Part shown: positions 1 through 64,000 of the stretch, in pieces | Numbering within the stretch: position 1 is the stretch's first letter | Layout: every line of letters begins with the position of its first letter | From: Prochlorococcus marinus XMU1408 | GTDB taxonomy: Bacteria; Cyanobacteriota; Cyanobacteriia; PCC-6307; Cyanobiaceae | Length of the DNA stretch: 64,000 bases | Direction of reading: 5' to 3' | Assembly (NCBI RefSeq): GCF_003208055.1 | Contig: NZ_QJUE01000001.1 | Location: 62,001 to 126,000 of the forward strand | Made by a program: the position numbers and the translations under genes | The notes under the pieces: model-generated | Database searches by the model: none | Told to the model about the DNA's origin: nothing | Seen by the model: only the letters and a program-made list of their open reading frames with translations

Positions 1-2
1 AT

Positions 3-518
3 GGTTTAACTGGTTCTAATTCATATATATTAGAAAAATATTTTAATTGGAATGGCATACTAGCTGAACCCTGTATCTCTTGTTATGAGCAATTAAAAGA
101 AAACCGTTCAGTGATTATAGAAACTAAATGTGTATGGAAAATATCAGGAGAAGAAATCATATTTAATGAACCATTTTCACATAAACAAAATTCTACAATA
201 GATAGTATTTCGGATAACAGAAAAAATATTTACAAGGAGGGAAATAGATATAAAGTTAAAACTATTTCATTATTAGATTTATTAGAAAAAAATAATGCAC
301 CAAGATTTATAGATTACTTATCTATAGATACTGAAGGTAGTGAATTTGAAATTCTAAATGTATTTGATTTTAAAAAATATAAATTTAATGTGATTACATG
401 TGAACATAATTTTACCCCTATGCGAGAAAAAATTTATAATTTATTAACAAGTAAAGGTTATCAAAGAAAATTAACAAATATATCAAGAGTTGATGATTGG
501 TATGTTCTTAATGAATAA
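3..518 (+). CDS. FkbM-family SAM methyltransferase, C-terminal part (5' end outside window)
   Basis: The open frame runs in from the left edge (first readable residues GLTGSNSYILEKYFNWNGIL), so the true start lies upstream of the window; the GTG at 111 is internal. It contains the usual FkbM blocks: GSN-YxLEK followed by GILxEP near the edge, then DYLSIDTEGSEFEIL and VITCEHNF. This family transfers a methyl group from S-adenosylmethionine, often to sugars or polyketides, and is common in polysaccharide gene clusters. The substrate cannot be inferred. The glycan-type enzymes that follow fit a surface-decoration role. Confidence 0.85.
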   Translation, partial: GLTGSNSYILEKYFNWNGILAEPCISCYEQLKENRSVIIETKCVWKISGEEIIFNEPFSHKQNSTIDSISDNRKNIYKEGNRYKVKTISLLDLLEKNNAPRFIDYLSIDTEGSEFEILNVFDFKKYKFNVITCEHNFTPMREKIYNLLTSKGYQRKLTNISRVDDWYVLNE

Positions 519-1044
519 GTTTATTTCCAATCATCTCTACGTATTATAAGAGGATAAAAACATTTTACCTAAAAGCAAAAGATAGTTTCCGAAGATAAAG
601 CTAAATCACTTAAAGGCATGCGCTCAATTAGTTTCTAAGATAAAGTCCTGACTAATCAAAGATGAAAAGATTTTTGATTAAAAAATCAATAAAAAAGTAT
701 TTCTATTGCAAAAAAAATAGTATATATATATTGAATTAATTAAATTCTACTTATAGTAAAATTTTATAGAAAAATCATTCTAAAGGAATAATCAAATAGC
801 ATGACCTTTCTCAAATCTAATTACTAACTCAGCTAATTTATATAAAAACTCTCATCAGCAAAATATAAAAGACACTTTTGAGACCTTTCCGAGGCATAAG
901 CGAGTCAAATGCGGGGTGTCACCATTGTGGCATATTAATAAAAATAGCTATTATAGTATTGAAAATTATTCCACTTATACTATTTATATGATTAGATAAA
1001 CATTCTCAAGTAAATACTTCTTATTTCTTTTTATAAAATAAAAA
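519..1044. other. AT-rich intergenic region, no gene seen
   Basis: No open frame has gene-like composition. One less AT-rich patch at about 869-935 begins and ends with the short inverted pair GACAC...GTGTC. It could be a small RNA relic or a decayed gene end, but no fold is strong enough to name. Confidence 0.5.
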
Positions 1045-2661
1045 ATGAAGGAATCTGATAAGAAAGAGCAAGGGAACAAACCTATTAATGAAGTAATCAC
1101 ATTCCCAATTCCATATTCTTTAAGCGGAATTAAAAGTAATAATACTAATAGTAGAAAACTTCCTTCTAAAATTACTAAAGAACAAATCATTAAGCAAGCT
1201 ATTAAATTACAACTACAAGGTAATATTAAGAAAGCATCAAAATACTATCAATATTGTCTTTCTCAAGGATTTAAAGACACAAGAATATTTTGTAATTATG
1301 GCATCATATTAGAGAATCTAGGAAAGTTAAAGGAAGCAGAATTATTATTTCTTAAAGCAATTGAACTGAATCCTAATTCCGCAGAAGCACATTCTAATCT
1401 GGGCATCATATTGAAAGATCTTGGCAACTTAAAAGAAGCAGAATTATCACTTCGTAAGGCAATTAAATTAAATCCTGATTTTGCAATGGCTCATTCCAAT
1501 CTGGGAAACGTATTAAGTGATATCGGCAACTTAAAAGAAGCAGAATTATCACTTCGTAAGGCAATTAAATTAAATCCTGATTTTGCAATGGCTCATTCCA
1601 ATTTGGGAAACGTATTAAGTGATATCGGCAACTTAAAAGAAGCAGAATTATCACTTCGCAAGGCAATTGAATTGAATCCTGATTATGTTGAAGCATCTGC
1701 AAATCTTTCAGTACTTGAACTACTGCGCGGCGACTATAAAAATGGTCTGGAAAATTATGAATTTAGATTTCACCAAAAAAAAACAATTATTCACTCAAAA
1801 CCACAGATTAACAAAGTAGATAATAACAAACTCCCAAAAGATGAAAAGCTATTAATAATTAGTGAGCAAGGGTTAGGAGATACGCTTCAATATATGCGCT
1901 ATATCCCTTATCTTAGAGAGCAAGGTTTTAATGTTTCCTTTTGTGCTCAAGAAAAACTACATTCATTGATCAAAGCATCAAATATTGATCCAAACCCATT
2001 AACACCAGAGCAAGCTAATCAAGTTTCAGAAGGTCAATGGCTCCCTTTATTATCATTACCAAGATATCTAAAAATCAATCCAAAAAATCCCATTAAATCT
2101 CAACCATATATATCTTCAACTGAAGATCTTTATAAGAAATGGGAAGATATTCTATCTAAAGAAAGAAGACCAATTATTGGCATTAATTGGCAAGGCAATC
2201 CCAATGCTGAAAAAACAATATTAAAAGGCCGGTCTTTGCAATTAGAAAAATTCTCTACTCTTGCCAAAAAGAAAACGTTAAAATTACTATCACTTCAAAA
2301 AGGCTTTGGTTCAGAACAATTAGATCATTGCTCATTCAAAAATATGTTTGTTGAATGCCAAGCGAAAGTTGATTCTACTTGGGATTTTCTAGAAAATGCG
2401 GCCATCATAGATAACTGCGATTTAATTATTACCTCTGATACTTCAATTGCGCATTTAGCTGGAGCAATGGGTAAAACAACCTGGATACTCCTTAAGCATG
2501 TGCCTGAATGGAGATGGGGCACTGAAGGAGAAAGTACATTTTGGTATCCCTCGATGAGATTATTCCGACAAAAGCAAAGACATGACTGGCAAGAAGTGAT
2601 GGAAAGAGTATCGAACAAATTTGAAGAAGAACTGAAAAAAAATATGAATTGGTCTAAATAA
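1045..2661 (+). CDS. TPR protein with C-terminal glycosyltransferase (GT9/GT41-like) domain
   Basis: 538 residues. Residues 1-65 form a header shared with three later genes (a VPxS-type motif, then an IIKQA...QGNIKKASKYY helix pair). Residues about 70-235 are four to five TPR units of 34 residues with the NPxxAEAHSNLG signature. Residues about 265-530 resemble the ADP-heptose / O-GlcNAc transferase fold: ISEQGLGDTLQYMRY near 272, GINWQGNP, and ITSDTSIAHLAGAMG near 461, where the last usually binds the sugar nucleotide. It is probably a cytoplasmic transferase whose TPRs hold a protein or glycan acceptor. No Shine-Dalgarno is visible upstream; the ATG is the first start that gives the full shared header. 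Confidence 0.8.
   Translation: MKESDKKEQGNKPINEVITFPIPYSLSGIKSNNTNSRKLPSKITKEQIIKQAIKLQLQGNIKKASKYYQYCLSQGFKDTRIFCNYGIILENLGKLKEAELLFLKAIELNPNSAEAHSNLGIILKDLGNLKEAELSLRKAIKLNPDFAMAHSNLGNVLSDIGNLKEAELSLRKAIKLNPDFAMAHSNLGNVLSDIGNLKEAELSLRKAIELNPDYVEASANLSVLELLRGDYKNGLENYEFRFHQKKTIIHSKPQINKVDNNKLPKDEKLLIISEQGLGDTLQYMRYIPYLREQGFNVSFCAQEKLHSLIKASNIDPNPLTPEQANQVSEGQWLPLLSLPRYLKINPKNPIKSQPYISSTEDLYKKWEDILSKERRPIIGINWQGNPNAEKTILKGRSLQLEKFSTLAKKKTLKLLSLQKGFGSEQLDHCSFKNMFVECQAKVDSTWDFLENAAIIDNCDLIITSDTSIAHLAGAMGKTTWILLKHVPEWRWGTEGESTFWYPSMRLFRQKQRHDWQEVMERVSNKFEEELKKNMNWSK
1417..1722 (+). repeat. Tandem 102-bp TPR-encoding repeat, three near-identical copies
   Basis: Copies start at 1417, 1519 and 1621. 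The second and third differ by only a few bases, far less than neighbouring TPR units, so the array expanded recently by duplication or gene conversion. The gene at 5703 has the same kind of 102-bp array at 5961, 6063 and 6165. Confidence 0.9.
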
Positions 2662-3081
2662 CAAGTTCTTTAAAATATTTAAATATGAATTTTTAGTAGT
2701 GAATAATCAAAGCCAGAAGAAAATCATATGTCATCGAATTTTCTATATTGACATTATCTGAGTTATCTATAGAAGGGACATTTTAAATCTATAACTATTT
2801 TTAGTAGTGATAACTATATATACTAAATATTTCTTATCAGATATAAACTTTATAAACATAGTCGAGCAATTTATATCTTTAATATTGAAATATATAACAA
2901 ATAAAAAATTTTACGAATACTTAACCGTTGTGATTTTCAAGAAAAAATTACAAAAATAACTACATATATAGTTTTAAAAGCTAAAAAATGTAACGTAATT
3001 AACAGTGAAATAAGGTATATTTGTGAATTTAATTACTAAAGATTAGTTGAGAAAAGAAAATAAGGATGTTACTAGTTAAAC
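2662..3081. other. AT-rich intergenic region with two TTTTAGTAGT boxes
   Basis: No credible open frame. The decamer TTTTAGTAGT occurs at 2691 and 2799; the second is flanked by direct repeats of ATAACTAT. The same decamer recurs at 9241 and 23891. Function unknown. Confidence 0.5.
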
Positions 3082-3804
3082 TTAACTCATGTTAAGGGAT
3101 GCCTTAGTTTCATCTACAAAATGAATCTCAAGTTCATTACTAAAAATGTCCGTGCCATTAGAGGGAACAACAAGAGGTAAATCTCTATAAGTAAGCAAAC
3201 AATTTTTCATATTTAATTCCTTCAATGAAAAATTTCCATCATGCTGTCCACCTTCAGCCTTAAATTCTCCTGCCTCTGTTCTCGACCAAATAATAAACCA
3301 ATCAAGTTTTTCCAATGTTTCTAGTTTTGCCTCATTCCAATTGTGATAGTCATCAGAGTCAAAAAGCTCCATTACCGATGTCTCTACACTCTCACCATCA
3401 ACTTCAATTCCTCCTTCATCCAAATGTATTTTATATTCCTCTGCTCCGTCCTCTTCAAGAAGAACTTCATGATTAAAAGTTTTCTGGGCGAGTGCCAACA
3501 TCTCTTCTTTTCTATCATCAAGAATCTTGCTGATGACCATATCCTCATCCCAGTAACGCTCATCAATTACGTATCTTAATGAACCAAATCTTTCGGCAAG
3601 TGCCTTATTAGCAGCATCTTTAGCAATCTTCGCTGCCTTTTCACTGTCTTCATCAAGTTCCTGTTTAAAGCGTTTTAAATCACTTGCTAGTACATCCATT
3701 TGTTTGTAAAACTCGCCATAGTATTTGCCTGTCCTCGTTTTTGCAGTTGAGTAAAACACTTTGATGTATTGAATATCCCCGTTGTAAGTAACTTCAAATG
3801 ACAT
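3082..3804 (-). CDS. Hypothetical acidic protein
   Basis: 240 residues, family not recognised. It is soluble and acidic, with a Lys/Ala/Glu-rich helical stretch (about residues 40-75, possibly coiled coil) followed by a mixed C-terminal half with many Trp and Asp. There is no signal peptide or membrane segment. It is transcribed against the TPR genes on both sides and has no evident operon partner. The reading frame is clearly protein-coding in composition. Confidence 0.7.
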   Translation of the reverse strand: MSFEVTYNGDIQYIKVFYSTAKTRTGKYYGEFYKQMDVLASDLKRFKQELDEDSEKAAKIAKDAANKALAERFGSLRYVIDERYWDEDMVISKILDDRKEEMLALAQKTFNHEVLLEEDGAEEYKIHLDEGGIEVDGESVETSVMELFDSDDYHNWNEAKLETLEKLDWFIIWSRTEAGEFKAEGGQHDGNFSLKELNMKNCLLTYRDLPLVVPSNGTDIFSNELEIHFVDETKASLNMS

Positions 3805-3964
3805 TGGATCGAACTATCTCTTATTAAAATAATCACGCCTTTTTCAAACCCTCGCCACAATTGATTGGCTTAGTTGAAGACAAAGTTCAAACAAAAAAAT
3901 CGAAGATAAGAGATCTTTCTAAAGACCGCCATTTATCGCATTAACACTTGATCAGGAATTAAAT

Positions 3965-4140
3965 ACCTTAGGGTTTTTATCATATATATTTTTATTCAAA
4001 GGAGTAGAAAGAAATTAAGAATCAAAGCACTATCAAAAAGAAAAAAAACATTGACTCTAAGTAGGAATCTTATAACTCCTTTTATAAACAGAGAACACCT
4101 CTCATGGAATCTCTATATATCGAATAACCAGGCCATACAT
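3965..4140 (+). promoter_or_regulatory. Cassette leader (degenerate copy) before the 4.2-kb peptide gene
   Basis: It begins CTTAGGGTTTTTAT and continues with AAAGGAGTAGAAAG and AATCAAAGCACTAT, matching the leaders at 12178 and 14448. It then carries the CATTGACTCTAAG segment also found at 14312. TTAGGGTTTTTA followed by TATAxAT about 6 nt later looks like an upstream box plus a -10 element, so this is probably a promoter with a long 5' leader. Inference from alignment of four copies. Confidence 0.55.
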
Positions 4141-4181
4141 GATAATCAGGGGCTTTATTTACATCTATGGGAGGTAAAATC

Positions 4182-4340
4182 ATGACTTGTGGTAATCCTT
4201 TTAAATACGCAATTGAAAATTTCAAGCAAACATTTTCTAAATCTTTTGGAGTTCCCAGCCAAGGAAACGATTGGTGTGATTTTGTTTCTAACGATGATAC
4301 TGATTTTGATAATGAGTGCTTGCAGTTTGACAACGGCTAG
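4182..4340 (+). CDS. Cassette peptide, truncated paralogue of the 12.3 and 14.5-kb peptides
   Basis: 52 residues beginning MTCGNPFKYAIENFKQTF, with the family core GVPxQGNDWCD and NECLQF. RBS GGGAGG lies 8 nt before the ATG. Compared with paralogues ending FGNCSMDY, this copy reads FDNG then TAG: a nonsense change four codons early, with the old MDY codons still readable after it. The family is unknown to me; three Cys and a DW motif are conserved. The partner membrane-peptide gene that follows the 14.5-kb copy is absent here, removed by a deletion that joins its last codons to the MDY codons. Confidence 0.65.
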   Translation: MTCGNPFKYAIENFKQTFSKSFGVPSQGNDWCDFVSNDDTDFDNECLQFDNG

Positions 4341-4453
4341 ATGGACTATTGAGGTATAAAAAATGATTTTTCAATAATTCAAAGATTATGGGGCCATTAG
4401 TAAAACAGGTGTTTCCTCTCATGCTTCTCGAGTTCAGATAAGCTAAAAATTAT

Positions 4454-4565
4454 TTAGGAGTCACAGCACTTCCGTAGATCCAAGTTAGAAGCTCAAGGAT
4501 AAAAAATTCAGTTTGGCAAGTGCTGGACTCAAAGGGGGCGATCAAAATCTCGCCCCCTTCTTTAT
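4454..4565 (+). terminator. Cassette 3' module with strong GC-rich terminator hairpin
   Basis: It starts at AGGAGTCACAGCACTT and ends with GGGGGCGATCAAAATCTCGC plus CCCC and TTC: an 8-bp near-perfect GC stem followed by T-rich sequence. The AGTCACAGCACTT...AAGTGCTGGACTC arms form an outer imperfect hairpin. The same module is at 14996-15106 and, inverted and internally deleted, at 14064-14155. Confidence 0.75.
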
Positions 4566-4569
4566 TGCA

Positions 4570-4740
4570 TTAGGTTTTCCAATAGTCATCCCATTCTTCC
4601 TTTAATGCATCCATCGATAAAGAGTTATAAAAACCTTTCCATTTCTTTGCTGAGTTGGAATCGGTTGCACTCAATGAAACCATTAAATCTATGGCTTTTT
4701 CCTTGGTAAATAATGTTCCATTATTTGATTGGAAAAACAT
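4570..4740 (-). CDS. Small hypothetical protein downstream of the K+ channel
   Basis: 56 residues beginning MFFQSNNGTLFTKEKAIDLM and ending DDYWKT. It starts 2 nt after the channel stop codon, so it is almost certainly cotranscribed with it. Soluble, no recognised domain. Its convergent partner is the cassette terminator at 4454, which may serve both directions. Confidence 0.6.
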   Translation of the reverse strand: MFFQSNNGTLFTKEKAIDLMVSLSATDSNSAKKWKGFYNSLSMDALKEEWDDYWKT

Positions 4741-4742
4741 TT

Positions 4743-5519
4743 TTATAAAGTATCCCCAGGAAACTGAGTGTCATTTTTTACACCAATGGATTCGCTAAAT
4801 CCTGAGGCAAGTATTCCAGTAGGTATTGCTATCGCAGCAATGCCCATAAGAGAAGTTATCGATGCAATTGTTTTCCCAACCGCTGTAACTGGTATTGAAT
4901 CACCATAACCGACAGCACTAACAGTTGTAATTGACCACCAGAGACATCTTGGAATTGACCCTAATAATTCTGGTTGAATAGATGATTCAGTAAGATACAT
5001 ACAAGTACTACTAATCAACAAAAGTAACACTGTATAAAAAGTCGATATTTGTAGCTCTTGACTTTTTGATCGAAGTGCATAATTGAAATGAAAGATGCTT
5101 TGCTTAAATTTTTCACTTCTACCGATTTTCAATATTCTTAAGAGACGAATAACTCTAAGAATTTTTAATTCTGCTCGAACACCTATAAACGATGGAATGA
5201 TTGCAATGACATCAATAATTGCCATAGGTGAGAGCATATAACGCAAAACCCCGTTCAAACCTTTTCCAAATTTCTTATCTAGAGGTGCGACCCATAAACG
5301 ACAACAATATTCAACACAAAATAAAGCACCAATAATCCAGTCCAAAAAATCTATCTGATCACCAAACTGATAATCAATTGAATTTTCAGTAACGATAACT
5401 GCAAAAAAAATCGAGATAAATATAGTAATTCCACAAGTTTTATTAAATATAGAAGTTCTTCCACCTGGCGTGCGATTAATTACCTGCTCATAAATTCTTA
5501 GACGTAATTCATTCATCAT
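4743..5519 (-). CDS. Voltage-gated-type potassium channel
   Basis: 258 residues with six hydrophobic segments. An S4-like helix (RVIRLLRILKIGR, residues about 122-134) carries Arg/Lys at every third position. A pore loop with selectivity filter TVSAVGYGD (199-207) is followed by a long S6. The TxGYGD filter specifies K+ over Na+. The length matches bacterial six-TM Kv channels without a regulatory C-terminal domain; the short tail ends soon after S6. It probably sets membrane potential or K+ balance. The first Met is doubled (MMNEL); either could start. Confidence 0.9.
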   Translation of the reverse strand: MMNELRLRIYEQVINRTPGGRTSIFNKTCGITIFISIFFAVIVTENSIDYQFGDQIDFLDWIIGALFCVEYCCRLWVAPLDKKFGKGLNGVLRYMLSPMAIIDVIAIIPSFIGVRAELKILRVIRLLRILKIGRSEKFKQSIFHFNYALRSKSQELQISTFYTVLLLLISSTCMYLTESSIQPELLGSIPRCLWWSITTVSAVGYGDSIPVTAVGKTIASITSLMGIAAIAIPTGILASGFSESIGVKNDTQFPGDTL

Positions 5520-5702
5520 TGGCTAATGAGTAAATAGAGTTGTTTACAAGTTAGGCATTCTTGATGAATTGTCTTCTAAATCCTTGATGACCCAAAAGAA
5601 AATTAATAGGCAAAATATATATTACGTATAGTTCTATAAATTTATGGCTAAAATAGTTTAAAATCGATTTAATAGGTAGTTCAGACGAGGATCAACGAAT
5701 CC

Positions 5703-6962
5703 GTGAATAAAGAACAAAGAAAGGAGAAAATAGATAAAGAAAAAATCTTCACAGTTCCATTTTCCTTAAAAGAAGTTAAAGAAAATATCACTATTTCTGC
5801 TAATAATCCTGACAAGCCTTCTAAAGAAAAAATAATTAATCAAGCATTTATGTTTCACGCACAAGGAAATATTTCAGAAGCAGCAAAATATTATAAAAAT
5901 TTCATCAATCAAGGATTCAAAGATCACAGAGTTTTTTCTAATTATGGAGTCATTTTGAAAAATCTTGGCAAATTGCAAGACGCTAAAATCGCATATCAGA
6001 AAGCAATTGAACTAAATCCTCATTTCGCAGAGGCACATTCCAATCTAAGCCTCATATTTAGAGATCTTGGCAAATTGCAAGACGCTGAAATCGCCATTCG
6101 CAAAGCAATTGAACTAAATCCTCATTTCGCAGAGGCACATTCCAATCTAAGCCTCATATTTAGAGATCTTGGCAAATTGCAAGACGCTGAAATCGCCATT
6201 CGTAAAGCAATTAAACTAAATCCTAATTGCGCATCCTCATACAAAGACCTAGGTATCTGTCAATATCTTATTGGAGATATTGACTCAGCATTCAATTCCA
6301 TATTAAAAGCAAATTCCATTGACCCTGAAGAGTTAGGTAACAAAATATTATTACGTATTTTTCATAAAGAAAAAGATACTAAAAATAGTGACCTACAAAC
6401 AAATCAAAAAAACTTGAGTCTTCCTGAAACAACTTTGAACTCAAATCCCCTAATTTTGCATATGCCAATAGAAGTAGAACTTATTAATAGCTTATATAAA
6501 ATAAAAGCTAGAGATCAAGAGAAATATCAGGCTCCAACTTATGGAGATGCCAAAGGTTCAGATTACAAATTATTTGAAATAAATGATTCAATTATAAAAA
6601 TTACAGAAGAAAAATTAATTAGTATCGCTAAAGATTCGGTTAAATCAGATATCTTCATAAGCGAGTCTTTCTTTACAATATTTAGATCAGGAGGTGGATT
6701 AAAAAGTCACGATCATTTGAACAAATTAGATAAGGTAAAAGGCTTAAATTTAGCAAATAAAAAGTATTCGTTAGTATATTATGTATCTGTAGGCGATCAA
6801 GATTGTGACGAACCAGGGATTTTAAAACTCAAAAATCCAAATCAAGAAATTCTTCCCAATAATGGATTAATAGTTATTTTCCCAGCAAGAAGAAAACACT
6901 CTGTATTTTATAAAGGCAATAAAGATAGAATCATTATTGGAGTAAATTTTTATAGACTCTAG
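5703..6962 (+). CDS. TPR protein with C-terminal 2OG-Fe(II) oxygenase-like domain
   Basis: 419 residues, GTG start preceded by CGAGGA. It has the shared header (FTVPFS... then IINQAFMFHAQGNISEAAKYY and FKDHRVFSNYG). TPR units span about 75-210. The C-terminal domain (about 250-419) has SESFFTIFRSGGGLKSHDH near 319-337, supplying an HxD-like metal pair, and RKHSVFY near 395 with a distal His and the nearby KDRIIIGVNF, as in the putative 2OG-Fe(II) oxygenase family fused to TPRs. Expected reaction: Fe/2-oxoglutarate-dependent hydroxylation of a protein or small molecule held by the TPRs. Substrate unknown. Confidence 0.75.
   Translation: MNKEQRKEKIDKEKIFTVPFSLKEVKENITISANNPDKPSKEKIINQAFMFHAQGNISEAAKYYKNFINQGFKDHRVFSNYGVILKNLGKLQDAKIAYQKAIELNPHFAEAHSNLSLIFRDLGKLQDAEIAIRKAIELNPHFAEAHSNLSLIFRDLGKLQDAEIAIRKAIKLNPNCASSYKDLGICQYLIGDIDSAFNSILKANSIDPEELGNKILLRIFHKEKDTKNSDLQTNQKNLSLPETTLNSNPLILHMPIEVELINSLYKIKARDQEKYQAPTYGDAKGSDYKLFEINDSIIKITEEKLISIAKDSVKSDIFISESFFTIFRSGGGLKSHDHLNKLDKVKGLNLANKKYSLVYYVSVGDQDCDEPGILKLKNPNQEILPNNGLIVIFPARRKHSVFYKGNKDRIIIGVNFYRL
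5961..6266 (+). repeat. Tandem 102-bp TPR-encoding repeat in the oxygenase gene
   Basis: Three units begin at 5961, 6063 and 6165, each at the codons for DLGKLQDA. Units two and three are almost identical at the DNA level, including silent positions. Confidence 0.9.
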
Positions 6963-7012
6963 TAAGACTAAAAGATTAGAGTAATCAGTAAGTTAATTTA
7001 AACAGAGGAATA

Positions 7013-8767
7013 ATGATCAAGAAACCTGGTCAAGAAAAGAAAAGAAATAAGAAAAAAAATGAAATAAAAATCTTCAACGTTCCATTTGATTCAGGAGAAA
7101 TCATAAAGAATAGTACTATTAATACGAATACTCCATCTAACAACTACAAAGAAAAAATAATTAATCAAGCTTTTAACTTTCATGCTCAAGGTAATATTTC
7201 AGAAGCAGAAAAATATTATAAAAAGATTATAAATAAAGGTTTAATAGATTATAGAGTATTTTCTAATTATGGAATCATATTAAAAAATCAGGGCAAATTA
7301 AAAGAGGCAGAGCTATTGACTCGCAAAGCAATTAAACTTAAAACTAATTACGCAGAAGCATATTCAAATTTAGGGAATATTTTGAGAGATCTTAGAAAAT
7401 CAAAAGAGGCAGAACTATCGACTCGTAAAGCAATTGAACTCAATCCTAATTTCGCGGATGCTCATCTAAATCTAGGCAATATATTAAGAGATCTTGGCAA
7501 ATTAAAAGAGGCAGAACTATCGACTCGTAAAGCAATTGAACTTAAGCATGATTTCGCAAAAGCACATTGCAATCTTGGAATCATTTTAAAAGATCTTGGA
7601 AAATTAAAAGAAGCAGAACTATCAACTCTTAAAGCAATTGAACTTAAAACTAATTACGCAGAAGCATATTCAAATCTAGGAAATATATTGAAAGATCTTG
7701 GTAAATTAAAAGAGGCAGAACTATCAACTCGTAAAGCAATTGAACTTAATGCTGATGATGCAAAAGCATACTATTTACTATCTTTACTTGAATATTCTAA
7801 TGAAAATAAAAGATGGCAGAATCAACTCTTTTCTAAAGATATCTTAAAAAATAAATTAGAAAAAGATCAAATTGATATTTACTTTGCAAGAGCAAATATT
7901 CTTCATAAGGAAAAAAATTATGAAGAAAGTTCTAAATACCTTGAATTAGCAAATAAGCTTAAATTAAATTTTAATCCATCTAACTCGGATAATTTTATCA
8001 ATAAATCTAAAAAATTGCTTATTGAATCTTATAAAAAAGAAATTACGAAAAAAGAATACAAAAGTTCTTCTGAGAGTATTTTTATTGTTGGTATGTTTAG
8101 AAGTGGTTCTACATTATTGGAATCAATCCTTAGTATGAGTAATAATGTATATGATCTAGGTGAAGTTAATATTCTAGAAGAATCATTCCTTCAGTGGAAT
8201 AAATCCAAACAAGAAACAAATCTTGCTAAATTATATGATGAAAAAGTAAATAATAAGACTAAATTGAATATCACAACTAATAAATGGTTATATAACTATC
8301 AATACGCAGGTATTATTGCCCGGCATATACCAAATGCAAAAATTATTCACTGCCATCGACATCCTCTAGATAATATTCTTTCAATTTATCGAGCACATTT
8401 TTCTAGTGGAAGTGAATTTTCTTCCTCCATAATTGATTGCACAAGAGTTTATTTAGATCAAGAGGAAATAATGAGTAAATATAAGAATAGATTTAGATCA
8501 AAAATATATGACTTAAATTATGACTCATTAGTCAGAAATCCTAATCAAGAAATTAAATCTTTAATCTCTTGGTTAGATTGGAAGTGGGACAAAACATATC
8601 TAACACCTCATCTAAATCCACGCTCAGTTTTAACAGCAAGCAATGTTCAAGTTCGTTCCCCAATCAATGCAAAATCAATTGGTGGATGGAAGAACTATAA
8701 AGATATGCTTAAACCTGCCATTGAAATCCTTACTCAAATAGATAGATATCAAGACTTGGTTGCATAA
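7013..8767 (+). CDS. TPR protein with C-terminal sulfotransferase domain
   Basis: 584 residues, ATG with AGAGGA upstream, 50 nt after the oxygenase gene, so probably the same transcript. Header (IFNVPFDSGE, IINQAFNFHAQGNISEAEKYY) and about six TPR units precede a domain from about 355 to 580. It has the PAPS-type 5'-phosphosulfate loop FRSGSTLLE (about 363-371) and the 3'-phosphate-binding block HRHPLDNILSIYR (about 447-459), both hallmarks of sulfotransferases. Expected role: transfer of sulfate from PAPS to a Tyr or glycan hydroxyl. No partner PAPS-synthesis gene is in the window. Confidence 0.85.
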   Translation: MIKKPGQEKKRNKKKNEIKIFNVPFDSGEIIKNSTINTNTPSNNYKEKIINQAFNFHAQGNISEAEKYYKKIINKGLIDYRVFSNYGIILKNQGKLKEAELLTRKAIKLKTNYAEAYSNLGNILRDLRKSKEAELSTRKAIELNPNFADAHLNLGNILRDLGKLKEAELSTRKAIELKHDFAKAHCNLGIILKDLGKLKEAELSTLKAIELKTNYAEAYSNLGNILKDLGKLKEAELSTRKAIELNADDAKAYYLLSLLEYSNENKRWQNQLFSKDILKNKLEKDQIDIYFARANILHKEKNYEESSKYLELANKLKLNFNPSNSDNFINKSKKLLIESYKKEITKKEYKSSSESIFIVGMFRSGSTLLESILSMSNNVYDLGEVNILEESFLQWNKSKQETNLAKLYDEKVNNKTKLNITTNKWLYNYQYAGIIARHIPNAKIIHCHRHPLDNILSIYRAHFSSGSEFSSSIIDCTRVYLDQEEIMSKYKNRFRSKIYDLNYDSLVRNPNQEIKSLISWLDWKWDKTYLTPHLNPRSVLTASNVQVRSPINAKSIGGWKNYKDMLKPAIEILTQIDRYQDLVA

Positions 8768-8817
8768 ATTTGCATTGTGTTAGTAACAAAAAGATCGTAT
8801 TGGAGTAGAAAAGAATT

Positions 8818-8891
8818 AACAGAACAACCCCTCACACAATAGTTCTGTTGCTAAAAGGCACTCGACTTAGCTTAAGTATGGTGCCTTTTTA
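8818..8891 (+). ncRNA. Yfr1-like small RNA, copy A (CCCCTCACAC loop)
   Basis: Hairpin 1 is ACAGAAC / GTTCTGT with loop AACCCCTCACACAATA. A terminator follows: AAGGCAC...GTGCCTT then TTTT. The loop holds the Yfr1-type motif (canonical ACUCCUCACAC) with one base changed. A TTGGAGTAGAAAAG box precedes it, as in copy B. Yfr1 is a cyanobacterial trans-acting sRNA; here the motif is in a loop rather than between two stems, so this is a relative or mimic, not the standard single-copy Yfr1. Confidence 0.6.
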
Positions 8892-8977
8892 AAGTTTAAT
8901 TTTATAGAATTGACACATGTGACAGTTGGAAAACTCAAATACCCATCATTCCCATAGCAATAAGTTTAATTAAATTT

Positions 8978-9070
8978 CGTATGTGAGGAGTTGAGATCCT
9001 CCGCAGTGGAAACAAGGAAACACTTGCGACTGATCTTCAAAAAGACCTGTTTTAGACAGGTCTTTTTTTT
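8978..9070 (+). ncRNA. Yfr2-type small RNA, copy A
   Basis: It starts ATGTGAGGAGTTGAGATCCT, where GAGGA/TCCTC forms a stem, then GCAGTGGAAACAAGGAAACA and CTTGC, the second hairpin with the GGAAACAAGGAAACA loop I recall as the hallmark of the Yfr2 family. A perfect terminator follows (AGACCTG TTTTAGA CAGGTCT then T8). Yfr2 RNAs are abundant in picocyanobacteria and have been proposed to pair with Yfr1. It lies 86 nt downstream of the Yfr1-like RNA. Confidence 0.75.
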
Positions 9071-9532
9071 GCTTCATTAAATACTTAGTACCAAAAATAC
9101 CTAAAGAAGATATTAATAAATTCTCAGGTACTAAATCATAGGCATTAGAACGCTAGTGTAAAGAAAATAAATTCCTTGCGATTCCTCCGTAGAAACACTC
9201 AAAACGTAAAAAGAAAAATATATATTTAATTTATAGCTACTTTTAGTAGTTAATTCTATTCACAATCTATAGCTCCTCAAACAAAAAATTATTTATGACA
9301 AGGTTCTCAGGGGATGATTTATCGAAACAAACGTGTCACAAACTGAAAAAGCACCTCAATAAAAAAGATAAGTTCTATTGTACGAGTTTATTTTATTAAT
9401 AATCCTAGAAAGTTCAGTGAAAATATTAGTTAATCTCGCTCTATCAGTGATAAATAATTTCAGAAAGAAATAATAAGAATCAAAAATAGTAGTAAAATAA
9501 AATGAACCAAAAGAAAGAAAACATAAGCGAAG
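9071..9532. other. Intergenic region before the TPR-methyltransferase gene
   Basis: AT-rich; contains one TTTTAGTAGT box at 9241. No open frame or clear RNA fold is seen. Confidence 0.5.
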
Positions 9533-11719
9533 ATGGATAGTTCTAGTCAAGAAGGAGAAGTAAAGAAGAAAATTAATGAGATAAAAACATTTCCAGTTCC
9601 ATTAACTATAGGAGAAATTAAAGAAAATATTATTATTAATACTAATAAACCTAATCAACTTTCTAAAGAAGAAATAATTAATCAAGCATATAAGTTTCAT
9701 TCAATAGGAAACATTTCAAAAGCAAGCAAATATTATCAATATTTTATCAATCAAGGATTCAAAGATCATAGGGTTTTTTCTAATTATGGATCCTTATTAG
9801 AATCCCTTGGTAAATTACAAGAAGCAAAATTATATACTAGTAAAGCCATTGAATTGAATCCTAATTTCGCAAAAGCGCATTACAATTTAGGAACTATATT
9901 GACTGATCTTGGCAAATTACAAGAAGCAGCATTGTCATTCCGTAAAGCAATTAAACTCAATCCTGGTTTCGCGAAGGCTCATTCCAATCTGGGAAACATA
10001 TTGAACGATCTTGGCAAATTACAAGAAGCAGCATTATCATTCCGCAAAGCAATTAAACTCAATCCTGATTTTGCGAAGGCTCATTCCAATCTGGGAAAAA
10101 TATTGAATGATCTTGGAGATCAAGAAGGAGCATTTGATTCTTATCTGAAAGCAATTGATATCAATCCAAAAAATTCCAATATTTACTCCTCAATTACTAG
10201 ATTTTTACAAGAGTCAGATCCAGCACATTTAAATAAATCTAAATTGAAAAAAATATTAAATATTCTACTAGAAAAAAACAATGTGTCCCATCAAGAATTA
10301 TTAAGACCATTTAATTTTTTATATAGCAATCAAATAATAAATAATATAAAAAAAACAGATCAAGACTTTTCCAAATTAGAATTACTTATTAAAGATAAAA
10401 TTATAATTAATGCACTTAAAAAGATTATATTTTGTGATCTTAAGTTGGAATCAATACTTACCGAAGTAAGAAAAAATATATGCTATCGTATTGCAAAAAA
10501 TACCGAAAATATAAATTACTCGGAATTACAATTTATTATTGCATTAGGAGAGCAATGCTTTTTTAATGAATATATTTATTCAATCACAGAAAAAGAAAAA
10601 ATATGTATTAATATTATCATAAAAAAATGTAGAGATGGGGAATTAAATGAAAGAACAATTGCCATTTTATCTTGTTATTTTCCACTATATAAACTTATTG
10701 AACATATAGAGTCTTTAAAATCATTTAATTCTGCAGATATAAATTTTCAACAATTATTGAGATTTCAAATTTCAGAACCCCTAAAAGAAATTCAAATATC
10801 TAAAAATATCAAAAAATTAGGTTCTATCAATGATAGTATCTCTCAAAAAGTAAAAACACAATATGAAAAAAATCCATATCCTAGATGGCGATTTGGAAAT
10901 CCTTCAACCAAAAAAAAGGTTTCTATTATACAAGCAATAAATAATGAAATCAAACCTAATTCTATTAGTTATAATATAAGAGATAGTAAACTAAAAGTTC
11001 TAATTGCGGGGTGTGGAACAGGTCAGCAGATTTTAAATACACAAATTTATAAGAATGCTCATTTTAGTTGTATAGACTTAAGTTTATCTAGTTTATCTTA
11101 TGCTCAAAGGAAGATAAATGAATTGGGTATTAAGAATGTTAAACTAATTGAAATGGATATCTTAGAAGTTGGTTTATTAGAAGAGCAATTTGATATTATT
11201 GAATGTGGAGGTGTTCTACATCACATGGAAAATCCTTCAAAAGGATTGAAAGCATTATTAGGTGTTTTAAAAAAGACTGGATTCCTTAAGTTAGGTTTGT
11301 ATAGTGAATTAGCAAGACAAAATATAATCCAGGCAAGAAATTATATTGCTAGCAAAAAAATTCAAGCAAATGAGGATAGTATTCGTGATTTTAGAGAAAG
11401 AATTATTTCAGGGAAATTGAAAAATTTAAACTCATTAACAACATGTAAAGACTTTTATTCATTATCGGAATTCCGTGATCTTTGCTTCCACAGCAAAGAA
11501 CATAGATTCACAATTAATCAGCTACATGAAACTCTCAAATCTAATAAATTAAAATTTCTTGGATTCTTACTTCCAAAGCCAGTAAAATCTTCCTACAAGC
11601 AATATTTCCCAGAAGATAAGAAGCAAATAAACTTACAAAACTGGACAAAGTTTGAAGAAAAAAATCCTAACACTTTCAAAGCAATGTATCAATTCTGGAC
11701 TTGTAAAACAGAGATTTGA
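9533..11719 (+). CDS. TPR protein with C-terminal SAM-dependent methyltransferase domain
   Basis: 728 residues. Header (TFPVPLTIGEIKEN, IINQAYKFHSIGNISKASKYY, FKDHRVFSNYG), TPR units about 80-225, and an unassigned helical middle (225-435). Then KVKTQYEKNPYPRWRFG precedes a Rossmann methyltransferase with motif I VLIAGCGTGQQIL (about 488-500), an acidic end of strand 2 (FSCIDLS) and IECGGVLHHMENPSKGL (about 555-571). The NPYPRW lead-in is typical of the class I methyltransferases found fused to TPRs. Substrate unknown; a protein or glycan acceptor is likely by analogy with its sister genes. Confidence 0.85.
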   Translation: MDSSSQEGEVKKKINEIKTFPVPLTIGEIKENIIINTNKPNQLSKEEIINQAYKFHSIGNISKASKYYQYFINQGFKDHRVFSNYGSLLESLGKLQEAKLYTSKAIELNPNFAKAHYNLGTILTDLGKLQEAALSFRKAIKLNPGFAKAHSNLGNILNDLGKLQEAALSFRKAIKLNPDFAKAHSNLGKILNDLGDQEGAFDSYLKAIDINPKNSNIYSSITRFLQESDPAHLNKSKLKKILNILLEKNNVSHQELLRPFNFLYSNQIINNIKKTDQDFSKLELLIKDKIIINALKKIIFCDLKLESILTEVRKNICYRIAKNTENINYSELQFIIALGEQCFFNEYIYSITEKEKICINIIIKKCRDGELNERTIAILSCYFPLYKLIEHIESLKSFNSADINFQQLLRFQISEPLKEIQISKNIKKLGSINDSISQKVKTQYEKNPYPRWRFGNPSTKKKVSIIQAINNEIKPNSISYNIRDSKLKVLIAGCGTGQQILNTQIYKNAHFSCIDLSLSSLSYAQRKINELGIKNVKLIEMDILEVGLLEEQFDIIECGGVLHHMENPSKGLKALLGVLKKTGFLKLGLYSELARQNIIQARNYIASKKIQANEDSIRDFRERIISGKLKNLNSLTTCKDFYSLSEFRDLCFHSKEHRFTINQLHETLKSNKLKFLGFLLPKPVKSSYKQYFPEDKKQINLQNWTKFEEKNPNTFKAMYQFWTCKTEI

Positions 11720-12070
11720 CTACTTCCAGAACATAAAAATATTTGATTTTGTAGAGAAAACTATCCGTCTAGATTGTCTCCTATAGAGACACTATTAATG
11801 TCAAAAATAAACCAATGACACTTACTTATTTAAAGTATGACTACTTTCTATAGACGTTTATTCCTACTGAATACTTCTAAACCCAAATATTTCTTATAAT
11901 ACTATCTTTCACTCGACAAATTTAGCATTAGCGAAGATATACAAAATATTTTGATTTTTATACACCTAGCACTTTGTATTAGTTGCTTTTATAAAGCTAG
12001 TCGTAAATTATGCAAATTTCTAATTAAAAAATTTTTCTGTTGTTGAACTTTTTAGAAATTGATTACACAA
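11720..12070. other. Intergenic region between TPR gene and cassette region
   Basis: AT-rich, no convincing open frame. A short hairpin-forming stretch (TTGTCTCCTATAGAGACACT) near 11776 could end the preceding transcript but lacks a T-run. Confidence 0.45.
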
Positions 12071-12075
12071 GAAAA

Positions 12076-12155
12076 AACAGAACGCGTCCTCAACAAAATC
12101 ATTTCTGCAATAGAGAAAGACCCTTAGTAGCACTGTTCGGCAAGAGGTTTTTCTT
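12076..12155 (+). ncRNA. Degenerate Yfr1-like hairpin, copy D
   Basis: CAGAA / TTCTG stem around loop CGCGTCCTCAACAAAATCA, followed by AGACCC...GAGGTTTTTC, a weak terminator. It aligns with copy C (13126) better than with A and B: both read TCCT-AC-AAAAT in the loop and AGAGA after the stem. The Yfr1 motif is broken (TCCTCAAC), so this is either a diverged RNA with other targets or a relic. Confidence 0.4.
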
Positions 12156-12177
12156 TTGAGGAGTAATCAGTGTTAAT

Positions 12178-12256
12178 GCTTTAGGGTTTTTAGCCTATAG
12201 ATATTTTTAATTAGAAGGAATAGATATAAATCAAAGCACTATTAGGAGGTCAAGCC
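12178..12256 (+). promoter_or_regulatory. Cassette leader and RBS, copy 2
   Basis: CTTTAGGGTTTTTAGCCTAT (upstream box and -10-like CTATAGAT), GGAATAGATATAAATCAAAG, then TTAGGAGGTCAAGCC directly before the ATG. It is nearly identical to 14448-14525. The conserved spacing suggests a promoter plus leader copied together with the gene; AGGAGG is an exceptionally strong Shine-Dalgarno for this window. Confidence 0.65.
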
Positions 12257-12442
12257 ATGTCATGCGGTAATCCTTTTAAACATGCAATCGAAGACGTAAA
12301 AAAAACATTCTCGAAATCGTGTGGAGTTCCTATCCAAGGGAACGATTGGTGTGATCTTGTTTTTAATTATGAAACTGATTTTGATGAGGTTGATTACGAG
12401 AATGAATGTTTACAGTTTGGCAACTGCTCATTTGACTACTAA
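12257..12442 (+). CDS. Cassette peptide, copy 2
   Basis: 61 residues starting MSCGNPFKHAIEDVKKTFSK. Conserved core GVPIQGNDWCDL, then an acidic Asp/Glu-rich tail and FGNCSFDY. Five Cys in total. It is about 92 percent identical to the 14.5-kb copy. The protein is soluble and small, with no known family; the Cys and DW residues could bind metal or form disulfides, which is speculation. AGGAGG lies 8 nt upstream. It is followed by a frameshifted copy of the membrane-peptide gene. Confidence 0.8.
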   Translation: MSCGNPFKHAIEDVKKTFSKSCGVPIQGNDWCDLVFNYETDFDEVDYENECLQFGNCSFDY

Positions 12443-12471
12443 AAAATATTAAATTCACAAGAGGTCTAATC

Positions 12472-12604
12472 ATGCAAGCAACCCGTAGTTAGATCTAATG
12501 GATCTAATACTCTCTCATCAATCTTTCTTTGGTTTTCTGTCCTTTTAATCTCACTTGGAACACTCCCTCATATAGTGCCTTATTACTTTCAGTTGAAATA
12601 TTGA
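12472..12604 (+). pseudogene. Frameshifted copy of the 44-residue cassette membrane peptide
   Basis: The DNA aligns along its whole length with the intact gene at 14741, but two bases are missing after the sixth codon. The frame therefore reads MQATRS then TAG, while the rest (the SSIFLWFSVLL-type segment) sits in another frame. The AGAGG site upstream remains. Confidence 0.8.
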
Positions 12605-12698
12605 GGTAAAAAGTTTGTTGTTCTTCCTACTTTTGCAATTGCTCATCATTTTGTCTTTTTAATAGTGACAAAAGATTCATACAGGAGTAGAAAAGGAA

Positions 12699-12772
12699 TA
12701 ACAGAACAACTCCTCACACAATCGTTCTGTTGCAAAAAAGCACTCCACTTCACGTAAGTAGGGTGCTTTTTT
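12699..12772 (+). ncRNA. Yfr1-like small RNA, copy B (exact CTCCTCACAC motif)
   Basis: Hairpin ACAGAAC / GTTCTGT has loop AACTCCTCACACAATC, containing the exact Yfr1 core ACTCCTCACAC. The terminator AGCACTC...GGGTGCT plus TTTTTT follows at once, giving an RNA of roughly 75 nt. The loop can pair perfectly over 12 nt (TGTGAGGAGTTG) with the Yfr2-type RNA encoded about 120 nt downstream. ACAGGAGTAGAAAAG stands upstream as in copy A. Confidence 0.65.
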
Positions 12773-12837
12773 AGTGCCTGTGCCAATTCTTAAACCCACC
12801 TTTAAAGGGTTTAATCTAGATTCCATTCAATTATGTT

Positions 12838-12937
12838 TTGTTTGTGAGGAGTTGAGATCCTCCGCAGTGGAAACAAGGAAACACTTGCGACTGATCTCAC
12901 AAAGAAACCGTCCTAACAGAACTGGGCGGTTTTTTTC
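12838..12937 (+). ncRNA. Yfr2-type small RNA, copy B
   Basis: Identical to copy A from GTGAGGAGTTGAGATCC to ACTTGCGACTGATC, including the GGAAACAAGGAAACA loop. The terminator differs: AACCGTCC...GGGCGGTT then T-run. Conservation of the RNA body with a divergent terminator points to selection on the body. It lies in tandem with Yfr1-like copy B, in the same strand order as pair A. Confidence 0.75.
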
Positions 12938-12958
12938 TGCCTTTTCTAGAGTGGTCTG

Positions 12959-13057
12959 ATGATATTTCCACCTCCACAAGTTGTTTTCGGGTTGCTGCTT
13001 TTATGTACAGCAGTTGTTTTTGATTTTCAATATCAGATACAACCCATTCAGAAATAG
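12959..13057 (+). CDS. Possible 32-residue membrane peptide
   Basis: MIFPPPQVVFG followed by a hydrophobic run (LLLLCTAVVF) and a short polar tail. No good RBS and no paralogue in the window; it may be chance. Confidence 0.25.
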   Translation: MIFPPPQVVFGLLLLCTAVVFDFQYQIQPIQK

Positions 13058-13125
13058 CAAAGACGGTGTTTGATTAGGAATAATTTCTGATGCTTCTACT
13101 TGCAGTTTTGATTAGAAAAGGAAAA

Positions 13126-13206
13126 GCAGAACAACTCCTTACCAAAATTAGTTCTGTAAACAGAGAGAGGGACTCAAGGTCGCTGAAGCAGCAGGGTCCC
13201 TTTCTT
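13126..13206 (+). ncRNA. Diverged Yfr1-like hairpin with terminator, copy C
   Basis: GCAGAAC / GTTCTGT stem with loop AACTCCTTACCAAAATTA, then GGGACTC...GGGTCCC and TTTCTT. The stem matches copies A and B, but the loop has CTCCTTACC in place of CTCCTCACAC, so any target set would differ. Confidence 0.5.
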
Positions 13207-13281
13207 AATGCTAAAAATAAGTAACTTGACTTACTAGACAAATATAGTACGTTTGTATTAGTTTAATCCCCATCACAAACG

Positions 13282-13317
13282 CAAAAGGAGGATCCAGTGA
13301 GCAGGATCCTTTTTTTG
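13282..13317 (+). terminator. Rho-independent terminator
   Basis: AGGATCC AGTGAGC A GGATCCT followed by T6: a 7-bp perfect stem with T-run. It separates the RNA cluster from the Cys-rich protein gene, whose RBS begins about 9 nt later. Confidence 0.8.
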
Positions 13318-13337
13318 TCTTCTACATGAGGAGGACT

Positions 13338-13622
13338 ATGGCATGGTCAAAGAAAGCAAGATTCTTATCACCTGTAGAGGTTCTGGAGAACCCTGAAGAG
13401 TGGGACTACTTCACTGACTTGGAACTTATGAAGTCCAGAGGTAGTTCGATTTGTATGACATGCGAACACTTCACTTACACCTGTGATAAGTCATGCGTAA
13501 CTCTTCTAACTTGTCCTCTTCATCAGCGTCTTATTCCTCAAGGTGAACACCTAACCAAGCGTTGTAGAAATTGGCAGCGAAAGAGAGTCCTTGATATTGG
13601 ACTGTGTCCTGAAGTCGCTTAA
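13338..13622 (+). CDS. Cys-rich small protein, possible zinc-binding
   Basis: 94 residues from MAWSKKARFL. GAGGAGG lies 5 nt before this ATG, so it is preferred over the in-frame ATG at 13326, which overlaps the RBS. It has seven Cys: CMTC, TYTCDKSC, LLTC near residues 35-57, KRC with the following RNW, and one near the C-terminus (GLCPEVA). The spacing resembles conserved picocyanobacterial hypotheticals with a Cys-x2-Cys...PLH...C-RNW pattern. Possible structural zinc site; function unknown. Confidence 0.75.
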   Translation: MAWSKKARFLSPVEVLENPEEWDYFTDLELMKSRGSSICMTCEHFTYTCDKSCVTLLTCPLHQRLIPQGEHLTKRCRNWQRKRVLDIGLCPEVA

Positions 13623-13651
13623 CTACCCACAAAATTATTTTCTAAAAATCA

Positions 13652-13888
13652 ATGAACTTAACTACCACTGCTGATTCCGTGATGATGTTTTGCATTCTCG
13701 CTTCAATGGCAATCTTTGATGCATTCTCAACTCTTCTTTCAATACTCAAGAAAGGAATATTTGTAGATCAAAGATCACTCCTGATGAAAAAGACCAATAG
13801 AGAATTAAAGGAAATGCTGGTTGGTGTAGAAAAAATTTCCAAACTGAATAAAAAACAATTAGTGGATTTGATATTGGTTGCTTTTTAG
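13652..13888 (+). CDS. Small membrane protein with C-terminal basic helix
   Basis: 78 residues; one N-terminal membrane helix (VMMFCILASMAIFDAF), then KKTNRELKEMLVGVEKISKL, a LEM/SAP-like helical tail of the kind I associate with picocyanobacterial hypotheticals. It begins 29 nt after the Cys-rich gene and is probably cotranscribed. Confidence 0.65.
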   Translation: MNLTTTADSVMMFCILASMAIFDAFSTLLSILKKGIFVDQRSLLMKKTNRELKEMLVGVEKISKLNKKQLVDLILVAF

Positions 13889-13892
13889 TAAG

Positions 13893-14063
13893 TCAGTCCC
13901 CTTTGTCATGAGTATCTCCTGAATAAGATTGAGTTCCTATCTCTGGTGGTGGATTATTTCCGAAGTCATCAACTAAAGCATCTGCCTCACTTGTAAAAAG
14001 TTTGGTGAACCATTGCTTAGTTGCAATAATTGCTGTCCAGATCTTGTCTCTTTTTCTGGTCAT
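13893..14063 (-). CDS. Small hypothetical protein next to inverted cassette module
   Basis: 56 residues from MTRKRDKIWTAIIATKQWF. TTGGAGG 8 nt upstream decides this start; the longer frame beginning MMDSK is translation of the terminator hairpin and is rejected. It has a basic N-terminus, a short hydrophobic patch and an acidic Pro-rich tail. It is transcribed out of the inverted cassette 3' module. No family recognised. Confidence 0.6.
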   Translation of the reverse strand: MTRKRDKIWTAIIATKQWFTKLFTSEADALVDDFGNNPPPEIGTQSYSGDTHDKGD

Positions 14064-14155
14064 AGATATACCTCCAAAGTAGTAAGGGGGCGAGATTTTG
14101 ATCGCCCCCTTTGAGTCCATCACTCCAGACCTAAGGAAGTGCGTTGACTCCTGAG
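14064..14155 (-). repeat. Inverted, internally deleted copy of the cassette 3' module
   Basis: On the minus strand it reads AGGAGTCAACGCACTTCC, then GATGGACTCAAAGGGGGCGA and the same GGGGGCGA/TCGCCCCC hairpin as at 4533. Compared with 4454 and 14996, the ~50 nt between AAAACAG and AGGAGTC are missing. Here it sits upstream of a gene rather than after one, so it may have moved, or act as an attenuator. Confidence 0.7.
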
Positions 14156-14209
14156 ACTGTTTTACTACTACTGAATGGAAATTGCTATGGGTAAGAACAC
14201 CAAAGTATT

Positions 14210-14300
14210 TCTACATTTGGGTTCTCTGTATAGATATTTTCTAATAAGCGGAGTAGACATAAATCAAGAGTCATCGCACTCTCGAAGATATTAAAAAAGG
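14210..14300 (+). promoter_or_regulatory. Diverged cassette leader
   Basis: TTTGGGTTCTCTGTATAGAT then GCGGAGTAGACATAAATC and TCATCGCACTC: the same box order as the other leaders with more substitutions. It leads into the structured region at 14312 rather than into a peptide gene. Confidence 0.5.
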
Positions 14301-14311
14301 GGAAATGTGCA

Positions 14312-14425
14312 TTGACTCTAAGGAGGCATCTCACACCTCCTGATGTGAACAGAGTCACCTTTCGTGCGGTCTCTGCAATGGTCGGAACAACCCAAACCCC
14401 CTGATTTTTTCAGGGGTTTTTCTTT
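14312..14425 (+). ncRNA. Candidate small RNA with GGAGG/CCTCC hairpin and terminator
   Basis: CATTGACTCTAAGGAGGCAT continues to a GGAGG CATCTCACA CCTCC hairpin, then ACAGAGTCACC and GTGCGGTCTCTGC, and ends at CCCCTGATTTTTTCAGGGG TTTTT, a clean terminator. No open frame. A degenerate relative (GACTCTAAGTAGGAATC) sits in the 4-kb leader at about 4050. Loop CATCTCACA partly resembles the Yfr1 core. Probably an RNA gene of the cassette family. Confidence 0.5.
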
Positions 14426-14447
14426 ATGAGGACAATGAGATTTAATA

Positions 14448-14525
14448 CTTTAGGGTTTTTATCCTATAGATTTTTTGAATTAGGAGGAGTAGATATAAAT
14501 CAAGGCACTATTAGGAGGTCAAACC
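14448..14525 (+). promoter_or_regulatory. Cassette leader and RBS, copy 3 (best preserved)
   Basis: CTTTAGGGTTTTTATCCTAT with CTATAGAT as likely -10, then GGAGGAGTAGATATAAATC and TTAGGAGGTCAAACC before the ATG. Essentially the same as 12178-12256. Confidence 0.65.
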
Positions 14526-14711
14526 ATGTCATGCGGTAATCCTTTTAAACATGCAATCGAAGACGTAAAGGAAACATTCTCGAAATCTTGTGGGGTTCCT
14601 ATCCAAGGAAACGATTGGTGCGATCTGGTTTCCAATTATGAAACTGATTTTGATGAAGTCGATTACGAGAATGAATGTTTGCAGTTTGGTAACTGCTCAA
14701 TGGACTACTAA
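14526..14711 (+). CDS. Cassette peptide, copy 3
   Basis: 61 residues, MSCGNPFKHAIEDVKETFSK...GVPIQGNDWCDLVS, ending FGNCSMDY. It differs from copy 2 by a few conservative or silent changes, which suggests purifying selection. It is followed 29 nt later by an intact membrane-peptide gene; this is the most complete cassette in the window. Confidence 0.85.
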   Translation: MSCGNPFKHAIEDVKETFSKSCGVPIQGNDWCDLVSNYETDFDEVDYENECLQFGNCSMDY

Positions 14712-14740
14712 AAAACATTGAACTAACAGGAGGTTTCACT

Positions 14741-14875
14741 ATGCAAGTAACCCGTAGTTTCCGATCCAATGGGTCGAATACTCTTTCATCAATCTTTCTT
14801 TGGTTTTCAGTCCTATTAATTTCCTTTGGAATGCTTCCACACTTAATTCCTTATTATTTTCAATTGAAATATTGA
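14741..14875 (+). CDS. 44-residue cassette membrane peptide
   Basis: MQVTRSFRSNGSNTLSS then a hydrophobic helix (IFLWFSVLLISFGMLPHL) and a short IPYYFQLKY tail. CAGGAGG is 8 nt upstream. Single-pass, short, with a basic N-terminus, so probably N-in. The two-base deletion in the 12.5-kb copy and total loss in the 4-kb copy make this the only functional one here. Toxin-like peptides have this shape, but nothing else in the sequence proves such a role. Confidence 0.7.
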   Translation: MQVTRSFRSNGSNTLSSIFLWFSVLLISFGMLPHLIPYYFQLKY

Positions 14876-14885
14876 GGTAAAAAGA

Positions 14886-14948
14886 ATGATTCTCGATCTT
14901 CTCAAACTAATCCTCAGAAAGCACAAAGATTATTGGGTCGTTGGTTAA
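14886..14948 (+). CDS. Possible 20-residue peptide after the membrane peptide
   Basis: MILDLLKLILRKHKDYWVVG, starting 10 nt after the previous stop, which itself overlaps a TGAGGT site. The 4-kb cassette has the same start but a stop after four codons. It may be translated, or simply be leader for the terminator module. Confidence 0.3.
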   Translation: MILDLLKLILRKHKDYWVVG

Positions 14949-14995
14949 ACAGGAGTTTTTTCTCATGTGCACCTGATCTGAATTTGTTAGAAATG

Positions 14996-15106
14996 AATTA
15001 GGAGTCACAGCACCTTCTGTGGGTCAAAGTTCAATAAAGGATGGAAATTTAGTTCAGTCAGTTGAGTGCTTGACTCAAAGGGAGCGACCAAAATCTCGCT
15101 CCCTTA
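14996..15106 (+). terminator. Cassette 3' module and terminator, copy 3
   Basis: AGGAGTCACAGCACC... to GGGAGCGACCAAAATCTCGC and TCCC then TTATTTC. The hairpin arms co-vary with the 4-kb copy (GGGGGCGA to GGGAGCGA, matched by TCGCTCCC), which keeps the stem intact and indicates selection for the structure. Confidence 0.8.
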
Positions 15107-15136
15107 TTTCATGCAAACTTTTAGGTTGACTAATAC

Positions 15137-15262
15137 TTATTTGAGAAATGGAAGCAACTTGCTGAAGGTCGATGGAAACGAACCAACAATAAGTGCCACT
15201 GCTCCAAGAACAACTGCCACGATTGCTGTATCTACCAAAAGGTCTTTCCAGTTGTATTTCAT
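15137..15262 (-). CDS. 41-residue membrane peptide
   Basis: MKYNWKDLLVDTAIVAVVLG followed by AVALIVGSFPSTFSKLLPFLK: one membrane helix. Its ATG overlaps the TGA of the upstream gene (ATGA), so it is probably translated by coupling and encodes a partner subunit. Homologues unknown to me. Confidence 0.6.
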   Translation of the reverse strand: MKYNWKDLLVDTAIVAVVLGAVALIVGSFPSTFSKLLPFLK

Positions 15263-15429
15263 CTCAAAGTGACCATTTCTGGAGTAGTGCATTCAGTTGG
15301 ATATGAGATTACATTCTTTGCTGTAAATCCAGCACCTATCGCAACCAGTCCAATTACAAAGATCCATTTAGATCTCTCACCAGAGAGCAGTCTGTTCATA
15401 AAATTGACGTGCTGATGTGAAGTTCCCAT
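15259..15429 (-). CDS. Small membrane protein, translationally coupled to the next gene
   Basis: 56 residues from the ATG at 15429 (a second in-frame ATG at 15399 would give 46). The hydrophobic helix is KWIFVIGLVAIGAGFTA, then a periplasmic-type tail with one Cys. It lies 28 bp from the divergent gene at 15458, so the two promoters must overlap the short gap or the coding ends. Confidence 0.55.
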   Translation of the reverse strand: MGTSHQHVNFMNRLLSGERSKWIFVIGLVAIGAGFTAKNVISYPTECTTPEMVTLR

Positions 15430-15457
15430 CAACGATAACAATAATGTTTTTTATCTA

Positions 15458-15850
15458 ATGACCTTCAAAACTATTAAAAGTATTTGTTTTAGTTGTTTTG
15501 CACTTCTACTTATTTTCTATCCGTCAAAAATAGATGCTTTATCTCCTGACTGGGTTGCAGTTCCCAAGAGTCAGTATGGAGAGCAATTATGGGATAAGAA
15601 CAGCGTTCAAAAAAATAAAGATGGATCCATACGAGTATTCAGCAAATTTATTCCTAAAAGCACTACTGACATTACCCAAGACATTTTGTACACGATGGAT
15701 GTCAACTGTTCGGAAAATTCTTTTAGAGATGTTGCAGTAGGAGCAAAGGAATTTAATGAGTTCAAGAATCAAGATTCAGATTGGAAAGATCCCAATGGAG
15801 ATAAATTGATTTTGGGTATTATCGATCAGGTTTGTACTTTTGGAAATTAG
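15458..15850 (+). CDS. Secreted protein with surface-adhesin E-like fold
   Basis: 130 residues. Signal peptide is a basic start then CFSCFALLLIFY, with likely cleavage after SKIDA. The mature part begins DWVAV...YGEQLWDKNSVQKNKDGSIRVF and has a Cys in MDVNC and another near the end (QVCTFGN), which could form a disulfide. This W-x-V...D-x-S-x-K...R-V-x-x-K pattern resembles the 'surface-adhesin protein E' domain common in cyanobacterial periplasmic proteins. Function unknown. Confidence 0.6.
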   Translation: MTFKTIKSICFSCFALLLIFYPSKIDALSPDWVAVPKSQYGEQLWDKNSVQKNKDGSIRVFSKFIPKSTTDITQDILYTMDVNCSENSFRDVAVGAKEFNEFKNQDSDWKDPNGDKLILGIIDQVCTFGN

Positions 15851-16354
15851 ATAAAAAGCAGATTACAAACGTCTAATAAATTGCGACCATGTTGCGACGA
15901 AATGACTAATACGTACCTTTCCTTATCGCTTGAAATCCCTTTGCCTCGTTAGATTGGGGAAGTGAATTCAAGACCTGATTTCAAAACTGCGACTAAAATT
16001 TAACCAGTTGCGACTAACTTGCGACTAAAATATTCTTAAAAGATCTTAGTATTGATAAGAGTTTAGAGAAAGATTAATAGTCTAAATTCTAAAGATGCGT
16101 ATCAATGCCGATTATACAACGTAGATTAAGAATATAATCATAGCAGTGGATTTAAAGAGTATAGATTAAAGGGGTAACACTAAGGCAACAGTATTATAAG
16201 ACGTATTATCTTGCTATTAGAAGGGGTATGGGGGGACTTTGATCCTCGCTCTATTCGTAAATACCCTTTCAAAGATTTTTGTCAAAATTTGAGTAGCTAT
16301 TAGACAATTGTTTCTATTAGTAGCTAAAAAAGAAGTCCACTATGTTTTTATCTC
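15851..16354. other. Intergenic region with clustered TTGCGAC heptamers
   Basis: TTGCGAC or CTGCGAC occurs at least five times between about 15880 and 16030, several followed by TAA or GAAA. One copy of the TATCAATGCCGATTATACAA element lies at 16100. GGGGTATGGGGGGAC stands at about 16223. No gene seen before the cupin. Confidence 0.5.
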
Positions 16355-16630
16355 TTGGCTATATCAGTCACCTCTCCTTGTCCTGAGAGTACTGTTGATG
16401 AATTGGGAATTAAAAACTGGCCAATCTGGACGTGTGATGCCAGCTCTTTTGATTGGACATATGACGATAAGGAGACTTGTTTATTACTTGAGGGTGAAGT
16501 CACAGTTACTCCTGAGGGAGGAGATCCTGTGAAGTTTGGTGCAGGTGATTTAGTTGTCTTCCCCGCAGGAATGGACTGTAGATGGGATGTTCATAAGGCG
16601 GTCCGCAAGCATTATCGTTTTGGTGATTGA
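16355..16630 (+). CDS. Cupin-domain protein (DUF861 / Cupin_3 type)
   Basis: 91 residues. WPIWTCDASSFDWTYDDKET and CLLLEGEVTVTPEGGDPVKF then GDLVVFPAGMDCRWDV match the short cupin family related to ureidoglycine aminohydrolase. The single-domain form is widespread in cyanobacteria with unknown substrate. The start must be the TTG at 16355, because a stop lies 30 nt upstream in frame and no ATG intervenes. A decayed relative lies at 32.3 kb. A short TTGA repeat follows the stop codon. Confidence 0.85.
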   Translation: MAISVTSPCPESTVDELGIKNWPIWTCDASSFDWTYDDKETCLLLEGEVTVTPEGGDPVKFGAGDLVVFPAGMDCRWDVHKAVRKHYRFGD

Positions 16631-16654
16631 TTGATTGATTGATTTAGAAGTTGG

Positions 16655-16753
16655 ATGAATAATCTTCCCTTTTATGTCTTAAGTCGATTAATACTTTTCT
16701 GTGTTGTTGGCGTTGTTATTAGGCAGATGCTGGTTGTCTCTGGGATTCTTTGA
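16655..16753 (+). CDS. Possible 32-residue membrane peptide
   Basis: MNNLPFYVLSRLILFCVVGV then VIRQMLVVSGIL; one helix, 24 nt after the cupin. RBS weak. Could be real given how many such peptides the region holds. Confidence 0.35.
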   Translation: MNNLPFYVLSRLILFCVVGVVIRQMLVVSGIL

Positions 16754-16854
16754 ATCTTTCAAGGTTTGTAGAAAACTAGACAATCTAGTTTTAGAAAAGG
16801 CCTGTGATATTTTTCAACTAATGAGAAATATGATTAGCTTTGATATTCAGAGGT

Positions 16855-17040
16855 TTAATCCGAAGTCAAATACTTAATGATAGAAAGAAGCGTGATTGTG
16901 ATAATTCCATAGGTCCAAATCGAACTGCTATTTCGAGATGCTCTTTCCATCCAATCTGGAAGACCATTGTTTTCAATGATGAAGAGATAGAGGAATCCTA
17001 AGATTGCTATTGGGATGAATACAGCAAGGAAGAGAGTCAT
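16855..17040 (-). CDS. Small two-helix membrane protein
   Basis: 61 residues with hydrophobic segments at about 2-22 (LFLAVFIPIAILGFLYLFII) and 40-58. The start ATG overlaps the stop of the TPR gene (ATGA), making a three-gene minus-strand operon with the nuclease. No family recognised. Confidence 0.65.
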   Translation of the reverse strand: MTLFLAVFIPIAILGFLYLFIIENNGLPDWMERASRNSSSIWTYGIITITLLSIIKYLTSD

Positions 17041-17654
17041 TCACAATTCTCCCTTAAGAATTTTTTAGCATCGTCATCCCCAAGATCAGCTGCTGTTCTC
17101 CAGTCTTCGCATGCACCTTTCATATCTTCAATTTCTTTTTTTACATTGGCACGATTAAACAATGCATCTGAATCTTTTGGGTTGATTTTTAGAACTTGCG
17201 AATAGTCTTGAATTGCACCATCAAAATCTCCTTTCTTAAATTTGGCAATACCTCTATTGAAATATCCATCGGCATATAAAGGATCAAAATTTAATGCCTT
17301 ATTTTGATCAGAGATTGCGCCATCAAAATCACCTGAATTACGTTTTGCATTTCCACGCATTGAGTAGACAAGGCAAATCTCAGTAGGTGAAAGTTCCAAT
17401 GCTTTGTTGTAATCGAGTATTGCCTCTTCATAATCTGCAAGTTCAAATTTATCTTGTGCGCTATTAAAAAAATATTCATAGTTTCTTGCTTTTAAATTTA
17501 TATCGTTCTTGTCTTTTAAAGAAATCATTAATCCTGCACCGACAACTACAGCAGTAGATCCAACAACAAGATCCCTATTAACTTGCAGCAGCGATAAACC
17601 TGCAGCAGTTGCGGCACCAATTCCTAAAGCAATAGCGGTGTTGCGGAGTTTCAT
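17037..17654 (-). CDS. TPR-repeat protein with N-terminal membrane anchor
   Basis: 205 residues from MKLRNTAIAL (2 nt after the nuclease stop); the frame could begin 18 nt earlier inside the nuclease gene. Residues 5-45 are hydrophobic (two short helices). Three to four TPRs follow (YEEAILDYNKALELSP; FDGAISDQNKALNFDP; FDGAIQDYSQVLKINP). These are of the common cyanobacterial D-x-x-GA-x-x-D-Y type and unrelated to the header-bearing TPR enzymes at 1-12 kb. Probably a scaffold at the membrane. Confidence 0.8.
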   Translation of the reverse strand: MKLRNTAIALGIGAATAAGLSLLQVNRDLVVGSTAVVVGAGLMISLKDKNDINLKARNYEYFFNSAQDKFELADYEEAILDYNKALELSPTEICLVYSMRGNAKRNSGDFDGAISDQNKALNFDPLYADGYFNRGIAKFKKGDFDGAIQDYSQVLKINPKDSDALFNRANVKKEIEDMKGACEDWRTAADLGDDDAKKFLRENCE

Positions 17655-17656
17655 AA

Positions 17657-18124
17657 TTAATTCATGCTCCACTCACATTGACTTGAATACCTTTCAAAGA
17701 TACTCGCAAAGCCTTTTTCAACTAGGTGTTCTTGAATATTCATAGGACCTTTCGATAACTCTGCGACTGTTCTTCCATATCGATCTTCCGTGATACGCCG
17801 AATGGTTACTGTTGATCCAGCAACTAATTCATTGAGATAGTCTCTTGCTGCTTTGGCAGGAATTAGATCAGTTTTCTTGCCTCTCAATTCAGGAGTATCA
17901 ATACAAGCAAGTCTGATCTTTTCTCCTTCTGTCGTTGTGCAAGTATCGCCGTCATAACAGCTTTGAATCGTGACGCTTGGCAGATCAGAAGCACTGGGAT
18001 AAGTAGTCAGTGTCTGGAACAGCGCAGTCATCGCTAATACAAAGACAATGAATAATGCTGAGAAAAATCCAATAAGAAGATTCCTAATGAAGCGCTGTTC
18101 GGAGTTGAGTTTGTTCTTTGGCAT
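17657..18124 (-). CDS. Membrane-anchored thermonuclease-like protein (SNase fold)
   Basis: 155 residues from the ATG at 18124 (a TTG 27 nt upstream is also in frame). One N-terminal membrane helix (LLIGFFSALFIVFVLAM) precedes an SNase domain: YDGDTC, IRLACIDTPEL, AARDYL, RITEDRYGRTVAEL, VEKGFAS. The Arg, Glu and Arg of the staphylococcal nuclease active site correspond to RL, PEL and RYGR. Expected to be a periplasmic or surface nuclease attached to the cytoplasmic membrane. Confidence 0.88.
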   Translation of the reverse strand: MPKNKLNSEQRFIRNLLIGFFSALFIVFVLAMTALFQTLTTYPSASDLPSVTIQSCYDGDTCTTTEGEKIRLACIDTPELRGKKTDLIPAKAARDYLNELVAGSTVTIRRITEDRYGRTVAELSKGPMNIQEHLVEKGFASIFERYSSQCEWSMN

Positions 18125-18314
18125 TGTGATTGTGAATCTAACTTGATCCAATTCACCTCAGACTTTTCTCGGCTGGCTTGATCTTTCGACCTTTATCAAG
18201 GATCTCCGTGGACTCATCTGTTCTGTAATTTTAAAGCTTGAAGGTTAATTGATTATGTCCCTTGGGATTGTTTGGGTCCTTTTTCAACTTTGACGTTCTC
18301 CTTTTTCTTGAGCC

Positions 18315-18437
18315 ATGTTTTTCGAGGATATTTTAGCGATGTCAAAGAAGTCTGGTTTATTTCGTATCTCTTTTAGCTTTGCTCGTGCTGTCTTTGTACT
18401 AATAATTGGATCCACAATAGGACTTGTTTATTTATAA
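18315..18437 (+). CDS. Small membrane peptide
   Basis: 40 residues ending FARAVFVLIIGSTIGLVYL, one hydrophobic helix. An internal ATG (MSKKSGLF) could be the start. No RBS stands out. The composition is gene-like but nothing confirms it. Confidence 0.4.
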   Translation: MFFEDILAMSKKSGLFRISFSFARAVFVLIIGSTIGLVYL

Positions 18438-18701
18438 ATAGTTTCTATTCTTATGCGCTTTAAGTAGTTAACCGAACATTGAAACCTCACAATTGCTAAT
18501 CAGGTGATAGATCAATATTAAAACTCTAAAGCTAGTTATGAATAAATTTTTTATTAATAAAATATAAAAGCTCTCTAATAACATGGATTAAATGGCCTAG
18601 CTTTTGTGACAATGCAAACCCATAGCGAACGCTAGAAAATAAGGTAATTATATAATCAAAATTTCCGACTATTACTACAATGTGATAATTGGCTTTTCTT
18701 T

Positions 18702-19109
18702 ATGAGTTATATAAACCTTATAAGAAGTAATAAGAGAATCAAATACTTCATTTATTTTCTTTTAGGTGTTGTTAGTCCGATTATTAGTAATTTCATTAGC
18801 GAATGGATACCATTCCTCAATATAGGTTATTCATACTTACTAATAACATTTATTTTCTTTTTTCTGTTTATAAAACTATTCAACATAAAATGGTTGGAAT
18901 CTCAAATAATAATATTTCTTGTAGTATTTCTACTGCCATTATTTACTTGGTTTTGCTTATTTCTGCTATTTCTTACGTATTATGGACTAACGCCTCTTTT
19001 TTATGATATGTCAGAGGTTTGTAATCCTCCTGGACCAGATGGCCCCAACTGTCAATATTGTTCACAAGGTACTATCGGTTGTGGAGATGTATATAAGAAA
19101 AATGAATAG
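18702..19109 (+). CDS. Membrane protein with Cys-rich tail
   Basis: 135 residues; three hydrophobic segments (about 14-32, 42-58, 68-95). The C-terminal tail of about 30 residues is hydrophilic: CNPPGPDGPNCQYCSQGTIG then CGD. Four Cys in 20 residues suggest a metal or Fe-S site, or disulfides, outside the membrane. No family recognised. Confidence 0.6.
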   Translation: MSYINLIRSNKRIKYFIYFLLGVVSPIISNFISEWIPFLNIGYSYLLITFIFFFLFIKLFNIKWLESQIIIFLVVFLLPLFTWFCLFLLFLTYYGLTPLFYDMSEVCNPPGPDGPNCQYCSQGTIGCGDVYKKNE

Positions 19110-19419
19110 ATTGTTTGTTACTTACATATCTAATAATATAATTAGATCTTGATTACTTTTTGTATACAAAACTTTTCCAGTACGTCTACTAGAAGTGCGG
19201 CAACTATAATTTATTCTTTAGTTTTCGATTTTATCAATGCCTACTATACAACAGAAACTGATATCTATTGTTAAAACAGAGAATTATGGATAAAGCATTT
19301 TATTTTTATCGCTTAATTCGCACAAACTTGTATGATACAACGTGATAGATACTCTTCATTAAGGATAGTTAAAGGGATTTGGTATAAGGGAAATAAGAAA
19401 TAAGAGTAGTGATTGTTAA
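19110..19419. other. Intergenic region between convergent genes
   Basis: A copy of the TATCAATGCC-TACTATACAAC element lies at 19232. No gene or clear terminator. Confidence 0.45.
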
Positions 19420-20010
19420 TTAAAAAGAGAAAAAATCTTCTGCTTTGCTTGCTGTGAACTGATAAAAATTCTTGTGTGTAGAACTATTAATAGCTGATAA
19501 TAATGGATCAATATAGTTGATCTTTTTTATTTTATTTTGAGCTTTATTTAATGATTGTAATTTCACCACTGATAAAAAAGTTTTTGCCGATTGATTCTTT
19601 GACTTGACTTTGACTTGACTAACGTTTACTCCTTGATTTGAATTTTGCATAGCTTGGATTCCTAAAAGACTTGCTCCTCCAATAGCTACAACTGTCATGC
19701 TGCTCATCCCCAATAATTTCGAAGGTGATAAGAAATTTACCTTTTTCATGAATGGCTTCTCTACTCTTTCTTGATTTACTTTCGTTGACTCAAGCATTAA
19801 TTTATCTTCTAGTTTTTCTTTGACTAATTCAAGATTTGAATCATCGTTTATTTTTTCAAAAAATTGATTGGTTTGCGTGTTGAGGATTTTGTGAAAAAAA
19901 TAACCTAGTAATGCAAAAATAATTAATAGAGAAAGTGTTGATATTGCATCTGTAGGAATTGAAATTGTATTAACGTCGGTCAATTCAAGTTCTGTGATTC
20001 CGAGGGACAT
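19420..20010 (-). CDS. Hypothetical membrane protein
   Basis: 196 residues. Membrane helix at about 25-45 (LSLLIIFALLGYFFHKI), an acidic helical linker, a second hydrophobic segment at about 105-120 (LLGMSSMTVVAIGGASLLGI), then a Lys/Gln/Ser-rich region. The C-terminus (NFYQFTASKAEDFFSF) is aromatic. Not recognised. Confidence 0.6.
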   Translation of the reverse strand: MSLGITELELTDVNTISIPTDAISTLSLLIIFALLGYFFHKILNTQTNQFFEKINDDSNLELVKEKLEDKLMLESTKVNQERVEKPFMKKVNFLSPSKLLGMSSMTVVAIGGASLLGIQAMQNSNQGVNVSQVKVKSKNQSAKTFLSVVKLQSLNKAQNKIKKINYIDPLLSAINSSTHKNFYQFTASKAEDFFSF

Positions 20011-20199
20011 TTAAAATCTAAAACTCTATGTATTAAAACCTTTTTAAACGATAAGGCTAGATTTCTTTACTTATCTATTTAATTCGAGTGCGTATTAATA
20101 CCGACTATATTACCTTATTTCGTAATAGCATAAATACATGCTATCACTATGACATCGCACCTATTTGATCATCCTAATTTTAGACTATGACCAAAATAA

Positions 20200-20532
20200 T
20201 TAGTTTGCCCCAATTAATTTAATTTGATTGCCAGCATCACTGAATTTCATCAATTCCTTGTATTCCTTATCAGTAAAGGTTTCGACTCTTTTTGCATAGA
20301 TAGAATCTGCATTTAATTCTTCGATCATTTCATAATCGAAGAACTCCAATAATTCTTCCTGATTTTTAAAACATCTATCACTCCACTCGTAATTTTTGTT
20401 CCCCTTCGCATGTTCATACTCATAGCACTCATAAAAATAATCAGTTCTATATCGTTCGACTAAAGTAAACTCCTTTTGTTCTTCCTCTGGTAGTTTGTTG
20501 TAAATGCTCCAACCAATTATCAAGACTGGCAT
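20200..20532 (-). CDS. Hypothetical acidic protein
   Basis: 110 residues, rich in Glu, Tyr and Phe, with no signal or membrane span except a short hydrophobic start (MPVLIIGW). It overlaps the upstream gene by 13 nt, so the two probably form an operon. Not recognised. Confidence 0.6.
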   Translation of the reverse strand: MPVLIIGWSIYNKLPEEEQKEFTLVERYRTDYFYECYEYEHAKGNKNYEWSDRCFKNQEELLEFFDYEMIEELNADSIYAKRVETFTDKEYKELMKFSDAGNQIKLIGAN

Positions 20533-20756
20533 TCCTCTACATCCTTAACTTTTTTATTCCACTCTAGAAAATTTGAACTGCAATTAGGTGAAGCTTGTTC
20601 TCTAATGTCTTTTAATTTTCTCCATCTGGTGCAAAGAACGCTAAGCAACCAACTATTAATTAATGACTTGGTACCACTCTTCAAGAGGTTTATTTGTTTC
20701 TTATTGAATTGTTCTGAATCAAGAAGTTCTTCTTTCCAATTTATTTTTCTAGTCAT
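20520..20756 (-). CDS. Hypothetical basic protein
   Basis: 78 residues starting MTRKINWKEELLDSEQFNKK; basic, helical, Trp-containing, with three Cys in the C-terminal half. First gene of a two-gene minus-strand unit with 20200-20532. Confidence 0.55.
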   Translation of the reverse strand: MTRKINWKEELLDSEQFNKKQINLLKSGTKSLINSWLLSVLCTRWRKLKDIREQASPNCSSNFLEWNKKVKDVEECQS

Positions 20757-20879
20757 CTGGGAAAGATTTCATCCATGTAGCCCCATTACTATTGTGAGGG
20801 GCTAACCACAATTGATGTGAAAGATAGCCTTTTGTTTTCTGTCTATAAAAAGCGGAGGAAGACTCATTTTGATATCTAG

Positions 20880-21023
20880 TCATTTCATCAAAACCTTTCT
20901 ATTAACCACTCTGCAAAAAGGATTTCTTGATTTTGCGACCTTATCAGCATCTTCAAATTTATCTACATGAACTATTTCTTTGATGACCATCCCTCCAACG
21001 AAACATGAAACTTCAACTTTCAT
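20880..21023 (-). CDS. 47-residue conserved-type peptide
   Basis: MKVEVSCFVGGMVIKEIVHV then DKFEDADKVAKSRNPFCRVV and a basic end. GGGAGGAGG lies within 15 nt upstream, a very strong RBS. It reads like a beta-alpha unit (strand, turn, helix); the FEDADKVAKSRNP motif looks familiar from picocyanobacterial hypotheticals, but I cannot name it. Confidence 0.7.
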   Translation of the reverse strand: MKVEVSCFVGGMVIKEIVHVDKFEDADKVAKSRNPFCRVVNRKVLMK

Positions 21024-21378
21024 GGTTGACCTCCTCCCAGTTGGGAATGAAGAGTGCATCTTTAATGGATATTTTTATGAAAACCTATTTATCTTTCTCA
21101 AGCAATAGAGTATTAATGATAATGCTGCATTGATGCCCTTACATGATGTCAATGTTTAGCAAACTATGATCAAATAACGATCGCTTGTTGTAGGTGATCT
21201 TTTCTCATATATCTATAGAACTGCAACAACTTGAATTCAGTATTTGATTTTGGTTTTTCTGAAGCGACTATGACTAAATTGTATTTATAAGATATTACTA
21301 TGTGATTGAGTTTAAGAAAATGCGTAATATAAAGTGTATATACGCTTATGAAAGTCAAGTAAACAATTTATTAGACAA
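21024..21378. other. Divergent intergenic region with imperfect palindrome
   Basis: GCGTAATATA AAGTG TATATACGC at 21333-21356 is an imperfect inverted repeat about 25 nt before the next gene, so it could be an operator or overlap the promoter. No gene seen in the rest. Confidence 0.5.
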
Positions 21379-21537
21379 ATGAAATACCAAAAGAGATTAA
21401 ATATTAAACGTGTCATCTTATTTCCAGTAATCGTTTATGCAGCATATGTTTTGATGGATAGCTTTATGCCTTTATTTATGGTTGGATTTGTAGTTTGGTT
21501 GTTGTATAACTGGACTGGTAAAAAAAGATTTTGGTGA
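21379..21537 (+). CDS. Small two-helix membrane protein
   Basis: 52 residues, MKYQKRLNIKRVILFPVIVY then AAYVLMDSFMPLFMVGFVVWLL; basic N-terminus, two short helices, C-terminus WTGKKRFW. First gene of a probable pair with 21568. Confidence 0.6.
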   Translation: MKYQKRLNIKRVILFPVIVYAAYVLMDSFMPLFMVGFVVWLLYNWTGKKRFW

Positions 21538-21567
21538 TGAACTAATGAAATCTATAGGAGTCAATAA

Positions 21568-21732
21568 GTGAAGGCAATCTTTTTGATTGCTGTTATTTGT
21601 GGACTGACTTTTCCTAGTTTCCGCATAACTCTTGCAGCTTTATTCGAAGGTACTTCTGATTATCTATATGATTCAGCCAAGCAAGAAAAAACATTCATTC
21701 CTTATTGGCTAAAGAAAGCTAGAAATGACTAA
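21568..21732 (+). CDS. Small protein with N-terminal signal or anchor helix
   Basis: 54 residues, GTG start with ATAGGAG 6 nt upstream. KAIFLIAVICGLTF forms a hydrophobic start; the tail DSAKQEKTFIPYWLKKARND is soluble. 30 nt after the previous gene, likely cotranscribed. Confidence 0.55.
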   Translation: MKAIFLIAVICGLTFPSFRITLAALFEGTSDYLYDSAKQEKTFIPYWLKKARND

Positions 21733-21961
21733 TCTTTATCGCTTTGATTTTGATACTTTTGATTGATTTTATTCATAGTTAGATCAACTCCTTTCTCTTT
21801 CTTGTAACCGAGTTGAAAGTTCTTTTTGTAGTTGTCGATAAAAAGTTTAAGGTATTTTTTTGCGTTCTCTTTGCACTTGGCGTTTGCCAGGATGTAAAAT
21901 TTGTACCTCTCGAATATTTATGTTCTACTTGTAATTAAGTGCTGAGAGTTCAATTTCTTCT

Positions 21962-22126
21962 ATGGAATCACCTAAGTGGAAACCCACACAAGAAGAACAG
22001 GAAGTAATGGAAGTCGTTTGGATGCAAATTAAAGGTGCGTGCGAGAAATTAAAAGAAGAGACAAATGCTCAAAATCAGCATATTCAAAAAATGCTTAAAG
22101 AAATGGTTGATCGTTATTATTCATGA
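21962..22126 (+). CDS. Small helical hypothetical protein
   Basis: 54 residues, MESPKWKPTQEEQEVMEVVW and a predicted single long helix to the end (QHIQKMLKEMVDRYYS). Soluble. It ends 49 nt before arfB and may be cotranscribed with it. Confidence 0.55.
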   Translation: MESPKWKPTQEEQEVMEVVWMQIKGACEKLKEETNAQNQHIQKMLKEMVDRYYS

Positions 22127-22175
22127 ATAATATTAAAGGCTCGAAAAGTTTTGATGAGAAAGATCAAGAGTACAA

Positions 22176-22598
22176 ATGAATCTTAGGGTAAATTCGAAGC
22201 TTGAAATTCTAGCTAACGAAATACATTGGAGATTTTCTAGATCATCAGGAGCAGGAGGACAGAACCTGAATAAGACAGATAGTCGAGTTGAAATTGTATT
22301 TAATGTATTTGAATCCAAAACCTTAACTCCATACCAAAAGCATAGAATTTCAATTCAGAATGAAATTAAACTCATTAATGGTTGTATTTGCATAGCTGTT
22401 CAGGATAAGAGAACTCAATATCACAATAGACAATTAGCTTTAAGGAGACTTGCTTTAACCTTGCGAGAGCTTTTAAAGCCACCTCCTAAGAAGAGAAGGA
22501 AGACCATACCAACATTTTCATCTCAAAGGAAGAGGGTTGAGTCCAAAAAGAGACGAGGTGAATTAAAAAGAAATAGACAATCAAAAATAGATTATTGA
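22176..22598 (+). CDS. arfB: Ribosome-rescue peptidyl-tRNA hydrolase ArfB (YaeJ/ICT1 type)
   Basis: 140 residues. The single RF-1-like domain has the catalytic loop RSSGAGGQNLNKTDSRVE (GGQ at about 27-29), with no codon-recognition domain. The C-terminal tail is very basic (KKRRKTIPTFSSQRKRVES) as in ArfB, where it enters the empty mRNA channel of stalled ribosomes. It releases peptides from non-stop ribosomes, a backup for the tmRNA gene at 53 kb. Length matches the family. ATG start, no strong RBS. Confidence 0.9.
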   Translation: MNLRVNSKLEILANEIHWRFSRSSGAGGQNLNKTDSRVEIVFNVFESKTLTPYQKHRISIQNEIKLINGCICIAVQDKRTQYHNRQLALRRLALTLRELLKPPPKKRRKTIPTFSSQRKRVESKKRRGELKRNRQSKIDY

Positions 22599-22780
22599 TA
22601 CTTACGCATATAGGATTTTTATTAGTGATACGAGTCCTGTCAGTATTCTCGTCTATTTAAAACACCTGTAGAATTAAAAAATAAATTTCCATTCCAACAA
22701 GTAATCACAAATTAGAGGGAAATTAAAAATTATTTTTTTAAAAAAGTCCTACAATCATTTTCTTTTCTAAGAAATGTCTT

Positions 22781-22900
22781 CTAGTTAAGGCTGCCAATAG
22801 TAAGCAGTGCATTATCTCTTAGCAAACTTCCTTTATCTCTTTCGTCGTATTTTTGCTTTAAATCGAAGATTGTTTGCGTTGTAAATGATATCTTTTCCAA
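22781..22900 (-). CDS. Possible 39-residue protein with TTG start
   Basis: EKISFTTQTIFDLKQKYDER then DKGSLLRDNALLTIGSLN. The amphipathic pattern and codon use look protein-like and the frame is bounded by upstream stops, so TTG would be the start. No RBS. Confidence 0.4.
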   Translation of the reverse strand: MEKISFTTQTIFDLKQKYDERDKGSLLRDNALLTIGSLN

Positions 22901-23092
22901 TGATTTAAGCGAATTCTAATTTCAATAATTTAGAGATTAAGTGACACCTGTAAATAAAGGCATATTTATGGATATACATGAAGCTATGAGAGGTGATTTT
23001 TTTACTTTAGTAAATGACTGCGTTTGTTTCTCTTGATCAACGACAACATGGGCGCGACTAGAAAATATATATAGTATATATTCAATAGTTAG

Positions 23093-23809
23093 ATGGTTAT
23101 GAAGTCTTTTTGCATTGCTATTTCAGCTTTGTTGCCTTTTCATTTATCTTTCATGGTTAATGCAAATACCATAGAACCAGCATTTTTAGCTGAGAAACAC
23201 GCCAAAATTATCAATTCAAATGCGTTGAATTCAGAAGATTTTTTAAAGCTAAAAGGCACTTGTGGTCGGAAATATTCTTGTGTTATCGGAATTAACGGTG
23301 AGACTATAATCACTAGTAGTGGAATACAAATAAGCTCTGATAGAATTATTGGCTGGACATTAACCAATGCGACCAATAGAGGAGGTCTTCTGTTTAATAA
23401 TAAGAATGAAGACTATAGATTTTTAATAAAATCATTTAATAGTGACGGTAAACGAAAATTAAACGAAATAGGTTTTTATAATTTTAAATCTGCTCAAAGC
23501 TTTTTAAGCTCACTAGAACTTTTATCAGGTCTCTCTGCGAACCATGATCAATCTGGTCCTACTACTAATTGTACTGCAAGCGGAAAAGATCAATTCTCAG
23601 TAACAGATACGGCTACAAAGAATCTTCTACGACCTTCTGGAGATTTAAGTTTAAAAAGGAATGTAGTGAGCGATATTCGAGTTACTCCTGCTACTTCTCA
23701 GGCATTTTTTGACGACTCCTTCACTTATAGATCAAATTGTATTGACCAACCAGTCAATGATTTAACAGTAAAAATTGATAGTCCAATTCCAATAAAAGAG
23801 TCTAATTAA
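23093..23809 (+). CDS. Secreted hypothetical protein
   Basis: 238 residues. Signal peptide MVMKSFCIAISALLPFHLSF, with likely cleavage after MVNANT. The mature part has two Cys pairs in its length (GTCGRKYSC, TNC, SNC) and beta-rich, Ser/Thr/Asn-rich segments. No known family. A second ATG two codons in could be used. Ends convergently with the serine protease. Confidence 0.65.
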   Translation: MVMKSFCIAISALLPFHLSFMVNANTIEPAFLAEKHAKIINSNALNSEDFLKLKGTCGRKYSCVIGINGETIITSSGIQISSDRIIGWTLTNATNRGGLLFNNKNEDYRFLIKSFNSDGKRKLNEIGFYNFKSAQSFLSSLELLSGLSANHDQSGPTTNCTASGKDQFSVTDTATKNLLRPSGDLSLKRNVVSDIRVTPATSQAFFDDSFTYRSNCIDQPVNDLTVKIDSPIPIKESN

Positions 23810-23830
23810 TTTTCGTCCGATTAAGAATAA

Positions 23831-23890
23831 TATGTTCTTAGTTTTTATAGTGTATCGATACCAATTATATGCGGAAATTTAAGAACATAT
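23831..23890. terminator. Inverted repeat between convergent genes
   Basis: TATGTTCTTA (23831) and TAAGAACATA (23880) are exact 10-nt inverted arms around a 39-nt loop; the right arm is followed by T5. It may terminate from the left, but the loop is long. The loop contains a TATCGATACCAATTATAT element. Confidence 0.45.
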
Positions 23891-23970
23891 TTTTAGTAGT
23901 TATAATAGTTTAATCAGGCTACCGGGGATAGGAGTATAGAAGACGAATTAGCTAGAAGTTTTTTATTGAA

Positions 23971-26619
23971 TTAAGCTAAAACATTGGTATCAGCAATAAT
24001 TAAATGATTTTCTTCTGATCTGGAGAAACCTATTAGTACTTCATATCTCGTCTCTAAATTAGTTTCTAATTGATCTACCCAATAATTAAGACCTTGCAAA
24101 TCAGATTCTCTACAGAGTACATGCTCATATAAGTTGCTTATGAAGTCTTGATTTGAAAGATGCTTCGATATATCTATATAATTAAGCTTGTTATTATGAT
24201 CTTGTTGGTTTGCAAGAAAAGAATTATTAATCGTGGTTTCTGGGTTTCTAAGACTCTCTAAAAAATCATTAGATAAATTATTTAATGAGAGGCCAGTAAT
24301 ATTATCAATTGAGTTAATTAGACTATTGTTAGAATTTAAATTAAAACTATTAGGGATGTTACTAAATTTTGAAATACTTCCTTCAATCTCGGATAAGTTT
24401 GCAACTTTTGAAAACCCAATTTCATTGATGAATGTTTTTGCTTCTGTGAAATTGTTTCCTGTAATCCAAGGACTAGTTGAAGCTGGCTGATAAGCAAGTA
24501 TATCTGAAGTACTTTTTCTTATTTGATAGGTGTATTGAATAGCAGCATTAGTTTTATGAGTTAACGTTTTTTTATCAACCTCACTGCCTGTATTATTAAG
24601 CGCAGCCCATGTTAAGTCATTAGCAATTGAGGCAAGCTCTAGGCTTCCAGAGTCAATTTGTCCTGACCAATAAGTTAATCCTGCGGCATCTCCATCTCTA
24701 TTAAATAGGTTTAAATAGATTTGATTGACTTGATCTGTCGTACTTAGATTTCCATTAACTGAATTAAATTCAGGCTGCAAATACATATTTGCAGCAAAAG
24801 CTTTTTTAGTAATTTTTTCTCCTAACCAATAATCTAATCCACTGGGATCGCATGGCCGACTAAAGTAACCTATGTATAATTGCTGTAATTCAGTTGATGT
24901 CGCTGATGTAGAAGAGGTATTACTTTCATTTACTACATCAGTAATTATTACTCTGAATTGGTTGCTTTCTAATTTATTCCCTGCAACATCAGTAGCCTCT
25001 ATGCTCATTAAATAATTATTGTCATAAGGACTATTCCCATAAGCTTGGCCATTTTCATAGTCAAGTATTCCTTTGATAGTTAATGAACCCGTTATCTCAT
25101 CTATCTCAAAATATTTATAATCTTCAACATAGCTATAAGGTCCTTGGGAAATCGACCAAGTAACCTCCTTATTGGATGTGAATCTGTATATTTCATGATT
25201 TGTATTTTCAGGGATATAAATTTCTCTATAAAATTGACTAGCGGTTGAATTTTCCGAAAATAAAATTCGATTATTTTCTCCATAGATAATCGGTTTTTCT
25301 ATATTTCCTTCTTCTAAATTATTTACTGAAAGGTCAAATGATTTCTCATAATTATTACCACTACTGTCTGTTGTTTTTACTCGAATAGTATAAGAGGATT
25401 TTGTCTCATAATCAGGAGAAGTATTAATTTGTATGGATGATCCATTAATCGTAAAAGCTTGATTATCAGTATCACCTACTCCACTTACTAAGGTATATGT
25501 AAAAGTATCACTAGTATCTGGATCAATAGTCGATAAGCTTGCTATTGAGGTGTTTGCATTAATATTTTCATCGAAACTGGTAGAGGATATAATGATATCT
25601 GTCGGTGATTGACTTAGGTTCTTAGACGTATCATTAATTATAACTGACTTAGTTTTTTCTCCTATTGAGAGAGTAAAAGTTTCTGACCCCTCTGTTCTTT
25701 GATCTGCACTTATTTCTATAGAAAATATCGCTTCTCCATCAGAATTGATGATTGTTGTTCCAGTAAGCTCTTCACTTATAAGATCTGAAGATGAAATCCC
25801 AGAAATTCTATATATATATTGTTTGTTTTCTTCGTACTTATGTGTTTTATAAGTGAATGAAATACTGTCACCTTCATTAACACTCTCTTCTGAAACAATT
25901 GATGCAAAACTTTTATCGTATAAATAGTTATTAACTTGAACTGACTCGCTAATCCACCAGTAATGACTATCTACACTGCATGCAGTAGAAGTTAAACCAC
26001 CTGAGCTAGAAGTAACGCCTATAATTTGATAACCTGCATCTCCTCCTGAATTTATATATATTGGGCCTCCAGAATCACCACCGTTAATTTCAATATCATT
26101 ATTGTAAAACCAATGATAATTATCAATGCTATCTTTATATATTATTCCTTGATCGAACATAAGATTGTTCGAATATTTTCCAGGAAAACCTAATTTGTAT
26201 GCTGTTCCACCGCTGAAAGTTTTTTTTACACCAAAATAACCATAAATGGAACCTAAATTTTCTGATAAAGATAATAATGCGATATCTTTTTCAACTTCAT
26301 AAAGTGAGTTGCTTTTTCCATCGCCAGTGGTAAGTAATCCATTACCATCCTCATCCCAATCATCGTAATATTCATACCATATAGGTTGGTAGTAACCACT
26401 GGAATAGTAACTACTATCTGGATCGTAAGTGGGGTATATTCTTACTTCATTAGCTAAGCCACCACGATCATTATTATGGATAACATGTGAGGCTGTTAAG
26501 ATGTCATTATTACCAATAAGTGCCCCACTTCCTGAATACCATGTATTACCCCACCGTGATCTTATAAATACTGCACATCGGTAAGGGAAAATATCATCAT
26601 TAACTTCAAAAGTAGACAT
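23971..26619 (-). CDS. Large secreted serine protease with Calx-beta/cadherin-like and DUF4214 domains
   Basis: 882 residues. Trypsin-like domain (1-235) with a complete triad: TASHVI (His45), KDIALLSL (Asp112), GGDSGGP (Ser183). Then a Calx-beta-like region (245-335), a cadherin-like repeat (338-435, FDENINANTSIASLSTIDPD), a second Ig/cadherin-like unit (440-565), and two DUF4214 blocks (570-690, YIGYFSRPCDPSGLDYWLGE and LFNRDGDAAGLTYWSGQ; 810-882). There is no N-terminal signal peptide; such proteins usually leave by type I secretion with C-terminal signals. A probable surface or extracellular endopeptidase that could supply peptides to the nearby amino-acid transporter. Confidence 0.88.
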   Translation of the reverse strand: MSTFEVNDDIFPYRCAVFIRSRWGNTWYSGSGALIGNNDILTASHVIHNNDRGGLANEVRIYPTYDPDSSYYSSGYYQPIWYEYYDDWDEDGNGLLTTGDGKSNSLYEVEKDIALLSLSENLGSIYGYFGVKKTFSGGTAYKLGFPGKYSNNLMFDQGIIYKDSIDNYHWFYNNDIEINGGDSGGPIYINSGGDAGYQIIGVTSSSGGLTSTACSVDSHYWWISESVQVNNYLYDKSFASIVSEESVNEGDSISFTYKTHKYEENKQYIYRISGISSSDLISEELTGTTIINSDGEAIFSIEISADQRTEGSETFTLSIGEKTKSVIINDTSKNLSQSPTDIIISSTSFDENINANTSIASLSTIDPDTSDTFTYTLVSGVGDTDNQAFTINGSSIQINTSPDYETKSSYTIRVKTTDSSGNNYEKSFDLSVNNLEEGNIEKPIIYGENNRILFSENSTASQFYREIYIPENTNHEIYRFTSNKEVTWSISQGPYSYVEDYKYFEIDEITGSLTIKGILDYENGQAYGNSPYDNNYLMSIEATDVAGNKLESNQFRVIITDVVNESNTSSTSATSTELQQLYIGYFSRPCDPSGLDYWLGEKITKKAFAANMYLQPEFNSVNGNLSTTDQVNQIYLNLFNRDGDAAGLTYWSGQIDSGSLELASIANDLTWAALNNTGSEVDKKTLTHKTNAAIQYTYQIRKSTSDILAYQPASTSPWITGNNFTEAKTFINEIGFSKVANLSEIEGSISKFSNIPNSFNLNSNNSLINSIDNITGLSLNNLSNDFLESLRNPETTINNSFLANQQDHNNKLNYIDISKHLSNQDFISNLYEHVLCRESDLQGLNYWVDQLETNLETRYEVLIGFSRSEENHLIIADTNVLA

Positions 26620-26887
26620 TTAATGCTTTTAGGCTTATTTAAAGAGTGATTTTGATTTAGATAGTCATTCTACTTTGTATAGTAGCAAGTAAACAAGATT
26701 CAAATTTTTTATTTATAATTATTCTTTATAAATGAATTCATATCTAGATGGAAGAACCTGATGCTGTCAGGAAAAGTTAAGTTCCAAACCTTATAGAATT
26801 ATCTAATTAAAATGGTAAATAGTAATGAATAATAGTTATGTCTTGTTTATGTGTCATAATCGATGACAAATTTCTGGAACCTTTTAC

Positions 26888-27373
26888 ATGGAGAGAGGTC
26901 CTACTCAAGAACAAACTTTTGAATCTATTCTTAGAGAACGAGGGGTAAGTGATAAAGATATCGGATGGGTACTTTCTAAATTAGATAGTCAAGAATATAT
27001 TTTAGATTACTGTCATTACATTGCATGCATACTCAGCAAAGAGTCTGAAACTCATGCGAAAGATATTTTTATTAATCGATTTTTTTCTCTGACTATTAAA
27101 GATATTACCAGTGAACATAAGATAAATGATCTCTTGCAAGAATGTATAGATAAAAAGAAAATATGGACATTACTTGAAAAGAACTTGGGAGCTACTTGTA
27201 TAAAGCTTCCAGATGCGAGTATAAATGGTCAAAGATATTTGTTTTTGTTTGGTCCAAATAAAAAATGTCCTGAGCTAACAAATATAGATTCATTTGTATT
27301 CTTCTCTCCAAATGACTTACAAGGCCCAAAAAAACAGAATCCATTAGAAATGTGTTCTCTTCGATTAGCTTGA
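26888..27373 (+). CDS. Hypothetical protein, paralogue of the gene at 43.1 kb
   Basis: 161 residues, soluble and helical. It aligns over about 110 residues with 43112-43522: D-I-x3-L-x2-L near the start, ILSKESETHAKDIF, LLQECIDKKKIWTLL, GATCIKLPDASINGQRYLFL and FGPN. The conserved C-I-x-L...RY-x-FL-x-GPN block is the family mark. This copy has about 30 extra C-terminal residues. Family unknown to me. Confidence 0.7.
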   Translation: MERGPTQEQTFESILRERGVSDKDIGWVLSKLDSQEYILDYCHYIACILSKESETHAKDIFINRFFSLTIKDITSEHKINDLLQECIDKKKIWTLLEKNLGATCIKLPDASINGQRYLFLFGPNKKCPELTNIDSFVFFSPNDLQGPKKQNPLEMCSLRLA

Positions 27374-27409
27374 AAAGTTAGAAGTGAAATTTATTGGATT
27401 TTTCTTATC

Positions 27410-27616
27410 TCAGGCCTTAACTTTGTCTATTTCTGGGAAAAGCATATTGATATAAGCCATTATTATCACAACTAGTGGAGGCATATTTGTTTTGTCGTCT
27501 TGTGTGATTCGTTTCATCTCTGATACGAAACCCTTAGCTTCTTGCTCGCTAATAATATACTCTGGGTTTTTTTCTACTTGTTCAACTAGGGATTTGATTT
27601 GATTTGCAGAATTCAT
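27410..27616 (-). CDS. Small helical hypothetical protein
   Basis: 68 residues, MNSANQIKSLVEQVEKNPEY... with a late hydrophobic stretch (MPPLVVIIMAYINMLFP). It could be a tail-anchored or amphipathic protein. Convergent with the preceding gene. Not recognised. Confidence 0.55.
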   Translation of the reverse strand: MNSANQIKSLVEQVEKNPEYIISEQEAKGFVSEMKRITQDDKTNMPPLVVIIMAYINMLFPEIDKVKA

Positions 27617-27866
27617 TAATTAAAGTGTTGCTCTATGCCAACAAAACGCATGATATATGCAACTACAATAATAGATAAATAAAACTTATCATGTTTGTTT
27701 ATGGTTTTTGCTTGGCGAGCTAGGAATAATTCGCTCTCATTTTTGTATAGATAGGATCATTTCTCGCTCAGTGTCTTCATCAGCAATCATTGCTAATAAT
27801 TAATCAGATATATTTACTTACTTTCATGGCTGAAAAAGGAAAGAAGATAATTACCTATGTGTAGCT

Positions 27867-28022
27867 ATGATGCCGCAGATTACTCTTTTAGCTTCTCAGT
27901 TGATTTTTCTGACAGTATTTGTGATGAGTTTTTCTTTTATATCAGGTGAGAGTTTTACTTCCCTTGAAAGTAACCTATCTCCAGTTTATTTAGAGGAGGT
28001 TACTACCTCTCTATATGACTGA
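27867..28022 (+). CDS. Possible small secreted or anchored peptide
   Basis: 51 residues; QITLLASQLIFLTVFVMSFSF is a signal or anchor helix, followed by an acidic 25-residue tail ending SLYD. Weak RBS. Confidence 0.4.
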   Translation: MMPQITLLASQLIFLTVFVMSFSFISGESFTSLESNLSPVYLEEVTTSLYD

Positions 28023-28173
28023 CTTCTTTTCCCTATTTTAAATATCTTGAAGACATTTAGTTTAGTAATCAAATAGTCTAGAAAATGTAGATTAAAAAAT
28101 TTTGTGGATATGCACTTTTCATACCTGTGTTTGACTATAACCACGGCAACATGAATACAAGCTTGATGTTTTG

Positions 28174-28920
28174 CTAGTTTTTATCAAGTTGATTCAGAAA
28201 TTTTCTACTTCTCTCGTGCTGTGCATTAGAAAAGAAAATATCTGGCGTAGATCTCTCGATGACTTTTCCTGAGTCCATAAATAAAACTTGATCACTTACG
28301 TCTTTAGCAAAACCAATTTCATGTGTTACTACAACCATGGTCATTCCCTGTTCAGCAAGCTTTCTCATTGCATCGAGTACTTCGTTTATTCGCTCTGGAT
28401 CTAATGCACTAGTGGGTTCATCGAATAACAATAGTTCAGGCTTTAAGGCTAGAGCTCTAGCAATCGCTACTCTTTGTTGTTCTCCGCCACTTAGTTGGCT
28501 TGGATATTTTTTTGCATGTGAATCTATTCCCATTTGACTTAAAAGATACATACCATATTCTTCAGCTTCAATTGGACGAAGTTTTTGTACATGTACTGGT
28601 GCGAGAGTGATATTGTCTAGTATTGATAGATGAGGGAATAAATTAAATTGTTGAAAAACCATCCCTACTCTTTTTCTTATTTTTTGGATTTTTCTTGCCT
28701 CGTGATTTCGATTTATTTTAATTCCTAATACATTTAGTTCTCCCCTATCAAAAGTTTCAAGACCATTGAAAGTACGAATTAGGGTGCTTTTCCCTGAACC
28801 TGATGGCCCCATAACTACAAGAACTTTCCCTTTATTGAGTGTGAGAGAAACGTTGTCAAGAGCTAGTAAACCTTTGGTATACGACTTAGTTAAATTTTTA
28901 GCAATAACAACAGGTTCCAT
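28174..28920 (-). CDS. aapP: Amino-acid ABC transporter ATP-binding protein
   Basis: 248 residues. Walker A GPSGSGKST (about 38-46), Q-loop FQQFNLFPHL, signature LSGGEQQRVAIARALA, Walker B ELLLFDEPTSALDP, and H-loop VVVTHEIGFA. The strong similarity to the polar-amino-acid class (GlnQ/HisP/AapP/BgtA) and four clustered genes define the system. It energises the two permeases just upstream. The symbol follows the general L-amino-acid Aap/Nat nomenclature; a glutamate/glutamine or histidine specificity cannot be excluded. Confidence 0.92.
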   Translation of the reverse strand: MEPVVIAKNLTKSYTKGLLALDNVSLTLNKGKVLVVMGPSGSGKSTLIRTFNGLETFDRGELNVLGIKINRNHEARKIQKIRKRVGMVFQQFNLFPHLSILDNITLAPVHVQKLRPIEAEEYGMYLLSQMGIDSHAKKYPSQLSGGEQQRVAIARALALKPELLLFDEPTSALDPERINEVLDAMRKLAEQGMTMVVVTHEIGFAKDVSDQVLFMDSGKVIERSTPDIFFSNAQHERSRKFLNQLDKN

Positions 28921-28926
28921 AAATTA

Positions 28927-29961
28927 TCAGAAATTTTCTTTATTAATTCTCATTCTTTGTTCGAGATGTCTTGCAAGAACTGCCATGATTGTACAGAATA
29001 GCCAATATACACATGCAAGCCAAATATAAACTTCGATATATTGACCAATAAATTCTGGATTTGCAAGGATACTTCTTCCAATGCCAAGTAATTCTACTAA
29101 TCCTAAAATAGCCATTAAAGATGTATTTTGAAAGAGTCCGATAGATTGATTAGTCAGTGCTGGTAATGCAATTCTTAAGGCTTGAGGAATTAATACAAAT
29201 TTAGTAACTTGATATTGATTAAGGCCAAGACTAGTTGCTGCTTCTATTTGAGTATTGGGGATAGCTTGTAATCCACCACGAACATCTTCTGCTATGTAGG
29301 CAGATACAAATAGAGTAAAAGCAAAGATTGCTCTCCAAACTCGGTCAATTTCGATTCCTATAGGAAGGAATAAGGGTATTAGAAGTTGGCCAAAGAAAAG
29401 TACTGCAATAAGAGGAATTGCTCTCATTACGTCTATATATATTGAACTTATTTTCTGAATTAATGGTAATGAACTTTGACGACATAGTGCCAATACTATG
29501 CCAAATGGTAATGAGAGTAATGAGCTACAAGCAGTTAGTAGAATAGTTAGTGTAAGGCCACCCCAATGTCTACTCATTACAGGTGTTAATCCTAAACCAC
29601 CATAAAGTAAATAAAGACCTAAGGGAATAGTGCTTATCCATGCGAGTAAAAGATTTTTACGTACAAATTTCCAGTCAGGGCCGAAAAGTGTAACGATGCT
29701 TAGTGATAGGAGACTTATAATCCAAGTAGCTGGTCTCCATTGTTGATTAGATGGAAAACTGCCAAAGGCATATAAAGGAAGATTTGATGTTACAACTTTC
29801 CAATTAGCATTAAAAATAAGCCATTTAAAAGTATTTAAACAAACCAAACTAATAATTAATATGATAAAGATACTAACAATAGTATTGATTAAATTTGTAA
29901 ATAAAGTTTTCTTGATCTTGTTGCAGAAAATTTTGATAGGAATTAGATTTTTATTAAACAT
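28927..29961 (-). CDS. aapM: Amino-acid ABC transporter permease (AapM-type)
   Basis: 344 residues with about eight membrane helices and the cytoplasmic EAA loop IEAATSLGLNQYQVTKFVLIPQALRIALPAL. It is longer than ordinary GlnP-type permeases, with extra N-terminal helices typical of the AapQ/AapM or NatG/NatH pair. The stop is 6 nt before the ATPase gene; translation is probably linked. Confidence 0.88.
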   Translation of the reverse strand: MFNKNLIPIKIFCNKIKKTLFTNLINTIVSIFIILIISLVCLNTFKWLIFNANWKVVTSNLPLYAFGSFPSNQQWRPATWIISLLSLSIVTLFGPDWKFVRKNLLLAWISTIPLGLYLLYGGLGLTPVMSRHWGGLTLTILLTACSSLLSLPFGIVLALCRQSSLPLIQKISSIYIDVMRAIPLIAVLFFGQLLIPLFLPIGIEIDRVWRAIFAFTLFVSAYIAEDVRGGLQAIPNTQIEAATSLGLNQYQVTKFVLIPQALRIALPALTNQSIGLFQNTSLMAILGLVELLGIGRSILANPEFIGQYIEVYIWLACVYWLFCTIMAVLARHLEQRMRINKENF

Positions 29962-29964
29962 GAA

Positions 29965-30864
29965 TTAATTATATCTTTTCGAATTTATAATTATTTTATT
30001 AAGTATTTCCATGCTATTACTTATCAATAAATTTAATAATAAGAAACTAGTTAGTAATATAATAAAGCATTCTATAGCTCGTCCTGTTTGGTTTATAATA
30101 GTATCATTTATTGCATAAATATCTGAATATCCAACTGCTATAGCTAAGGTGCTATTTTTAGCAAGATTAAGATATTGACTGGTTAGTCCTGGAATAATTG
30201 CTGGTAATGCTTGAGGAATAATTATACTAATAAGGCCTTTCTTCTCAGAAATTCCTAAACTTCTAAAAGCCTCCCATTGCCCTAGGGGAACTGAAAGTAT
30301 ACCTCCGCGAATCACTTCTGCTATGAAAGCACTTGTAAATACACTGAGACCAAATAATAATGCCGAAAATTCTGAGGATAAAGTTAATCCTGCTAACTCT
30401 ATCCCATGATTTGAAATTTTAAATATATTTTTTATATGTATAAACATATTTTCTTTTAAACCTAAGAAGCCAATAAAGTACCAAAACATAAGTTGAAGTA
30501 AAAGAGGTGTCTGTCGAATTATTGTGATGTAACTAGCTGAAATTAGAATTAATAAATAGTTTTTTCCTGTTCTTGCCAAACCTATTATTGTTCCCCATAA
30601 AGTTGCTATTATTAATGAAGAGAAAATTACTTTGAGGCTGTTTAACCAACCAATAAATAATGCCCAAGCATAGCTATCTGAAGAAGAATAAGGCAAAGGA
30701 TGTTCAGCTAAAGCAAAACTGGCTGGCTTGAATAGCCAATTGAAATTAAAGCCAAGACCAGTTCTTATTAGATTGATTGTTAGATTATTAATTAATATTC
30801 CAACTACACTAATAATGAAAATACAAAGTCCAAACTGTAAAAATATTTTGCTACTGCGCTTCAT
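29965..30864 (-). CDS. aapQ: Amino-acid ABC transporter permease (AapQ-type)
   Basis: 299 residues, several helices, with the EAA loop WEAFRSLGISEKKGLISIII and PQALPAIIPGLTSQYL. It has the large periplasmic loop after the first helix (containing the Tyr/Ser-rich YSSSDSYAWAL segment) that distinguishes this subunit. It pairs with AapM to form the heterodimeric channel; 3 nt separate the genes. Confidence 0.88.
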   Translation of the reverse strand: MKRSSKIFLQFGLCIFIISVVGILINNLTINLIRTGLGFNFNWLFKPASFALAEHPLPYSSSDSYAWALFIGWLNSLKVIFSSLIIATLWGTIIGLARTGKNYLLILISASYITIIRQTPLLLQLMFWYFIGFLGLKENMFIHIKNIFKISNHGIELAGLTLSSEFSALLFGLSVFTSAFIAEVIRGGILSVPLGQWEAFRSLGISEKKGLISIIIPQALPAIIPGLTSQYLNLAKNSTLAIAVGYSDIYAINDTIINQTGRAIECFIILLTSFLLLNLLISNSMEILNKIIINSKRYN

Positions 30865-30885
30865 TCTAAAAATAATTTATTTTTA

Positions 30886-31965
30886 TTAGTTAAATGGTGG
30901 AGAAATATGTACACCTCCCTTGTTATACAACTCATTTAATCCTCTTGGAATAGGTACTTCGCTAGTTTGTCCCAAATGTCTTTCATAAATTTCTCCATAA
31001 TTTCCAGTTGCGCTTATCACCTTAACTACAAAGTCATTGCTAAGATTTATTTTCTCTCCCAAACCACCATCAATACCTAGAAATCTTCTTAATTGTTTTA
31101 ATTGAGGATTGTTTTTTGCAAGTTGAAATTTTTCTTGAATATTTGATTGAGTGATTCCTTGTTCCTCTGCGGATATGAGAGCAAAAATCACCCATCTCAT
31201 AGCATCAGATAGTTTCTGGTCTTGACCATCAGAGGCTGGAGCAAGTGGTTCTTTACTCAATACATTGCCTAGAATAATATGGTCTTTTGGATTTTTAAAG
31301 CCTGATCTTGCTGCTGCCAACTGTGAGCGATCAGAAGTCATAGCTGAACAGCGACCTTGTAAATATCCTGCAACTACTTGATTCAGATCTTGATATTTGA
31401 TGGGATTGTAAGGAAGTGAAGCACTCTCAAACGCATCATTTATATTTTGTTCGGTTGTGGTCCCTGATCCCACGCAAATAGATTTATTTGCAAGATCATC
31501 AAGACTATCTATTCCACTGCTTTTTTTTACCATTAATCCCTGCCCATCATGAAAAACAACTGGAGCAAAAGATAGTCCATTTCCTCCAGATGAATCTCTA
31601 CTAAGAGTAAAAGTGGTGTTTCTTGATAGCAGATCAATTTCACCAGTTTTAATAGCTGTGAATCGCTCTGCTGCAGTTAGAGGTCTATATTGGATTCTTT
31701 CTGGATCTCCTATTATCGCGGCAGCAAATGCTTTGCATATATCTACGTCTAGCCCTTGATAATTACCATCACTCTCAAGAAAACTAAATCCAGGAATTTT
31801 TCCACTTACTCCACATATTAATTCATTGCGTTTTTTTATTAGATCAAGTCTCGAACTGTTTTCTTGACTTGGGCTCGCACAGCCAGTTAATAGCATGGTC
31901 AAACCAACTATTCCTGAAAACAAACGCCGCATAGTTTTTAAAGTATTAGTGTTGATTTTCGCCAT
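30886..31965 (-). CDS. aapJ: Amino-acid ABC transporter substrate-binding lipoprotein (AapJ-type)
   Basis: 359 residues from MAKINTNTLK, chosen over a TTG 21 nt upstream because GAGAG precedes it. Lipobox LLTGC at about residue 29 marks a lipid-anchored binding protein. Then RNELICGVSGKIPGFSFLES, the family-3 solute-binding signature (GLDVDICKAFAAAI, AERFTAIKTGEIDLLSRNTT) and a C-terminal YGEIYERHLG. First gene of the operon; it captures amino acids in the periplasm. Confidence 0.9.
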   Translation of the reverse strand: MAKINTNTLKTMRRLFSGIVGLTMLLTGCASPSQENSSRLDLIKKRNELICGVSGKIPGFSFLESDGNYQGLDVDICKAFAAAIIGDPERIQYRPLTAAERFTAIKTGEIDLLSRNTTFTLSRDSSGGNGLSFAPVVFHDGQGLMVKKSSGIDSLDDLANKSICVGSGTTTEQNINDAFESASLPYNPIKYQDLNQVVAGYLQGRCSAMTSDRSQLAAARSGFKNPKDHIILGNVLSKEPLAPASDGQDQKLSDAMRWVIFALISAEEQGITQSNIQEKFQLAKNNPQLKQLRRFLGIDGGLGEKINLSNDFVVKVISATGNYGEIYERHLGQTSEVPIPRGLNELYNKGGVHISPPFN

Positions 31966-31986
31966 ATTTTTCTCTCTTCTGTGCAA

Positions 31987-32315
31987 TTAAAGGAAATCTT
32001 TTGCTTTTTCTTCATTGAAAGTTGTGATATTCAAAATATAATTTTTAAGCTTTAACAGTGTGATTATTTTGCTTAGGCTAAAATCTCTTGATATGTAATA
32101 GTAATTCTTCATTCCAAACATATAAAAAACATTAAAAATGTAACAGAATATGATTTAATTGAACTTACTTTATACTGCTTCCTAAGGAGATATAGCTACT
32201 AAATTTAGCTATAGATTCTGAATACATACATTATTAAACTAGTCATAAGGGATACATATCTATTTTTTATAAGCTTTGAGTATTTTTTTATGTCATTATG
32301 CCTAGCCCTGTATCT
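31987..32315. other. Promoter region of the transporter operon; no gene
   Basis: AT-rich. TAAAATCTCTTGATATGTAA at about 32078 could hold promoter elements for the minus-strand operon, but no regulator site such as GTA-N8-TAC is clear. AAGGAGATATAG occurs at 32181 without a following open frame. Confidence 0.4.
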
Positions 32316-32456
32316 ATATTGTTTACTTTCCCTTCTTCTGAAACCATGGTTATGGAACTTGCAATGAAAAGTTGGTTAATTTGGATTTGTCTAGCGAGCT
32401 CTTTGGCTTGACTTTATGAGGACAATGAAATCTTCTTATTGAAGGTTAAGTTTAAT
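32316..32456 (+). pseudogene. Relic of the short cupin gene
   Basis: Translation reads PSSETMVMELAMKSWLIWIC then LASSLA, stop, LYEDNEIFLLKVKF. It aligns collinearly with the cupin at 16355 (CPESTVDELGIKNWPIWTCD, ASSFDWTYDDKETCLLLEGEV). The in-frame TGA at 32408 replaces Asp-Trp, and the second half of the domain is gone. Confidence 0.75.
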
Positions 32457-32589
32457 AAAGCTAACTGAATTGTTTTTTTCAGAAGCAATGCATTGGAGAC
32501 CATTCAAAAGTAGTTTTTTATATTTATAGATAAGGTGATAAATTGAAAGATCTAATTTAGAAGATGTAATCTTTAAAGTATCTGAAACA

Positions 32590-32799
32590 TTATGCTGCGA
32601 TTTTATCAATATTTAAGAGTTGAGCTATATCACTATCTACGACATCACCTTCCTCTTTGTGTTTGACGAATTTATCAAAGTCAATCACATTACTTTTTCT
32701 TCTTTCGATTTCAGTGCTTTTATTGAGGTAATCCAGTGAGACTAGAAAGACAGGGATAACACAGAATGGAATAATTAAAACGTAGAACTCTAAGGGCAT
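32590..32799 (-). CDS. Small single-pass membrane protein
   Basis: 69 residues. N-terminal helix FYVLIIPFCVIPVFLVSLDY, then a charged cytoplasmic tail with KHKEEGDVVDSDIAQLLNID. Not recognised. Confidence 0.55.
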   Translation of the reverse strand: MPLEFYVLIIPFCVIPVFLVSLDYLNKSTEIERRKSNVIDFDKFVKHKEEGDVVDSDIAQLLNIDKIAA

Positions 32800-33170
32800 T
32801 TGATTTTATAAATATAGAATAAGCTTTACTTAACTAGTAAATTATTGCAATAGGAGTATGGGAGATTTTGCTCCTTTCATTATTTAAGATAATCCATAGA
32901 TAATAATTTTAGCCTCTTATGCTGGATCAATTTTAGGATTTAAGGAAAATGTGGTAATTGCTGTTTTCTAATGGAATTAAGATATGAAGTCTACTTTTAC
33001 TGTACGAGATAAATAAAATCAATTTTCCGAGATTATGAAAACTCTTTCAGTTCGTTCATGGAAGTAAGGCTTTTGGACATTTCAGTTTTGCGTACATCTC
33101 TGCTCTGCAAATTGCAAAAAGATATCAAACATATTACTGTCTGAATACTTGAAAATTTTGTTTGAGTCTG
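32800..33170. other. Intergenic region, nothing definite
   Basis: AGGAGTATGGGAGATTTTGCTCCTTT at 32851 forms a 5-bp hairpin with a short T-run and might end the upstream plus-strand transcription. No other structure seen. Confidence 0.4.
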
Positions 33171-33317
33171 TTAAGCAGCTTGGTTATCAAGTCGACCATA
33201 CCGATATCTCATCATATCTATGACTTTATCTTTTGTATTCCAGTGTTTAATGCGGTCTTTAATTGTAAGTAGTTCTGATTCAGTTAGCTTGAGACGTTTT
33301 TTTTGTAGACTTGTCAT
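33171..33317 (-). CDS. Small basic protein
   Basis: 48 residues from MTSLQKKRLKLTESELLTIK; basic and helical (KDRIKHWNTKDKVIDMMRYRYGRL). The frame extends 19 codons further upstream to a His-rich stretch without a better start. It could bind nucleic acid by charge; no family. Confidence 0.5.
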   Translation of the reverse strand: MTSLQKKRLKLTESELLTIKDRIKHWNTKDKVIDMMRYRYGRLDNQAA

Positions 33318-33591
33318 TTTAATTAAATACTGGTTGCTGTGATGATGATGATTTGCAAGCAAAGTAGACAACAAAGGGTAACCATTAATTTTTATACATT
33401 ATGGTTGGATAGATTAATTTTTACATGCAAGCATAACTTGTCAATTACCTGCGATTAGTTAGAAACAACGATTCTTATGAGCCTAAAGCCGTCATAAATT
33501 TTTAATAACATCAACTTTGTGCTTTAGTCCACTAGGAATTGTCCAATTTCACAACTTTCTTCTGTATGTGTTGGTGTTTAATTACTGGATA

Positions 33592-33927
33592 TTATGCAAC
33601 TCTTCGATCTTCACCTTCTTTTAAAACTTTTTTGACCTTGGAATATTTTCTGCCAATCTTGTATTGCCTATGGAATAGGTTTAATTGGTTACTGTTATCA
33701 TTTGTTGCTTTAGTCTCTATCTCTGCCACTGGTTTAGTCATTTGACTCCATACAAAAAGCATTGCTAATGCAGATACAAGTAATGGGAGATACGATTTAA
33801 TTAAACTAACGACTACTAGAGTACTGATAAAACAAAGAGAAAAGATAGTCCACTTAGTAAAACTGCTATCTATTTTTTGTCTCTTTTTTGGTTTCGAAGA
33901 AGGAATGTTTGGCAGATCAGTAGTCAT
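33592..33927 (-). CDS. Hypothetical membrane protein
   Basis: 111 residues: polar N-terminus, two hydrophobic helices (about 27-45 and 48-64, WTIFSLCFISTLVVVSL and LPLLVSALAMLFVW), then a basic C-terminal tail (HRQYKIGRKYSKVKKVLKEG). Not recognised. Confidence 0.6.
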   Translation of the reverse strand: MTTDLPNIPSSKPKKRQKIDSSFTKWTIFSLCFISTLVVVSLIKSYLPLLVSALAMLFVWSQMTKPVAEIETKATNDNSNQLNLFHRQYKIGRKYSKVKKVLKEGEDRRVA

Positions 33928-34342
33928 TTGTTAATGAGTTAAAGGTGTATTGGCTTAGAGGATTTAGTAATTGTTTTACCTTTAGTAAAAATATATCTTC
34001 CTAAAATAGCTTTATTTTTTAGCTATCTTATCCGATATAAGTAGCTTCGTATCTTCTGACCTTATTGATATCGGAGATACGACTTTTGATAATGACACAG
34101 AGATTCTTTCTTTACTAGATAATTTTTAACAAATTCAATCAGGCTTGTAAATGTTTCTATATGAATTGCCCATCGATGCTCCAGTCAAACAAAATACATT
34201 GTTGTTATGTAAGCGAAAAAAATTGAGAAGGTGTTCGCGATGTTTTAAGATATTGAAATACTGTTAACAAAAGTGAATTGCTTTTATGTCTTAAAGTTTG
34301 ACAATCGATTTTCTCTATACCATGAGATTATTTAACTAGTAA
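33928..34342. other. Intergenic region with a doubtful Cys-rich open frame
   Basis: An ATG at 34151 opens 38 codons (to 34267) ending in a basic Cys-rich stretch, CKRKKLRRCSRCFKILKYC. The composition is striking but no RBS is present. Otherwise nothing seen. Confidence 0.3.
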
Positions 34343-34483
34343 GTGCGATTTATAGAGAAGCATAAGCAATGGATTTCTTGGTATCAGAAAAAACTAGGTT
34401 TAAGTGATTATGGATTACTTTGGTTGGTTTTTTTTAAAGGAGTTTTCATAGCTCTAATATTAGAAAAGCTTTTTTTTCAATAG
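34343..34483 (+). CDS. Small membrane protein with GTG start
   Basis: 46 residues from GTG: RFIEKHKQWISWYQKKLGLS then DYGLLWLVFFKGVFIALILE. Two stops lie immediately upstream in frame, so GTG is the only start. The WYQKKLGLSDYGLLW segment precedes a single membrane helix; the pattern seems conserved among picocyanobacterial peptides. Its stop abuts the ATG of the next gene (TAGATG). Confidence 0.65.
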   Translation: MRFIEKHKQWISWYQKKLGLSDYGLLWLVFFKGVFIALILEKLFFQ

Positions 34484-34687
34484 ATGTTTAATACAGATGC
34501 TCTATTCGAATATCTAAGTTCGGCAGAGGGTCTTAATAAAATTATTTTAGGGATTATTATACTTGGTGCTATTAATGTAATCTTTATAACTTATAGCGTT
34601 AAGTCTACCTATGGAATAGCAAAAAAAGAGAGAGAAAAACTAAAAATTCAACAAGCTAAGATTGACAAATTATATCCGAGAAAGTAA
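34484..34687 (+). CDS. Small membrane protein, second gene of a pair
   Basis: 67 residues with one helix (KIILGIIILGAINVIFITYSV), then a basic coiled helix (IAKKEREKLKIQQAKIDKLY). It starts directly after the previous stop, so translation must be coupled. Confidence 0.65.
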   Translation: MFNTDALFEYLSSAEGLNKIILGIIILGAINVIFITYSVKSTYGIAKKEREKLKIQQAKIDKLYPRK

Positions 34688-34882
34688 TAGTATAAATATC
34701 ACTATTTAGCTTTTTAAGGAAAACATCATGTGGTAGAGGCCGAAAAATTAAATTATGTGCTTTGTCTAAAGAAAATTTACTGTATATATCTGAATTGATA
34801 GCTTTGCCCCTTTATGTATAGTTGGTTTTGCACTGTAATTTTTGCTGGATTTAGAATAGGAAATATGAGTATATTAATTTGA

Positions 34883-35416
34883 TTATTGAATTTCGCATTG
34901 TAGCTCCGCTAGAGCTTCATTTGGAAGCCCAAGAAAGGTATCTAAAAATTTATTTCCAGTAGGAGGGATTATTGCAATGCCTACAAGTTTTGTTTTACCA
35001 TTTTTTTGTAGGCTAAGACCTTTACCTTGATGCAACTGTCCTTTTACTTGGCCTGTTTGAAGTAAGGTTTTAACTAATAAATCGGGGAATTTAATCACAC
35101 TACCAATGCTCAAAACAAATTTGGATTCAAATTCCAATAACACTTCTCCAGAGTTGTTATCAACACTTCCTTCAAGTTTATCCATAGACATCGAAATTTT
35201 TATGCCTGGGGGCAATGGTAGAGATAAAAATTTTGTTGTTTGTGAAGTAAGGGGAGGTATTGAAAATGTTTCAGATGAAAAGCTCACGTAGCGCTTATTA
35301 TTTGTCTTCTTGGTGGGAACTAATGTCGCTTTCCCCCCCCCTCCCACAGCGTTGTAGCTAAATTTGGGATATGAACCAATTTTTAATTGACATTCATCTA
35401 AACTTTTTAAGTACAT
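34883..35416 (-). CDS. Conserved cyanobacterial-type hypothetical protein
   Basis: 177 residues, soluble, beta-rich. Begins MYLKSLDECQLKIGSYPKFS and includes SIPPLTSQTTKFLSLPLPPG and GLPNEALAELQCEIQ. It looks like a lipid-binding or SRPBCC-style protein of photosynthetic organisms, but I cannot assign it firmly. The codons for VGGGGK contain a run of nine G (C on the plus strand, 35333-35341), a possible slippage site. Confidence 0.6.
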   Translation of the reverse strand: MYLKSLDECQLKIGSYPKFSYNAVGGGGKATLVPTKKTNNKRYVSFSSETFSIPPLTSQTTKFLSLPLPPGIKISMSMDKLEGSVDNNSGEVLLEFESKFVLSIGSVIKFPDLLVKTLLQTGQVKGQLHQGKGLSLQKNGKTKLVGIAIIPPTGNKFLDTFLGLPNEALAELQCEIQ

Positions 35417-35764
35417 AGGCTAATAAATAATTTTTTGTGCATAGTTTAATAGATATCAAGTTTTCAATTATCTGAAATAATAGTCTTAGTGTAGTCATTC
35501 ATAGTATAGAAATAATAAAGAGTTGTAGCCATTGATATGTACCTGCTAAATATATTGCATGGAAACCAGACAAGTCGTTTTTACCAGTTTAAAGTAAATT
35601 TTAATTGAAGTTTAATAGGATAGCTACTATTTTTATACTTAATTTTAGCTATGTGCCTATTTGCTACAGTTGAATTTTTCATTTAATCTTTATGTTCATT
35701 TGGCCATTCCACATATGATTTGAAGACTATGTAAATTACAATAAAGAATTAAATCATATTATTG
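35417..35764. other. Divergent promoter region, no gene
   Basis: AT-rich, no open frame. The two flanking genes diverge, so both promoters should lie here; no clear motif pair was identified. Confidence 0.4.
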
Positions 35765-36073
35765 ATGTCTGCAAACTTAACTCCAGATTGGTCTTCAGAA
35801 TTTGAACACTATAAGCAATTATCTAGAAAAGTAGTTACGAAAGAAGATATAATTAATTTTTTTGATCAGAATCAGAAAGCCTTTTATCTTGATAACTTTT
35901 CTTCGAGCTGGGGTAAGATGATGGAAGCTTATGAAACCAAAGAGAGTTTAAGTGCAGAGCAATTAAATAAACTTGAAGAAATGCAATGGATTGCTATGCC
36001 TGAATCATTAAAACTTTTTGCTTATGATTTTTGTATTAAGAACGGATTTTGTTTTACTGGGACGTCAAGGTAA
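35765..36073 (+). CDS. Hypothetical soluble protein
   Basis: 102 residues from MSANLTPDWSSEFEHYKQLS; ATG chosen over the TTG one codon upstream. Helical, acidic, with Trp residues (SSSWGKMMEAYE, EEMQWIAMPESLKLFAYDFC). Not recognised. Confidence 0.6.
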   Translation: MSANLTPDWSSEFEHYKQLSRKVVTKEDIINFFDQNQKAFYLDNFSSSWGKMMEAYETKESLSAEQLNKLEEMQWIAMPESLKLFAYDFCIKNGFCFTGTSR

Positions 36074-36383
36074 AATAATATTTAATACCTTTACAGATTT
36101 AGTACTAGATAAGTAAGAATATATAATTAAGTTTTTTATTTTACACAAATAGTTTTAAAAAATATAAGTAGAAAAGTACATTTTAGTAAACTTATGAAAT
36201 TGAGTAAATAGAAGTATAATATATAAACTCATAGTAATATTCGATATCGATGTATTGAGGACTAAAGTTCAAATCTCTGTTTGATAGTAATTGATATATT
36301 GCTTTTCTAAGCTTGTAATTTTATAGTTTATTAAGTTACTTATAGGAATAAAAAAATTATTAGAGATTTCAATCATATTAGCT
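36074..36383. other. Intergenic region between convergent genes
   Basis: No open frame or structure noticed; A+T very high. Confidence 0.4.
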
Positions 36384-36590
36384 TCATCGCTCTTTCTTTC
36401 TATCTTTTAACCTTTCTCTATTAGTAAGCCATGATTTAAAGTTTTCATCTTCTAGCTTCTCTCTCCACTCTTTAGAGGATATAGGTAGTTTGGTTTGCTT
36501 CTTCTGTATCCTGATTTTTTTAAATGTTAAATATAAATTTAGATAAGCAGCTATTACTAAAAGAAAAAGAAAAATGGTATTGATATTCAT
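36384..36590 (-). CDS. Small single-pass membrane protein
   Basis: 68 residues: helix INTIFLFLLVIAAYLNLYLT, then a strongly charged tail (EWREKLEDENFKSWLTNRER, LKDRKKER). Topology N-out or signal-anchor. Not recognised. Confidence 0.55.
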   Translation of the reverse strand: MNINTIFLFLLVIAAYLNLYLTFKKIRIQKKQTKLPISSKEWREKLEDENFKSWLTNRERLKDRKKER

Positions 36591-36663
36591 TTGCTCTTGA
36601 CTTTAAATATGTGAGAATTCATATTATGGAGTCATACTATAGCCATTAGCAATAGAACAAGAC

Positions 36664-37029
36664 ATGTTGCAAAAAAACGTTTTAGGCACAGAGCTTAAGT
36701 CATGTAGTTGTAATCCTATGACTGGATGGTATCGAGATGGTTCATGTAGAACTGATAGCTCTGATTATGGAAGGCATACTGTTTGTGCTGTGATGACGGA
36801 TCAATTTCTTTCATATAGTCAAGCTCAAGGGAATGATCTTTCTACGCCCCAAATAGGATTTCCAGGATTAAAAAAAGGTGATCATTGGTGTCTTTGTGCT
36901 CCTAGATGGAAAGAAGCATTTGAGGATGGTATGGCTCCTTTAATTAATCTTGAAGCAACAGAAGAGAGTACATTAAAAATTATTGACTTAGAAATATTAA
37001 TGAAGTTTTCTCATAACAATAATTCATGA
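36664..37029 (+). CDS. DUF2237 family protein
   Basis: 121 residues. Nearly all blocks of the family are present: NVLGTELKSCSCNPMTGWYR, DGSC, HTVCAVMTDQFLSYSQAQGN, DLSTPQIGFPGLKKGD and WCLCAPRWKEA. Five conserved Cys suggest metal or redox chemistry, but the biochemical role of DUF2237 is unknown. The length is typical. Confidence 0.9.
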   Translation: MLQKNVLGTELKSCSCNPMTGWYRDGSCRTDSSDYGRHTVCAVMTDQFLSYSQAQGNDLSTPQIGFPGLKKGDHWCLCAPRWKEAFEDGMAPLINLEATEESTLKIIDLEILMKFSHNNNS

Positions 37030-37403
37030 TAAGTCATATTTATATTCACAAATCAAACTTTTGGAATTGATTTTATAAGGCTTTGATTCCAGAAATAAAA
37101 TAATGAATATTATTAATAACTTTATTTCATAGAGCCTAAAGAAAAGATGAGCTTCATTTTACAATTTCTCATTAGCCATGTAGTAATTAAGTGATCTCAT
37201 TAAATCTTCTCAGAGTATATGACTTGAATCTATTAGTTAAGAGGATCACTAAAGTGAAATAGATAGAATCAATTAAATGAAAGTTTATAAATCATCTCAG
37301 TATATAAAATACTCGAATGTAGTTTTAAATAAGTTTAATTTTTTTCCAAATACCTTGCACTTTATTTATTACTAGCTAGAAATAAAAAAATATACTTGCT
37401 TAT
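37030..37403. other. Intergenic region, nothing definite
   Basis: No gene-like frame. TTGATTTTATAAGGC near 37070 might be promoter-like, but AT richness makes such matches common. Confidence 0.35.
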
Positions 37404-37706
37404 ATGTTAAGTACTTCTTCACGTCTTCGAATACAAGAGATATTATGCAGGATAGCGATGAGGAAAGAAGTAACTCTTGAAGAAAGAATTTATATCAATA
37501 AATATGCATCGAGGTATTCAAATGTTTCTGCTTGGTTAAGAAAAGCCTCTAATCTTCAAAGACAAAAACTTAGCTCTAATCCAATAGATGAATTATTAAA
37601 TGGACTTGATTTATGTTCATCTGATCCTCACGCCACATATAATCCAGATCACGATGATCTAGGAGAATGGTTTTCTGGATCACCCTCTTGGGTTAGAAGA
37701 AGCTAG
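37404..37706 (+). CDS. Conserved picocyanobacterial-type hypothetical protein
   Basis: 100 residues. Helical N-terminal half (LRIQEILCRIAMRKEVTLEE), then a conserved-looking end: ELLNGLDLCSSDPHATYNPD, DDLGEWFSGSPSWVRRS. The tail resembles short hypotheticals I associate with marine Synechococcus and Prochlorococcus. Function unknown. Confidence 0.65.
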   Translation: MLSTSSRLRIQEILCRIAMRKEVTLEERIYINKYASRYSNVSAWLRKASNLQRQKLSSNPIDELLNGLDLCSSDPHATYNPDHDDLGEWFSGSPSWVRRS

Positions 37707-37767
37707 GAAAAAAGTAAAATCAAATTTACAGCTTTTAAAAAGATTTTAAGTTTAATACCCAATCTAA

Positions 37768-38055
37768 TTAAGCAGCTTCTTCTTCTTTATCTTTCTTTTC
37801 TAGTTTAAGTAATTCTATCACATTAGAAGTAATAGGTCCAAAATCATCGTCTTTAGCAGAAGAAATAGAATCTTTCATCAAAAGCTTCACAAGTGCTGTT
37901 AGTGATGATGATAGATACTTTAAGCTATCAAAAATATTACCTAATTCTTTCTTGATTTCTTCTTGATGAATACCTTTACTCATTAATGTTGAGATAGTCC
38001 AACCAGCGAGACCTAGAAGAAGCAGAAAAATAATCGTAATCATAGGAAAAAACAA
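37768..38055 (-). CDS. Small membrane-anchored helical protein
   Basis: 95 residues: N-terminal helix (MITIIFLLLLGLAGWTISTL), an amphipathic region with KELGNIFDSLKYLSSSLTAL, and an acidic/basic tail (LLKLEKKDKEEEAA). Not recognised. Confidence 0.55.
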   Translation of the reverse strand: MFFPMITIIFLLLLGLAGWTISTLMSKGIHQEEIKKELGNIFDSLKYLSSSLTALVKLLMKDSISSAKDDDFGPITSNVIELLKLEKKDKEEEAA

Positions 38056-38119
38056 TACAAATCATGTATATCGATTACTGATAAATAATGCAAGCTGAAA
38101 ACCTATTATTTTTAGAATT

Positions 38120-38347
38120 TTAATAAACTTCAAATATTTCTTTTATATTCCACGAAGTGTTATCAATAATAATATCATTTGATTCTTCTCTATATGCAAA
38201 AAAAGTCCACTCGATCTCTTCAAGGGTAAGAAATAAAAGAATGAACGCTAAAATAGTATGACATATTATAAATCTTATTCCTTCGAGAAAAGTCTTTATA
38301 TCAAAGATTTTTCTTTCACTATAGCTATATGACGTCGAGACAGTCAT
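38120..38347 (-). CDS. Small single-pass membrane protein
   Basis: 75 residues; polar start, helix FIICHTILAFILLFLTLEEI, then an acidic tail. Not recognised; same strand and 64 nt downstream of nothing obvious, so expression is uncertain. Confidence 0.5.
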   Translation of the reverse strand: MTVSTSYSYSERKIFDIKTFLEGIRFIICHTILAFILLFLTLEEIEWTFFAYREESNDIIIDNTSWNIKEIFEVY

Positions 38348-38640
38348 CCTTTAAATGAGTATGAAGTATTTATTTAGGATAAGGAACCCTTTAATTAAGT
38401 CAATAGGAGCAATAGATTATTCAGATGATAAACTTCCAATATTTATGCTATCTTTTTAAAAAGAATGATAAATTAAATTTAAGAACTAAATAATTATTCA
38501 AGTAAGACTAATCAAATCTTTATTACTTAATACTAGTAAATTTTAGTTTTATGATTATTTATATAAATGAGAATTTAACTTACTTACTTCTTACAATGGT
38601 TCTAAGAAACATAAATTAAATTCTGATTGATTCCACTTTA

Positions 38641-39747
38641 TTATAATAATTTAGCCAGTCGGATAGAACTCTTAAGGGCTAATTCTACTCCTTTACAATT
38701 ACCTAAATCAAACCAATCACCGCAAAAACCAATTTTGCTTTTTGATGACCATTGTAATTCTTTAGGAATTAAGCTATTTATAGGTTGTGATGCTCTCCAA
38801 TCCATTTTATCTATTAGCTTTGTTTCTATAAATAAATCAATAAACTTTTGTTTACCATCAAAAATTTCTATCAAATATTTAATAATTTTTTCATGACTCA
38901 TTTCAAGCAATGTCCGATGATAGGAACAGTGTAAGATGATAATCATGGAATCATCGATTTGTTTTTGGAAAATAAGTTTTTCAAAATTTAAATTATCTCT
39001 AATACTTTTTGAAAAGAAAACTTGTAAATACCTTTGATTAAAAATTTTAACCTTGTTAGGATTGGAAACATATAAAATGTAATTTTTTCGCTTAATATAT
39101 TCTATTTTACTCGCTTTTTCTATTAAATAGTCTATCATCTCATCATTCCCTGGTATAAAAGCATCACGAAGTGGTAAAGAATTAACATTAAAAATTTTTA
39201 AACATCTTGGATGTGCTATTAAAGAACTTGATAGCACAAGATTTTTAGATCTAATAACTTTTTCCTCGTTAAGTAATATTCTCCACAAATCATTTTCACG
39301 TTTAAATGACTTAACAAGTGTTTGAAATAAAAAATGGATATTCTTTCGATTAAACGATTGATCTATTATTCCCTCACAAAAATTGATCATAAATGGATAA
39401 CCTCTAAAAATTTCTTTATCTGTAGATAGATTATGTATTTCTCCTATTTCATTTATTAATAGAATATCTTTTGTGATATTTATCAATTTTTTGGATTTAA
39501 TTAATGGGTAAATAAGTTTATTTATATCTTCTGAAAAGTTTTTACTCAGGCTAATTGAAGCTAATCCATGATCAAATTTAAAAATTGTATTTTTTCTTGA
39601 ATTTCTTGTTGTTGATCTACCTCCAACCTTCCTTCCATGTTCAATCAATAGTATAGATGCATCAGAGAATCTTTTATTTAAGCATGATGCAAAAGTGCAT
39701 CCAGATATTCCAGCACCTATAACTACAAAATCATAAACATTATTCAT
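38641..39747 (-). CDS. FAD-dependent oxidoreductase (renalase/amine-oxidase-like)
   Basis: 368 residues. N-terminal dinucleotide-binding fold DFVVIGAGISGCTFASCLNK, followed by the ribose-binding LLIEHGRKVGGRSTTRN (the GGR-T-R motif of the NAD(P)/FAD-dependent oxidoreductases related to renalase). The C-terminal FAD block is GFCGDWFDLGNCKGVELALK. The substrate domain between is diverged and AT-rich. The ATG overlaps the upstream stop by one base, suggesting an operon with the secreted protein before it. Confidence 0.82.
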   Translation of the reverse strand: MNNVYDFVVIGAGISGCTFASCLNKRFSDASILLIEHGRKVGGRSTTRNSRKNTIFKFDHGLASISLSKNFSEDINKLIYPLIKSKKLINITKDILLINEIGEIHNLSTDKEIFRGYPFMINFCEGIIDQSFNRKNIHFLFQTLVKSFKRENDLWRILLNEEKVIRSKNLVLSSSLIAHPRCLKIFNVNSLPLRDAFIPGNDEMIDYLIEKASKIEYIKRKNYILYVSNPNKVKIFNQRYLQVFFSKSIRDNLNFEKLIFQKQIDDSMIIILHCSYHRTLLEMSHEKIIKYLIEIFDGKQKFIDLFIETKLIDKMDWRASQPINSLIPKELQWSSKSKIGFCGDWFDLGNCKGVELALKSSIRLAKLL

Positions 39748-40118
39748 TAATGTGGCAAATATAAACTTCGATTACTTGCTATTTCTCCCTCCTCTTCAAA
39801 GAACTCTTTTAAATTATTCTCTTCAGTTTCTGAAATATATTCACCACAATCTTCTCTTATTATTGTTATTGTATACTCCCAAAGATTTTTGATAAACTTT
39901 TCATCATCTGGAAAGGCTACAAATTTTAGATATGTATTATTTAAAGCAAATTCACTTGAGGAATCTGAGGAGAAACCCTCTTTTTTGGCCTCGCAAAACT
40001 TGTTTGCAAATCTTTTACCTACAGCGTTTTGAGCTGATGTTAAGTCTAACTCGATAGCTTGTAGTGATGATGAGTGAACAAGTGAAAAAATAAATAATGC
40101 TAAAACGATAATTTTCAA
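39747..40118 (-). CDS. Secreted hypothetical protein
   Basis: 123 residues. Signal peptide MKIIVLALFIFSLVHSSSLQ, with likely cleavage near AIE. The mature part is acidic with two Cys (NKFCEAKKEG, REDCGEY), probably a disulfide. It resembles small exported cyanobacterial proteins of unknown role. Confidence 0.65.
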   Translation of the reverse strand: MKIIVLALFIFSLVHSSSLQAIELDLTSAQNAVGKRFANKFCEAKKEGFSSDSSSEFALNNTYLKFVAFPDDEKFIKNLWEYTITIIREDCGEYISETEENNLKEFFEEEGEIASNRSLYLPH

Positions 40119-40493
40119 TAATTTTTATAGTCTGATTCTATTATATATATAATTGATAAAAGTGAGAGATTGTATTTCATCTAATCATAATTAGCCTAGG
40201 ATCAATCTTTATTTAGGTTATTTAAGTTATTGAAATATTCTGATAGTTTATGAGAAATTAAATCCTTCACGTCTTTCTCTTAGAAATAAGCGTGCAATTA
40301 TTTTCAAAACTCTCTCAATCAAATATTTTTGTATTTCTAATCATTTTTTTAGTTCATGATTTTTATCAGTCGTGATTAAACTATCCTTAGACTAATTTGC
40401 CTAAATATATTAAGCATGAAATACTTATACATAGCTTTAGAAATTATTTTATATGTTTACTTTCTGGTTAAATAATAACTGTATATATTTTAG
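40119..40493. other. Intergenic region, possible 19-residue peptide only
   Basis: A frame at 40418 (MKYLYIALEIILYVYFLVK) is a bare hydrophobic helix without an RBS; too short to call. Otherwise AT-rich, no structure. Confidence 0.35.
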
Positions 40494-40700
40494 TTAATAC
40501 TCAGTTGTTGGTTTACTTTCTCCCTCTTTTATCTCAAGTTCTATAATATCATAATATGGACGATCGTCGTAGTCTGCATCTGAGCAGCAGAGGTCTTCAT
40601 ATATATTAGCTAATAAATCATAAGCTTCGTCGTAGCTTTCAAATGATTGAATAGTTATATCATCTATTTCGCCATCTATTCTTTTTATTTGGTATTTCAT
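40494..40700 (-). CDS. Small acidic protein
   Basis: 68 residues starting MKYQIKRIDGEIDDITIQSF, with a strand-helix-strand look and DEAYDLLANIYEDLCCSDAD followed by YDIIELEIKEGE. Such folds occur in small cyanobacterial orphan proteins; no name. Confidence 0.6.
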   Translation of the reverse strand: MKYQIKRIDGEIDDITIQSFESYDEAYDLLANIYEDLCCSDADYDDRPYYDIIELEIKEGESKPTTEY

Positions 40701-41223
40701 CTTAGATCTTTCGAGTTAAATTAGTACAAGTTTGTAGCTTAATTTCTCATTGATGAGTTTTATTTCTCGATTTAGAAATAATAACATTTAATTCAACTTC
40801 CATTTATTATTTAAGAGATTTTACTTTTGAATGAATAGTTGGATCTGTGAATATTTAGATGGTTATGAGAGATTTTTCTCTTTACTAAATTAGATCAGTC
40901 CAGATCAACGTATGAATGACTTTTACTGACATCACCTTAAGTGTTCGAGCTTGCGAGATTCATTAAGTATAGTACACTAGTATTACCTGTGTTTCTTCGT
41001 TAGATGGAAGTTCTTTCTTTTCTTTTAGTTTTGCAAAGTATTCTTATCATTACTTCTGGTATTGGCTCTTCGACTTCGCTATCTAATTAGATCTTGTTGA
41101 TCCGATAAATTTGCTATCTATCATGAAACTCAAGTTTAGTCTCCGAATGTTTGATCATGTTCGGTCTTCTTTTCTCGATTAGACGTTTTTATAACTATGT
41201 TTGTATTTTATTAATTACTTTTA
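40701..41223. other. Intergenic region upstream of hli relic
   Basis: No gene-like frame in 520 nt. It is less AT-rich than the other gaps (about 41000-41180) and may be decayed coding sequence. No alignment to anything else in the window was noticed. Confidence 0.4.
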
Positions 41224-41586
<363 letters not shown>

Positions 41587-41902
41587 TTAAATGTTGTTAG
41601 GACTTGAGTCTTAGGCACTTAAATTTTTTAGTGTGATTAAAATCTGAATTTATCCTGATTTATTTTATTGTTTCAACCCTCATATCTTTTAATTATTTTT
41701 TCGAATACCTTGGCAAGGTAGTACTAGGTGTCTTTAGTAAGGGATGTATTTTAGATTTATTCATGCTCCATTAAATGTTTACCAGGCTTTTAGAGCTCAA
41801 GGTAGTCAAATCTTTTTATTTTCCAAAGTTGTTATCTTATTTACCGACATAGATCATTTTTGGACTATTATTTGATTATGTTTATTTTACGGAGGTGATC
41901 CA
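41587..41902. other. Intergenic region before small TTG-start gene
   Basis: No supported gene; a 25-codon frame at about 41778 is without RBS. Confidence 0.35.
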
Positions 41903-42004
41903 TTGTCGCATCTACCAATCGGTCAAGAGTCAATGGAAAAAAGAAAAATATTCTTTTCTGTTGCTCCTGCCTTGAAAGGTTTTATAATTAATAGATTTAT
42001 ATAG
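41903..42004 (+). CDS. 33-residue peptide with perfect Shine-Dalgarno and TTG start
   Basis: GGAGGTGATC at 41891-41900 is complementary to the whole 16S rRNA 3' tail, 2 nt before TTG. The peptide is SHLPIGQESMEKRKIFFSVA then PALKGFIINRFI after the initiator. A terminator follows 22 nt after the stop. The site-plus-terminator arrangement argues for a genuine gene, though the spacing is short and no homologue is known to me. Confidence 0.45.
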   Translation: MSHLPIGQESMEKRKIFFSVAPALKGFIINRFI

Positions 42005-42026
42005 TTATCTTTATCTATTAACTATT

Positions 42027-42055
42027 AAGCCAGCTAGTATTAGCTGGCTTTTTTT
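42027..42055 (+). terminator. Rho-independent terminator
   Basis: AAGCCAGCTA GTAT TAGCTGGCTT followed by T5: a perfect 10-bp stem. Confidence 0.9.
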
Positions 42056-42195
42056 GATTCAATCAAATCCATCTTTGGAAGATATCAAACATAAAGCTCT
42101 TATTATTACGTTGACTCGAGATTCTTTCAGATTATCTCTTGATATCTAGTTTAAAAAGGTTAATCTTAAACTAAATAAATTATCCTTTGATTGCT

Positions 42196-42354
42196 ATGTC
42201 TAATGAAGAAAAGATTGAAGTAGCTGAGAAAAGGATAATCGAGTTGAAAACTTTAATTAACCATTGGAAGACAAGTAATATATCCTCAAGAAAATCCACT
42301 GCAGATCTTGTAGAAGCAATTCTTTCTGATAGGCAACAGAGGAGACCTGCATAG
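42196..42354 (+). CDS. Small helical hypothetical protein
   Basis: 52 residues, MSNEEKIEVAEKRIIELKTL... with KSTADLVEAILSDRQQRRPA at the end. Charged and helical; it could be a small coiled coil. No strong RBS. Confidence 0.55.
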   Translation: MSNEEKIEVAEKRIIELKTLINHWKTSNISSRKSTADLVEAILSDRQQRRPA

Positions 42355-42478
42355 GATTGTTGAAAAATATTTTTTTATTAATCTTTTATTACCTTGATGT
42401 AAATAGTGCAACTTATAAATTTTGTGTAAAAAATATAAAATTGGCTATAATATTAAATATTTAAATATACAAAGGAAA

Positions 42479-43018
42479 ATGAAAACTGGGTTTCAGCAAG
42501 ATGTAAAAGAATATTTTTGGAATAAAATTAAAAAAGTTACTAATAGTTTTAGCAATTTAGCAGTTAATAATCTTGGCGATGGTTATGTAAAATGCTTTTG
42601 GGACATTAGCTTTATAGATAATTTTAGAATCGAATTTAGTAAAAGTTGCTTTTATGCCATTAGATTATATGACATAACTAATAATAGAGATAAAAATAAT
42701 TCTACTTGTATCATGAAAGAAATTCAGGTAAGTAAATATCAATCTTCTGTTTTAGCTCCTATTCCTATTAATAAAGGCGTTTATTATTTTGAGTTTGGTT
42801 TCCGTAAGAGGAATGGCGATTGGAGAAAAATTGCGGATCAACAATTGAACTTGGGGTTTAGAATAATCAAAGTTTTCCAATCCTTCGAAAATGATAATTG
42901 GTTTAATAGTTCTATAAATACAAGAAAATATAATAATTTAACTCCTCATGAAGAGGCTTATCAACTTTCATTTAAAGCCCCCATTGGCGGTTCAGATGAA
43001 ATATCTGAATACAGGTGA
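42479..43018 (+). CDS. DUF4912-like protein
   Basis: 179 residues from MKTGFQQDVKEYF (AAGGAA upstream; a GTG-started form 19 codons longer is less likely). It has the DUF4912 flavour: GDGYVKCFWDISF, CFYAIRLYDIT, an acidic middle, and GVYYFEFGFRKRNGDWRKIA. These proteins have a beta-sandwich like carbohydrate-binding or cell-surface modules; the role is unknown. Confidence 0.55.
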   Translation: MKTGFQQDVKEYFWNKIKKVTNSFSNLAVNNLGDGYVKCFWDISFIDNFRIEFSKSCFYAIRLYDITNNRDKNNSTCIMKEIQVSKYQSSVLAPIPINKGVYYFEFGFRKRNGDWRKIADQQLNLGFRIIKVFQSFENDNWFNSSINTRKYNNLTPHEEAYQLSFKAPIGGSDEISEYR

Positions 43019-43111
43019 AATTTAGATATTAAAAAAATTATAAATTCATATTTATGTTTATAGTTTGACTTTTTTTTAGTTATAATATAAATAATTAATT
43101 TATATTTAGAT

Positions 43112-43522
43112 ATGATGAAAGAGAACTTCCCATTTATACAAACTTTGAAAAATCAAGAATTCAGCAAGATTGATATTGATCAAATTCTTAATTATTTAGA
43201 GACTTTAGATTATGATTTAAGTAAAACTATATACATTGGAGAGATTCTTTCTAAAAATGAAAGGTTAGCAAAATATTTTTTTTTTAGAGATAAATTAAGA
43301 ATGACTGATTATTCTTATGATGAGAAATTATATTTAAATGAGATTCTAGATCAATGTATTGATTGGGCTGAGTTTTGGCGATTACTTGTTATTAGGAAGG
43401 GCTTTTGTTGTATTAGGTTGTCAGGCGAATTGCTTAATAAAAAAAGATATATCTTTTTGTCTGGTCCTAATATACTTTCGAAAATTTCTCCTGATTTATC
43501 ACACTCAATATATGAGGATTGA
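43112..43522 (+). CDS. Hypothetical protein, paralogue of the gene at 26.9 kb
   Basis: 136 residues (MMK start, either Met possible). It shares with 26888-27373 the spacing of DIDQILNYLE, YIGEILSKNERLAKYFF, LNEILDQCIDWAEFWRLL, GFCCIRLSGELLNKKRYIFL and SGPN. It lacks the longer tail. A two-member family within 16 kb; unknown function, soluble. Confidence 0.7.
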   Translation: MMKENFPFIQTLKNQEFSKIDIDQILNYLETLDYDLSKTIYIGEILSKNERLAKYFFFRDKLRMTDYSYDEKLYLNEILDQCIDWAEFWRLLVIRKGFCCIRLSGELLNKKRYIFLSGPNILSKISPDLSHSIYED

Positions 43523-43632
43523 TCATATTTTTTGACTGTTTACTATTTACTAGACAAGGGTCTGATTTTGTATCAATTCAACTAAATTATTTTATTCTGA
43601 TTTTTTTGTTTTAGTCTTGTTGGAGCTTTAGG

Positions 43633-44304
43633 TTGATTGTGTCTACTTATTTAATTACAGGTGCTAACAGAGGTATTGGTTTAGAACTGGCTCGACAATT
43701 GAGAGATAGAGGGGAAGAAGTCATCGCTACTTGTAGATCTACATCTTCTGAATTAAATTCTTTGTCCATAAGAGTTGAAACAGGTATAGATATCACCTCC
43801 GGTGAGTCGGTGATTAAGCTTAGAAAGAATTTAAATGATATTAAAGTTGATGTTTTGATTCAAAATGCTGGGATAGCAGAATTTAACTCTCTTTCCAATT
43901 TAGATCCTCAAAGTATCGTTCATCAATTCGAAGTAAATGCCTTAAGCCCATTGTGTTTTGTGCAAAGCATGATTAGCCATTTAAGTCATTCTGCAAAAAT
44001 AGCTTTAATAAGTAGTCGAATGGGTTCAATAGAAGATAATTCTTCCGGTGGTTCCTATGGATATCGGATGTCTAAAGTAGCTCTATGCATGGCAGGCAAA
44101 TCTTTATCAGTAGACCTAAAGTCTCGTGATATAGCGGTAGCAATCTTACATCCTGGTTTGGTAAGTACTAGAATGACAGGATTTACTTCGAATGGAATTC
44201 AACCTAACGAATCAGTCAAAGGATTGATTCAAAGAATTGATGAACTTACACTTGATAATTCTGGAACTTTCTGGCATGCAAATGGAGATATATTGCCCTG
44301 GTGA
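43633..44304 (+). CDS. Short-chain dehydrogenase/reductase
   Basis: 223 residues. TGANRGIG coenzyme-binding motif at about 9-16, the QNAG equivalent of NNAG at about 81, the catalytic Ser in ALISSRMG, and YGYRMSK with the Tyr/Lys pair at about 140-144. The C-terminus HPGLVSTRMTG is typical. No ATG is available: TTG at 43633 or GTG at 43639 must start it. Substrate unknown; resembles short reductases of the csgA / sniffer type. Confidence 0.88.
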   Translation: MIVSTYLITGANRGIGLELARQLRDRGEEVIATCRSTSSELNSLSIRVETGIDITSGESVIKLRKNLNDIKVDVLIQNAGIAEFNSLSNLDPQSIVHQFEVNALSPLCFVQSMISHLSHSAKIALISSRMGSIEDNSSGGSYGYRMSKVALCMAGKSLSVDLKSRDIAVAILHPGLVSTRMTGFTSNGIQPNESVKGLIQRIDELTLDNSGTFWHANGDILPW

Positions 44305-44385
44305 GAATATTTATGACTATTGATCTATTTTTTGTAGTTTAAATTTGCGAGTATTAAATATTATTTATGGTAATTTTATTTTCAA

Positions 44386-44646
44386 TTATATTCTTCCAAG
44401 TGTTTTTCTTAACTTTTTAACAAAGCTAATACCCACTCCAGGTATGGATAAAAGTTCCTCGTCAGATGCAGAGATAATAGATTCTGGTGTTGTATATCCA
44501 GCCTCATAGAAATTATTGCAGTTTTTTGTTCCTATTCCTGGAATTGATGTAAGATTTTCGCACCTATCTGAGACCCTTTCTGATTGTTTACTAAAAATTT
44601 TTAAAAGTTTGTGTTTTGTATTTAATAAAATCTTTTTGATGAACAT
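44386..44646 (-). CDS. Helix-hairpin-helix protein
   Basis: 86 residues from MFIKKILLNTKHK. Two consecutive HhH units: LTSIPGIGTKNCNNFYEAGY and LLSIPGVGISFVKKLRKTLG. The GIG and GVG hairpins are the DNA-backbone contact of this motif, so it may bind DNA or be a domain-only relative of larger repair proteins. Basic N-terminus. Confidence 0.75.
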   Translation of the reverse strand: MFIKKILLNTKHKLLKIFSKQSERVSDRCENLTSIPGIGTKNCNNFYEAGYTTPESIISASDEELLSIPGVGISFVKKLRKTLGRI

Positions 44647-44896
44647 TTCTTTTACAATACATATATTTAAATATGCATTACAAAAAATTTCTTGCAAGCA
44701 TAAATATTTTGTTTTGATGATTAAAGTACTAATAATGGCCTATAAATGTATTTTAAAATACATAAAAATATCATATATATTTGTTTTTCTTATGCTTGAC
44801 TTTTCACCTTATTAGCATTACTTGATTAATCTTTCTTTTGCTACTTGACTTTGTAATTAGATCCTGCAGATTATTTTTAGATGTAAATCCCTTCCT

Positions 44897-45568
44897 TTGT
44901 TCATAACCGTTTGTGGCCAAAAAGGTGGAGTGGCTAAAACTTGTACCTCAATCCACCTTGCAAGTGTTTGGTCTTCTCAAGGGAAAAATGTTTGTCTAGT
45001 TGATGCCGATAGGAATCGATCCGCTCTTGCATATGGATCAAGAGGCAATCTTGCATTTGATATCGTTCCTGTAGAGGCTGCTGCTAAAGCTACTAGATTT
45101 TCAGAAATAGTAATAACTGATGGTCAAGCTAGTACTGATGAAGAAGAGCTTAAGCATTTAGCAGCAGGATCTGATCTTGTACTTTTACCTACGGCTCCAA
45201 AAGCAAGGTCAGTTGAATTGACTGTCGAATTAGCATCTTTATTGAAGCAATTAAATATTCCTCATGCAGTTTTACTTGTCAAGGTTGATTTTCGTCAAAA
45301 GAGAATTGCAAATGAAGCCAGAGAAGCCCTGGAAAAATTCGATTTAACTGTATTAGATGGAGACATCCCTTTGCTATCAGCTTTTGATAAAGCAGAAAAT
45401 CAGGGTGCTGCAGTAATCGATGCTGTTGATGATAAAGGCCGATCCGATCCCCGACGAATGTCAGGCTGGTCGGCCTATTGTTCCATTGCTAAACAAATTC
45501 AATGCCAGATTTCGAAGCACTTGTTAAACATCAACAAACCACTCGAAGACCTGCCACTGAGCGCTTAA
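44897..45568 (+). CDS. ParA/MinD-type P-loop ATPase
   Basis: 223 residues with TTG start. Deviant Walker A CGQKGGVAKTC (about 6-16), then CLVDADRNRSALAYGSRGNL and a DxVLLPTAP block. No ParB gene is adjacent. These orphan ParA-like proteins may position protein complexes such as carboxysomes (McdA-like) or chemoreceptors in cyanobacteria; which applies here cannot be told. Its end overlaps the next gene by 67 nt in a different frame. Confidence 0.82.
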   Translation: MFITVCGQKGGVAKTCTSIHLASVWSSQGKNVCLVDADRNRSALAYGSRGNLAFDIVPVEAAAKATRFSEIVITDGQASTDEEELKHLAAGSDLVLLPTAPKARSVELTVELASLLKQLNIPHAVLLVKVDFRQKRIANEAREALEKFDLTVLDGDIPLLSAFDKAENQGAAVIDAVDDKGRSDPRRMSGWSAYCSIAKQIQCQISKHLLNINKPLEDLPLSA

Positions 45569-45738
45569 AAGTAGTTGAAAAACTACCTGTTTCAACTCAA
45601 ATTCCTACTACTGATGGTAAAAATTTGAGCACATTATTTTTTGGTTTTGTAGGAGGACTATCTGGTTCAATTATCGGAACAGGTCTGCTTTTTTATCTTT
45701 CAGCTAAAGAATTGATAGATTTCAAAAATCTTTTTTAA
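45502..45738 (+). CDS. Small membrane protein overlapping the ParA-like gene
   Basis: 78 residues starting MPDFEALVKHQQTTRRPATE, polar, with one C-terminal helix (LSTLFFGFVGGLSGSIIGTGLLFYL). The long out-of-frame overlap with ParA (67 nt) suggests coupling; a tail-anchored partner of the ATPase is plausible. Confidence 0.65.
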   Translation: MPDFEALVKHQQTTRRPATERLKVVEKLPVSTQIPTTDGKNLSTLFFGFVGGLSGSIIGTGLLFYLSAKELIDFKNLF

Positions 45739-45787
45739 TGTTTGGTTTTAATTAATATATTCTTTTATATTTGATTTAAATATAGAA

Positions 45788-47623
45788 CTATATATTTGAT
45801 TTGTGTTTCCTTTTCGCTATTTCTACCATTTCAGAAAAAGTCTTTGATTTTTTTAGGAGTTGTTGATAATTACCAGAAGCAATTATTTTTCCATTTTTAA
45901 ATTCATATATGCAATCGGATCTTTCAATAGTAGATAATCTATGAGCAATAGTTATTATTGTGCATCTCCTCCCTATAATCTCAATTGCATCCATTACTTC
46001 AGCTTCTGTTCTATTATCTAAAGCACTTGTTGCTTCATCTAAAACTAAAAATTTTGATTGTCGGTAAAAAGCTCTTGCTATGGCCAATCTTTGCCTTTGC
46101 CCCCCTGATAACATGATCCCGTTTTCACCAATGGGAGTATATAAATCCATTGGCATCTCTGAAACTAATTCTGCTAATTGAGCCGCCTTAAGTGCATCCC
46201 AAACTCTTTCTTTATCTATTAATTCTTCATCTAAACCATATGCAATATTTTCAATAATATTGCTATTCAATAAAGCAATAGATTGAGGAACATAAGAACA
46301 ACAATCTTGCCATGCAGGTACTTCATTTTCCGTAACTTCCACTCCATCTAATAATAAATTTCCATGAGTTGGTCTAAGAAGACATAGCAATTGATTAGCG
46401 GCAGTTGTTTTTCCACTCCCAGTTTCTCCAACAAAAGCTATCCTTGAGCCCACTGGGATTGTAAGATTTATACTTTTTAAAGTGTATTCAAAACTGTTGG
46501 GATATTTATAACTTAGGTTTTCAAGTTTAATGTTATTCCTAGGTTCAATTCCTTTTTTCGTGGGTACTCCGATTGATCTTTTTGTTAATCTATTAGATGG
46601 AAGCTCAATTAACTTAAGTATTTCTTCTAAATCAGGAATGGATGCACGCATAGATGTCAATGCTCTAAATGAATCTTGTAAAGGAGGTGTTAGCTTTAAT
46701 GCGGCTACAGCAATAGTTGCTAAGAATGGAACTATTTCAATAAGTATTGATTCGTTTTCCCCAGTAATATAAGGGAAAAGACCAATAGCAAAAATTAATG
46801 TTATACCAAAAGGCTCTATTAAGGATCTAGGGAATTCTGGTAGAACTTCAGCTTTCCAAATAAAAGGGAAAGAGTTTTTACCTGCTGATTTATATCGTTT
46901 TTCAAAATACGATTCTGAGCTAGTTAGGTGAACATCTATTATTGTTCTCATTGATTCAGTTAAAATGTTATTTGTTTCTTTCTCTAATTTAATTCTTTGA
47001 CGAGAAGAATATCTTATAAAGGGTGTTACAAATAGTGATATGAAAATATAAAAAATTAAGAGACTAATAATTAAATATAGTGCGATTGATTTCGCTATAA
47101 AAAGAACAGCTATACATATAAAAGTAATAACACACAAGCCACTAGAAATTTGAAGTATTGGTCTTACTAGAAATTCAGAAACCCTTGATATATTGATTAA
47201 AACTTTTGATGATAGATCAGATTTTTTTTTGTTTAAGAAAAAATCATATGGTTGATATAGCAATTTGTTCTGTGCTAGTTCTGATAAGTCTTGCCAAATT
47301 GCGACGCGAAGTCTTTCTTGTGCTGCTTTCAGAAATAATTTAGAAAATGAAGCAAACCAATTCATGGCTATATATATGGCGACTAGACTAATAACTTTTG
47401 TTTTTGGATCTTCAGGAATAAAATTTTGAAATGGTAAAGGGGGTTGATTAGCTTGTCCAATAAAGACAGTAAATAATCTAGAAACAATTCCAACTACAAT
47501 TACATCTACTAAGCCAGTCAAGGCTGCTACAGGAATTAATTTTAATAGAGACTTTCTTCTTCTAGCTGGCAGTGCCTTCAGGAGACGCACCAATAGATGA
47601 TAAGTTTTGCTCGTGCGAATCAT
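45788..47623 (-). CDS. ABC exporter, MsbA/multidrug type (fused TMD-NBD)
   Basis: 611 residues. Six membrane helices in 1-330, then an ATPase with Walker A VGETGSGKTTAANQLL (about 395-410), Q-loop SYVPQSI, signature LSGGQRQRLAIARA and Walker B FLVLDEATSALDN. It exports lipids, polysaccharide precursors or peptides as a homodimer. Two glycosyltransferase genes lie within 5 kb downstream on the other strand, so a role in cell-surface glycan export is possible. Confidence 0.9.
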   Translation of the reverse strand: MIRTSKTYHLLVRLLKALPARRRKSLLKLIPVAALTGLVDVIVVGIVSRLFTVFIGQANQPPLPFQNFIPEDPKTKVISLVAIYIAMNWFASFSKLFLKAAQERLRVAIWQDLSELAQNKLLYQPYDFFLNKKKSDLSSKVLINISRVSEFLVRPILQISSGLCVITFICIAVLFIAKSIALYLIISLLIFYIFISLFVTPFIRYSSRQRIKLEKETNNILTESMRTIIDVHLTSSESYFEKRYKSAGKNSFPFIWKAEVLPEFPRSLIEPFGITLIFAIGLFPYITGENESILIEIVPFLATIAVAALKLTPPLQDSFRALTSMRASIPDLEEILKLIELPSNRLTKRSIGVPTKKGIEPRNNIKLENLSYKYPNSFEYTLKSINLTIPVGSRIAFVGETGSGKTTAANQLLCLLRPTHGNLLLDGVEVTENEVPAWQDCCSYVPQSIALLNSNIIENIAYGLDEELIDKERVWDALKAAQLAELVSEMPMDLYTPIGENGIMLSGGQRQRLAIARAFYRQSKFLVLDEATSALDNRTEAEVMDAIEIIGRRCTIITIAHRLSTIERSDCIYEFKNGKIIASGNYQQLLKKSKTFSEMVEIAKRKHKSNI

Positions 47624-47816
47624 TTTATAAAATTACTTAGTTTTGAGAAATTCGTTATGTGTAATCAGCCAGTTTCTTGGGTGTTTGTATTTGACTTCTT
47701 TATGACTATGCTATTTAACTCATAAAGATAAATATGAAAAATTATTCTTTAGCAATTATTAATTCTAGTTTAATTTCAATATAATTTAAGATTAATTGAT
47801 ATTCAAATAAAGCTTA

Positions 47817-48344
47817 TTATCTTTTGGCGCTTATAAAATAGACCAAGAAAATTACTATAATCAATGGCAATAAATAGATAATAATCATAAAACCAGACAA
47901 AAATATCAATAGACTTAATAAGATAAGAAACATTGAAAAGATAATTGTCAAAAATCTTTTGATTTGATTTAGCCAATAAACACCTTTAATTTTTTCAAAT
48001 CTAACTTGTAATTTTCTTCTCTTAAAATATAATTCTTTTAGTTGTTGTTGATACCAATCTATTGAGTCTTCTAATTTTGTTTGATAGATATTTCTGCCTA
48101 TCTTTTCGATAAAATTATTTGACTTTGAGAAAGCGGATCTAAATTTTACACTTTGTGCTTCAAGTAGAGCGTTGCTATTTTCTAATATTCTTTGATCTAT
48201 TTCTATGATTTTATTATTGATTTGACTTTGCAGATCAAATCTTTTATCTGAAGTGTATTTGACAATTTCATTACTAATAGCTGGTTTATATTTAAAAAAT
48301 CTATAAAAAAAGTTTGCTCTTAACATTTGACTTACTATTATCAA
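47817..48344 (-). CDS. Coiled-coil protein with C-terminal membrane hairpin
   Basis: 175 residues: a long charged helix (about 25-115) with Gln/Glu/Lys-rich coiled-coil character, then two membrane helices (FLTIIFSMFLILLSLLIFLS and IYLLPLIIVIFLVYFI). 193 nt upstream of the exporter gene on the same strand, so possibly one transcription unit. Not recognised. Confidence 0.6.
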   Translation of the reverse strand: MIIVSQMLRANFFYRFFKYKPAISNEIVKYTSDKRFDLQSQINNKIIEIDQRILENSNALLEAQSVKFRSAFSKSNNFIEKIGRNIYQTKLEDSIDWYQQQLKELYFKRRKLQVRFEKIKGVYWLNQIKRFLTIIFSMFLILLSLLIFLSGFMIIIYLLPLIIVIFLVYFISAKR

Positions 48345-48373
48345 AATAAATAATCTATGCGAGTATTATAACC

Positions 48374-49438
48374 ATGTCTTCTATAGTTTTTAATGGTAGC
48401 TACATAACAAAAAAAAATACAGGTATAGGAGTGGTTTCCAAGGATTTAGTTACTTCTTTATCTGCTCAAAAAATAACTACACTAATTCCACAAGATATAG
48501 GAATAAAAGGTGATATTTATATCCCTAATAATCTTTCACCCGGTCAAGGTTTAAATAGCCATTTGAGACGTTTGTATTGGCTTCAACAAGTTGTTCCAAA
48601 AATCATGAATAAGTTAAATGCTGAATATTTTTTATCACCATTATTGGAAGCGCCGTTATTTACAAACGTCAAATCTATTGTACTGGCTCATGATTTGATA
48701 CCACTTAGGTATCCTTCAATGTCATTTTTAACTTTGTATCATTTAATTTATATCCCTTTAATTTTAAAGCAATCTAAGATAATTCTATGTAACTCTAATT
48801 CCACTGCAAATGATTTGAATATTTTCTATAAAGTACCTAGGCATAAATTATTTCCAATTAAATTAGGTTTTAATAATAAAAAGTATTATCCAATAAAAAA
48901 AATTAAAAAAAATTTTTTTCTAATCATCGGTAGACATAATCCGCATAAAAATTTGGAAAGAGTTATTCAAGCATTCTCATTAGCCAAAATTCATAATTAT
49001 AAGCTTGTTTTTGTAGGCCCGTTTGATAGAAGGTATACACCCAGATTAATGAAAATCATTGAAGAACTGAATCTGAAACATTTATGTGTTTGGAAAGGTT
49101 GGATTGATGATGAAGAAAAATTATTACTATTAAATGAATGCCAAGCACTCATCATTGTGAGTCTTTGGGAAGGATTTGGCCTTCCAGCACTAGAGGCAAT
49201 GGCTTGTGGTACTCCTGTTATAGGATCTGATAGAGGTGCACTTCCTGAGATTATTGGCAAATATGGCTATTTAGTTAATCCATTTGATATTCAATCAATA
49301 GCTTTTGCAATGCATGGAGTTATAAATGATAAAAAATGCTTTGAAAAATGCCTTAATGAAGGACCTTCTCAAGCAGCGTCTTTTAATTGGTTTGATACAG
49401 CCAGATCAATAGAAAAAATTATTGATGAAATCGAATAA
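48374..49438 (+). CDS. Glycosyltransferase family 4 (GT-B)
   Basis: 354 residues. N-terminal FNGSYITKKNTGIGVVSKDL, nucleotide-sugar region FFLIIGRHNPHKNLERVIQA (about 178-197), C-terminal E-x7-E: SLWEGFGLPALEAMACGTPV, then GSDRGALPEIIGKYG. These are the hallmarks of retaining GT4 transferases, which use UDP-, GDP- or ADP-sugars in polysaccharide synthesis. Acceptor unknown. Confidence 0.92.
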   Translation: MSSIVFNGSYITKKNTGIGVVSKDLVTSLSAQKITTLIPQDIGIKGDIYIPNNLSPGQGLNSHLRRLYWLQQVVPKIMNKLNAEYFLSPLLEAPLFTNVKSIVLAHDLIPLRYPSMSFLTLYHLIYIPLILKQSKIILCNSNSTANDLNIFYKVPRHKLFPIKLGFNNKKYYPIKKIKKNFFLIIGRHNPHKNLERVIQAFSLAKIHNYKLVFVGPFDRRYTPRLMKIIEELNLKHLCVWKGWIDDEEKLLLLNECQALIIVSLWEGFGLPALEAMACGTPVIGSDRGALPEIIGKYGYLVNPFDIQSIAFAMHGVINDKKCFEKCLNEGPSQAASFNWFDTARSIEKIIDEIE

Positions 49439-49653
49439 ACTATGCTTCTATATCGAATAGTTTTCTTTCATAGATTATTTTAATTTATCTTTCACTTGAT
49501 CATATTAATAATATAGAATTTTCTAAATCTTATAGAAGATTAATATTTAGGTTTATAAAATTATTTCACTACTAGGTAAAATTGCTTCTGTTAGCACTGC
49601 ATATATATTTGATGATCATTGCTATTATAGTTTTTTAAAATTGATTTTTTGAT

Positions 49654-49827
49654 ATGGCAAGTAAAAAATCTAAGAAAAAAGCGGACTTTAAGGTTATGGA
49701 TCCAGCTGGAGAACAAAAAACAACTCCTAGAACTGCAAAAATTGTTCTTTTTCTATTTGGTGTGGGTCCTTTACTTCTTATGTGTTTATTTTTATTCTCA
49801 AATGGATTTTTTAACTCTCCTGGATAA
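49654..49827 (+). CDS. Small single-pass membrane protein
   Basis: 57 residues from the ATG at 49654: basic Lys-rich start MASKKSKKKADFKVMD, then helix KIVLFLFGVGPLLLMCLFLF. A longer open frame in another phase covers the same bases and is the shadow. Positively charged N-terminus implies N-in topology. Confidence 0.65.
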   Translation: MASKKSKKKADFKVMDPAGEQKTTPRTAKIVLFLFGVGPLLLMCLFLFSNGFFNSPG

Positions 49828-49999
49828 TTTATGAATTAAGAATAATAAAAGCTATCTCTACTTTTTTAATCAATAAAACTCTTTATAAATTGTTTAATCC
49901 CTCCTATGTCTTCTTTTTAAAACATGATTTGTTTATTGATCGATATATCAAACATTTCTTTTGTATTTTTAGTTAAAATTAGTTTTTATCTGTTCACCG

Positions 50000-50317
50000 A
50001 TGCAACTTTACTTGGTTGACTGTCAATTCACTAATATTGATAATCAAGTTGCTGCCTATAAGCAATTTGTGGAATTTTGGGAAAATGGTGAGATGTCGAA
50101 GCAAGATAAATTTGATGGTTTTGAAATGCTTTTTCGTGTTCATGCACCTGGAGAAGGTCGTGTTGTAATCCTTTGCAATGCAAGAGGTGACAAGGAACTA
50201 TTTTTGCATTTTGCTCCATGGAGAGCACAGTTTGGTATCGACATGGAAATTACTCCTGTTATCAGTTGCCAAAATGTTGTTGACTATCACAAGGACTTGT
50301 TTGCAAAAATGTCTTAA
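50000..50317 (+). CDS. DUF3303-type protein
   Basis: 105 residues: MQLYLVDCQFTNIDNQVAAY, then EGRVVILCNARGDKELFLHF, APWRAQFGIDMEITPVISC. The strand-helix-strand pattern and this motif order fit the DUF3303 ferredoxin-like family found across cyanobacteria. Soluble, unknown function. Confidence 0.72.
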   Translation: MQLYLVDCQFTNIDNQVAAYKQFVEFWENGEMSKQDKFDGFEMLFRVHAPGEGRVVILCNARGDKELFLHFAPWRAQFGIDMEITPVISCQNVVDYHKDLFAKMS

Positions 50318-50377
50318 CTTTATAGATCTTTTTATTATTAATTAACCATACAGATTTCAAATAAATAAATAATCTAT

Positions 50378-50554
50378 TTATTTATTAGATAGCGCATTAC
50401 CACTAGTCCATATGTTTTTTAAATTTGCCTTATCTTTAAGTAATAGAATAGGAAGAGTTGCTAAAATTGCTAGAGAAATTATTGCAAATGAATCTGTCAT
50501 AAATCTCGCAATGCCCCATTCCGATGAAGCTAAAGCAAAAATAGATAACTGCAT
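50378..50554 (-). CDS. Small membrane protein
   Basis: 58 residues, MQLSIFALASSEWGIARFMT, helix DSFAIISLAILATLPILLLK, then a polar tail. TTTAGGA is 6 nt before the ATG. Not recognised. Confidence 0.55.
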   Translation of the reverse strand: MQLSIFALASSEWGIARFMTDSFAIISLAILATLPILLLKDKANLKNIWTSGNALSNK

Positions 50555-50825
50555 GAGAATTCCTAAATAGAAAAAAATATTATCAGAATATTTTCTAAAA
50601 ATTAACTTACTTATTAAAAATTATTATATATGAAATGTTAAGGAGAAATTTAATTAATTAATTAATTGAATTTTTAACTTTATGAAAGCCAAGCTCCGCA
50701 ATTTTTTATAGCCTCTAAAAAGTAATTAGAATTTCTTTCTTGGGAATAGACAATTTGTCAATTATTGTTTTTTAGAGTTGTTAAGATTTGATTCTAAGAT
50801 TTCTTTAAAGTTGAGCCTAGAAAAA

Positions 50826-50981
50826 ATGGACTTTGCTGTGGCTCTTGTTAAATCAACTATGAAGAAGAGTAAGAGTAACTATTTCATAGTAAATTCAAAA
50901 AGAAAGTTTACTTTTTATAAGCTTCCTTTTGGTATTGCTTCAATTTTTCATAAAAATTCCTATGTGTATCCTTTTGATTAG
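50826..50981 (+). CDS. Small basic protein
   Basis: 51 residues from MDFAVALVKSTMKKSKSNYF; an in-frame TTG 16 codons upstream gives a longer version. Basic and aromatic-rich, no family. Weak RBS. Confidence 0.4.
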   Translation: MDFAVALVKSTMKKSKSNYFIVNSKRKFTFYKLPFGIASIFHKNSYVYPFD

Positions 50982-51257
50982 TCTGAGGAATTAATTAGTA
51001 ATTCTTATTTTCTTTATTGAGAAGTTATTTTGCTTTTTTCCAGAACTGGTTACATAAAATCACCGCGGTTGTCTTTACTATAAATTTCTAAAAAACATAA
51101 AATTGTTTTCTGGATATTGCTTAAAAGATTTATTCCTATCAGATTTATCTGAATTTTTGTCGAGTTTCTTCTAAATTCTTTTAATGTTCTTGACAGGTTT
51201 TTTTGGTTACATTTTCAAGTAATATAAAATACTACATCCGCTACTGAGAGTTGCAAG

Positions 51258-52190
51258 ATGGTTTCTGATACTTCCCTTATGAACAATTTAAAAAATTATC
51301 GAAAACACATTTTTGAATTTCATACAAAATATATTTTAGAATCCTATCTGCAAGATTGGATTAATAAAATTCTTCCCTTAAAGCCACGCGAATTAATCAA
51401 ATATACTGCAATAATTGTAGAGGATAGACCAGATAAATCTATTAAATTTGCTATTTATAATACATTACTTATGACTAGATTGGAGATGAAAATAATTTTA
51501 TATACAACGAGTTATAGTGTTGGAAAAATGAAAGAAATATTTAGTAACTTAACGGATTGGGTAACAATAATTGAATTAAATTATGATAAATCTAATATAA
51601 AAAAAATTAATACAGAAATTTATAATAAAATACTAAAAAGTACAGTTTTTTGGGAGTCACTTCCTTCTAGAAATATTCTTGTTTTTCAAACAGATGCATT
51701 ATTAATTGAACCTCTTGAGTTTTCTATGTTCAAGTATGATTATATTGGAGCTCCATTCGCAGAGAGAAAATTTTTGTCTACATCATTTCCTGAATATCGA
51801 GATAAAAACCAAAATGGTAAAGTTAACAGATGGGTAACTCAAATGTTTAATAAAGCTGTTCCAATACCTGAAGGAGTATTTATTGGTAATGGTGGTTTAT
51901 CTATAAGAAATCGTGACGTTATGATTGAGATTTGTAAAAATGAAGATTCAGTAGAAAATGAAAATGAAGATATCTATTTTAGTCGCTTCATATCAAAATA
52001 TTCAAAAAATATTGTTCCATTTGAAATCGCAAAACGCTTTTCTTGTGAATGTTCTTATTTTGAAAGCATTGGTTGTCATGCAAGCTATTTTTATTTAAAC
52101 AAAGATGAGCAAGCAGAAATTTATGAAAGACATATAAAACATGTTTTGGCACTAATTGATTTACCTATTGATGTTTTGATCTCACTGTAA
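51258..52190 (+). CDS. DUF5672 family protein (putative glycosyltransferase)
   Basis: 310 residues. Blocks typical of the family: RNILVFQTDALLIEPLEFSM, YDYIGAPFAERKF, GVFIGNGGLSIRNRDVM, NENEDIYFSR and AKRFSCECSYFE. The DxD-like FQTDAL and the GNGGLSIR/NEDIYF pairs resemble GT-A transferases. Probably acts in surface glycan synthesis together with the GT4 gene 2 kb upstream. AT-rich composition suggests acquired sequence. Confidence 0.82.
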   Translation: MVSDTSLMNNLKNYRKHIFEFHTKYILESYLQDWINKILPLKPRELIKYTAIIVEDRPDKSIKFAIYNTLLMTRLEMKIILYTTSYSVGKMKEIFSNLTDWVTIIELNYDKSNIKKINTEIYNKILKSTVFWESLPSRNILVFQTDALLIEPLEFSMFKYDYIGAPFAERKFLSTSFPEYRDKNQNGKVNRWVTQMFNKAVPIPEGVFIGNGGLSIRNRDVMIEICKNEDSVENENEDIYFSRFISKYSKNIVPFEIAKRFSCECSYFESIGCHASYFYLNKDEQAEIYERHIKHVLALIDLPIDVLISL

Positions 52191-52468
52191 ACGTAAATCA
52201 AAAGTCTTGATAATAATTTTTTGGCTTGAGAAATACATTTTTATTTTTAATAATTAAAATTTCGAAGATAATTAATTTTTTTACTATTGTGTGGCTATTT
52301 ATATAGATAAGTCCTTTCACTTCTTAAGTACTAATTGCCTATATATATATTAATAATTTTTTTATTTCAAGTATTTTTCTGATGAATTTTAGTCTTTTGC
52401 TCTTGTATTAATTTTGACTTCGCAATTTTTGTAAATTAGATAGAATTTTTTTATACGTTTTTAAATCA

Positions 52469-52906
52469 ATGTTTCAAAAGATTTTCAGCTTTTTGTCTTT
52501 CATAGCTTTTTCATTGATGAGCTTTCTTCCGATTGCTGTGAATGCTGATGATAAACCTCCTGTAGATGTGCAAGAACTTTTTACAAGCACAAAGCCAATT
52601 TATGGCGAGTCCTTTAGTTACCCGGAAGGTAAAGGGGAAATGCGTCTTTATAAAGTTGATGTTCAACCAGGAGGAGTGGTTCCTCTTCATTTCCATGAGG
52701 CACCATTAACTAGTTATATTGAGCAAGGTGAATTAACCTTGAAGACTAAGAGAGGTAAAAGCACAACTTTTAGGCAGGGAGATTCTTTTGTCTTAGCAGC
52801 TGACACGCCTCCTCATACAATGTCCAATAATGGAAAAGTACAAGCAGTTATGTGGGTAACTGTTGCAGCAGCTGAAGGAGTTCCTACTCTCACTAATGTT
52901 GAATGA
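52469..52906 (+). CDS. Secreted cupin-domain protein
   Basis: 145 residues. Signal peptide (FQKIFSFLSFIAFSLMSFLP then AVNADD, cut after NA). Cupin core: KVDVQPGGVVPLHFHEAPLT with metal-binding HFH and later Glu (IEQGELTLKT), and DTPPHTMSNNGKV with the last His. This is the RmlC-like cupin fold acting in the periplasm. Substrate unknown. Confidence 0.85.
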   Translation: MFQKIFSFLSFIAFSLMSFLPIAVNADDKPPVDVQELFTSTKPIYGESFSYPEGKGEMRLYKVDVQPGGVVPLHFHEAPLTSYIEQGELTLKTKRGKSTTFRQGDSFVLAADTPPHTMSNNGKVQAVMWVTVAAAEGVPTLTNVE

Positions 52907-52947
52907 CAATTACTTCAAGTTGATAGATCTTTCTATTGGAACCATAA

Positions 52948-52975
52948 GGGCTGACTTAGGTCAGTCCTTTTTTAT
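52948..52975 (+). terminator. Rho-independent terminator of the cupin gene
   Basis: GGGCTGACTTAGGTCAGTCC then T6: a 7-bp stem 42 nt after the stop codon. Confidence 0.88.
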
Positions 52976-53126
52976 GTTTTGGAGACGATTGAGAATTTCT
53001 TTTGAGAGAATTCCTGAGAATTGTCTTTAAAATTGTCCTTATATTTTTTTAAAAATAATTATCCTTAGAATTTGTACCTAAACGAAATTTTGAAGATTAT
53101 TGAGACTCTAAGACCCATCGCGGCGC

Positions 53127-53390
53127 AATTAAAAAGGAGCCCTTCCAGGCTCCATGGATCAATTGGGTAATAAGGCTGATCTGACCCCATCTCCGTTAAA
53201 AGATCAAGCAGCAACAGGGGCTGTTTGACGGGAGAAACTAACGATGTTGTTAGCAGTTATGGTTTTGCTCTGACCGAGCAGGCTTCAGTCACTCGCCTGA
53301 TACCCCGTCGAAGCCATTGCAGCCCCATTTTATGGAGCTGAGCGGAATCGAACCGCTGTCCGAGATACTGGTGTGAATCACCTAGTCCAT
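53127..53390 (-). ncRNA. ssrA: Two-piece (circularly permuted) tmRNA gene
   Basis: On the minus strand the acceptor piece comes first: ...GGACAGCGGTTCGATTCCGC TCAGCTCCA ending at 53333. Only six bases (TAAAAT) separate it from the coding-piece 5' end GGGGCTGCAATGGCTTCGAC at 53326. The tag frame spans 53254-53204 and reads ANNIVSFSRQTAPVAA then TGA. Pseudoknot-rich sequence follows, and the transcript ends with GGAGCCTGGAAGGGCTCCTT plus TTT at about 53131. Acceptor stem pairing GGGGCTG / CAGCTCC confirms the permutation. It rescues stalled ribosomes together with SmpB. Confidence 0.95.
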
Positions 53391-53484
53391 TAGAAAATAG
53401 ACATATATATTCTGACAGATCTTTGGGAATTAATCGATTAAGGTTTAATCATGCTTTCGATTGATTTTTAATAACTTTAAAATA

Positions 53485-54609
53485 ATGAAATGTGTAGCTT
53501 CTATTTCTCAAGGTCTTGAAAAAGAGGGCGCTAAAGAGTTGATAGAATTTGGAGCATTTGAAGCTAAAGCCTCAAGGCGGCACATATTATTTGAAGCTGA
53601 TATGGCTTGTTTATATAGATTACATTTAAGGGCTAGATTATCTTTTAGATTTTTAAGAGAAATTTGTAGATTTCCTTGTCATGGCCCTGGTGAACTGTAT
53701 GACGGCATTCAAACTGCAATTGATTGGGAAACTTGGCTTTTACCCAAAAAAAGTTTTCGAGTGAGCGTCACTGGAATTGGAGAAGGTTTATCACATAGTC
53801 ATTACACTGCCTTGCAAGTGAAAAATGCCATTATTGATTTTCAGAGAGAACGTTGGGGTTTTCGTTCAAACATTGATTTGAATAATCCAGATATGTGCTT
53901 TCATTTGCATCTGGCAAAGAATCAAGCAGTTTTGAGTGTTGATGGAAGTAATACTAGTCTTCATAAAAGAGGATATAGGCCTGCTGTTGGAATCGCTCCT
54001 ATTAAAGAATCCTTAGCTGCAGGGTTAATGCGAATGACAGGATGGGATGGTAATCAAAATTTGGTAGATCCATTATGTGGTTCTGGAACATTTTTAATTG
54101 AAGCAGTTAGTACTTTATTTGGAATATCACCTGGTATAAATAGGAAATTTTTATTTCAAAATTGGCCAGATTTTGATATTAATTTGTGGAATAGTGAATT
54201 AAAAAGTGCACAGAAAGTTACTACTCTTGATAAACAATTACCAAAAGTAATTGGATGTGAATTTGACCAAAGTATTGCTACTTCTGCTATGGAGAATGTT
54301 AGGAAATCAGGCTTGGAAAATTATATAGAAATAATTAACTGCCCTTTTCAAGAATTACAATTACCACCTGGAATAGGATTTTTAGTTTGTAATCCTCCTT
54401 ATGGGAAAAGAATAGGAGATGAAAATTTCTTACCTACACTTTATAAAGAATTAGGTGATTATTGTAAAACACAAGCCTCTGGTTGGGATCTTTGGCTTCT
54501 TAACGGTAATCCAAAATTAAGTCAATATTTAGGCATGAAAGCTAGTCGTCGTTTTCAGGTAAATAATGGTTCAATTGATTGTAGATGGATAAATTACAAA
54601 ATTAACTAA
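53485..54609 (+). CDS. THUMP-domain RNA methyltransferase (RlmL/YcbY N-terminal type)
   Basis: 374 residues from MKCVASISQGLEKEGAKELI; the frame opens eight codons earlier without a better start. THUMP domain at about 45-150. Rossmann methyltransferase with DPLCGSGTFLIEA (motif I, about 195-207) and FLVCNPPYGKRI (N-P-P-Y, about 312-323), the signature of N2-guanine methyltransferases of 23S rRNA. E. coli RlmL carries this domain fused to a second one; cyanobacteria often have the short form, as here. Confidence 0.85.
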   Translation: MKCVASISQGLEKEGAKELIEFGAFEAKASRRHILFEADMACLYRLHLRARLSFRFLREICRFPCHGPGELYDGIQTAIDWETWLLPKKSFRVSVTGIGEGLSHSHYTALQVKNAIIDFQRERWGFRSNIDLNNPDMCFHLHLAKNQAVLSVDGSNTSLHKRGYRPAVGIAPIKESLAAGLMRMTGWDGNQNLVDPLCGSGTFLIEAVSTLFGISPGINRKFLFQNWPDFDINLWNSELKSAQKVTTLDKQLPKVIGCEFDQSIATSAMENVRKSGLENYIEIINCPFQELQLPPGIGFLVCNPPYGKRIGDENFLPTLYKELGDYCKTQASGWDLWLLNGNPKLSQYLGMKASRRFQVNNGSIDCRWINYKIN

Positions 54610-54610
54610 A

Positions 54611-54997
54611 TTAATTTTTCCCTAAAACAGCTTTTGTAGTCTTTGATATTCCCTCTAAAGTTTCAGGAAGATAAGGCCCTTTTGCCAGATATCCCCCAAT
54701 TCTCAAACTCATTCCAGCTAAGACAAGATTGATAACAACCAAAATTAAAATAGTAGATTTCGTATCTAGTTCAAGCAAGTCGTGAATCCAAAATCCAAGA
54801 ATTAATTCAGATCCAAGTAAAGAAAATAACATCAGGACTCCCCCAGTAGCCAGGAAAATCCCACCACTGATTAAGCGGCGTTTTTCTCTGTCCATTTCTT
54901 GTAGCGCAATGCGCACATGAAGATCCATTACTGAACTTGCAAGTGCTGTCACTCTTGCGGCAGCTCCTAATCCTTTCTTTCGTTCTGAATTGGACAT
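54611..54997 (-). CDS. Phage_holin_3_6-like membrane protein
   Basis: 128 residues. Charged start, then two membrane helices (IFLATGGVLMLFSLLGSELI and STILILVVINLVLAGMSLRI) separated by a short loop, followed by a helical tail with ETLEGISKTTKAVLG. The MDREKRRLISGG lead-in and hairpin are typical of this family, which accompanies DUF883/YqjD-type proteins. The ATG overlaps the previous stop (TAATG). Confidence 0.7.
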   Translation of the reverse strand: MSNSERKKGLGAAARVTALASSVMDLHVRIALQEMDREKRRLISGGIFLATGGVLMLFSLLGSELILGFWIHDLLELDTKSTILILVVINLVLAGMSLRIGGYLAKGPYLPETLEGISKTTKAVLGKN

Positions 54998-55461
54998 TAA
55001 TTTCTTTTGCCTCCACTAAGAAGTATCCCAAATAAAACTCCAATTCCAGCAGCAATGCCAATCGCGAAAAGGGGCCTTTTTCTGATTGGTCTCTCAATGC
55101 GAGGTCTTAAAGTGCTATTTAACTCGTCTAGAAGGTCTTCAAGCTGTTTTTCAAGAGGCTCTAGAGATTCTGCTAGATCTCTTGTTTTGTCCGATGCAGA
55201 ATGAAAAATTTCTTCTAATTGTTCTTTAACTCCAAAATCGTTATTACCTGAATGTAAGGATATGACATTTATTAATTCGTCAAGACTACCCTTTGTGGCT
55301 TCTAATGTCTGTCTAGCTAAATCTGGCCAACGTTCTTGAATCTTTGGCAATAAATTATCAAATTGTTCATTGAACCATTGCTCTGACGATTTTTCAGCAA
55401 TAGCTTCTTCAGTTTCAACTGAATTTGAGGATTGAGAGGATGAGGAATTCACTGATTCCAT
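54997..55461 (-). CDS. DUF883/YqjD-like membrane-anchored helical protein
   Basis: 154 residues, acidic helical N-terminal two thirds (WFNEQFDNLLPKIQERWPDL), then a C-terminal membrane helix with GIAAGIGVLFGILLSGGKRN, the glycine-rich motif of YqjD-type ribosome- or membrane-associated proteins. First gene of the pair with the holin-like protein. Cellular role uncertain. Confidence 0.65.
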   Translation of the reverse strand: MESVNSSSSQSSNSVETEEAIAEKSSEQWFNEQFDNLLPKIQERWPDLARQTLEATKGSLDELINVISLHSGNNDFGVKEQLEEIFHSASDKTRDLAESLEPLEKQLEDLLDELNSTLRPRIERPIRKRPLFAIGIAAGIGVLFGILLSGGKRN

Positions 55462-55679
55462 AAACCAAAAGGTTTATTCAAGAATAGAGAGATATTGTCC
55501 TAATCGAAACCCCTTAATAGTATTCAATTTTGAAAATTCACTTCTAAAGAAAGCTTGTTTCTACGTTTTAAATGTTTTAGGTCCAAAATTTCATGAAAAA
55601 TTTTCGTCGTCTTTGCTTACAAATATTGCTATTCGAATACTTATAGTGCTAAACGTCTCTGGTATCTTCTAAACAACCC

Positions 55680-55817
55680 ATGGGCGTCGGAATTTCATCA
55701 ATGGTTTTTGCTTCTAATACAATCCCTACAGATTTTGGCCTAGTATTAGCTTCAATAGCAGGTGCAGGAAGCCTTCTCTTAATTGCTTTAAGGTTTGTAC
55801 CTGAGGCTAAAAGCTAA
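55680..55817 (+). CDS. Small membrane protein (photosystem-subunit-like size)
   Basis: 45 residues, MGVGISSMVFASNTIPTDFG then helix LVLASIAGAGSLLLIALRFV and PEAKS. A start at the internal ATG (MVFASN) is also possible. The size and single helix resemble small photosystem subunits, but I do not recognise it as any of them. Upstream of conserved core genes, so likely real. Confidence 0.6.
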   Translation: MGVGISSMVFASNTIPTDFGLVLASIAGAGSLLLIALRFVPEAKS

Positions 55818-55910
55818 AAGATTTGTCGATAAGTAATCTGTATTTAGGAGACTTGTCTCCTGAAAGATTTTTATGGAAATTTCTTCTCAATTTTAGTTAT
55901 TGATTTTTAG

Positions 55911-56312
55911 TTGAAAACTACTGATAAAAAAAATCATCACAGGTGGGTTTTATTAAGACATATTGGAGCACCTGATGATTTAAGAGGTATTCATTTTGAT
56001 TTACTTATAGAAGATAAAGAATATTGCCGAACTTGGCGCTTAAATGAGATACCCATAATGGATGGACCATATGTTCAAGCTGTCTATATTGCTCCTCATA
56101 ACCTGGATTGGCTTTTTATTACAGAAAAGGCTGTTTCTGGGAATAGAGGAGTTGCAACTAGAGTTAAAAAAGGAATTTTTTTTAACTCTCTCCCCAATAT
56201 TGAAAATAATTTTATAAATTTATCTCTTCAATGGGAAAATGAGCCAGGGGATTTATTAATAGATAAAAATGGTTGCAGAATCCTCAGGAAAAACAGTAAA
56301 TATTGTTTGTGA
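55911..56312 (+). CDS. Conserved cyanobacterial-type hypothetical protein
   Basis: 133 residues with TTG start. WVLLRHIGAPDDLRGIHFDL, LLIEDKEYCRTWRLNEIPIM and DGPYVQAVYIAPHNLDWLFI, a pattern like DNA-ligase-associated or polymerase-like LigD-type fold, here as a short orphan found next to smc. Function unknown. Confidence 0.6.
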   Translation: MKTTDKKNHHRWVLLRHIGAPDDLRGIHFDLLIEDKEYCRTWRLNEIPIMDGPYVQAVYIAPHNLDWLFITEKAVSGNRGVATRVKKGIFFNSLPNIENNFINLSLQWENEPGDLLIDKNGCRILRKNSKYCL

Positions 56313-56375
56313 TATAGAAAGACTTGAGTTTCTCTAATATTTCGCTAACGTCATTCATATCGTGAATACATTCTG

Positions 56376-59300
56376 TTGGTTCATATCAACCATGTAGATT
56401 TGTCTCATTTCAAGTCCTTTGGTGGATCGATGTCGATTCCACTTGAAGAGGGCTTTACTGTCGTAACAGGTCCTAATGGTTCAGGTAAAAGCAATATTCT
56501 TGATGGTGTTTTGTTTTGTTTAGGCCTTGCAAATAGTCGAGGAATGCGAGCAGATAGATTGCCTGATTTGGTTAATAGTGGAGTATTGAAAGCTGGAAAA
56601 TCTTCGGAAACCAAAGTAACTGTAAAATTCGATCTCACTGATTGGCAGCCTGATGAAGCAGAAGAAGGAATAGACCCTACAGAACAAGGACCTTGGATTA
56701 AGCCTGGGCAAAAAGAATGGACAGTCTCAAGAAGATTAAAGGTTATGCCAGGTGGCTCATATGCTTCCACTTACAGCGCAGATGGTGAGATTTGTAATTT
56801 ACAGCAATTACAAACACAATTAAGACGTCTCAGAATTGACCCTGAGGGTAGCAATGTTGTTATGCAGGGAGATGTTACTCGAATAGTTTCCATGAGTAAT
56901 AAAGATCGTAGAGGCCTAATAGATGAGCTTGCTGGTGTTGCATTATTTGATACTCGTATAGATCAAACCCGTTCAAAGTTAGATGATGTCTATGAACGGC
57001 AAGAACGTTGTCGGATTGTTGAACAAGAATTGAATCTTTCCAAACAGCGTTTGCAAAAAGATTGTGAGAAAGCCAGTTTATATAAAGATCTAAAAAATCA
57101 ATTATTGATTGGAAGAGAGCAAGAATTAGTTTTATCTTATGAAGAGGCAAAAAAGGTTTTGAGAAAATTAGATTTAGAGCATCAAGATTTGATCAAAAAA
57201 GAAAAAGTAGGTTCAGAAAATTTAGTCAATAAAGAAAATGAATTAAAAAAATCTATAGATAAATTGAATATTTTACAGAAAAACGTCAAAGAACTAGGTG
57301 AAGATCAATTGATTGCAGTCCAATCTAAAATAGCAGGAATTGAATCTCAGCATAGAGAGTTAGAAAGGCAGGGACTTAATCATAAAAATGAAGGTGACAA
57401 ATTAAAAGAATATAGAAATAATCTTCTACAGAAAAAAAAAGATTTCCAAACTGAATTACAAAATAAATTTAATCAAATTAATCCTAAAGATGTTGATGAA
57501 GCTGAGTTGAATTGTAAAGAAGCTGAGGCTTGGGTTGAATCTTCTAGAAGAAAACTTTCAGATATAGCAGGCCGTTCTGGTGCTTGGATGGAAAAGCATC
57601 AGAAGGCTAGGCATTATAAAAATGAAATCCAATCAAAATTAGATCCAAAAAGAATAGAAAAACAAAATCTTGAAGAAAAATTATTACAATTAAATGTTAT
57701 TTTAAAAGAATTAGATAGTGATCAAAAATCTGATGAATGTGCTAATCAAAAAGTACACTTAGAAATTAATAATTTGAATAAAGAATGGGAAAATATATTG
57801 GATTTAATTGCAATTAAAAAACAAGAGTTTATAGAATTATCTTCAGAAAAAAGTATAAAAGAGCGAACTAGGTTTAGATTAGAGAAAGAGCAAGGAAAGC
57901 TTCAAAATGATATTGCTCGTTTAGAAAGTAGGAAGGAAATTATATATGAAAGTAGAGGGACAAGTGCATTAACTTTATTATTAGAATCTGGATTAGATGG
58001 TATACATGGCCCTGTTGCTAACTTAGGCGAGGTTGAAGATCGTTATAGGATTGCGCTTGAAGTAGCTGCTGGCGCTCGGCTTGGCCAAGTTGTTGTTGAT
58101 GATGATCGAATTGCTGGAAAGTCAATCGATCTTTTAAAAAGGAAACGAGCTGGAAGATTGACTTTTTTACCTCTTAACAAGATTTTAAAAAATTCTCAAA
58201 ATAAATCTGAAGTATTTCTTAGATCTCTTGGTAGTGATCTTAATACTAATACCGGACTAATAGGAAAGGCAATTGATTTGATTAAATTTGATCCTATATA
58301 TAAACATGTATTCAGATATGTATTTGGAGAGACGCTTGTATTTAGTGACTTATCATCAGCTCGTGATCAAATTGGTATTAAAAGAGCTGTTACTTTAGAA
58401 GGTGAATTGTTGGAAAAGAGTGGAGCAATTACTGGTGGTAGTTTAAATAATAGATCTTTAGGTTTGAGTTTTGGGAGAGTAAAAGATAATGATGATTCTG
58501 ATCTATTGAAGAATAGATTATTAGAAGTAAGTGAGACTCTTGTAAATTGTCAAAATCAAGAGAAAAAACTAACTAATGATCTAGAAAAATTTAGAAATGA
58601 ACTAAGTAAATTAGAGCAAAAAAAAGCAGCGCTCGACGCTGAAAGAGAAACTTCTAAAAGGTCAAATTCCCCTTTATTAGAACGCCAAAGTTATCGTCAA
58701 AAAAGAATTGAAGAACTTCTTAAGACAAAAAAAGAAAAAATTTCTCAATTAGAATTGATTAATGCGAATATCAAACCTTTAGAGGTAGATTTATTAAAAA
58801 TTGAAAAGGAAGAAAAAACTATAGATAAATCAAGTGATTCATCTGTTTGGAACAAATTGCAAAAGGAACTAGAAGATGCTGATAAAAACCTTATAGATTT
58901 TAGAAATAAGAGAGATGAGATTTTAAATAAGCAATCACAAAATAAGCTTGCAATTGATCGTTTAACTGATCAAGAAAATTCTTTAATCATCGAAGAGAAT
59001 CGCTTAAAGGATTCAATAGAGACTCTTGCTTCTGCTCATATTAATTGGCGTGAGCAAACCAAGCAACTGAATTCAACTCGGCAAGATTTGATTAATGAGC
59101 AGAAGAAACTAGAAACTCGATTTGGGGAACAACGGCGAGAAAGAGATTCTGTAGAAGCTGATGTAAATACAAAACGTTTAAATTTGCAAGAACTTCAATG
59201 GAGTCTTCAACGTTTAAGAGAAGATCAAAAAAATATGAAGGAAGAGATACGTATAGAAACGAATCGTTGTACTGAATTAGAAAAGAAGCTTCCTAATCCT

Positions 59301-59981
59301 TTACCATTGATTTCAGATGAAATAAGAGAAAAAGGTCTTGAGGTTTTACTTTCTGATTTGGAGGCTTTGCAGAAGAAAATGGAAGAATTGGAACCAGTCA
59401 ATATGCTTGCATTAGAAGAATTAGCAAAGTTAGAAGACAGGCTTAATGAACTTGAAAGTAGGCTACAGGTTCTAACTGATGAAAGATCTGAACTTTTGCT
59501 TCGTATTGAGACTGTTTCAACTTTGCGTCAGGAGGCCTTTATGGAGGCTTTTCATGCAGTAGATGAACATTTTCGCGAAATTTTTGCAAGTCTGTCTGAA
59601 GGAGATGGACATTTACAACTTGAAAATCCTGATGAACCTTTAGAGGGAGGATTGACTTTGGTGGCTCATCCAAAAGGTAAGCCTGTCAGAAGGCTGGCAG
59701 CCATGTCAGGTGGAGAAAAATCCTTAACTGCCTTGAGTTTTCTCTTTGCATTGCAACGTTTTAGACCTTCCCCTTTTTATGCTCTTGACGAAGTAGACAG
59801 TTTTTTAGACGGGGTCAATGTTGAAAGGTTAGCGGCTTTAATTGCTCGACAAGCAGAACATGCACAATTTCTTGTTGTAAGTCATAGAAGACCTATGATT
59901 GGAGCGTCAATGAGGACTATTGGGGTTACCCAAGCAAGGGGGAATCATACTCAAGTTGTTGGGTTGCCAATCGCAGCTTGA
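56376..59981 (+). CDS. smc: Chromosome segregation protein SMC
   Basis: 1201 residues with TTG start. Walker A GPNGSGKS (32-39), a long coiled coil (about 165-515), hinge (about 525-690, ALTLLLESGLDGIHGPVANL and SGAITGGSLNNRS), second coiled coil (about 700-1030), signature AAMSGGEKSLTALSF (about 1107-1121) and Walker B FYALDEVDSFLDG. A full-length bacterial SMC, the ATPase of the chromosome-condensing SMC-ScpAB complex. ScpA and ScpB are not in the window. No ATG is available at the conserved N-terminus. Confidence 0.96.
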   Translation: MVHINHVDLSHFKSFGGSMSIPLEEGFTVVTGPNGSGKSNILDGVLFCLGLANSRGMRADRLPDLVNSGVLKAGKSSETKVTVKFDLTDWQPDEAEEGIDPTEQGPWIKPGQKEWTVSRRLKVMPGGSYASTYSADGEICNLQQLQTQLRRLRIDPEGSNVVMQGDVTRIVSMSNKDRRGLIDELAGVALFDTRIDQTRSKLDDVYERQERCRIVEQELNLSKQRLQKDCEKASLYKDLKNQLLIGREQELVLSYEEAKKVLRKLDLEHQDLIKKEKVGSENLVNKENELKKSIDKLNILQKNVKELGEDQLIAVQSKIAGIESQHRELERQGLNHKNEGDKLKEYRNNLLQKKKDFQTELQNKFNQINPKDVDEAELNCKEAEAWVESSRRKLSDIAGRSGAWMEKHQKARHYKNEIQSKLDPKRIEKQNLEEKLLQLNVILKELDSDQKSDECANQKVHLEINNLNKEWENILDLIAIKKQEFIELSSEKSIKERTRFRLEKEQGKLQNDIARLESRKEIIYESRGTSALTLLLESGLDGIHGPVANLGEVEDRYRIALEVAAGARLGQVVVDDDRIAGKSIDLLKRKRAGRLTFLPLNKILKNSQNKSEVFLRSLGSDLNTNTGLIGKAIDLIKFDPIYKHVFRYVFGETLVFSDLSSARDQIGIKRAVTLEGELLEKSGAITGGSLNNRSLGLSFGRVKDNDDSDLLKNRLLEVSETLVNCQNQEKKLTNDLEKFRNELSKLEQKKAALDAERETSKRSNSPLLERQSYRQKRIEELLKTKKEKISQLELINANIKPLEVDLLKIEKEEKTIDKSSDSSVWNKLQKELEDADKNLIDFRNKRDEILNKQSQNKLAIDRLTDQENSLIIEENRLKDSIETLASAHINWREQTKQLNSTRQDLINEQKKLETRFGEQRRERDSVEADVNTKRLNLQELQWSLQRLREDQKNMKEEIRIETNRCTELEKKLPNPLPLISDEIREKGLEVLLSDLEALQKKMEELEPVNMLALEELAKLEDRLNELESRLQVLTDERSELLLRIETVSTLRQEAFMEAFHAVDEHFREIFASLSEGDGHLQLENPDEPLEGGLTLVAHPKGKPVRRLAAMSGGEKSLTALSFLFALQRFRPSPFYALDEVDSFLDGVNVERLAALIARQAEHAQFLVVSHRRPMIGASMRTIGVTQARGNHTQVVGLPIAA

Positions 59982-60039
59982 TTGAATTTACTAAGATGAT
60001 TCAATATGGTTCTACAAATCTAATTTCTGCATATTTGAG

Positions 60040-61083
60040 TTGACCAACACTCAAGCCCCACAAGAATCAACATCCGCTGTCCCAAGTGACAGATTATGGC
60101 TTCGTTCTGAGTTAATGGGGACTCAGGTTATTACTCGTGATACTGGACGAAGATTGGGTCTAGTAGGGGAAGTTGTTGTTGATATTGATCGGAGAGAAGT
60201 TGTTGCTTTGGGACTTAGAGATAATCCGTTAACACGTTTTTTACCTGGACTGCCAAGATGGCTTCCTCTTGATCAGATTCGTCAAGTGGGTGATGTGATT
60301 TTGGTTGATACATTAGATTCTTTAAGCGAAAACTTTGTTCCAGAAAGATTTAATAAAGTTATCAATTGCCAGGTCATTACTGAATCAGGAGATCAGTTAG
60401 GAAGAGTTCTTGGCTTTTCTTTTGATATTGAAACTGGTGAATTATTGACTTTGGTCATGGGAGCATTAGGTGTTCCTTTGTTAGGTGAAGGGGTTTTAAG
60501 TACTTGGGAGATGCCAGTAGATGAAATTGTCAGTAGCGGTCCGGATCGAATAATTGTTTATGAGGGGGCTGAAGAAAAATTAAAACAGCTAAGTAGTGGT
60601 TTTCTTGAAAAGCTTGGGGTAGGTAACTCTGGATGGGAGGAGAGTGAAAGAGATAGGTATAGAGTTAATCTTGTTCCAGTTGAAAATCAATTGTCTTCTG
60701 GTGAGAGTAGCAATGAGGAACAGCTACTTTTAGAACAAGCACAAGAGGAAATTTTTCAAGAAGATGAGATGGAATACGTAGAATTACAGGAATCAGAAGA
60801 ACAACAATATAATCAAGAACTAAGATACCTAGATGAACCAGATGAATCTTCAATTTATTCAGAAATTGAAGAAAGCCAATCAAATTATGATAAGTCGAAA
60901 TTAATAAATAGGTCTGATAATTATGAGCCTAGAATTTCCACTCGAAATAGTAAAAATAGATCTCAAATTTCAAGAGATGAAGAACCTTTAGATATTGAAC
61001 CTTTGGAAAAACCACCTATTGAAAAAATTGAAGATTCTACCTTTAAAGATAAAGAACTTTTAGATATTGAAGATCCATGGTGA
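60040..61083 (+). CDS. PRC-barrel domain protein
   Basis: 347 residues, TTG start. Two PRC-barrel units: 22-95 (LRSELMGTQVITRDTGRRLG then GEVVVDIDRREVVALGL) and 105-180 (INCQVITESGDQLGRVLGFS). The C-terminal 140 residues are very acidic, repetitive (EDEMEYVELQESEEQQYNQE) and probably disordered. PRC-barrels bind RNA or other proteins; one in this position (after smc) is common in cyanobacteria. Its stop abuts the convergent lpxB-like gene. Confidence 0.85.
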   Translation: MTNTQAPQESTSAVPSDRLWLRSELMGTQVITRDTGRRLGLVGEVVVDIDRREVVALGLRDNPLTRFLPGLPRWLPLDQIRQVGDVILVDTLDSLSENFVPERFNKVINCQVITESGDQLGRVLGFSFDIETGELLTLVMGALGVPLLGEGVLSTWEMPVDEIVSSGPDRIIVYEGAEEKLKQLSSGFLEKLGVGNSGWEESERDRYRVNLVPVENQLSSGESSNEEQLLLEQAQEEIFQEDEMEYVELQESEEQQYNQELRYLDEPDESSIYSEIEESQSNYDKSKLINRSDNYEPRISTRNSKNRSQISRDEEPLDIEPLEKPPIEKIEDSTFKDKELLDIEDPW

Positions 61084-62361
61084 TCAATTCAAAAGGTTTT
61101 TTTCCTTCAAAAGATTAATAATTTGCTGACAAAATTTCTTTTTTGCTCCTTTGTTTCCTCTGAGCATTTGAAGATCTTTTTTTTGACCAGATAGCCTAGA
61201 AGGAGCATTAAGCCAATCCATAGCTTCTTTAGCTATTTGGTTAGGAGTTATATGACCAATCCTTTCAGGTACAATCATTCTTTTAGCAGATATATTTGGC
61301 CAAGCCATGAAGCCTCTATTCCTCATTTTGATCAAGCTAATTAATAAGCCTAAGCACCATTTTAAAATTGGTAATCTAGCAATTAAACCTATCAATCCAT
61401 CCCATGCTTCCATAACTAATAGGTGTTGAGTAGGTACAACAACTATCATAGGAATACTTAATGCCCCCAGCTCAGCAGTATTGGCACCTACTGTTGTTAT
61501 TGCTAAATCACATTGAATAAGATCATTATAAGCAGGATGTTTTTCTTGTATTAAAATAACTGTAGATTTTTCTGTTATTAGTATTCCTCTTTTTTCTTTA
61601 TTATTAGATTTAAGAATTGATTTAATTCCTGAATTATATTGTTTTGAGATTGGATTTTTTCTGCTAGCAAAGTATTTTAGCTCATCTATATTTGTAGTAG
61701 GTGCAAGAGGCACTATGAACCTACAATTAGGCATTGATTCTGATATTTTATCAGCCACATCAAGAAAGAAAGGTATACCAATTTTCAGTTTGGAGCTTTT
61801 GGAGCCTGGCATGAGTGCAATCCACTTTCCAGGGGGTAGGGGATCATCAATTTTTGCAGCTTCACTCAAGTCAGCTGTTAAATCTCCTATTACTGAACAA
61901 CGGTTTTGAATTCGCTTTGGTACTCTTTGAAGAATATTGTCTGACATCGCTAAAATACGATCATTCCAAAAAGGCCATCTTGCAATCCATTCTGCATAAG
62001 TCATATGTAAATATCCCAATCTTGCTGAGAGTAAGACGCTCCAAAATTGATCTCCTCCTAAAAAAATTACTAACCCTTTAGTTGGCCATAAACCAAATCT
62101 ATTTGGTCTAAAAATCAGTTCCCAGAAATTTTTTGCTTTTATAATCTTTTCAAATTGCAACCATTTTTGGGCTGCAAGATTTTCATGACCATTTGCATTG
62201 GGGCAAGGAACTAATACTAAGTTTAGGGATATTGCAGAGCTCTGAGATGGAGGTCTCATCTCTATTTGTTTATGAAGCTCTCTTGCAAGTGGCTTCACCC
62301 ATGTAGCTAATTCACCTGGTCCATTAGATACAAAGATAATTGCTAAAGGATTTTTACTCAT
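61084..62361 (-). CDS. Lipid-A-disaccharide-synthase-related protein
   Basis: 425 residues. IFVSNGPGELATWVKPLARE near the start, LIFRPNRFGLWPTKGLVIFL, then a GT-B nucleotide-sugar region (IALMPGSKSSKLKIGIPFFL and DLAITTVGANTAELGALSIP with MIVVVPTQHLL). This is the cyanobacterial branch of LpxB-like glycosyltransferases, whose acceptor is uncertain; true LpxB makes the lipid A disaccharide. Its start region lies just before tRNA-Leu on the same strand. Confidence 0.85.
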   Translation of the reverse strand: MSKNPLAIIFVSNGPGELATWVKPLARELHKQIEMRPPSQSSAISLNLVLVPCPNANGHENLAAQKWLQFEKIIKAKNFWELIFRPNRFGLWPTKGLVIFLGGDQFWSVLLSARLGYLHMTYAEWIARWPFWNDRILAMSDNILQRVPKRIQNRCSVIGDLTADLSEAAKIDDPLPPGKWIALMPGSKSSKLKIGIPFFLDVADKISESMPNCRFIVPLAPTTNIDELKYFASRKNPISKQYNSGIKSILKSNNKEKRGILITEKSTVILIQEKHPAYNDLIQCDLAITTVGANTAELGALSIPMIVVVPTQHLLVMEAWDGLIGLIARLPILKWCLGLLISLIKMRNRGFMAWPNISAKRMIVPERIGHITPNQIAKEAMDWLNAPSRLSGQKKDLQMLRGNKGAKKKFCQQIINLLKEKNLLN

Positions 62362-62389
62362 TTATGGATGAGCATCATTTTTGAAAAAT

Positions 62390-62470
62390 GCGGATGGCGA
62401 GACTTGAACTCGCAAGGCCGAAGCCACATGTTCCTTAGACATGCGCGTATACCAATTCCGCCACATCCGC
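62390..62470 (-). tRNA. tRNA-Leu, anticodon AAG
   Basis: Cloverleaf on the minus strand: acceptor GCGGATG/CATCCGC, D-arm GCG...CGC, anticodon arm CATGT CTAAGGA ACATG, long class-II variable arm GGC TTCG GCC, T-arm GCGAG TTCAAGT CTCGC. The 7-nt loop puts AAG at positions 34-36, so inosine at 34 would be needed to read CUC and CUA; CCA is not encoded. Confidence 0.93.
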
Positions 62471-62596
62471 AAATTTACTTAGTTAAACACTAAGTAATCA
62501 TGATCATAATGCTTAACCTATTAAGCTTCTACCTATTTGGTTTCAGTCTTGGGCACTAATACTGATACGATCCGCCTGAGGACCTGATAATTTTGA

Positions 62597-63940
62597 ATGC
62601 CCATAGGCAAACTGCTGATAGCTAATCGTGGCGAAATAGCTTTAAGAATTCTCCGAAGCTGTCGAGAGATGGGGATTGCTACGGTTGCTGTTTACAGCAC
62701 TGTTGATAAAAATGCTCTACATGTTCAATTAGCTGATGAAGCTGTTTGTGTTGGAGATTCGCCGAGTAGTAAAAGTTATTTAAATATTCCGAATATATTA
62801 GCTGCAGCAACTTCACGAGGAGTTGATGCTATTCACCCTGGATATGGTTTTTTAGCCGAGAATGATCGATTTGCAGAGATTTGTGGAGATCACGGCCTAA
62901 TTTTTGTTGGTCCTTCTCCTCATGCAATTCGTTCAATGGGTGATAAGTCGACCGCTAAATCGACTATGCAAAAGGTTGGAGTTCCTACAGTTCCTGGAAG
63001 TGAGGGTTTGCTAGAAAGTGTCTCAGATGCATCCAAGCTTGCTTCGGAAATGGGTTATCCGGTAATGATTAAAGCAACGGCAGGAGGAGGTGGAAGAGGT
63101 ATGCGCTTGGTTGGCCATGCTAATGAATTAGAGAACCTTTTTAAAGCTGCTCAAGGAGAAGCAGAAGCTGCATTTGGTAATCCAGGCCTATATATGGAGA
63201 AATTTATTGATCGCCCAAGGCATGTAGAGGTTCAGATTCTTGCTGATCGATTTGGAAATGTTGTTCACCTTGGAGAGAGAGATTGCTCAATTCAAAGGCG
63301 ACATCAGAAATTATTAGAGGAATCACCAAGTCCAGCTTTAGATGACCATTTAAGAATAAGGATGGGAGAGGCAGCAGTTGCAGCAGCAAAAAGCATCAAT
63401 TACGAAGGGGCTGGAACAGTTGAGTTTCTATTTGATAGGCAAGGTAATTTTTATTTTATGGAGATGAATACTCGAATACAAGTTGAACATCCTGTGACTG
63501 AGTTAGTTACAGGAATGGATCTTATATCTGAGCAATTACGTATCGCTGGAGGAGAAAAATTACAATTCAGCCAGGAAGAGATTAAGCTTGAAGGACATGC
63601 TATTGAATGTAGAATTAACGCAGAAGATCCTAATCATAATTTTAGACCTTCTCCAGGAAAAATTACTGGTTGGTTACCTCCTGGTGGACCAGGGGTAAGG
63701 GTAGATAGCCATGTTTATACAGGTTACGATATACCTCCTTTTTATGATTCTTTAATAGGAAAACTAATTGTTTGGGGAAGGGATCGAGAAGCAGCACTAA
63801 AACGAATGGAAAGAGCCTTAAACGAATGCGCTGTCACAGGAATTACTACTACTATTGATTTTCATTTACAGTTATTGAAAAGAAAAGAATTTATAAATGG
63901 AGATGTTCATACAAAGTTTGTTGAACAAGAAATGTTGTAG
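62597..63940 (+). CDS. accC: Biotin carboxylase subunit of acetyl-CoA carboxylase
   Basis: 447 residues, full family length, ATG with [20 protein letters not shown]. The ATP-grasp Gly-rich loop [12 protein letters not shown] is at about 159-170, [19 protein letters not shown] at about 222-240, the catalytic block [15 protein letters not shown] at about 288-302, and C-terminal [13 protein letters not shown]. It carboxylates biotin on AccB with ATP and bicarbonate, the first step of fatty acid synthesis. The gene ends 60 nt before the window edge. Confidence 0.97.
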
Positions 63941-64000
63941 ATCATTAGTTTTTAAGTTCGCAACATGATTTGAGTTAACAAACCTTGTTGACTAAAAAAT

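Follow-up and report, generated by a model that had tools for sequence, protein, structure and literature searches.

Does the small hairpin RNA that presents a Yfr1 motif beside a Yfr2 gene in Prochlorococcus marinus XMU1408 (pair B) form a regulatory unit of its own, or is it a copy of an arrangement already on record? The original prediction, made on the 64,000-nt stretch of DNA analysed here (the window), took it to be a distinct unit. That view was not upheld. The order, in which a Yfr2 gene follows a Yfr10-type sRNA gene, matches the Yfr10-Yfr2 arrangement published for MED4 (PMC2518516, PMC6778093), and pair B is therefore not a new arrangement. It is very probably a lineage-specific copy of the MED4 arrangement, with Yfr2 acting as a sponge. 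The features discussed are listed in Table 1.

Table 1. Small RNA genes and associated features in the window (positions within the window).
Feature	Position	Strand	Evidence
Pair A Yfr10-like hairpin, loop variant ACCCCTCACAC	8809..8889	+	R1 62.2 bits; fold z -5.0
Pair A Yfr2 (Cyano-1) with terminator	8977..9072	+	RF01701 64.8 bits at 8977-9041
Probable promoter of pair B hairpin RNA: GTGACA, 17-nt spacer, TAGAAA	12665..12693	+	genus conservation
Pair B Yfr10-like sRNA: hairpin (9-bp stem, ACUCCUCACAC loop) and intrinsic terminator	12699..12772	+	folding; Rfam Yfr10; genus model R1
Exact ACTCCTCACAC motif in pair B loop	12709..12719	+	exact sequence match; unpaired probability 0.99
Pair B Yfr2 (Cyano-1) with terminator; arm UGUGAGGAGUUG at 12843-12854	12838..12937	+	RF01701; terminator by folding
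Conserved 37-aa hydrophobic small ORF; window copy 32 aa with shifted C-terminus	12959..13057	+	homologue alignment
Third hairpin (C), Yfr10-like, loop ACUCCUUACC, own terminator	13116..13210 (hairpin 13116-13165)	+	R1; folding

Folding of the pair B RNA (12699-12772) gave a 9-bp stem with a 16-nt loop holding the motif, then a long terminator stem and a U run (-24.3 kcal/mol, z = -5.8), for a predicted length of about 74 nt. The loop presentation of the exact motif that had been proposed for this copy was confirmed, ACUCCUCACAC lying wholly unpaired within the loop (predicted unpaired probability 0.99). Yfr10 (RF02362) was the best Rfam family at this site, matched over model positions 1-78 of 78 with 32.5 bits against a cut-off of 43 bits; no Rfam match to Yfr1 (RF01116) was found there. 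With R1, a covariance model built from the genus hairpins, the score was 72.3 bits, which is not independent because the sequence itself was used in building R1, as was that of the hairpin at 13116. As in the Yfr10-type arrangement, the hairpin and the adjoining Yfr2 family gene share a strand. Upstream of it, GTGACA and the region around TAgAAA were conserved in 51 genus copies. These elements make up a probable promoter (12665-12693), from which the hairpin would be transcribed; a strict sigma-70 scan did not call it.

The downstream gene matched Cyano-1 (RF01701) with 65.5 bits at 12838-12902, above the gathering cut-off of 41. Its arm, TGTGAGGAGTTG at 12843-12854, is the exact reverse complement of 12707-12718 (CAACTCCTCACA) and sits about 124 nt from the loop motif, with a predicted duplex energy of -18 kcal/mol. 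The perfect 12-nt complementarity to a Yfr2-type RNA encoded about 120 nt downstream, as first noted, was thereby reproduced, but only 11 of the 12 bases lie in the free loop, since C12707 sits in the closing stem pair. The Yfr2 arm was predicted to be only 56% unpaired. Nested co-folding of hairpin B with Yfr2, which cannot represent a kissing complex between loop and arm and therefore understates the hairpin copies, was not strongly favoured over shuffles. A second Yfr10 match (12852-12945, 28.2 bits) falls on Yfr2 itself and was taken as chance. A second contact through AACAGAAC, which lies in the loop of the Yfr2 terminator, was also rejected, because just 28 of 111 copies have that sequence.

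A search of the full assembly gave three sites with the exact motif: pair B, C1:57433 and C4:85797. The last of these is the canonical Yfr1, found once in the genome (G000:C4, about 85.8 kb; RF01116, 64.5 bits) between ORFs read as guaB (IMP dehydrogenase) and trxA (thioredoxin). Its motif lies between a stem on the 5′ side and the stem of the terminator, which agrees with the earlier expectation of a single Yfr1 elsewhere with the motif between stems. The site at C1:57433 belongs to an extra hairpin 4.6 kb before the window. Genome-wide, R1 detected four Yfr10-like hairpins, at C1:57415, in pairs A and B, and at 13116-13165; another in the window, at 12067-12116, reached only 15.4 bits (E 0.17) and is not claimed. 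The pair A hairpin, whose sequence is absent from R1, has a mutated loop (ACCCCTCACAC) that mismatches its own Yfr2 arm. A third Yfr2 (C2:111984) had no Yfr10-like hairpin upstream within the stretch examined.

The hairpin copies of pairs A and B lie in repeats (8781-8891/12663-12773) within duplicated, island-like sequence. Pair A sits in an island-like context, between the second and third of three genes (5703-11719) that resemble TPR-repeat proteins fused to other domains, the domains having been read by eye. A palindrome, TGACACATGTGACA, occurs at 8911-8924 between hairpin A and Yfr2 A, and similar palindromes (at most 2 mismatches) were found upstream of 52 of 111 Yfr2 copies; it is possibly a GntR-type operator. 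It was looked for at pair B and not found. A separate block, 84-89% identical between 12143-12613 and 14412-14884, holds a gene for a 61-aa cysteine-containing peptide (MSCGNPFKHAIEDVKK...) that matched no known family in Pfam, NCBIfam or PHROG. The window also contains a cyanobacterial permuted (two-piece) tmRNA gene at 53137-53418 on the minus strand.

We surveyed 36 genomes of the same genus, taking the stretches around about 110 Yfr2 copies; pair A (8809-9072) is outside this tally. The same two-RNA order was recovered widely, as the original prediction had proposed to check: a Yfr10-like hairpin preceded 79 of the 110 copies within 450 nt, and the pair B hairpin is therefore more than a chance structure. 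Among the 80 hairpins that a Yfr2 follows, 68 carried the canonical loop without any change. Standard pairs filled 90% of stem cells, compared with 33-44% in slid controls, and three stem pairs had changes on both sides. Among 14 further genera of the family, Yfr2 was present in 13, and in 6 of these the motif lay directly upstream on the same strand, enclosed by stems unrelated in sequence (e.g. CGACA/TGTCG). In one of the genomes (G070) a Yfr10 match above the cut-off immediately preceded each of the two Yfr2 copies, whose arm, GTGTGTAGGAG, has the form published for MED4. When named genomes were scanned for an exact 20-mer, almost all the records returned were from Prochlorococcus. To judge from genome size and isolate names, the clade is presumably a low-light one. 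No exact match to the hairpin was found in viral contigs. Two viral core matches were rejected as phage-borne copies and put down to chance because they were not Cyano-1 by Rfam.

This conservation bears on whether pair B could be a degenerate or non-transcribed remnant of the island duplication. Both copies do lie in duplicated, island-like sequence, and the pair A loop has mutated; the prevalence of the canonical loop upstream of Yfr2, the stem kept by compensation and the conserved upstream sequence nevertheless make a remnant highly unlikely. A local role, in which the loop would regulate the peptide genes nearby by acting on their Shine-Dalgarno sites, also seems unlikely, though less so. 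The match to neighbouring sites that had been suggested was found in part: the leader of ORF 13338 (ATGAGGAGGAC) gave the best loop duplex of the window (-12.0 kcal/mol) in a ranking confined to the 51 leaders of this one window, but the 61-aa peptide genes ranked only 10-11 of 51 (-7.4). Such leader matches are weak evidence, since CUCCUC is anti-Shine-Dalgarno-like and matches any strong Shine-Dalgarno site, and the Yfr2 duplexes were much stronger than any leader duplex.

The close linkage seen for 79 of 110 copies might instead point to a private cis pair, the hairpin being controlled only by its adjacent Yfr2 in the manner of a type I antitoxin pair. Against this, no hairpin precedes 31 of the 110 Yfr2 copies, and the pair A loop mismatches its own arm. 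The original prediction had also looked to co-variation of loop and arm across homologues, and none was seen: cognate duplexes averaged -17.61 kcal/mol and permuted ones -17.57 +/- 0.05 kcal/mol (p 0.21, n=79), in a test of low power because loop and arm are both nearly invariant, and arm changes were mostly not compensated in the loop. Nested co-folding moreover predicted that canonical Yfr1 binds these Yfr2 copies too, and at larger energies. We give a private pair almost no credence. The lack of co-variation, together with a canonical Yfr1 that carries the same site, argues for a pooled network of sRNAs and sponges.

In this pooled network, the function that we infer for the pair B copy would run as follows. 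The hairpin RNA of about 74 nt would offer its CUCCUCAC loop to mRNAs with GUGAGGAG-like sites, which may lie in ribosome-binding regions and in coding sequence. The complementary arm of Yfr2 would bind Yfr10 and Yfr1, and Yfr2 would act as a sponge by virtue of this binding. Action would be in trans, each RNA reaching all the copies in the pool. Co-expression could be favoured by the tandem order, and read-through could yield a joint precursor.

Downstream of the pair B Yfr2 lie two further elements. Hairpin C scored 55.2 bits with R1, a model that includes its own sequence, and its fold had z -3.8. Across the genus, 28 of 109 Yfr2 copies also had a downstream hairpin, and the hairpin C-type loop was ACUCCUUACC in 17 of the 22 copies tallied. 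The C-to-U change in this loop still allows a U-G pair with Yfr2 (-14.4 kcal/mol). The variant downstream loop went with an upstream hairpin (18/20 vs 1/8); two locus types, with offsets of about 280 and 390 nt, stand behind this association, and we make no causal claim from it because it is confounded by orthology. Between Yfr2 and hairpin C sits the 37-aa ORF (consensus MIFPPPQVVFGLLLLSTAVVLIFDIRYNPFGNSEDDI), which is apparently unannotated and had no family match in Pfam, NCBIfam or PHROG. Its substitutions at codon positions 1, 2 and 3 numbered 81, 53 and 186 among 31 homologues of at least 30 aa, a pattern that indicates a coding ORF. After AVV the window copy (12959-13057) no longer follows the consensus, apparently because of a frameshift. 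The ORF lies just upstream of the third hairpin in many of the genus genomes, and a Yfr2 beside it was sometimes not found. Neither hairpin C nor the ORF was found in the Yfr literature examined, which took in few of the subscription papers. We tentatively suggest, at somewhat less than even confidence, that in this genus some Yfr2 genes belong to a larger cassette of a Yfr10-like hairpin, Yfr2, the 37-aa hydrophobic protein and a second Yfr10-like RNA with its loop fixed as ACUCCUUACC. The second RNA may titrate Yfr2 and have its own targets, since U-G wobble pairing is kept but different mRNAs would be expected, and it would be linked with a small membrane protein that is itself new. The third hairpin and the small ORF are testable additions to the Yfr network.

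Pair B itself opens no new class. What the survey adds is an extension of the tandem Yfr10-Yfr2 order from high-light Prochlorococcus, for which the literature states it, to one further genus and several others besides, in large copy numbers, and the many natural variants are material for tests of the evolution of a sponge RNA and of its targets. The MED4 genes for Yfr10, Yfr12 and Yfr18 are immediate neighbours of those for Yfr2, Yfr4 and Yfr5; in that strain transcription has been demonstrated, including a 270-nt Yfr10-Yfr2 precursor, and the motif is exposed as a single-stranded element for which pairing with Yfr2 was proposed (PMC2518516). Later work placed the Yfr10 motif in a loop atop a stem, reported the order Yfr10 then Yfr2 for high-light strains, and showed experimentally that Yfr2 pulls down Yfr1 and Yfr10, that Yfr2 reverses Yfr1 repression in E. 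coli, and that Yfr1 or Yfr10 protects Yfr2 from RNase E (PMC6778093).

Set against canonical Yfr1 (RF01116), pair B shares the 11-nt motif but holds it in a hairpin loop, whereas the Yfr1 motif is single-stranded beyond a stem; it is not next to guaB-trxA, and it does not qualify as a Yfr1. Its Yfr2 is a regular Cyano-1 member with the GUGGAAACAAGGAAACAC core and GUGAGGAG arm conserved, differing from MED4 in the arm (UGUGAGGAGUUG vs GUGUGUAGGAG) and otherwise in nothing notable. The hairpin resembles the Yfr10 family (MED4 Yfr10, Yfr12 and Yfr18) in its loop motif followed by a terminator, its length of about 75-78 nt, its place beside Yfr2 and its Rfam match over the whole model. Unlike them, it has another stem sequence and scores below the Rfam cut-off, the XMU1408 genome has four such hairpins, one of them downstream of Yfr2, and the pair B hairpin would pair with Yfr2 without the bulge that is needed in MED4.
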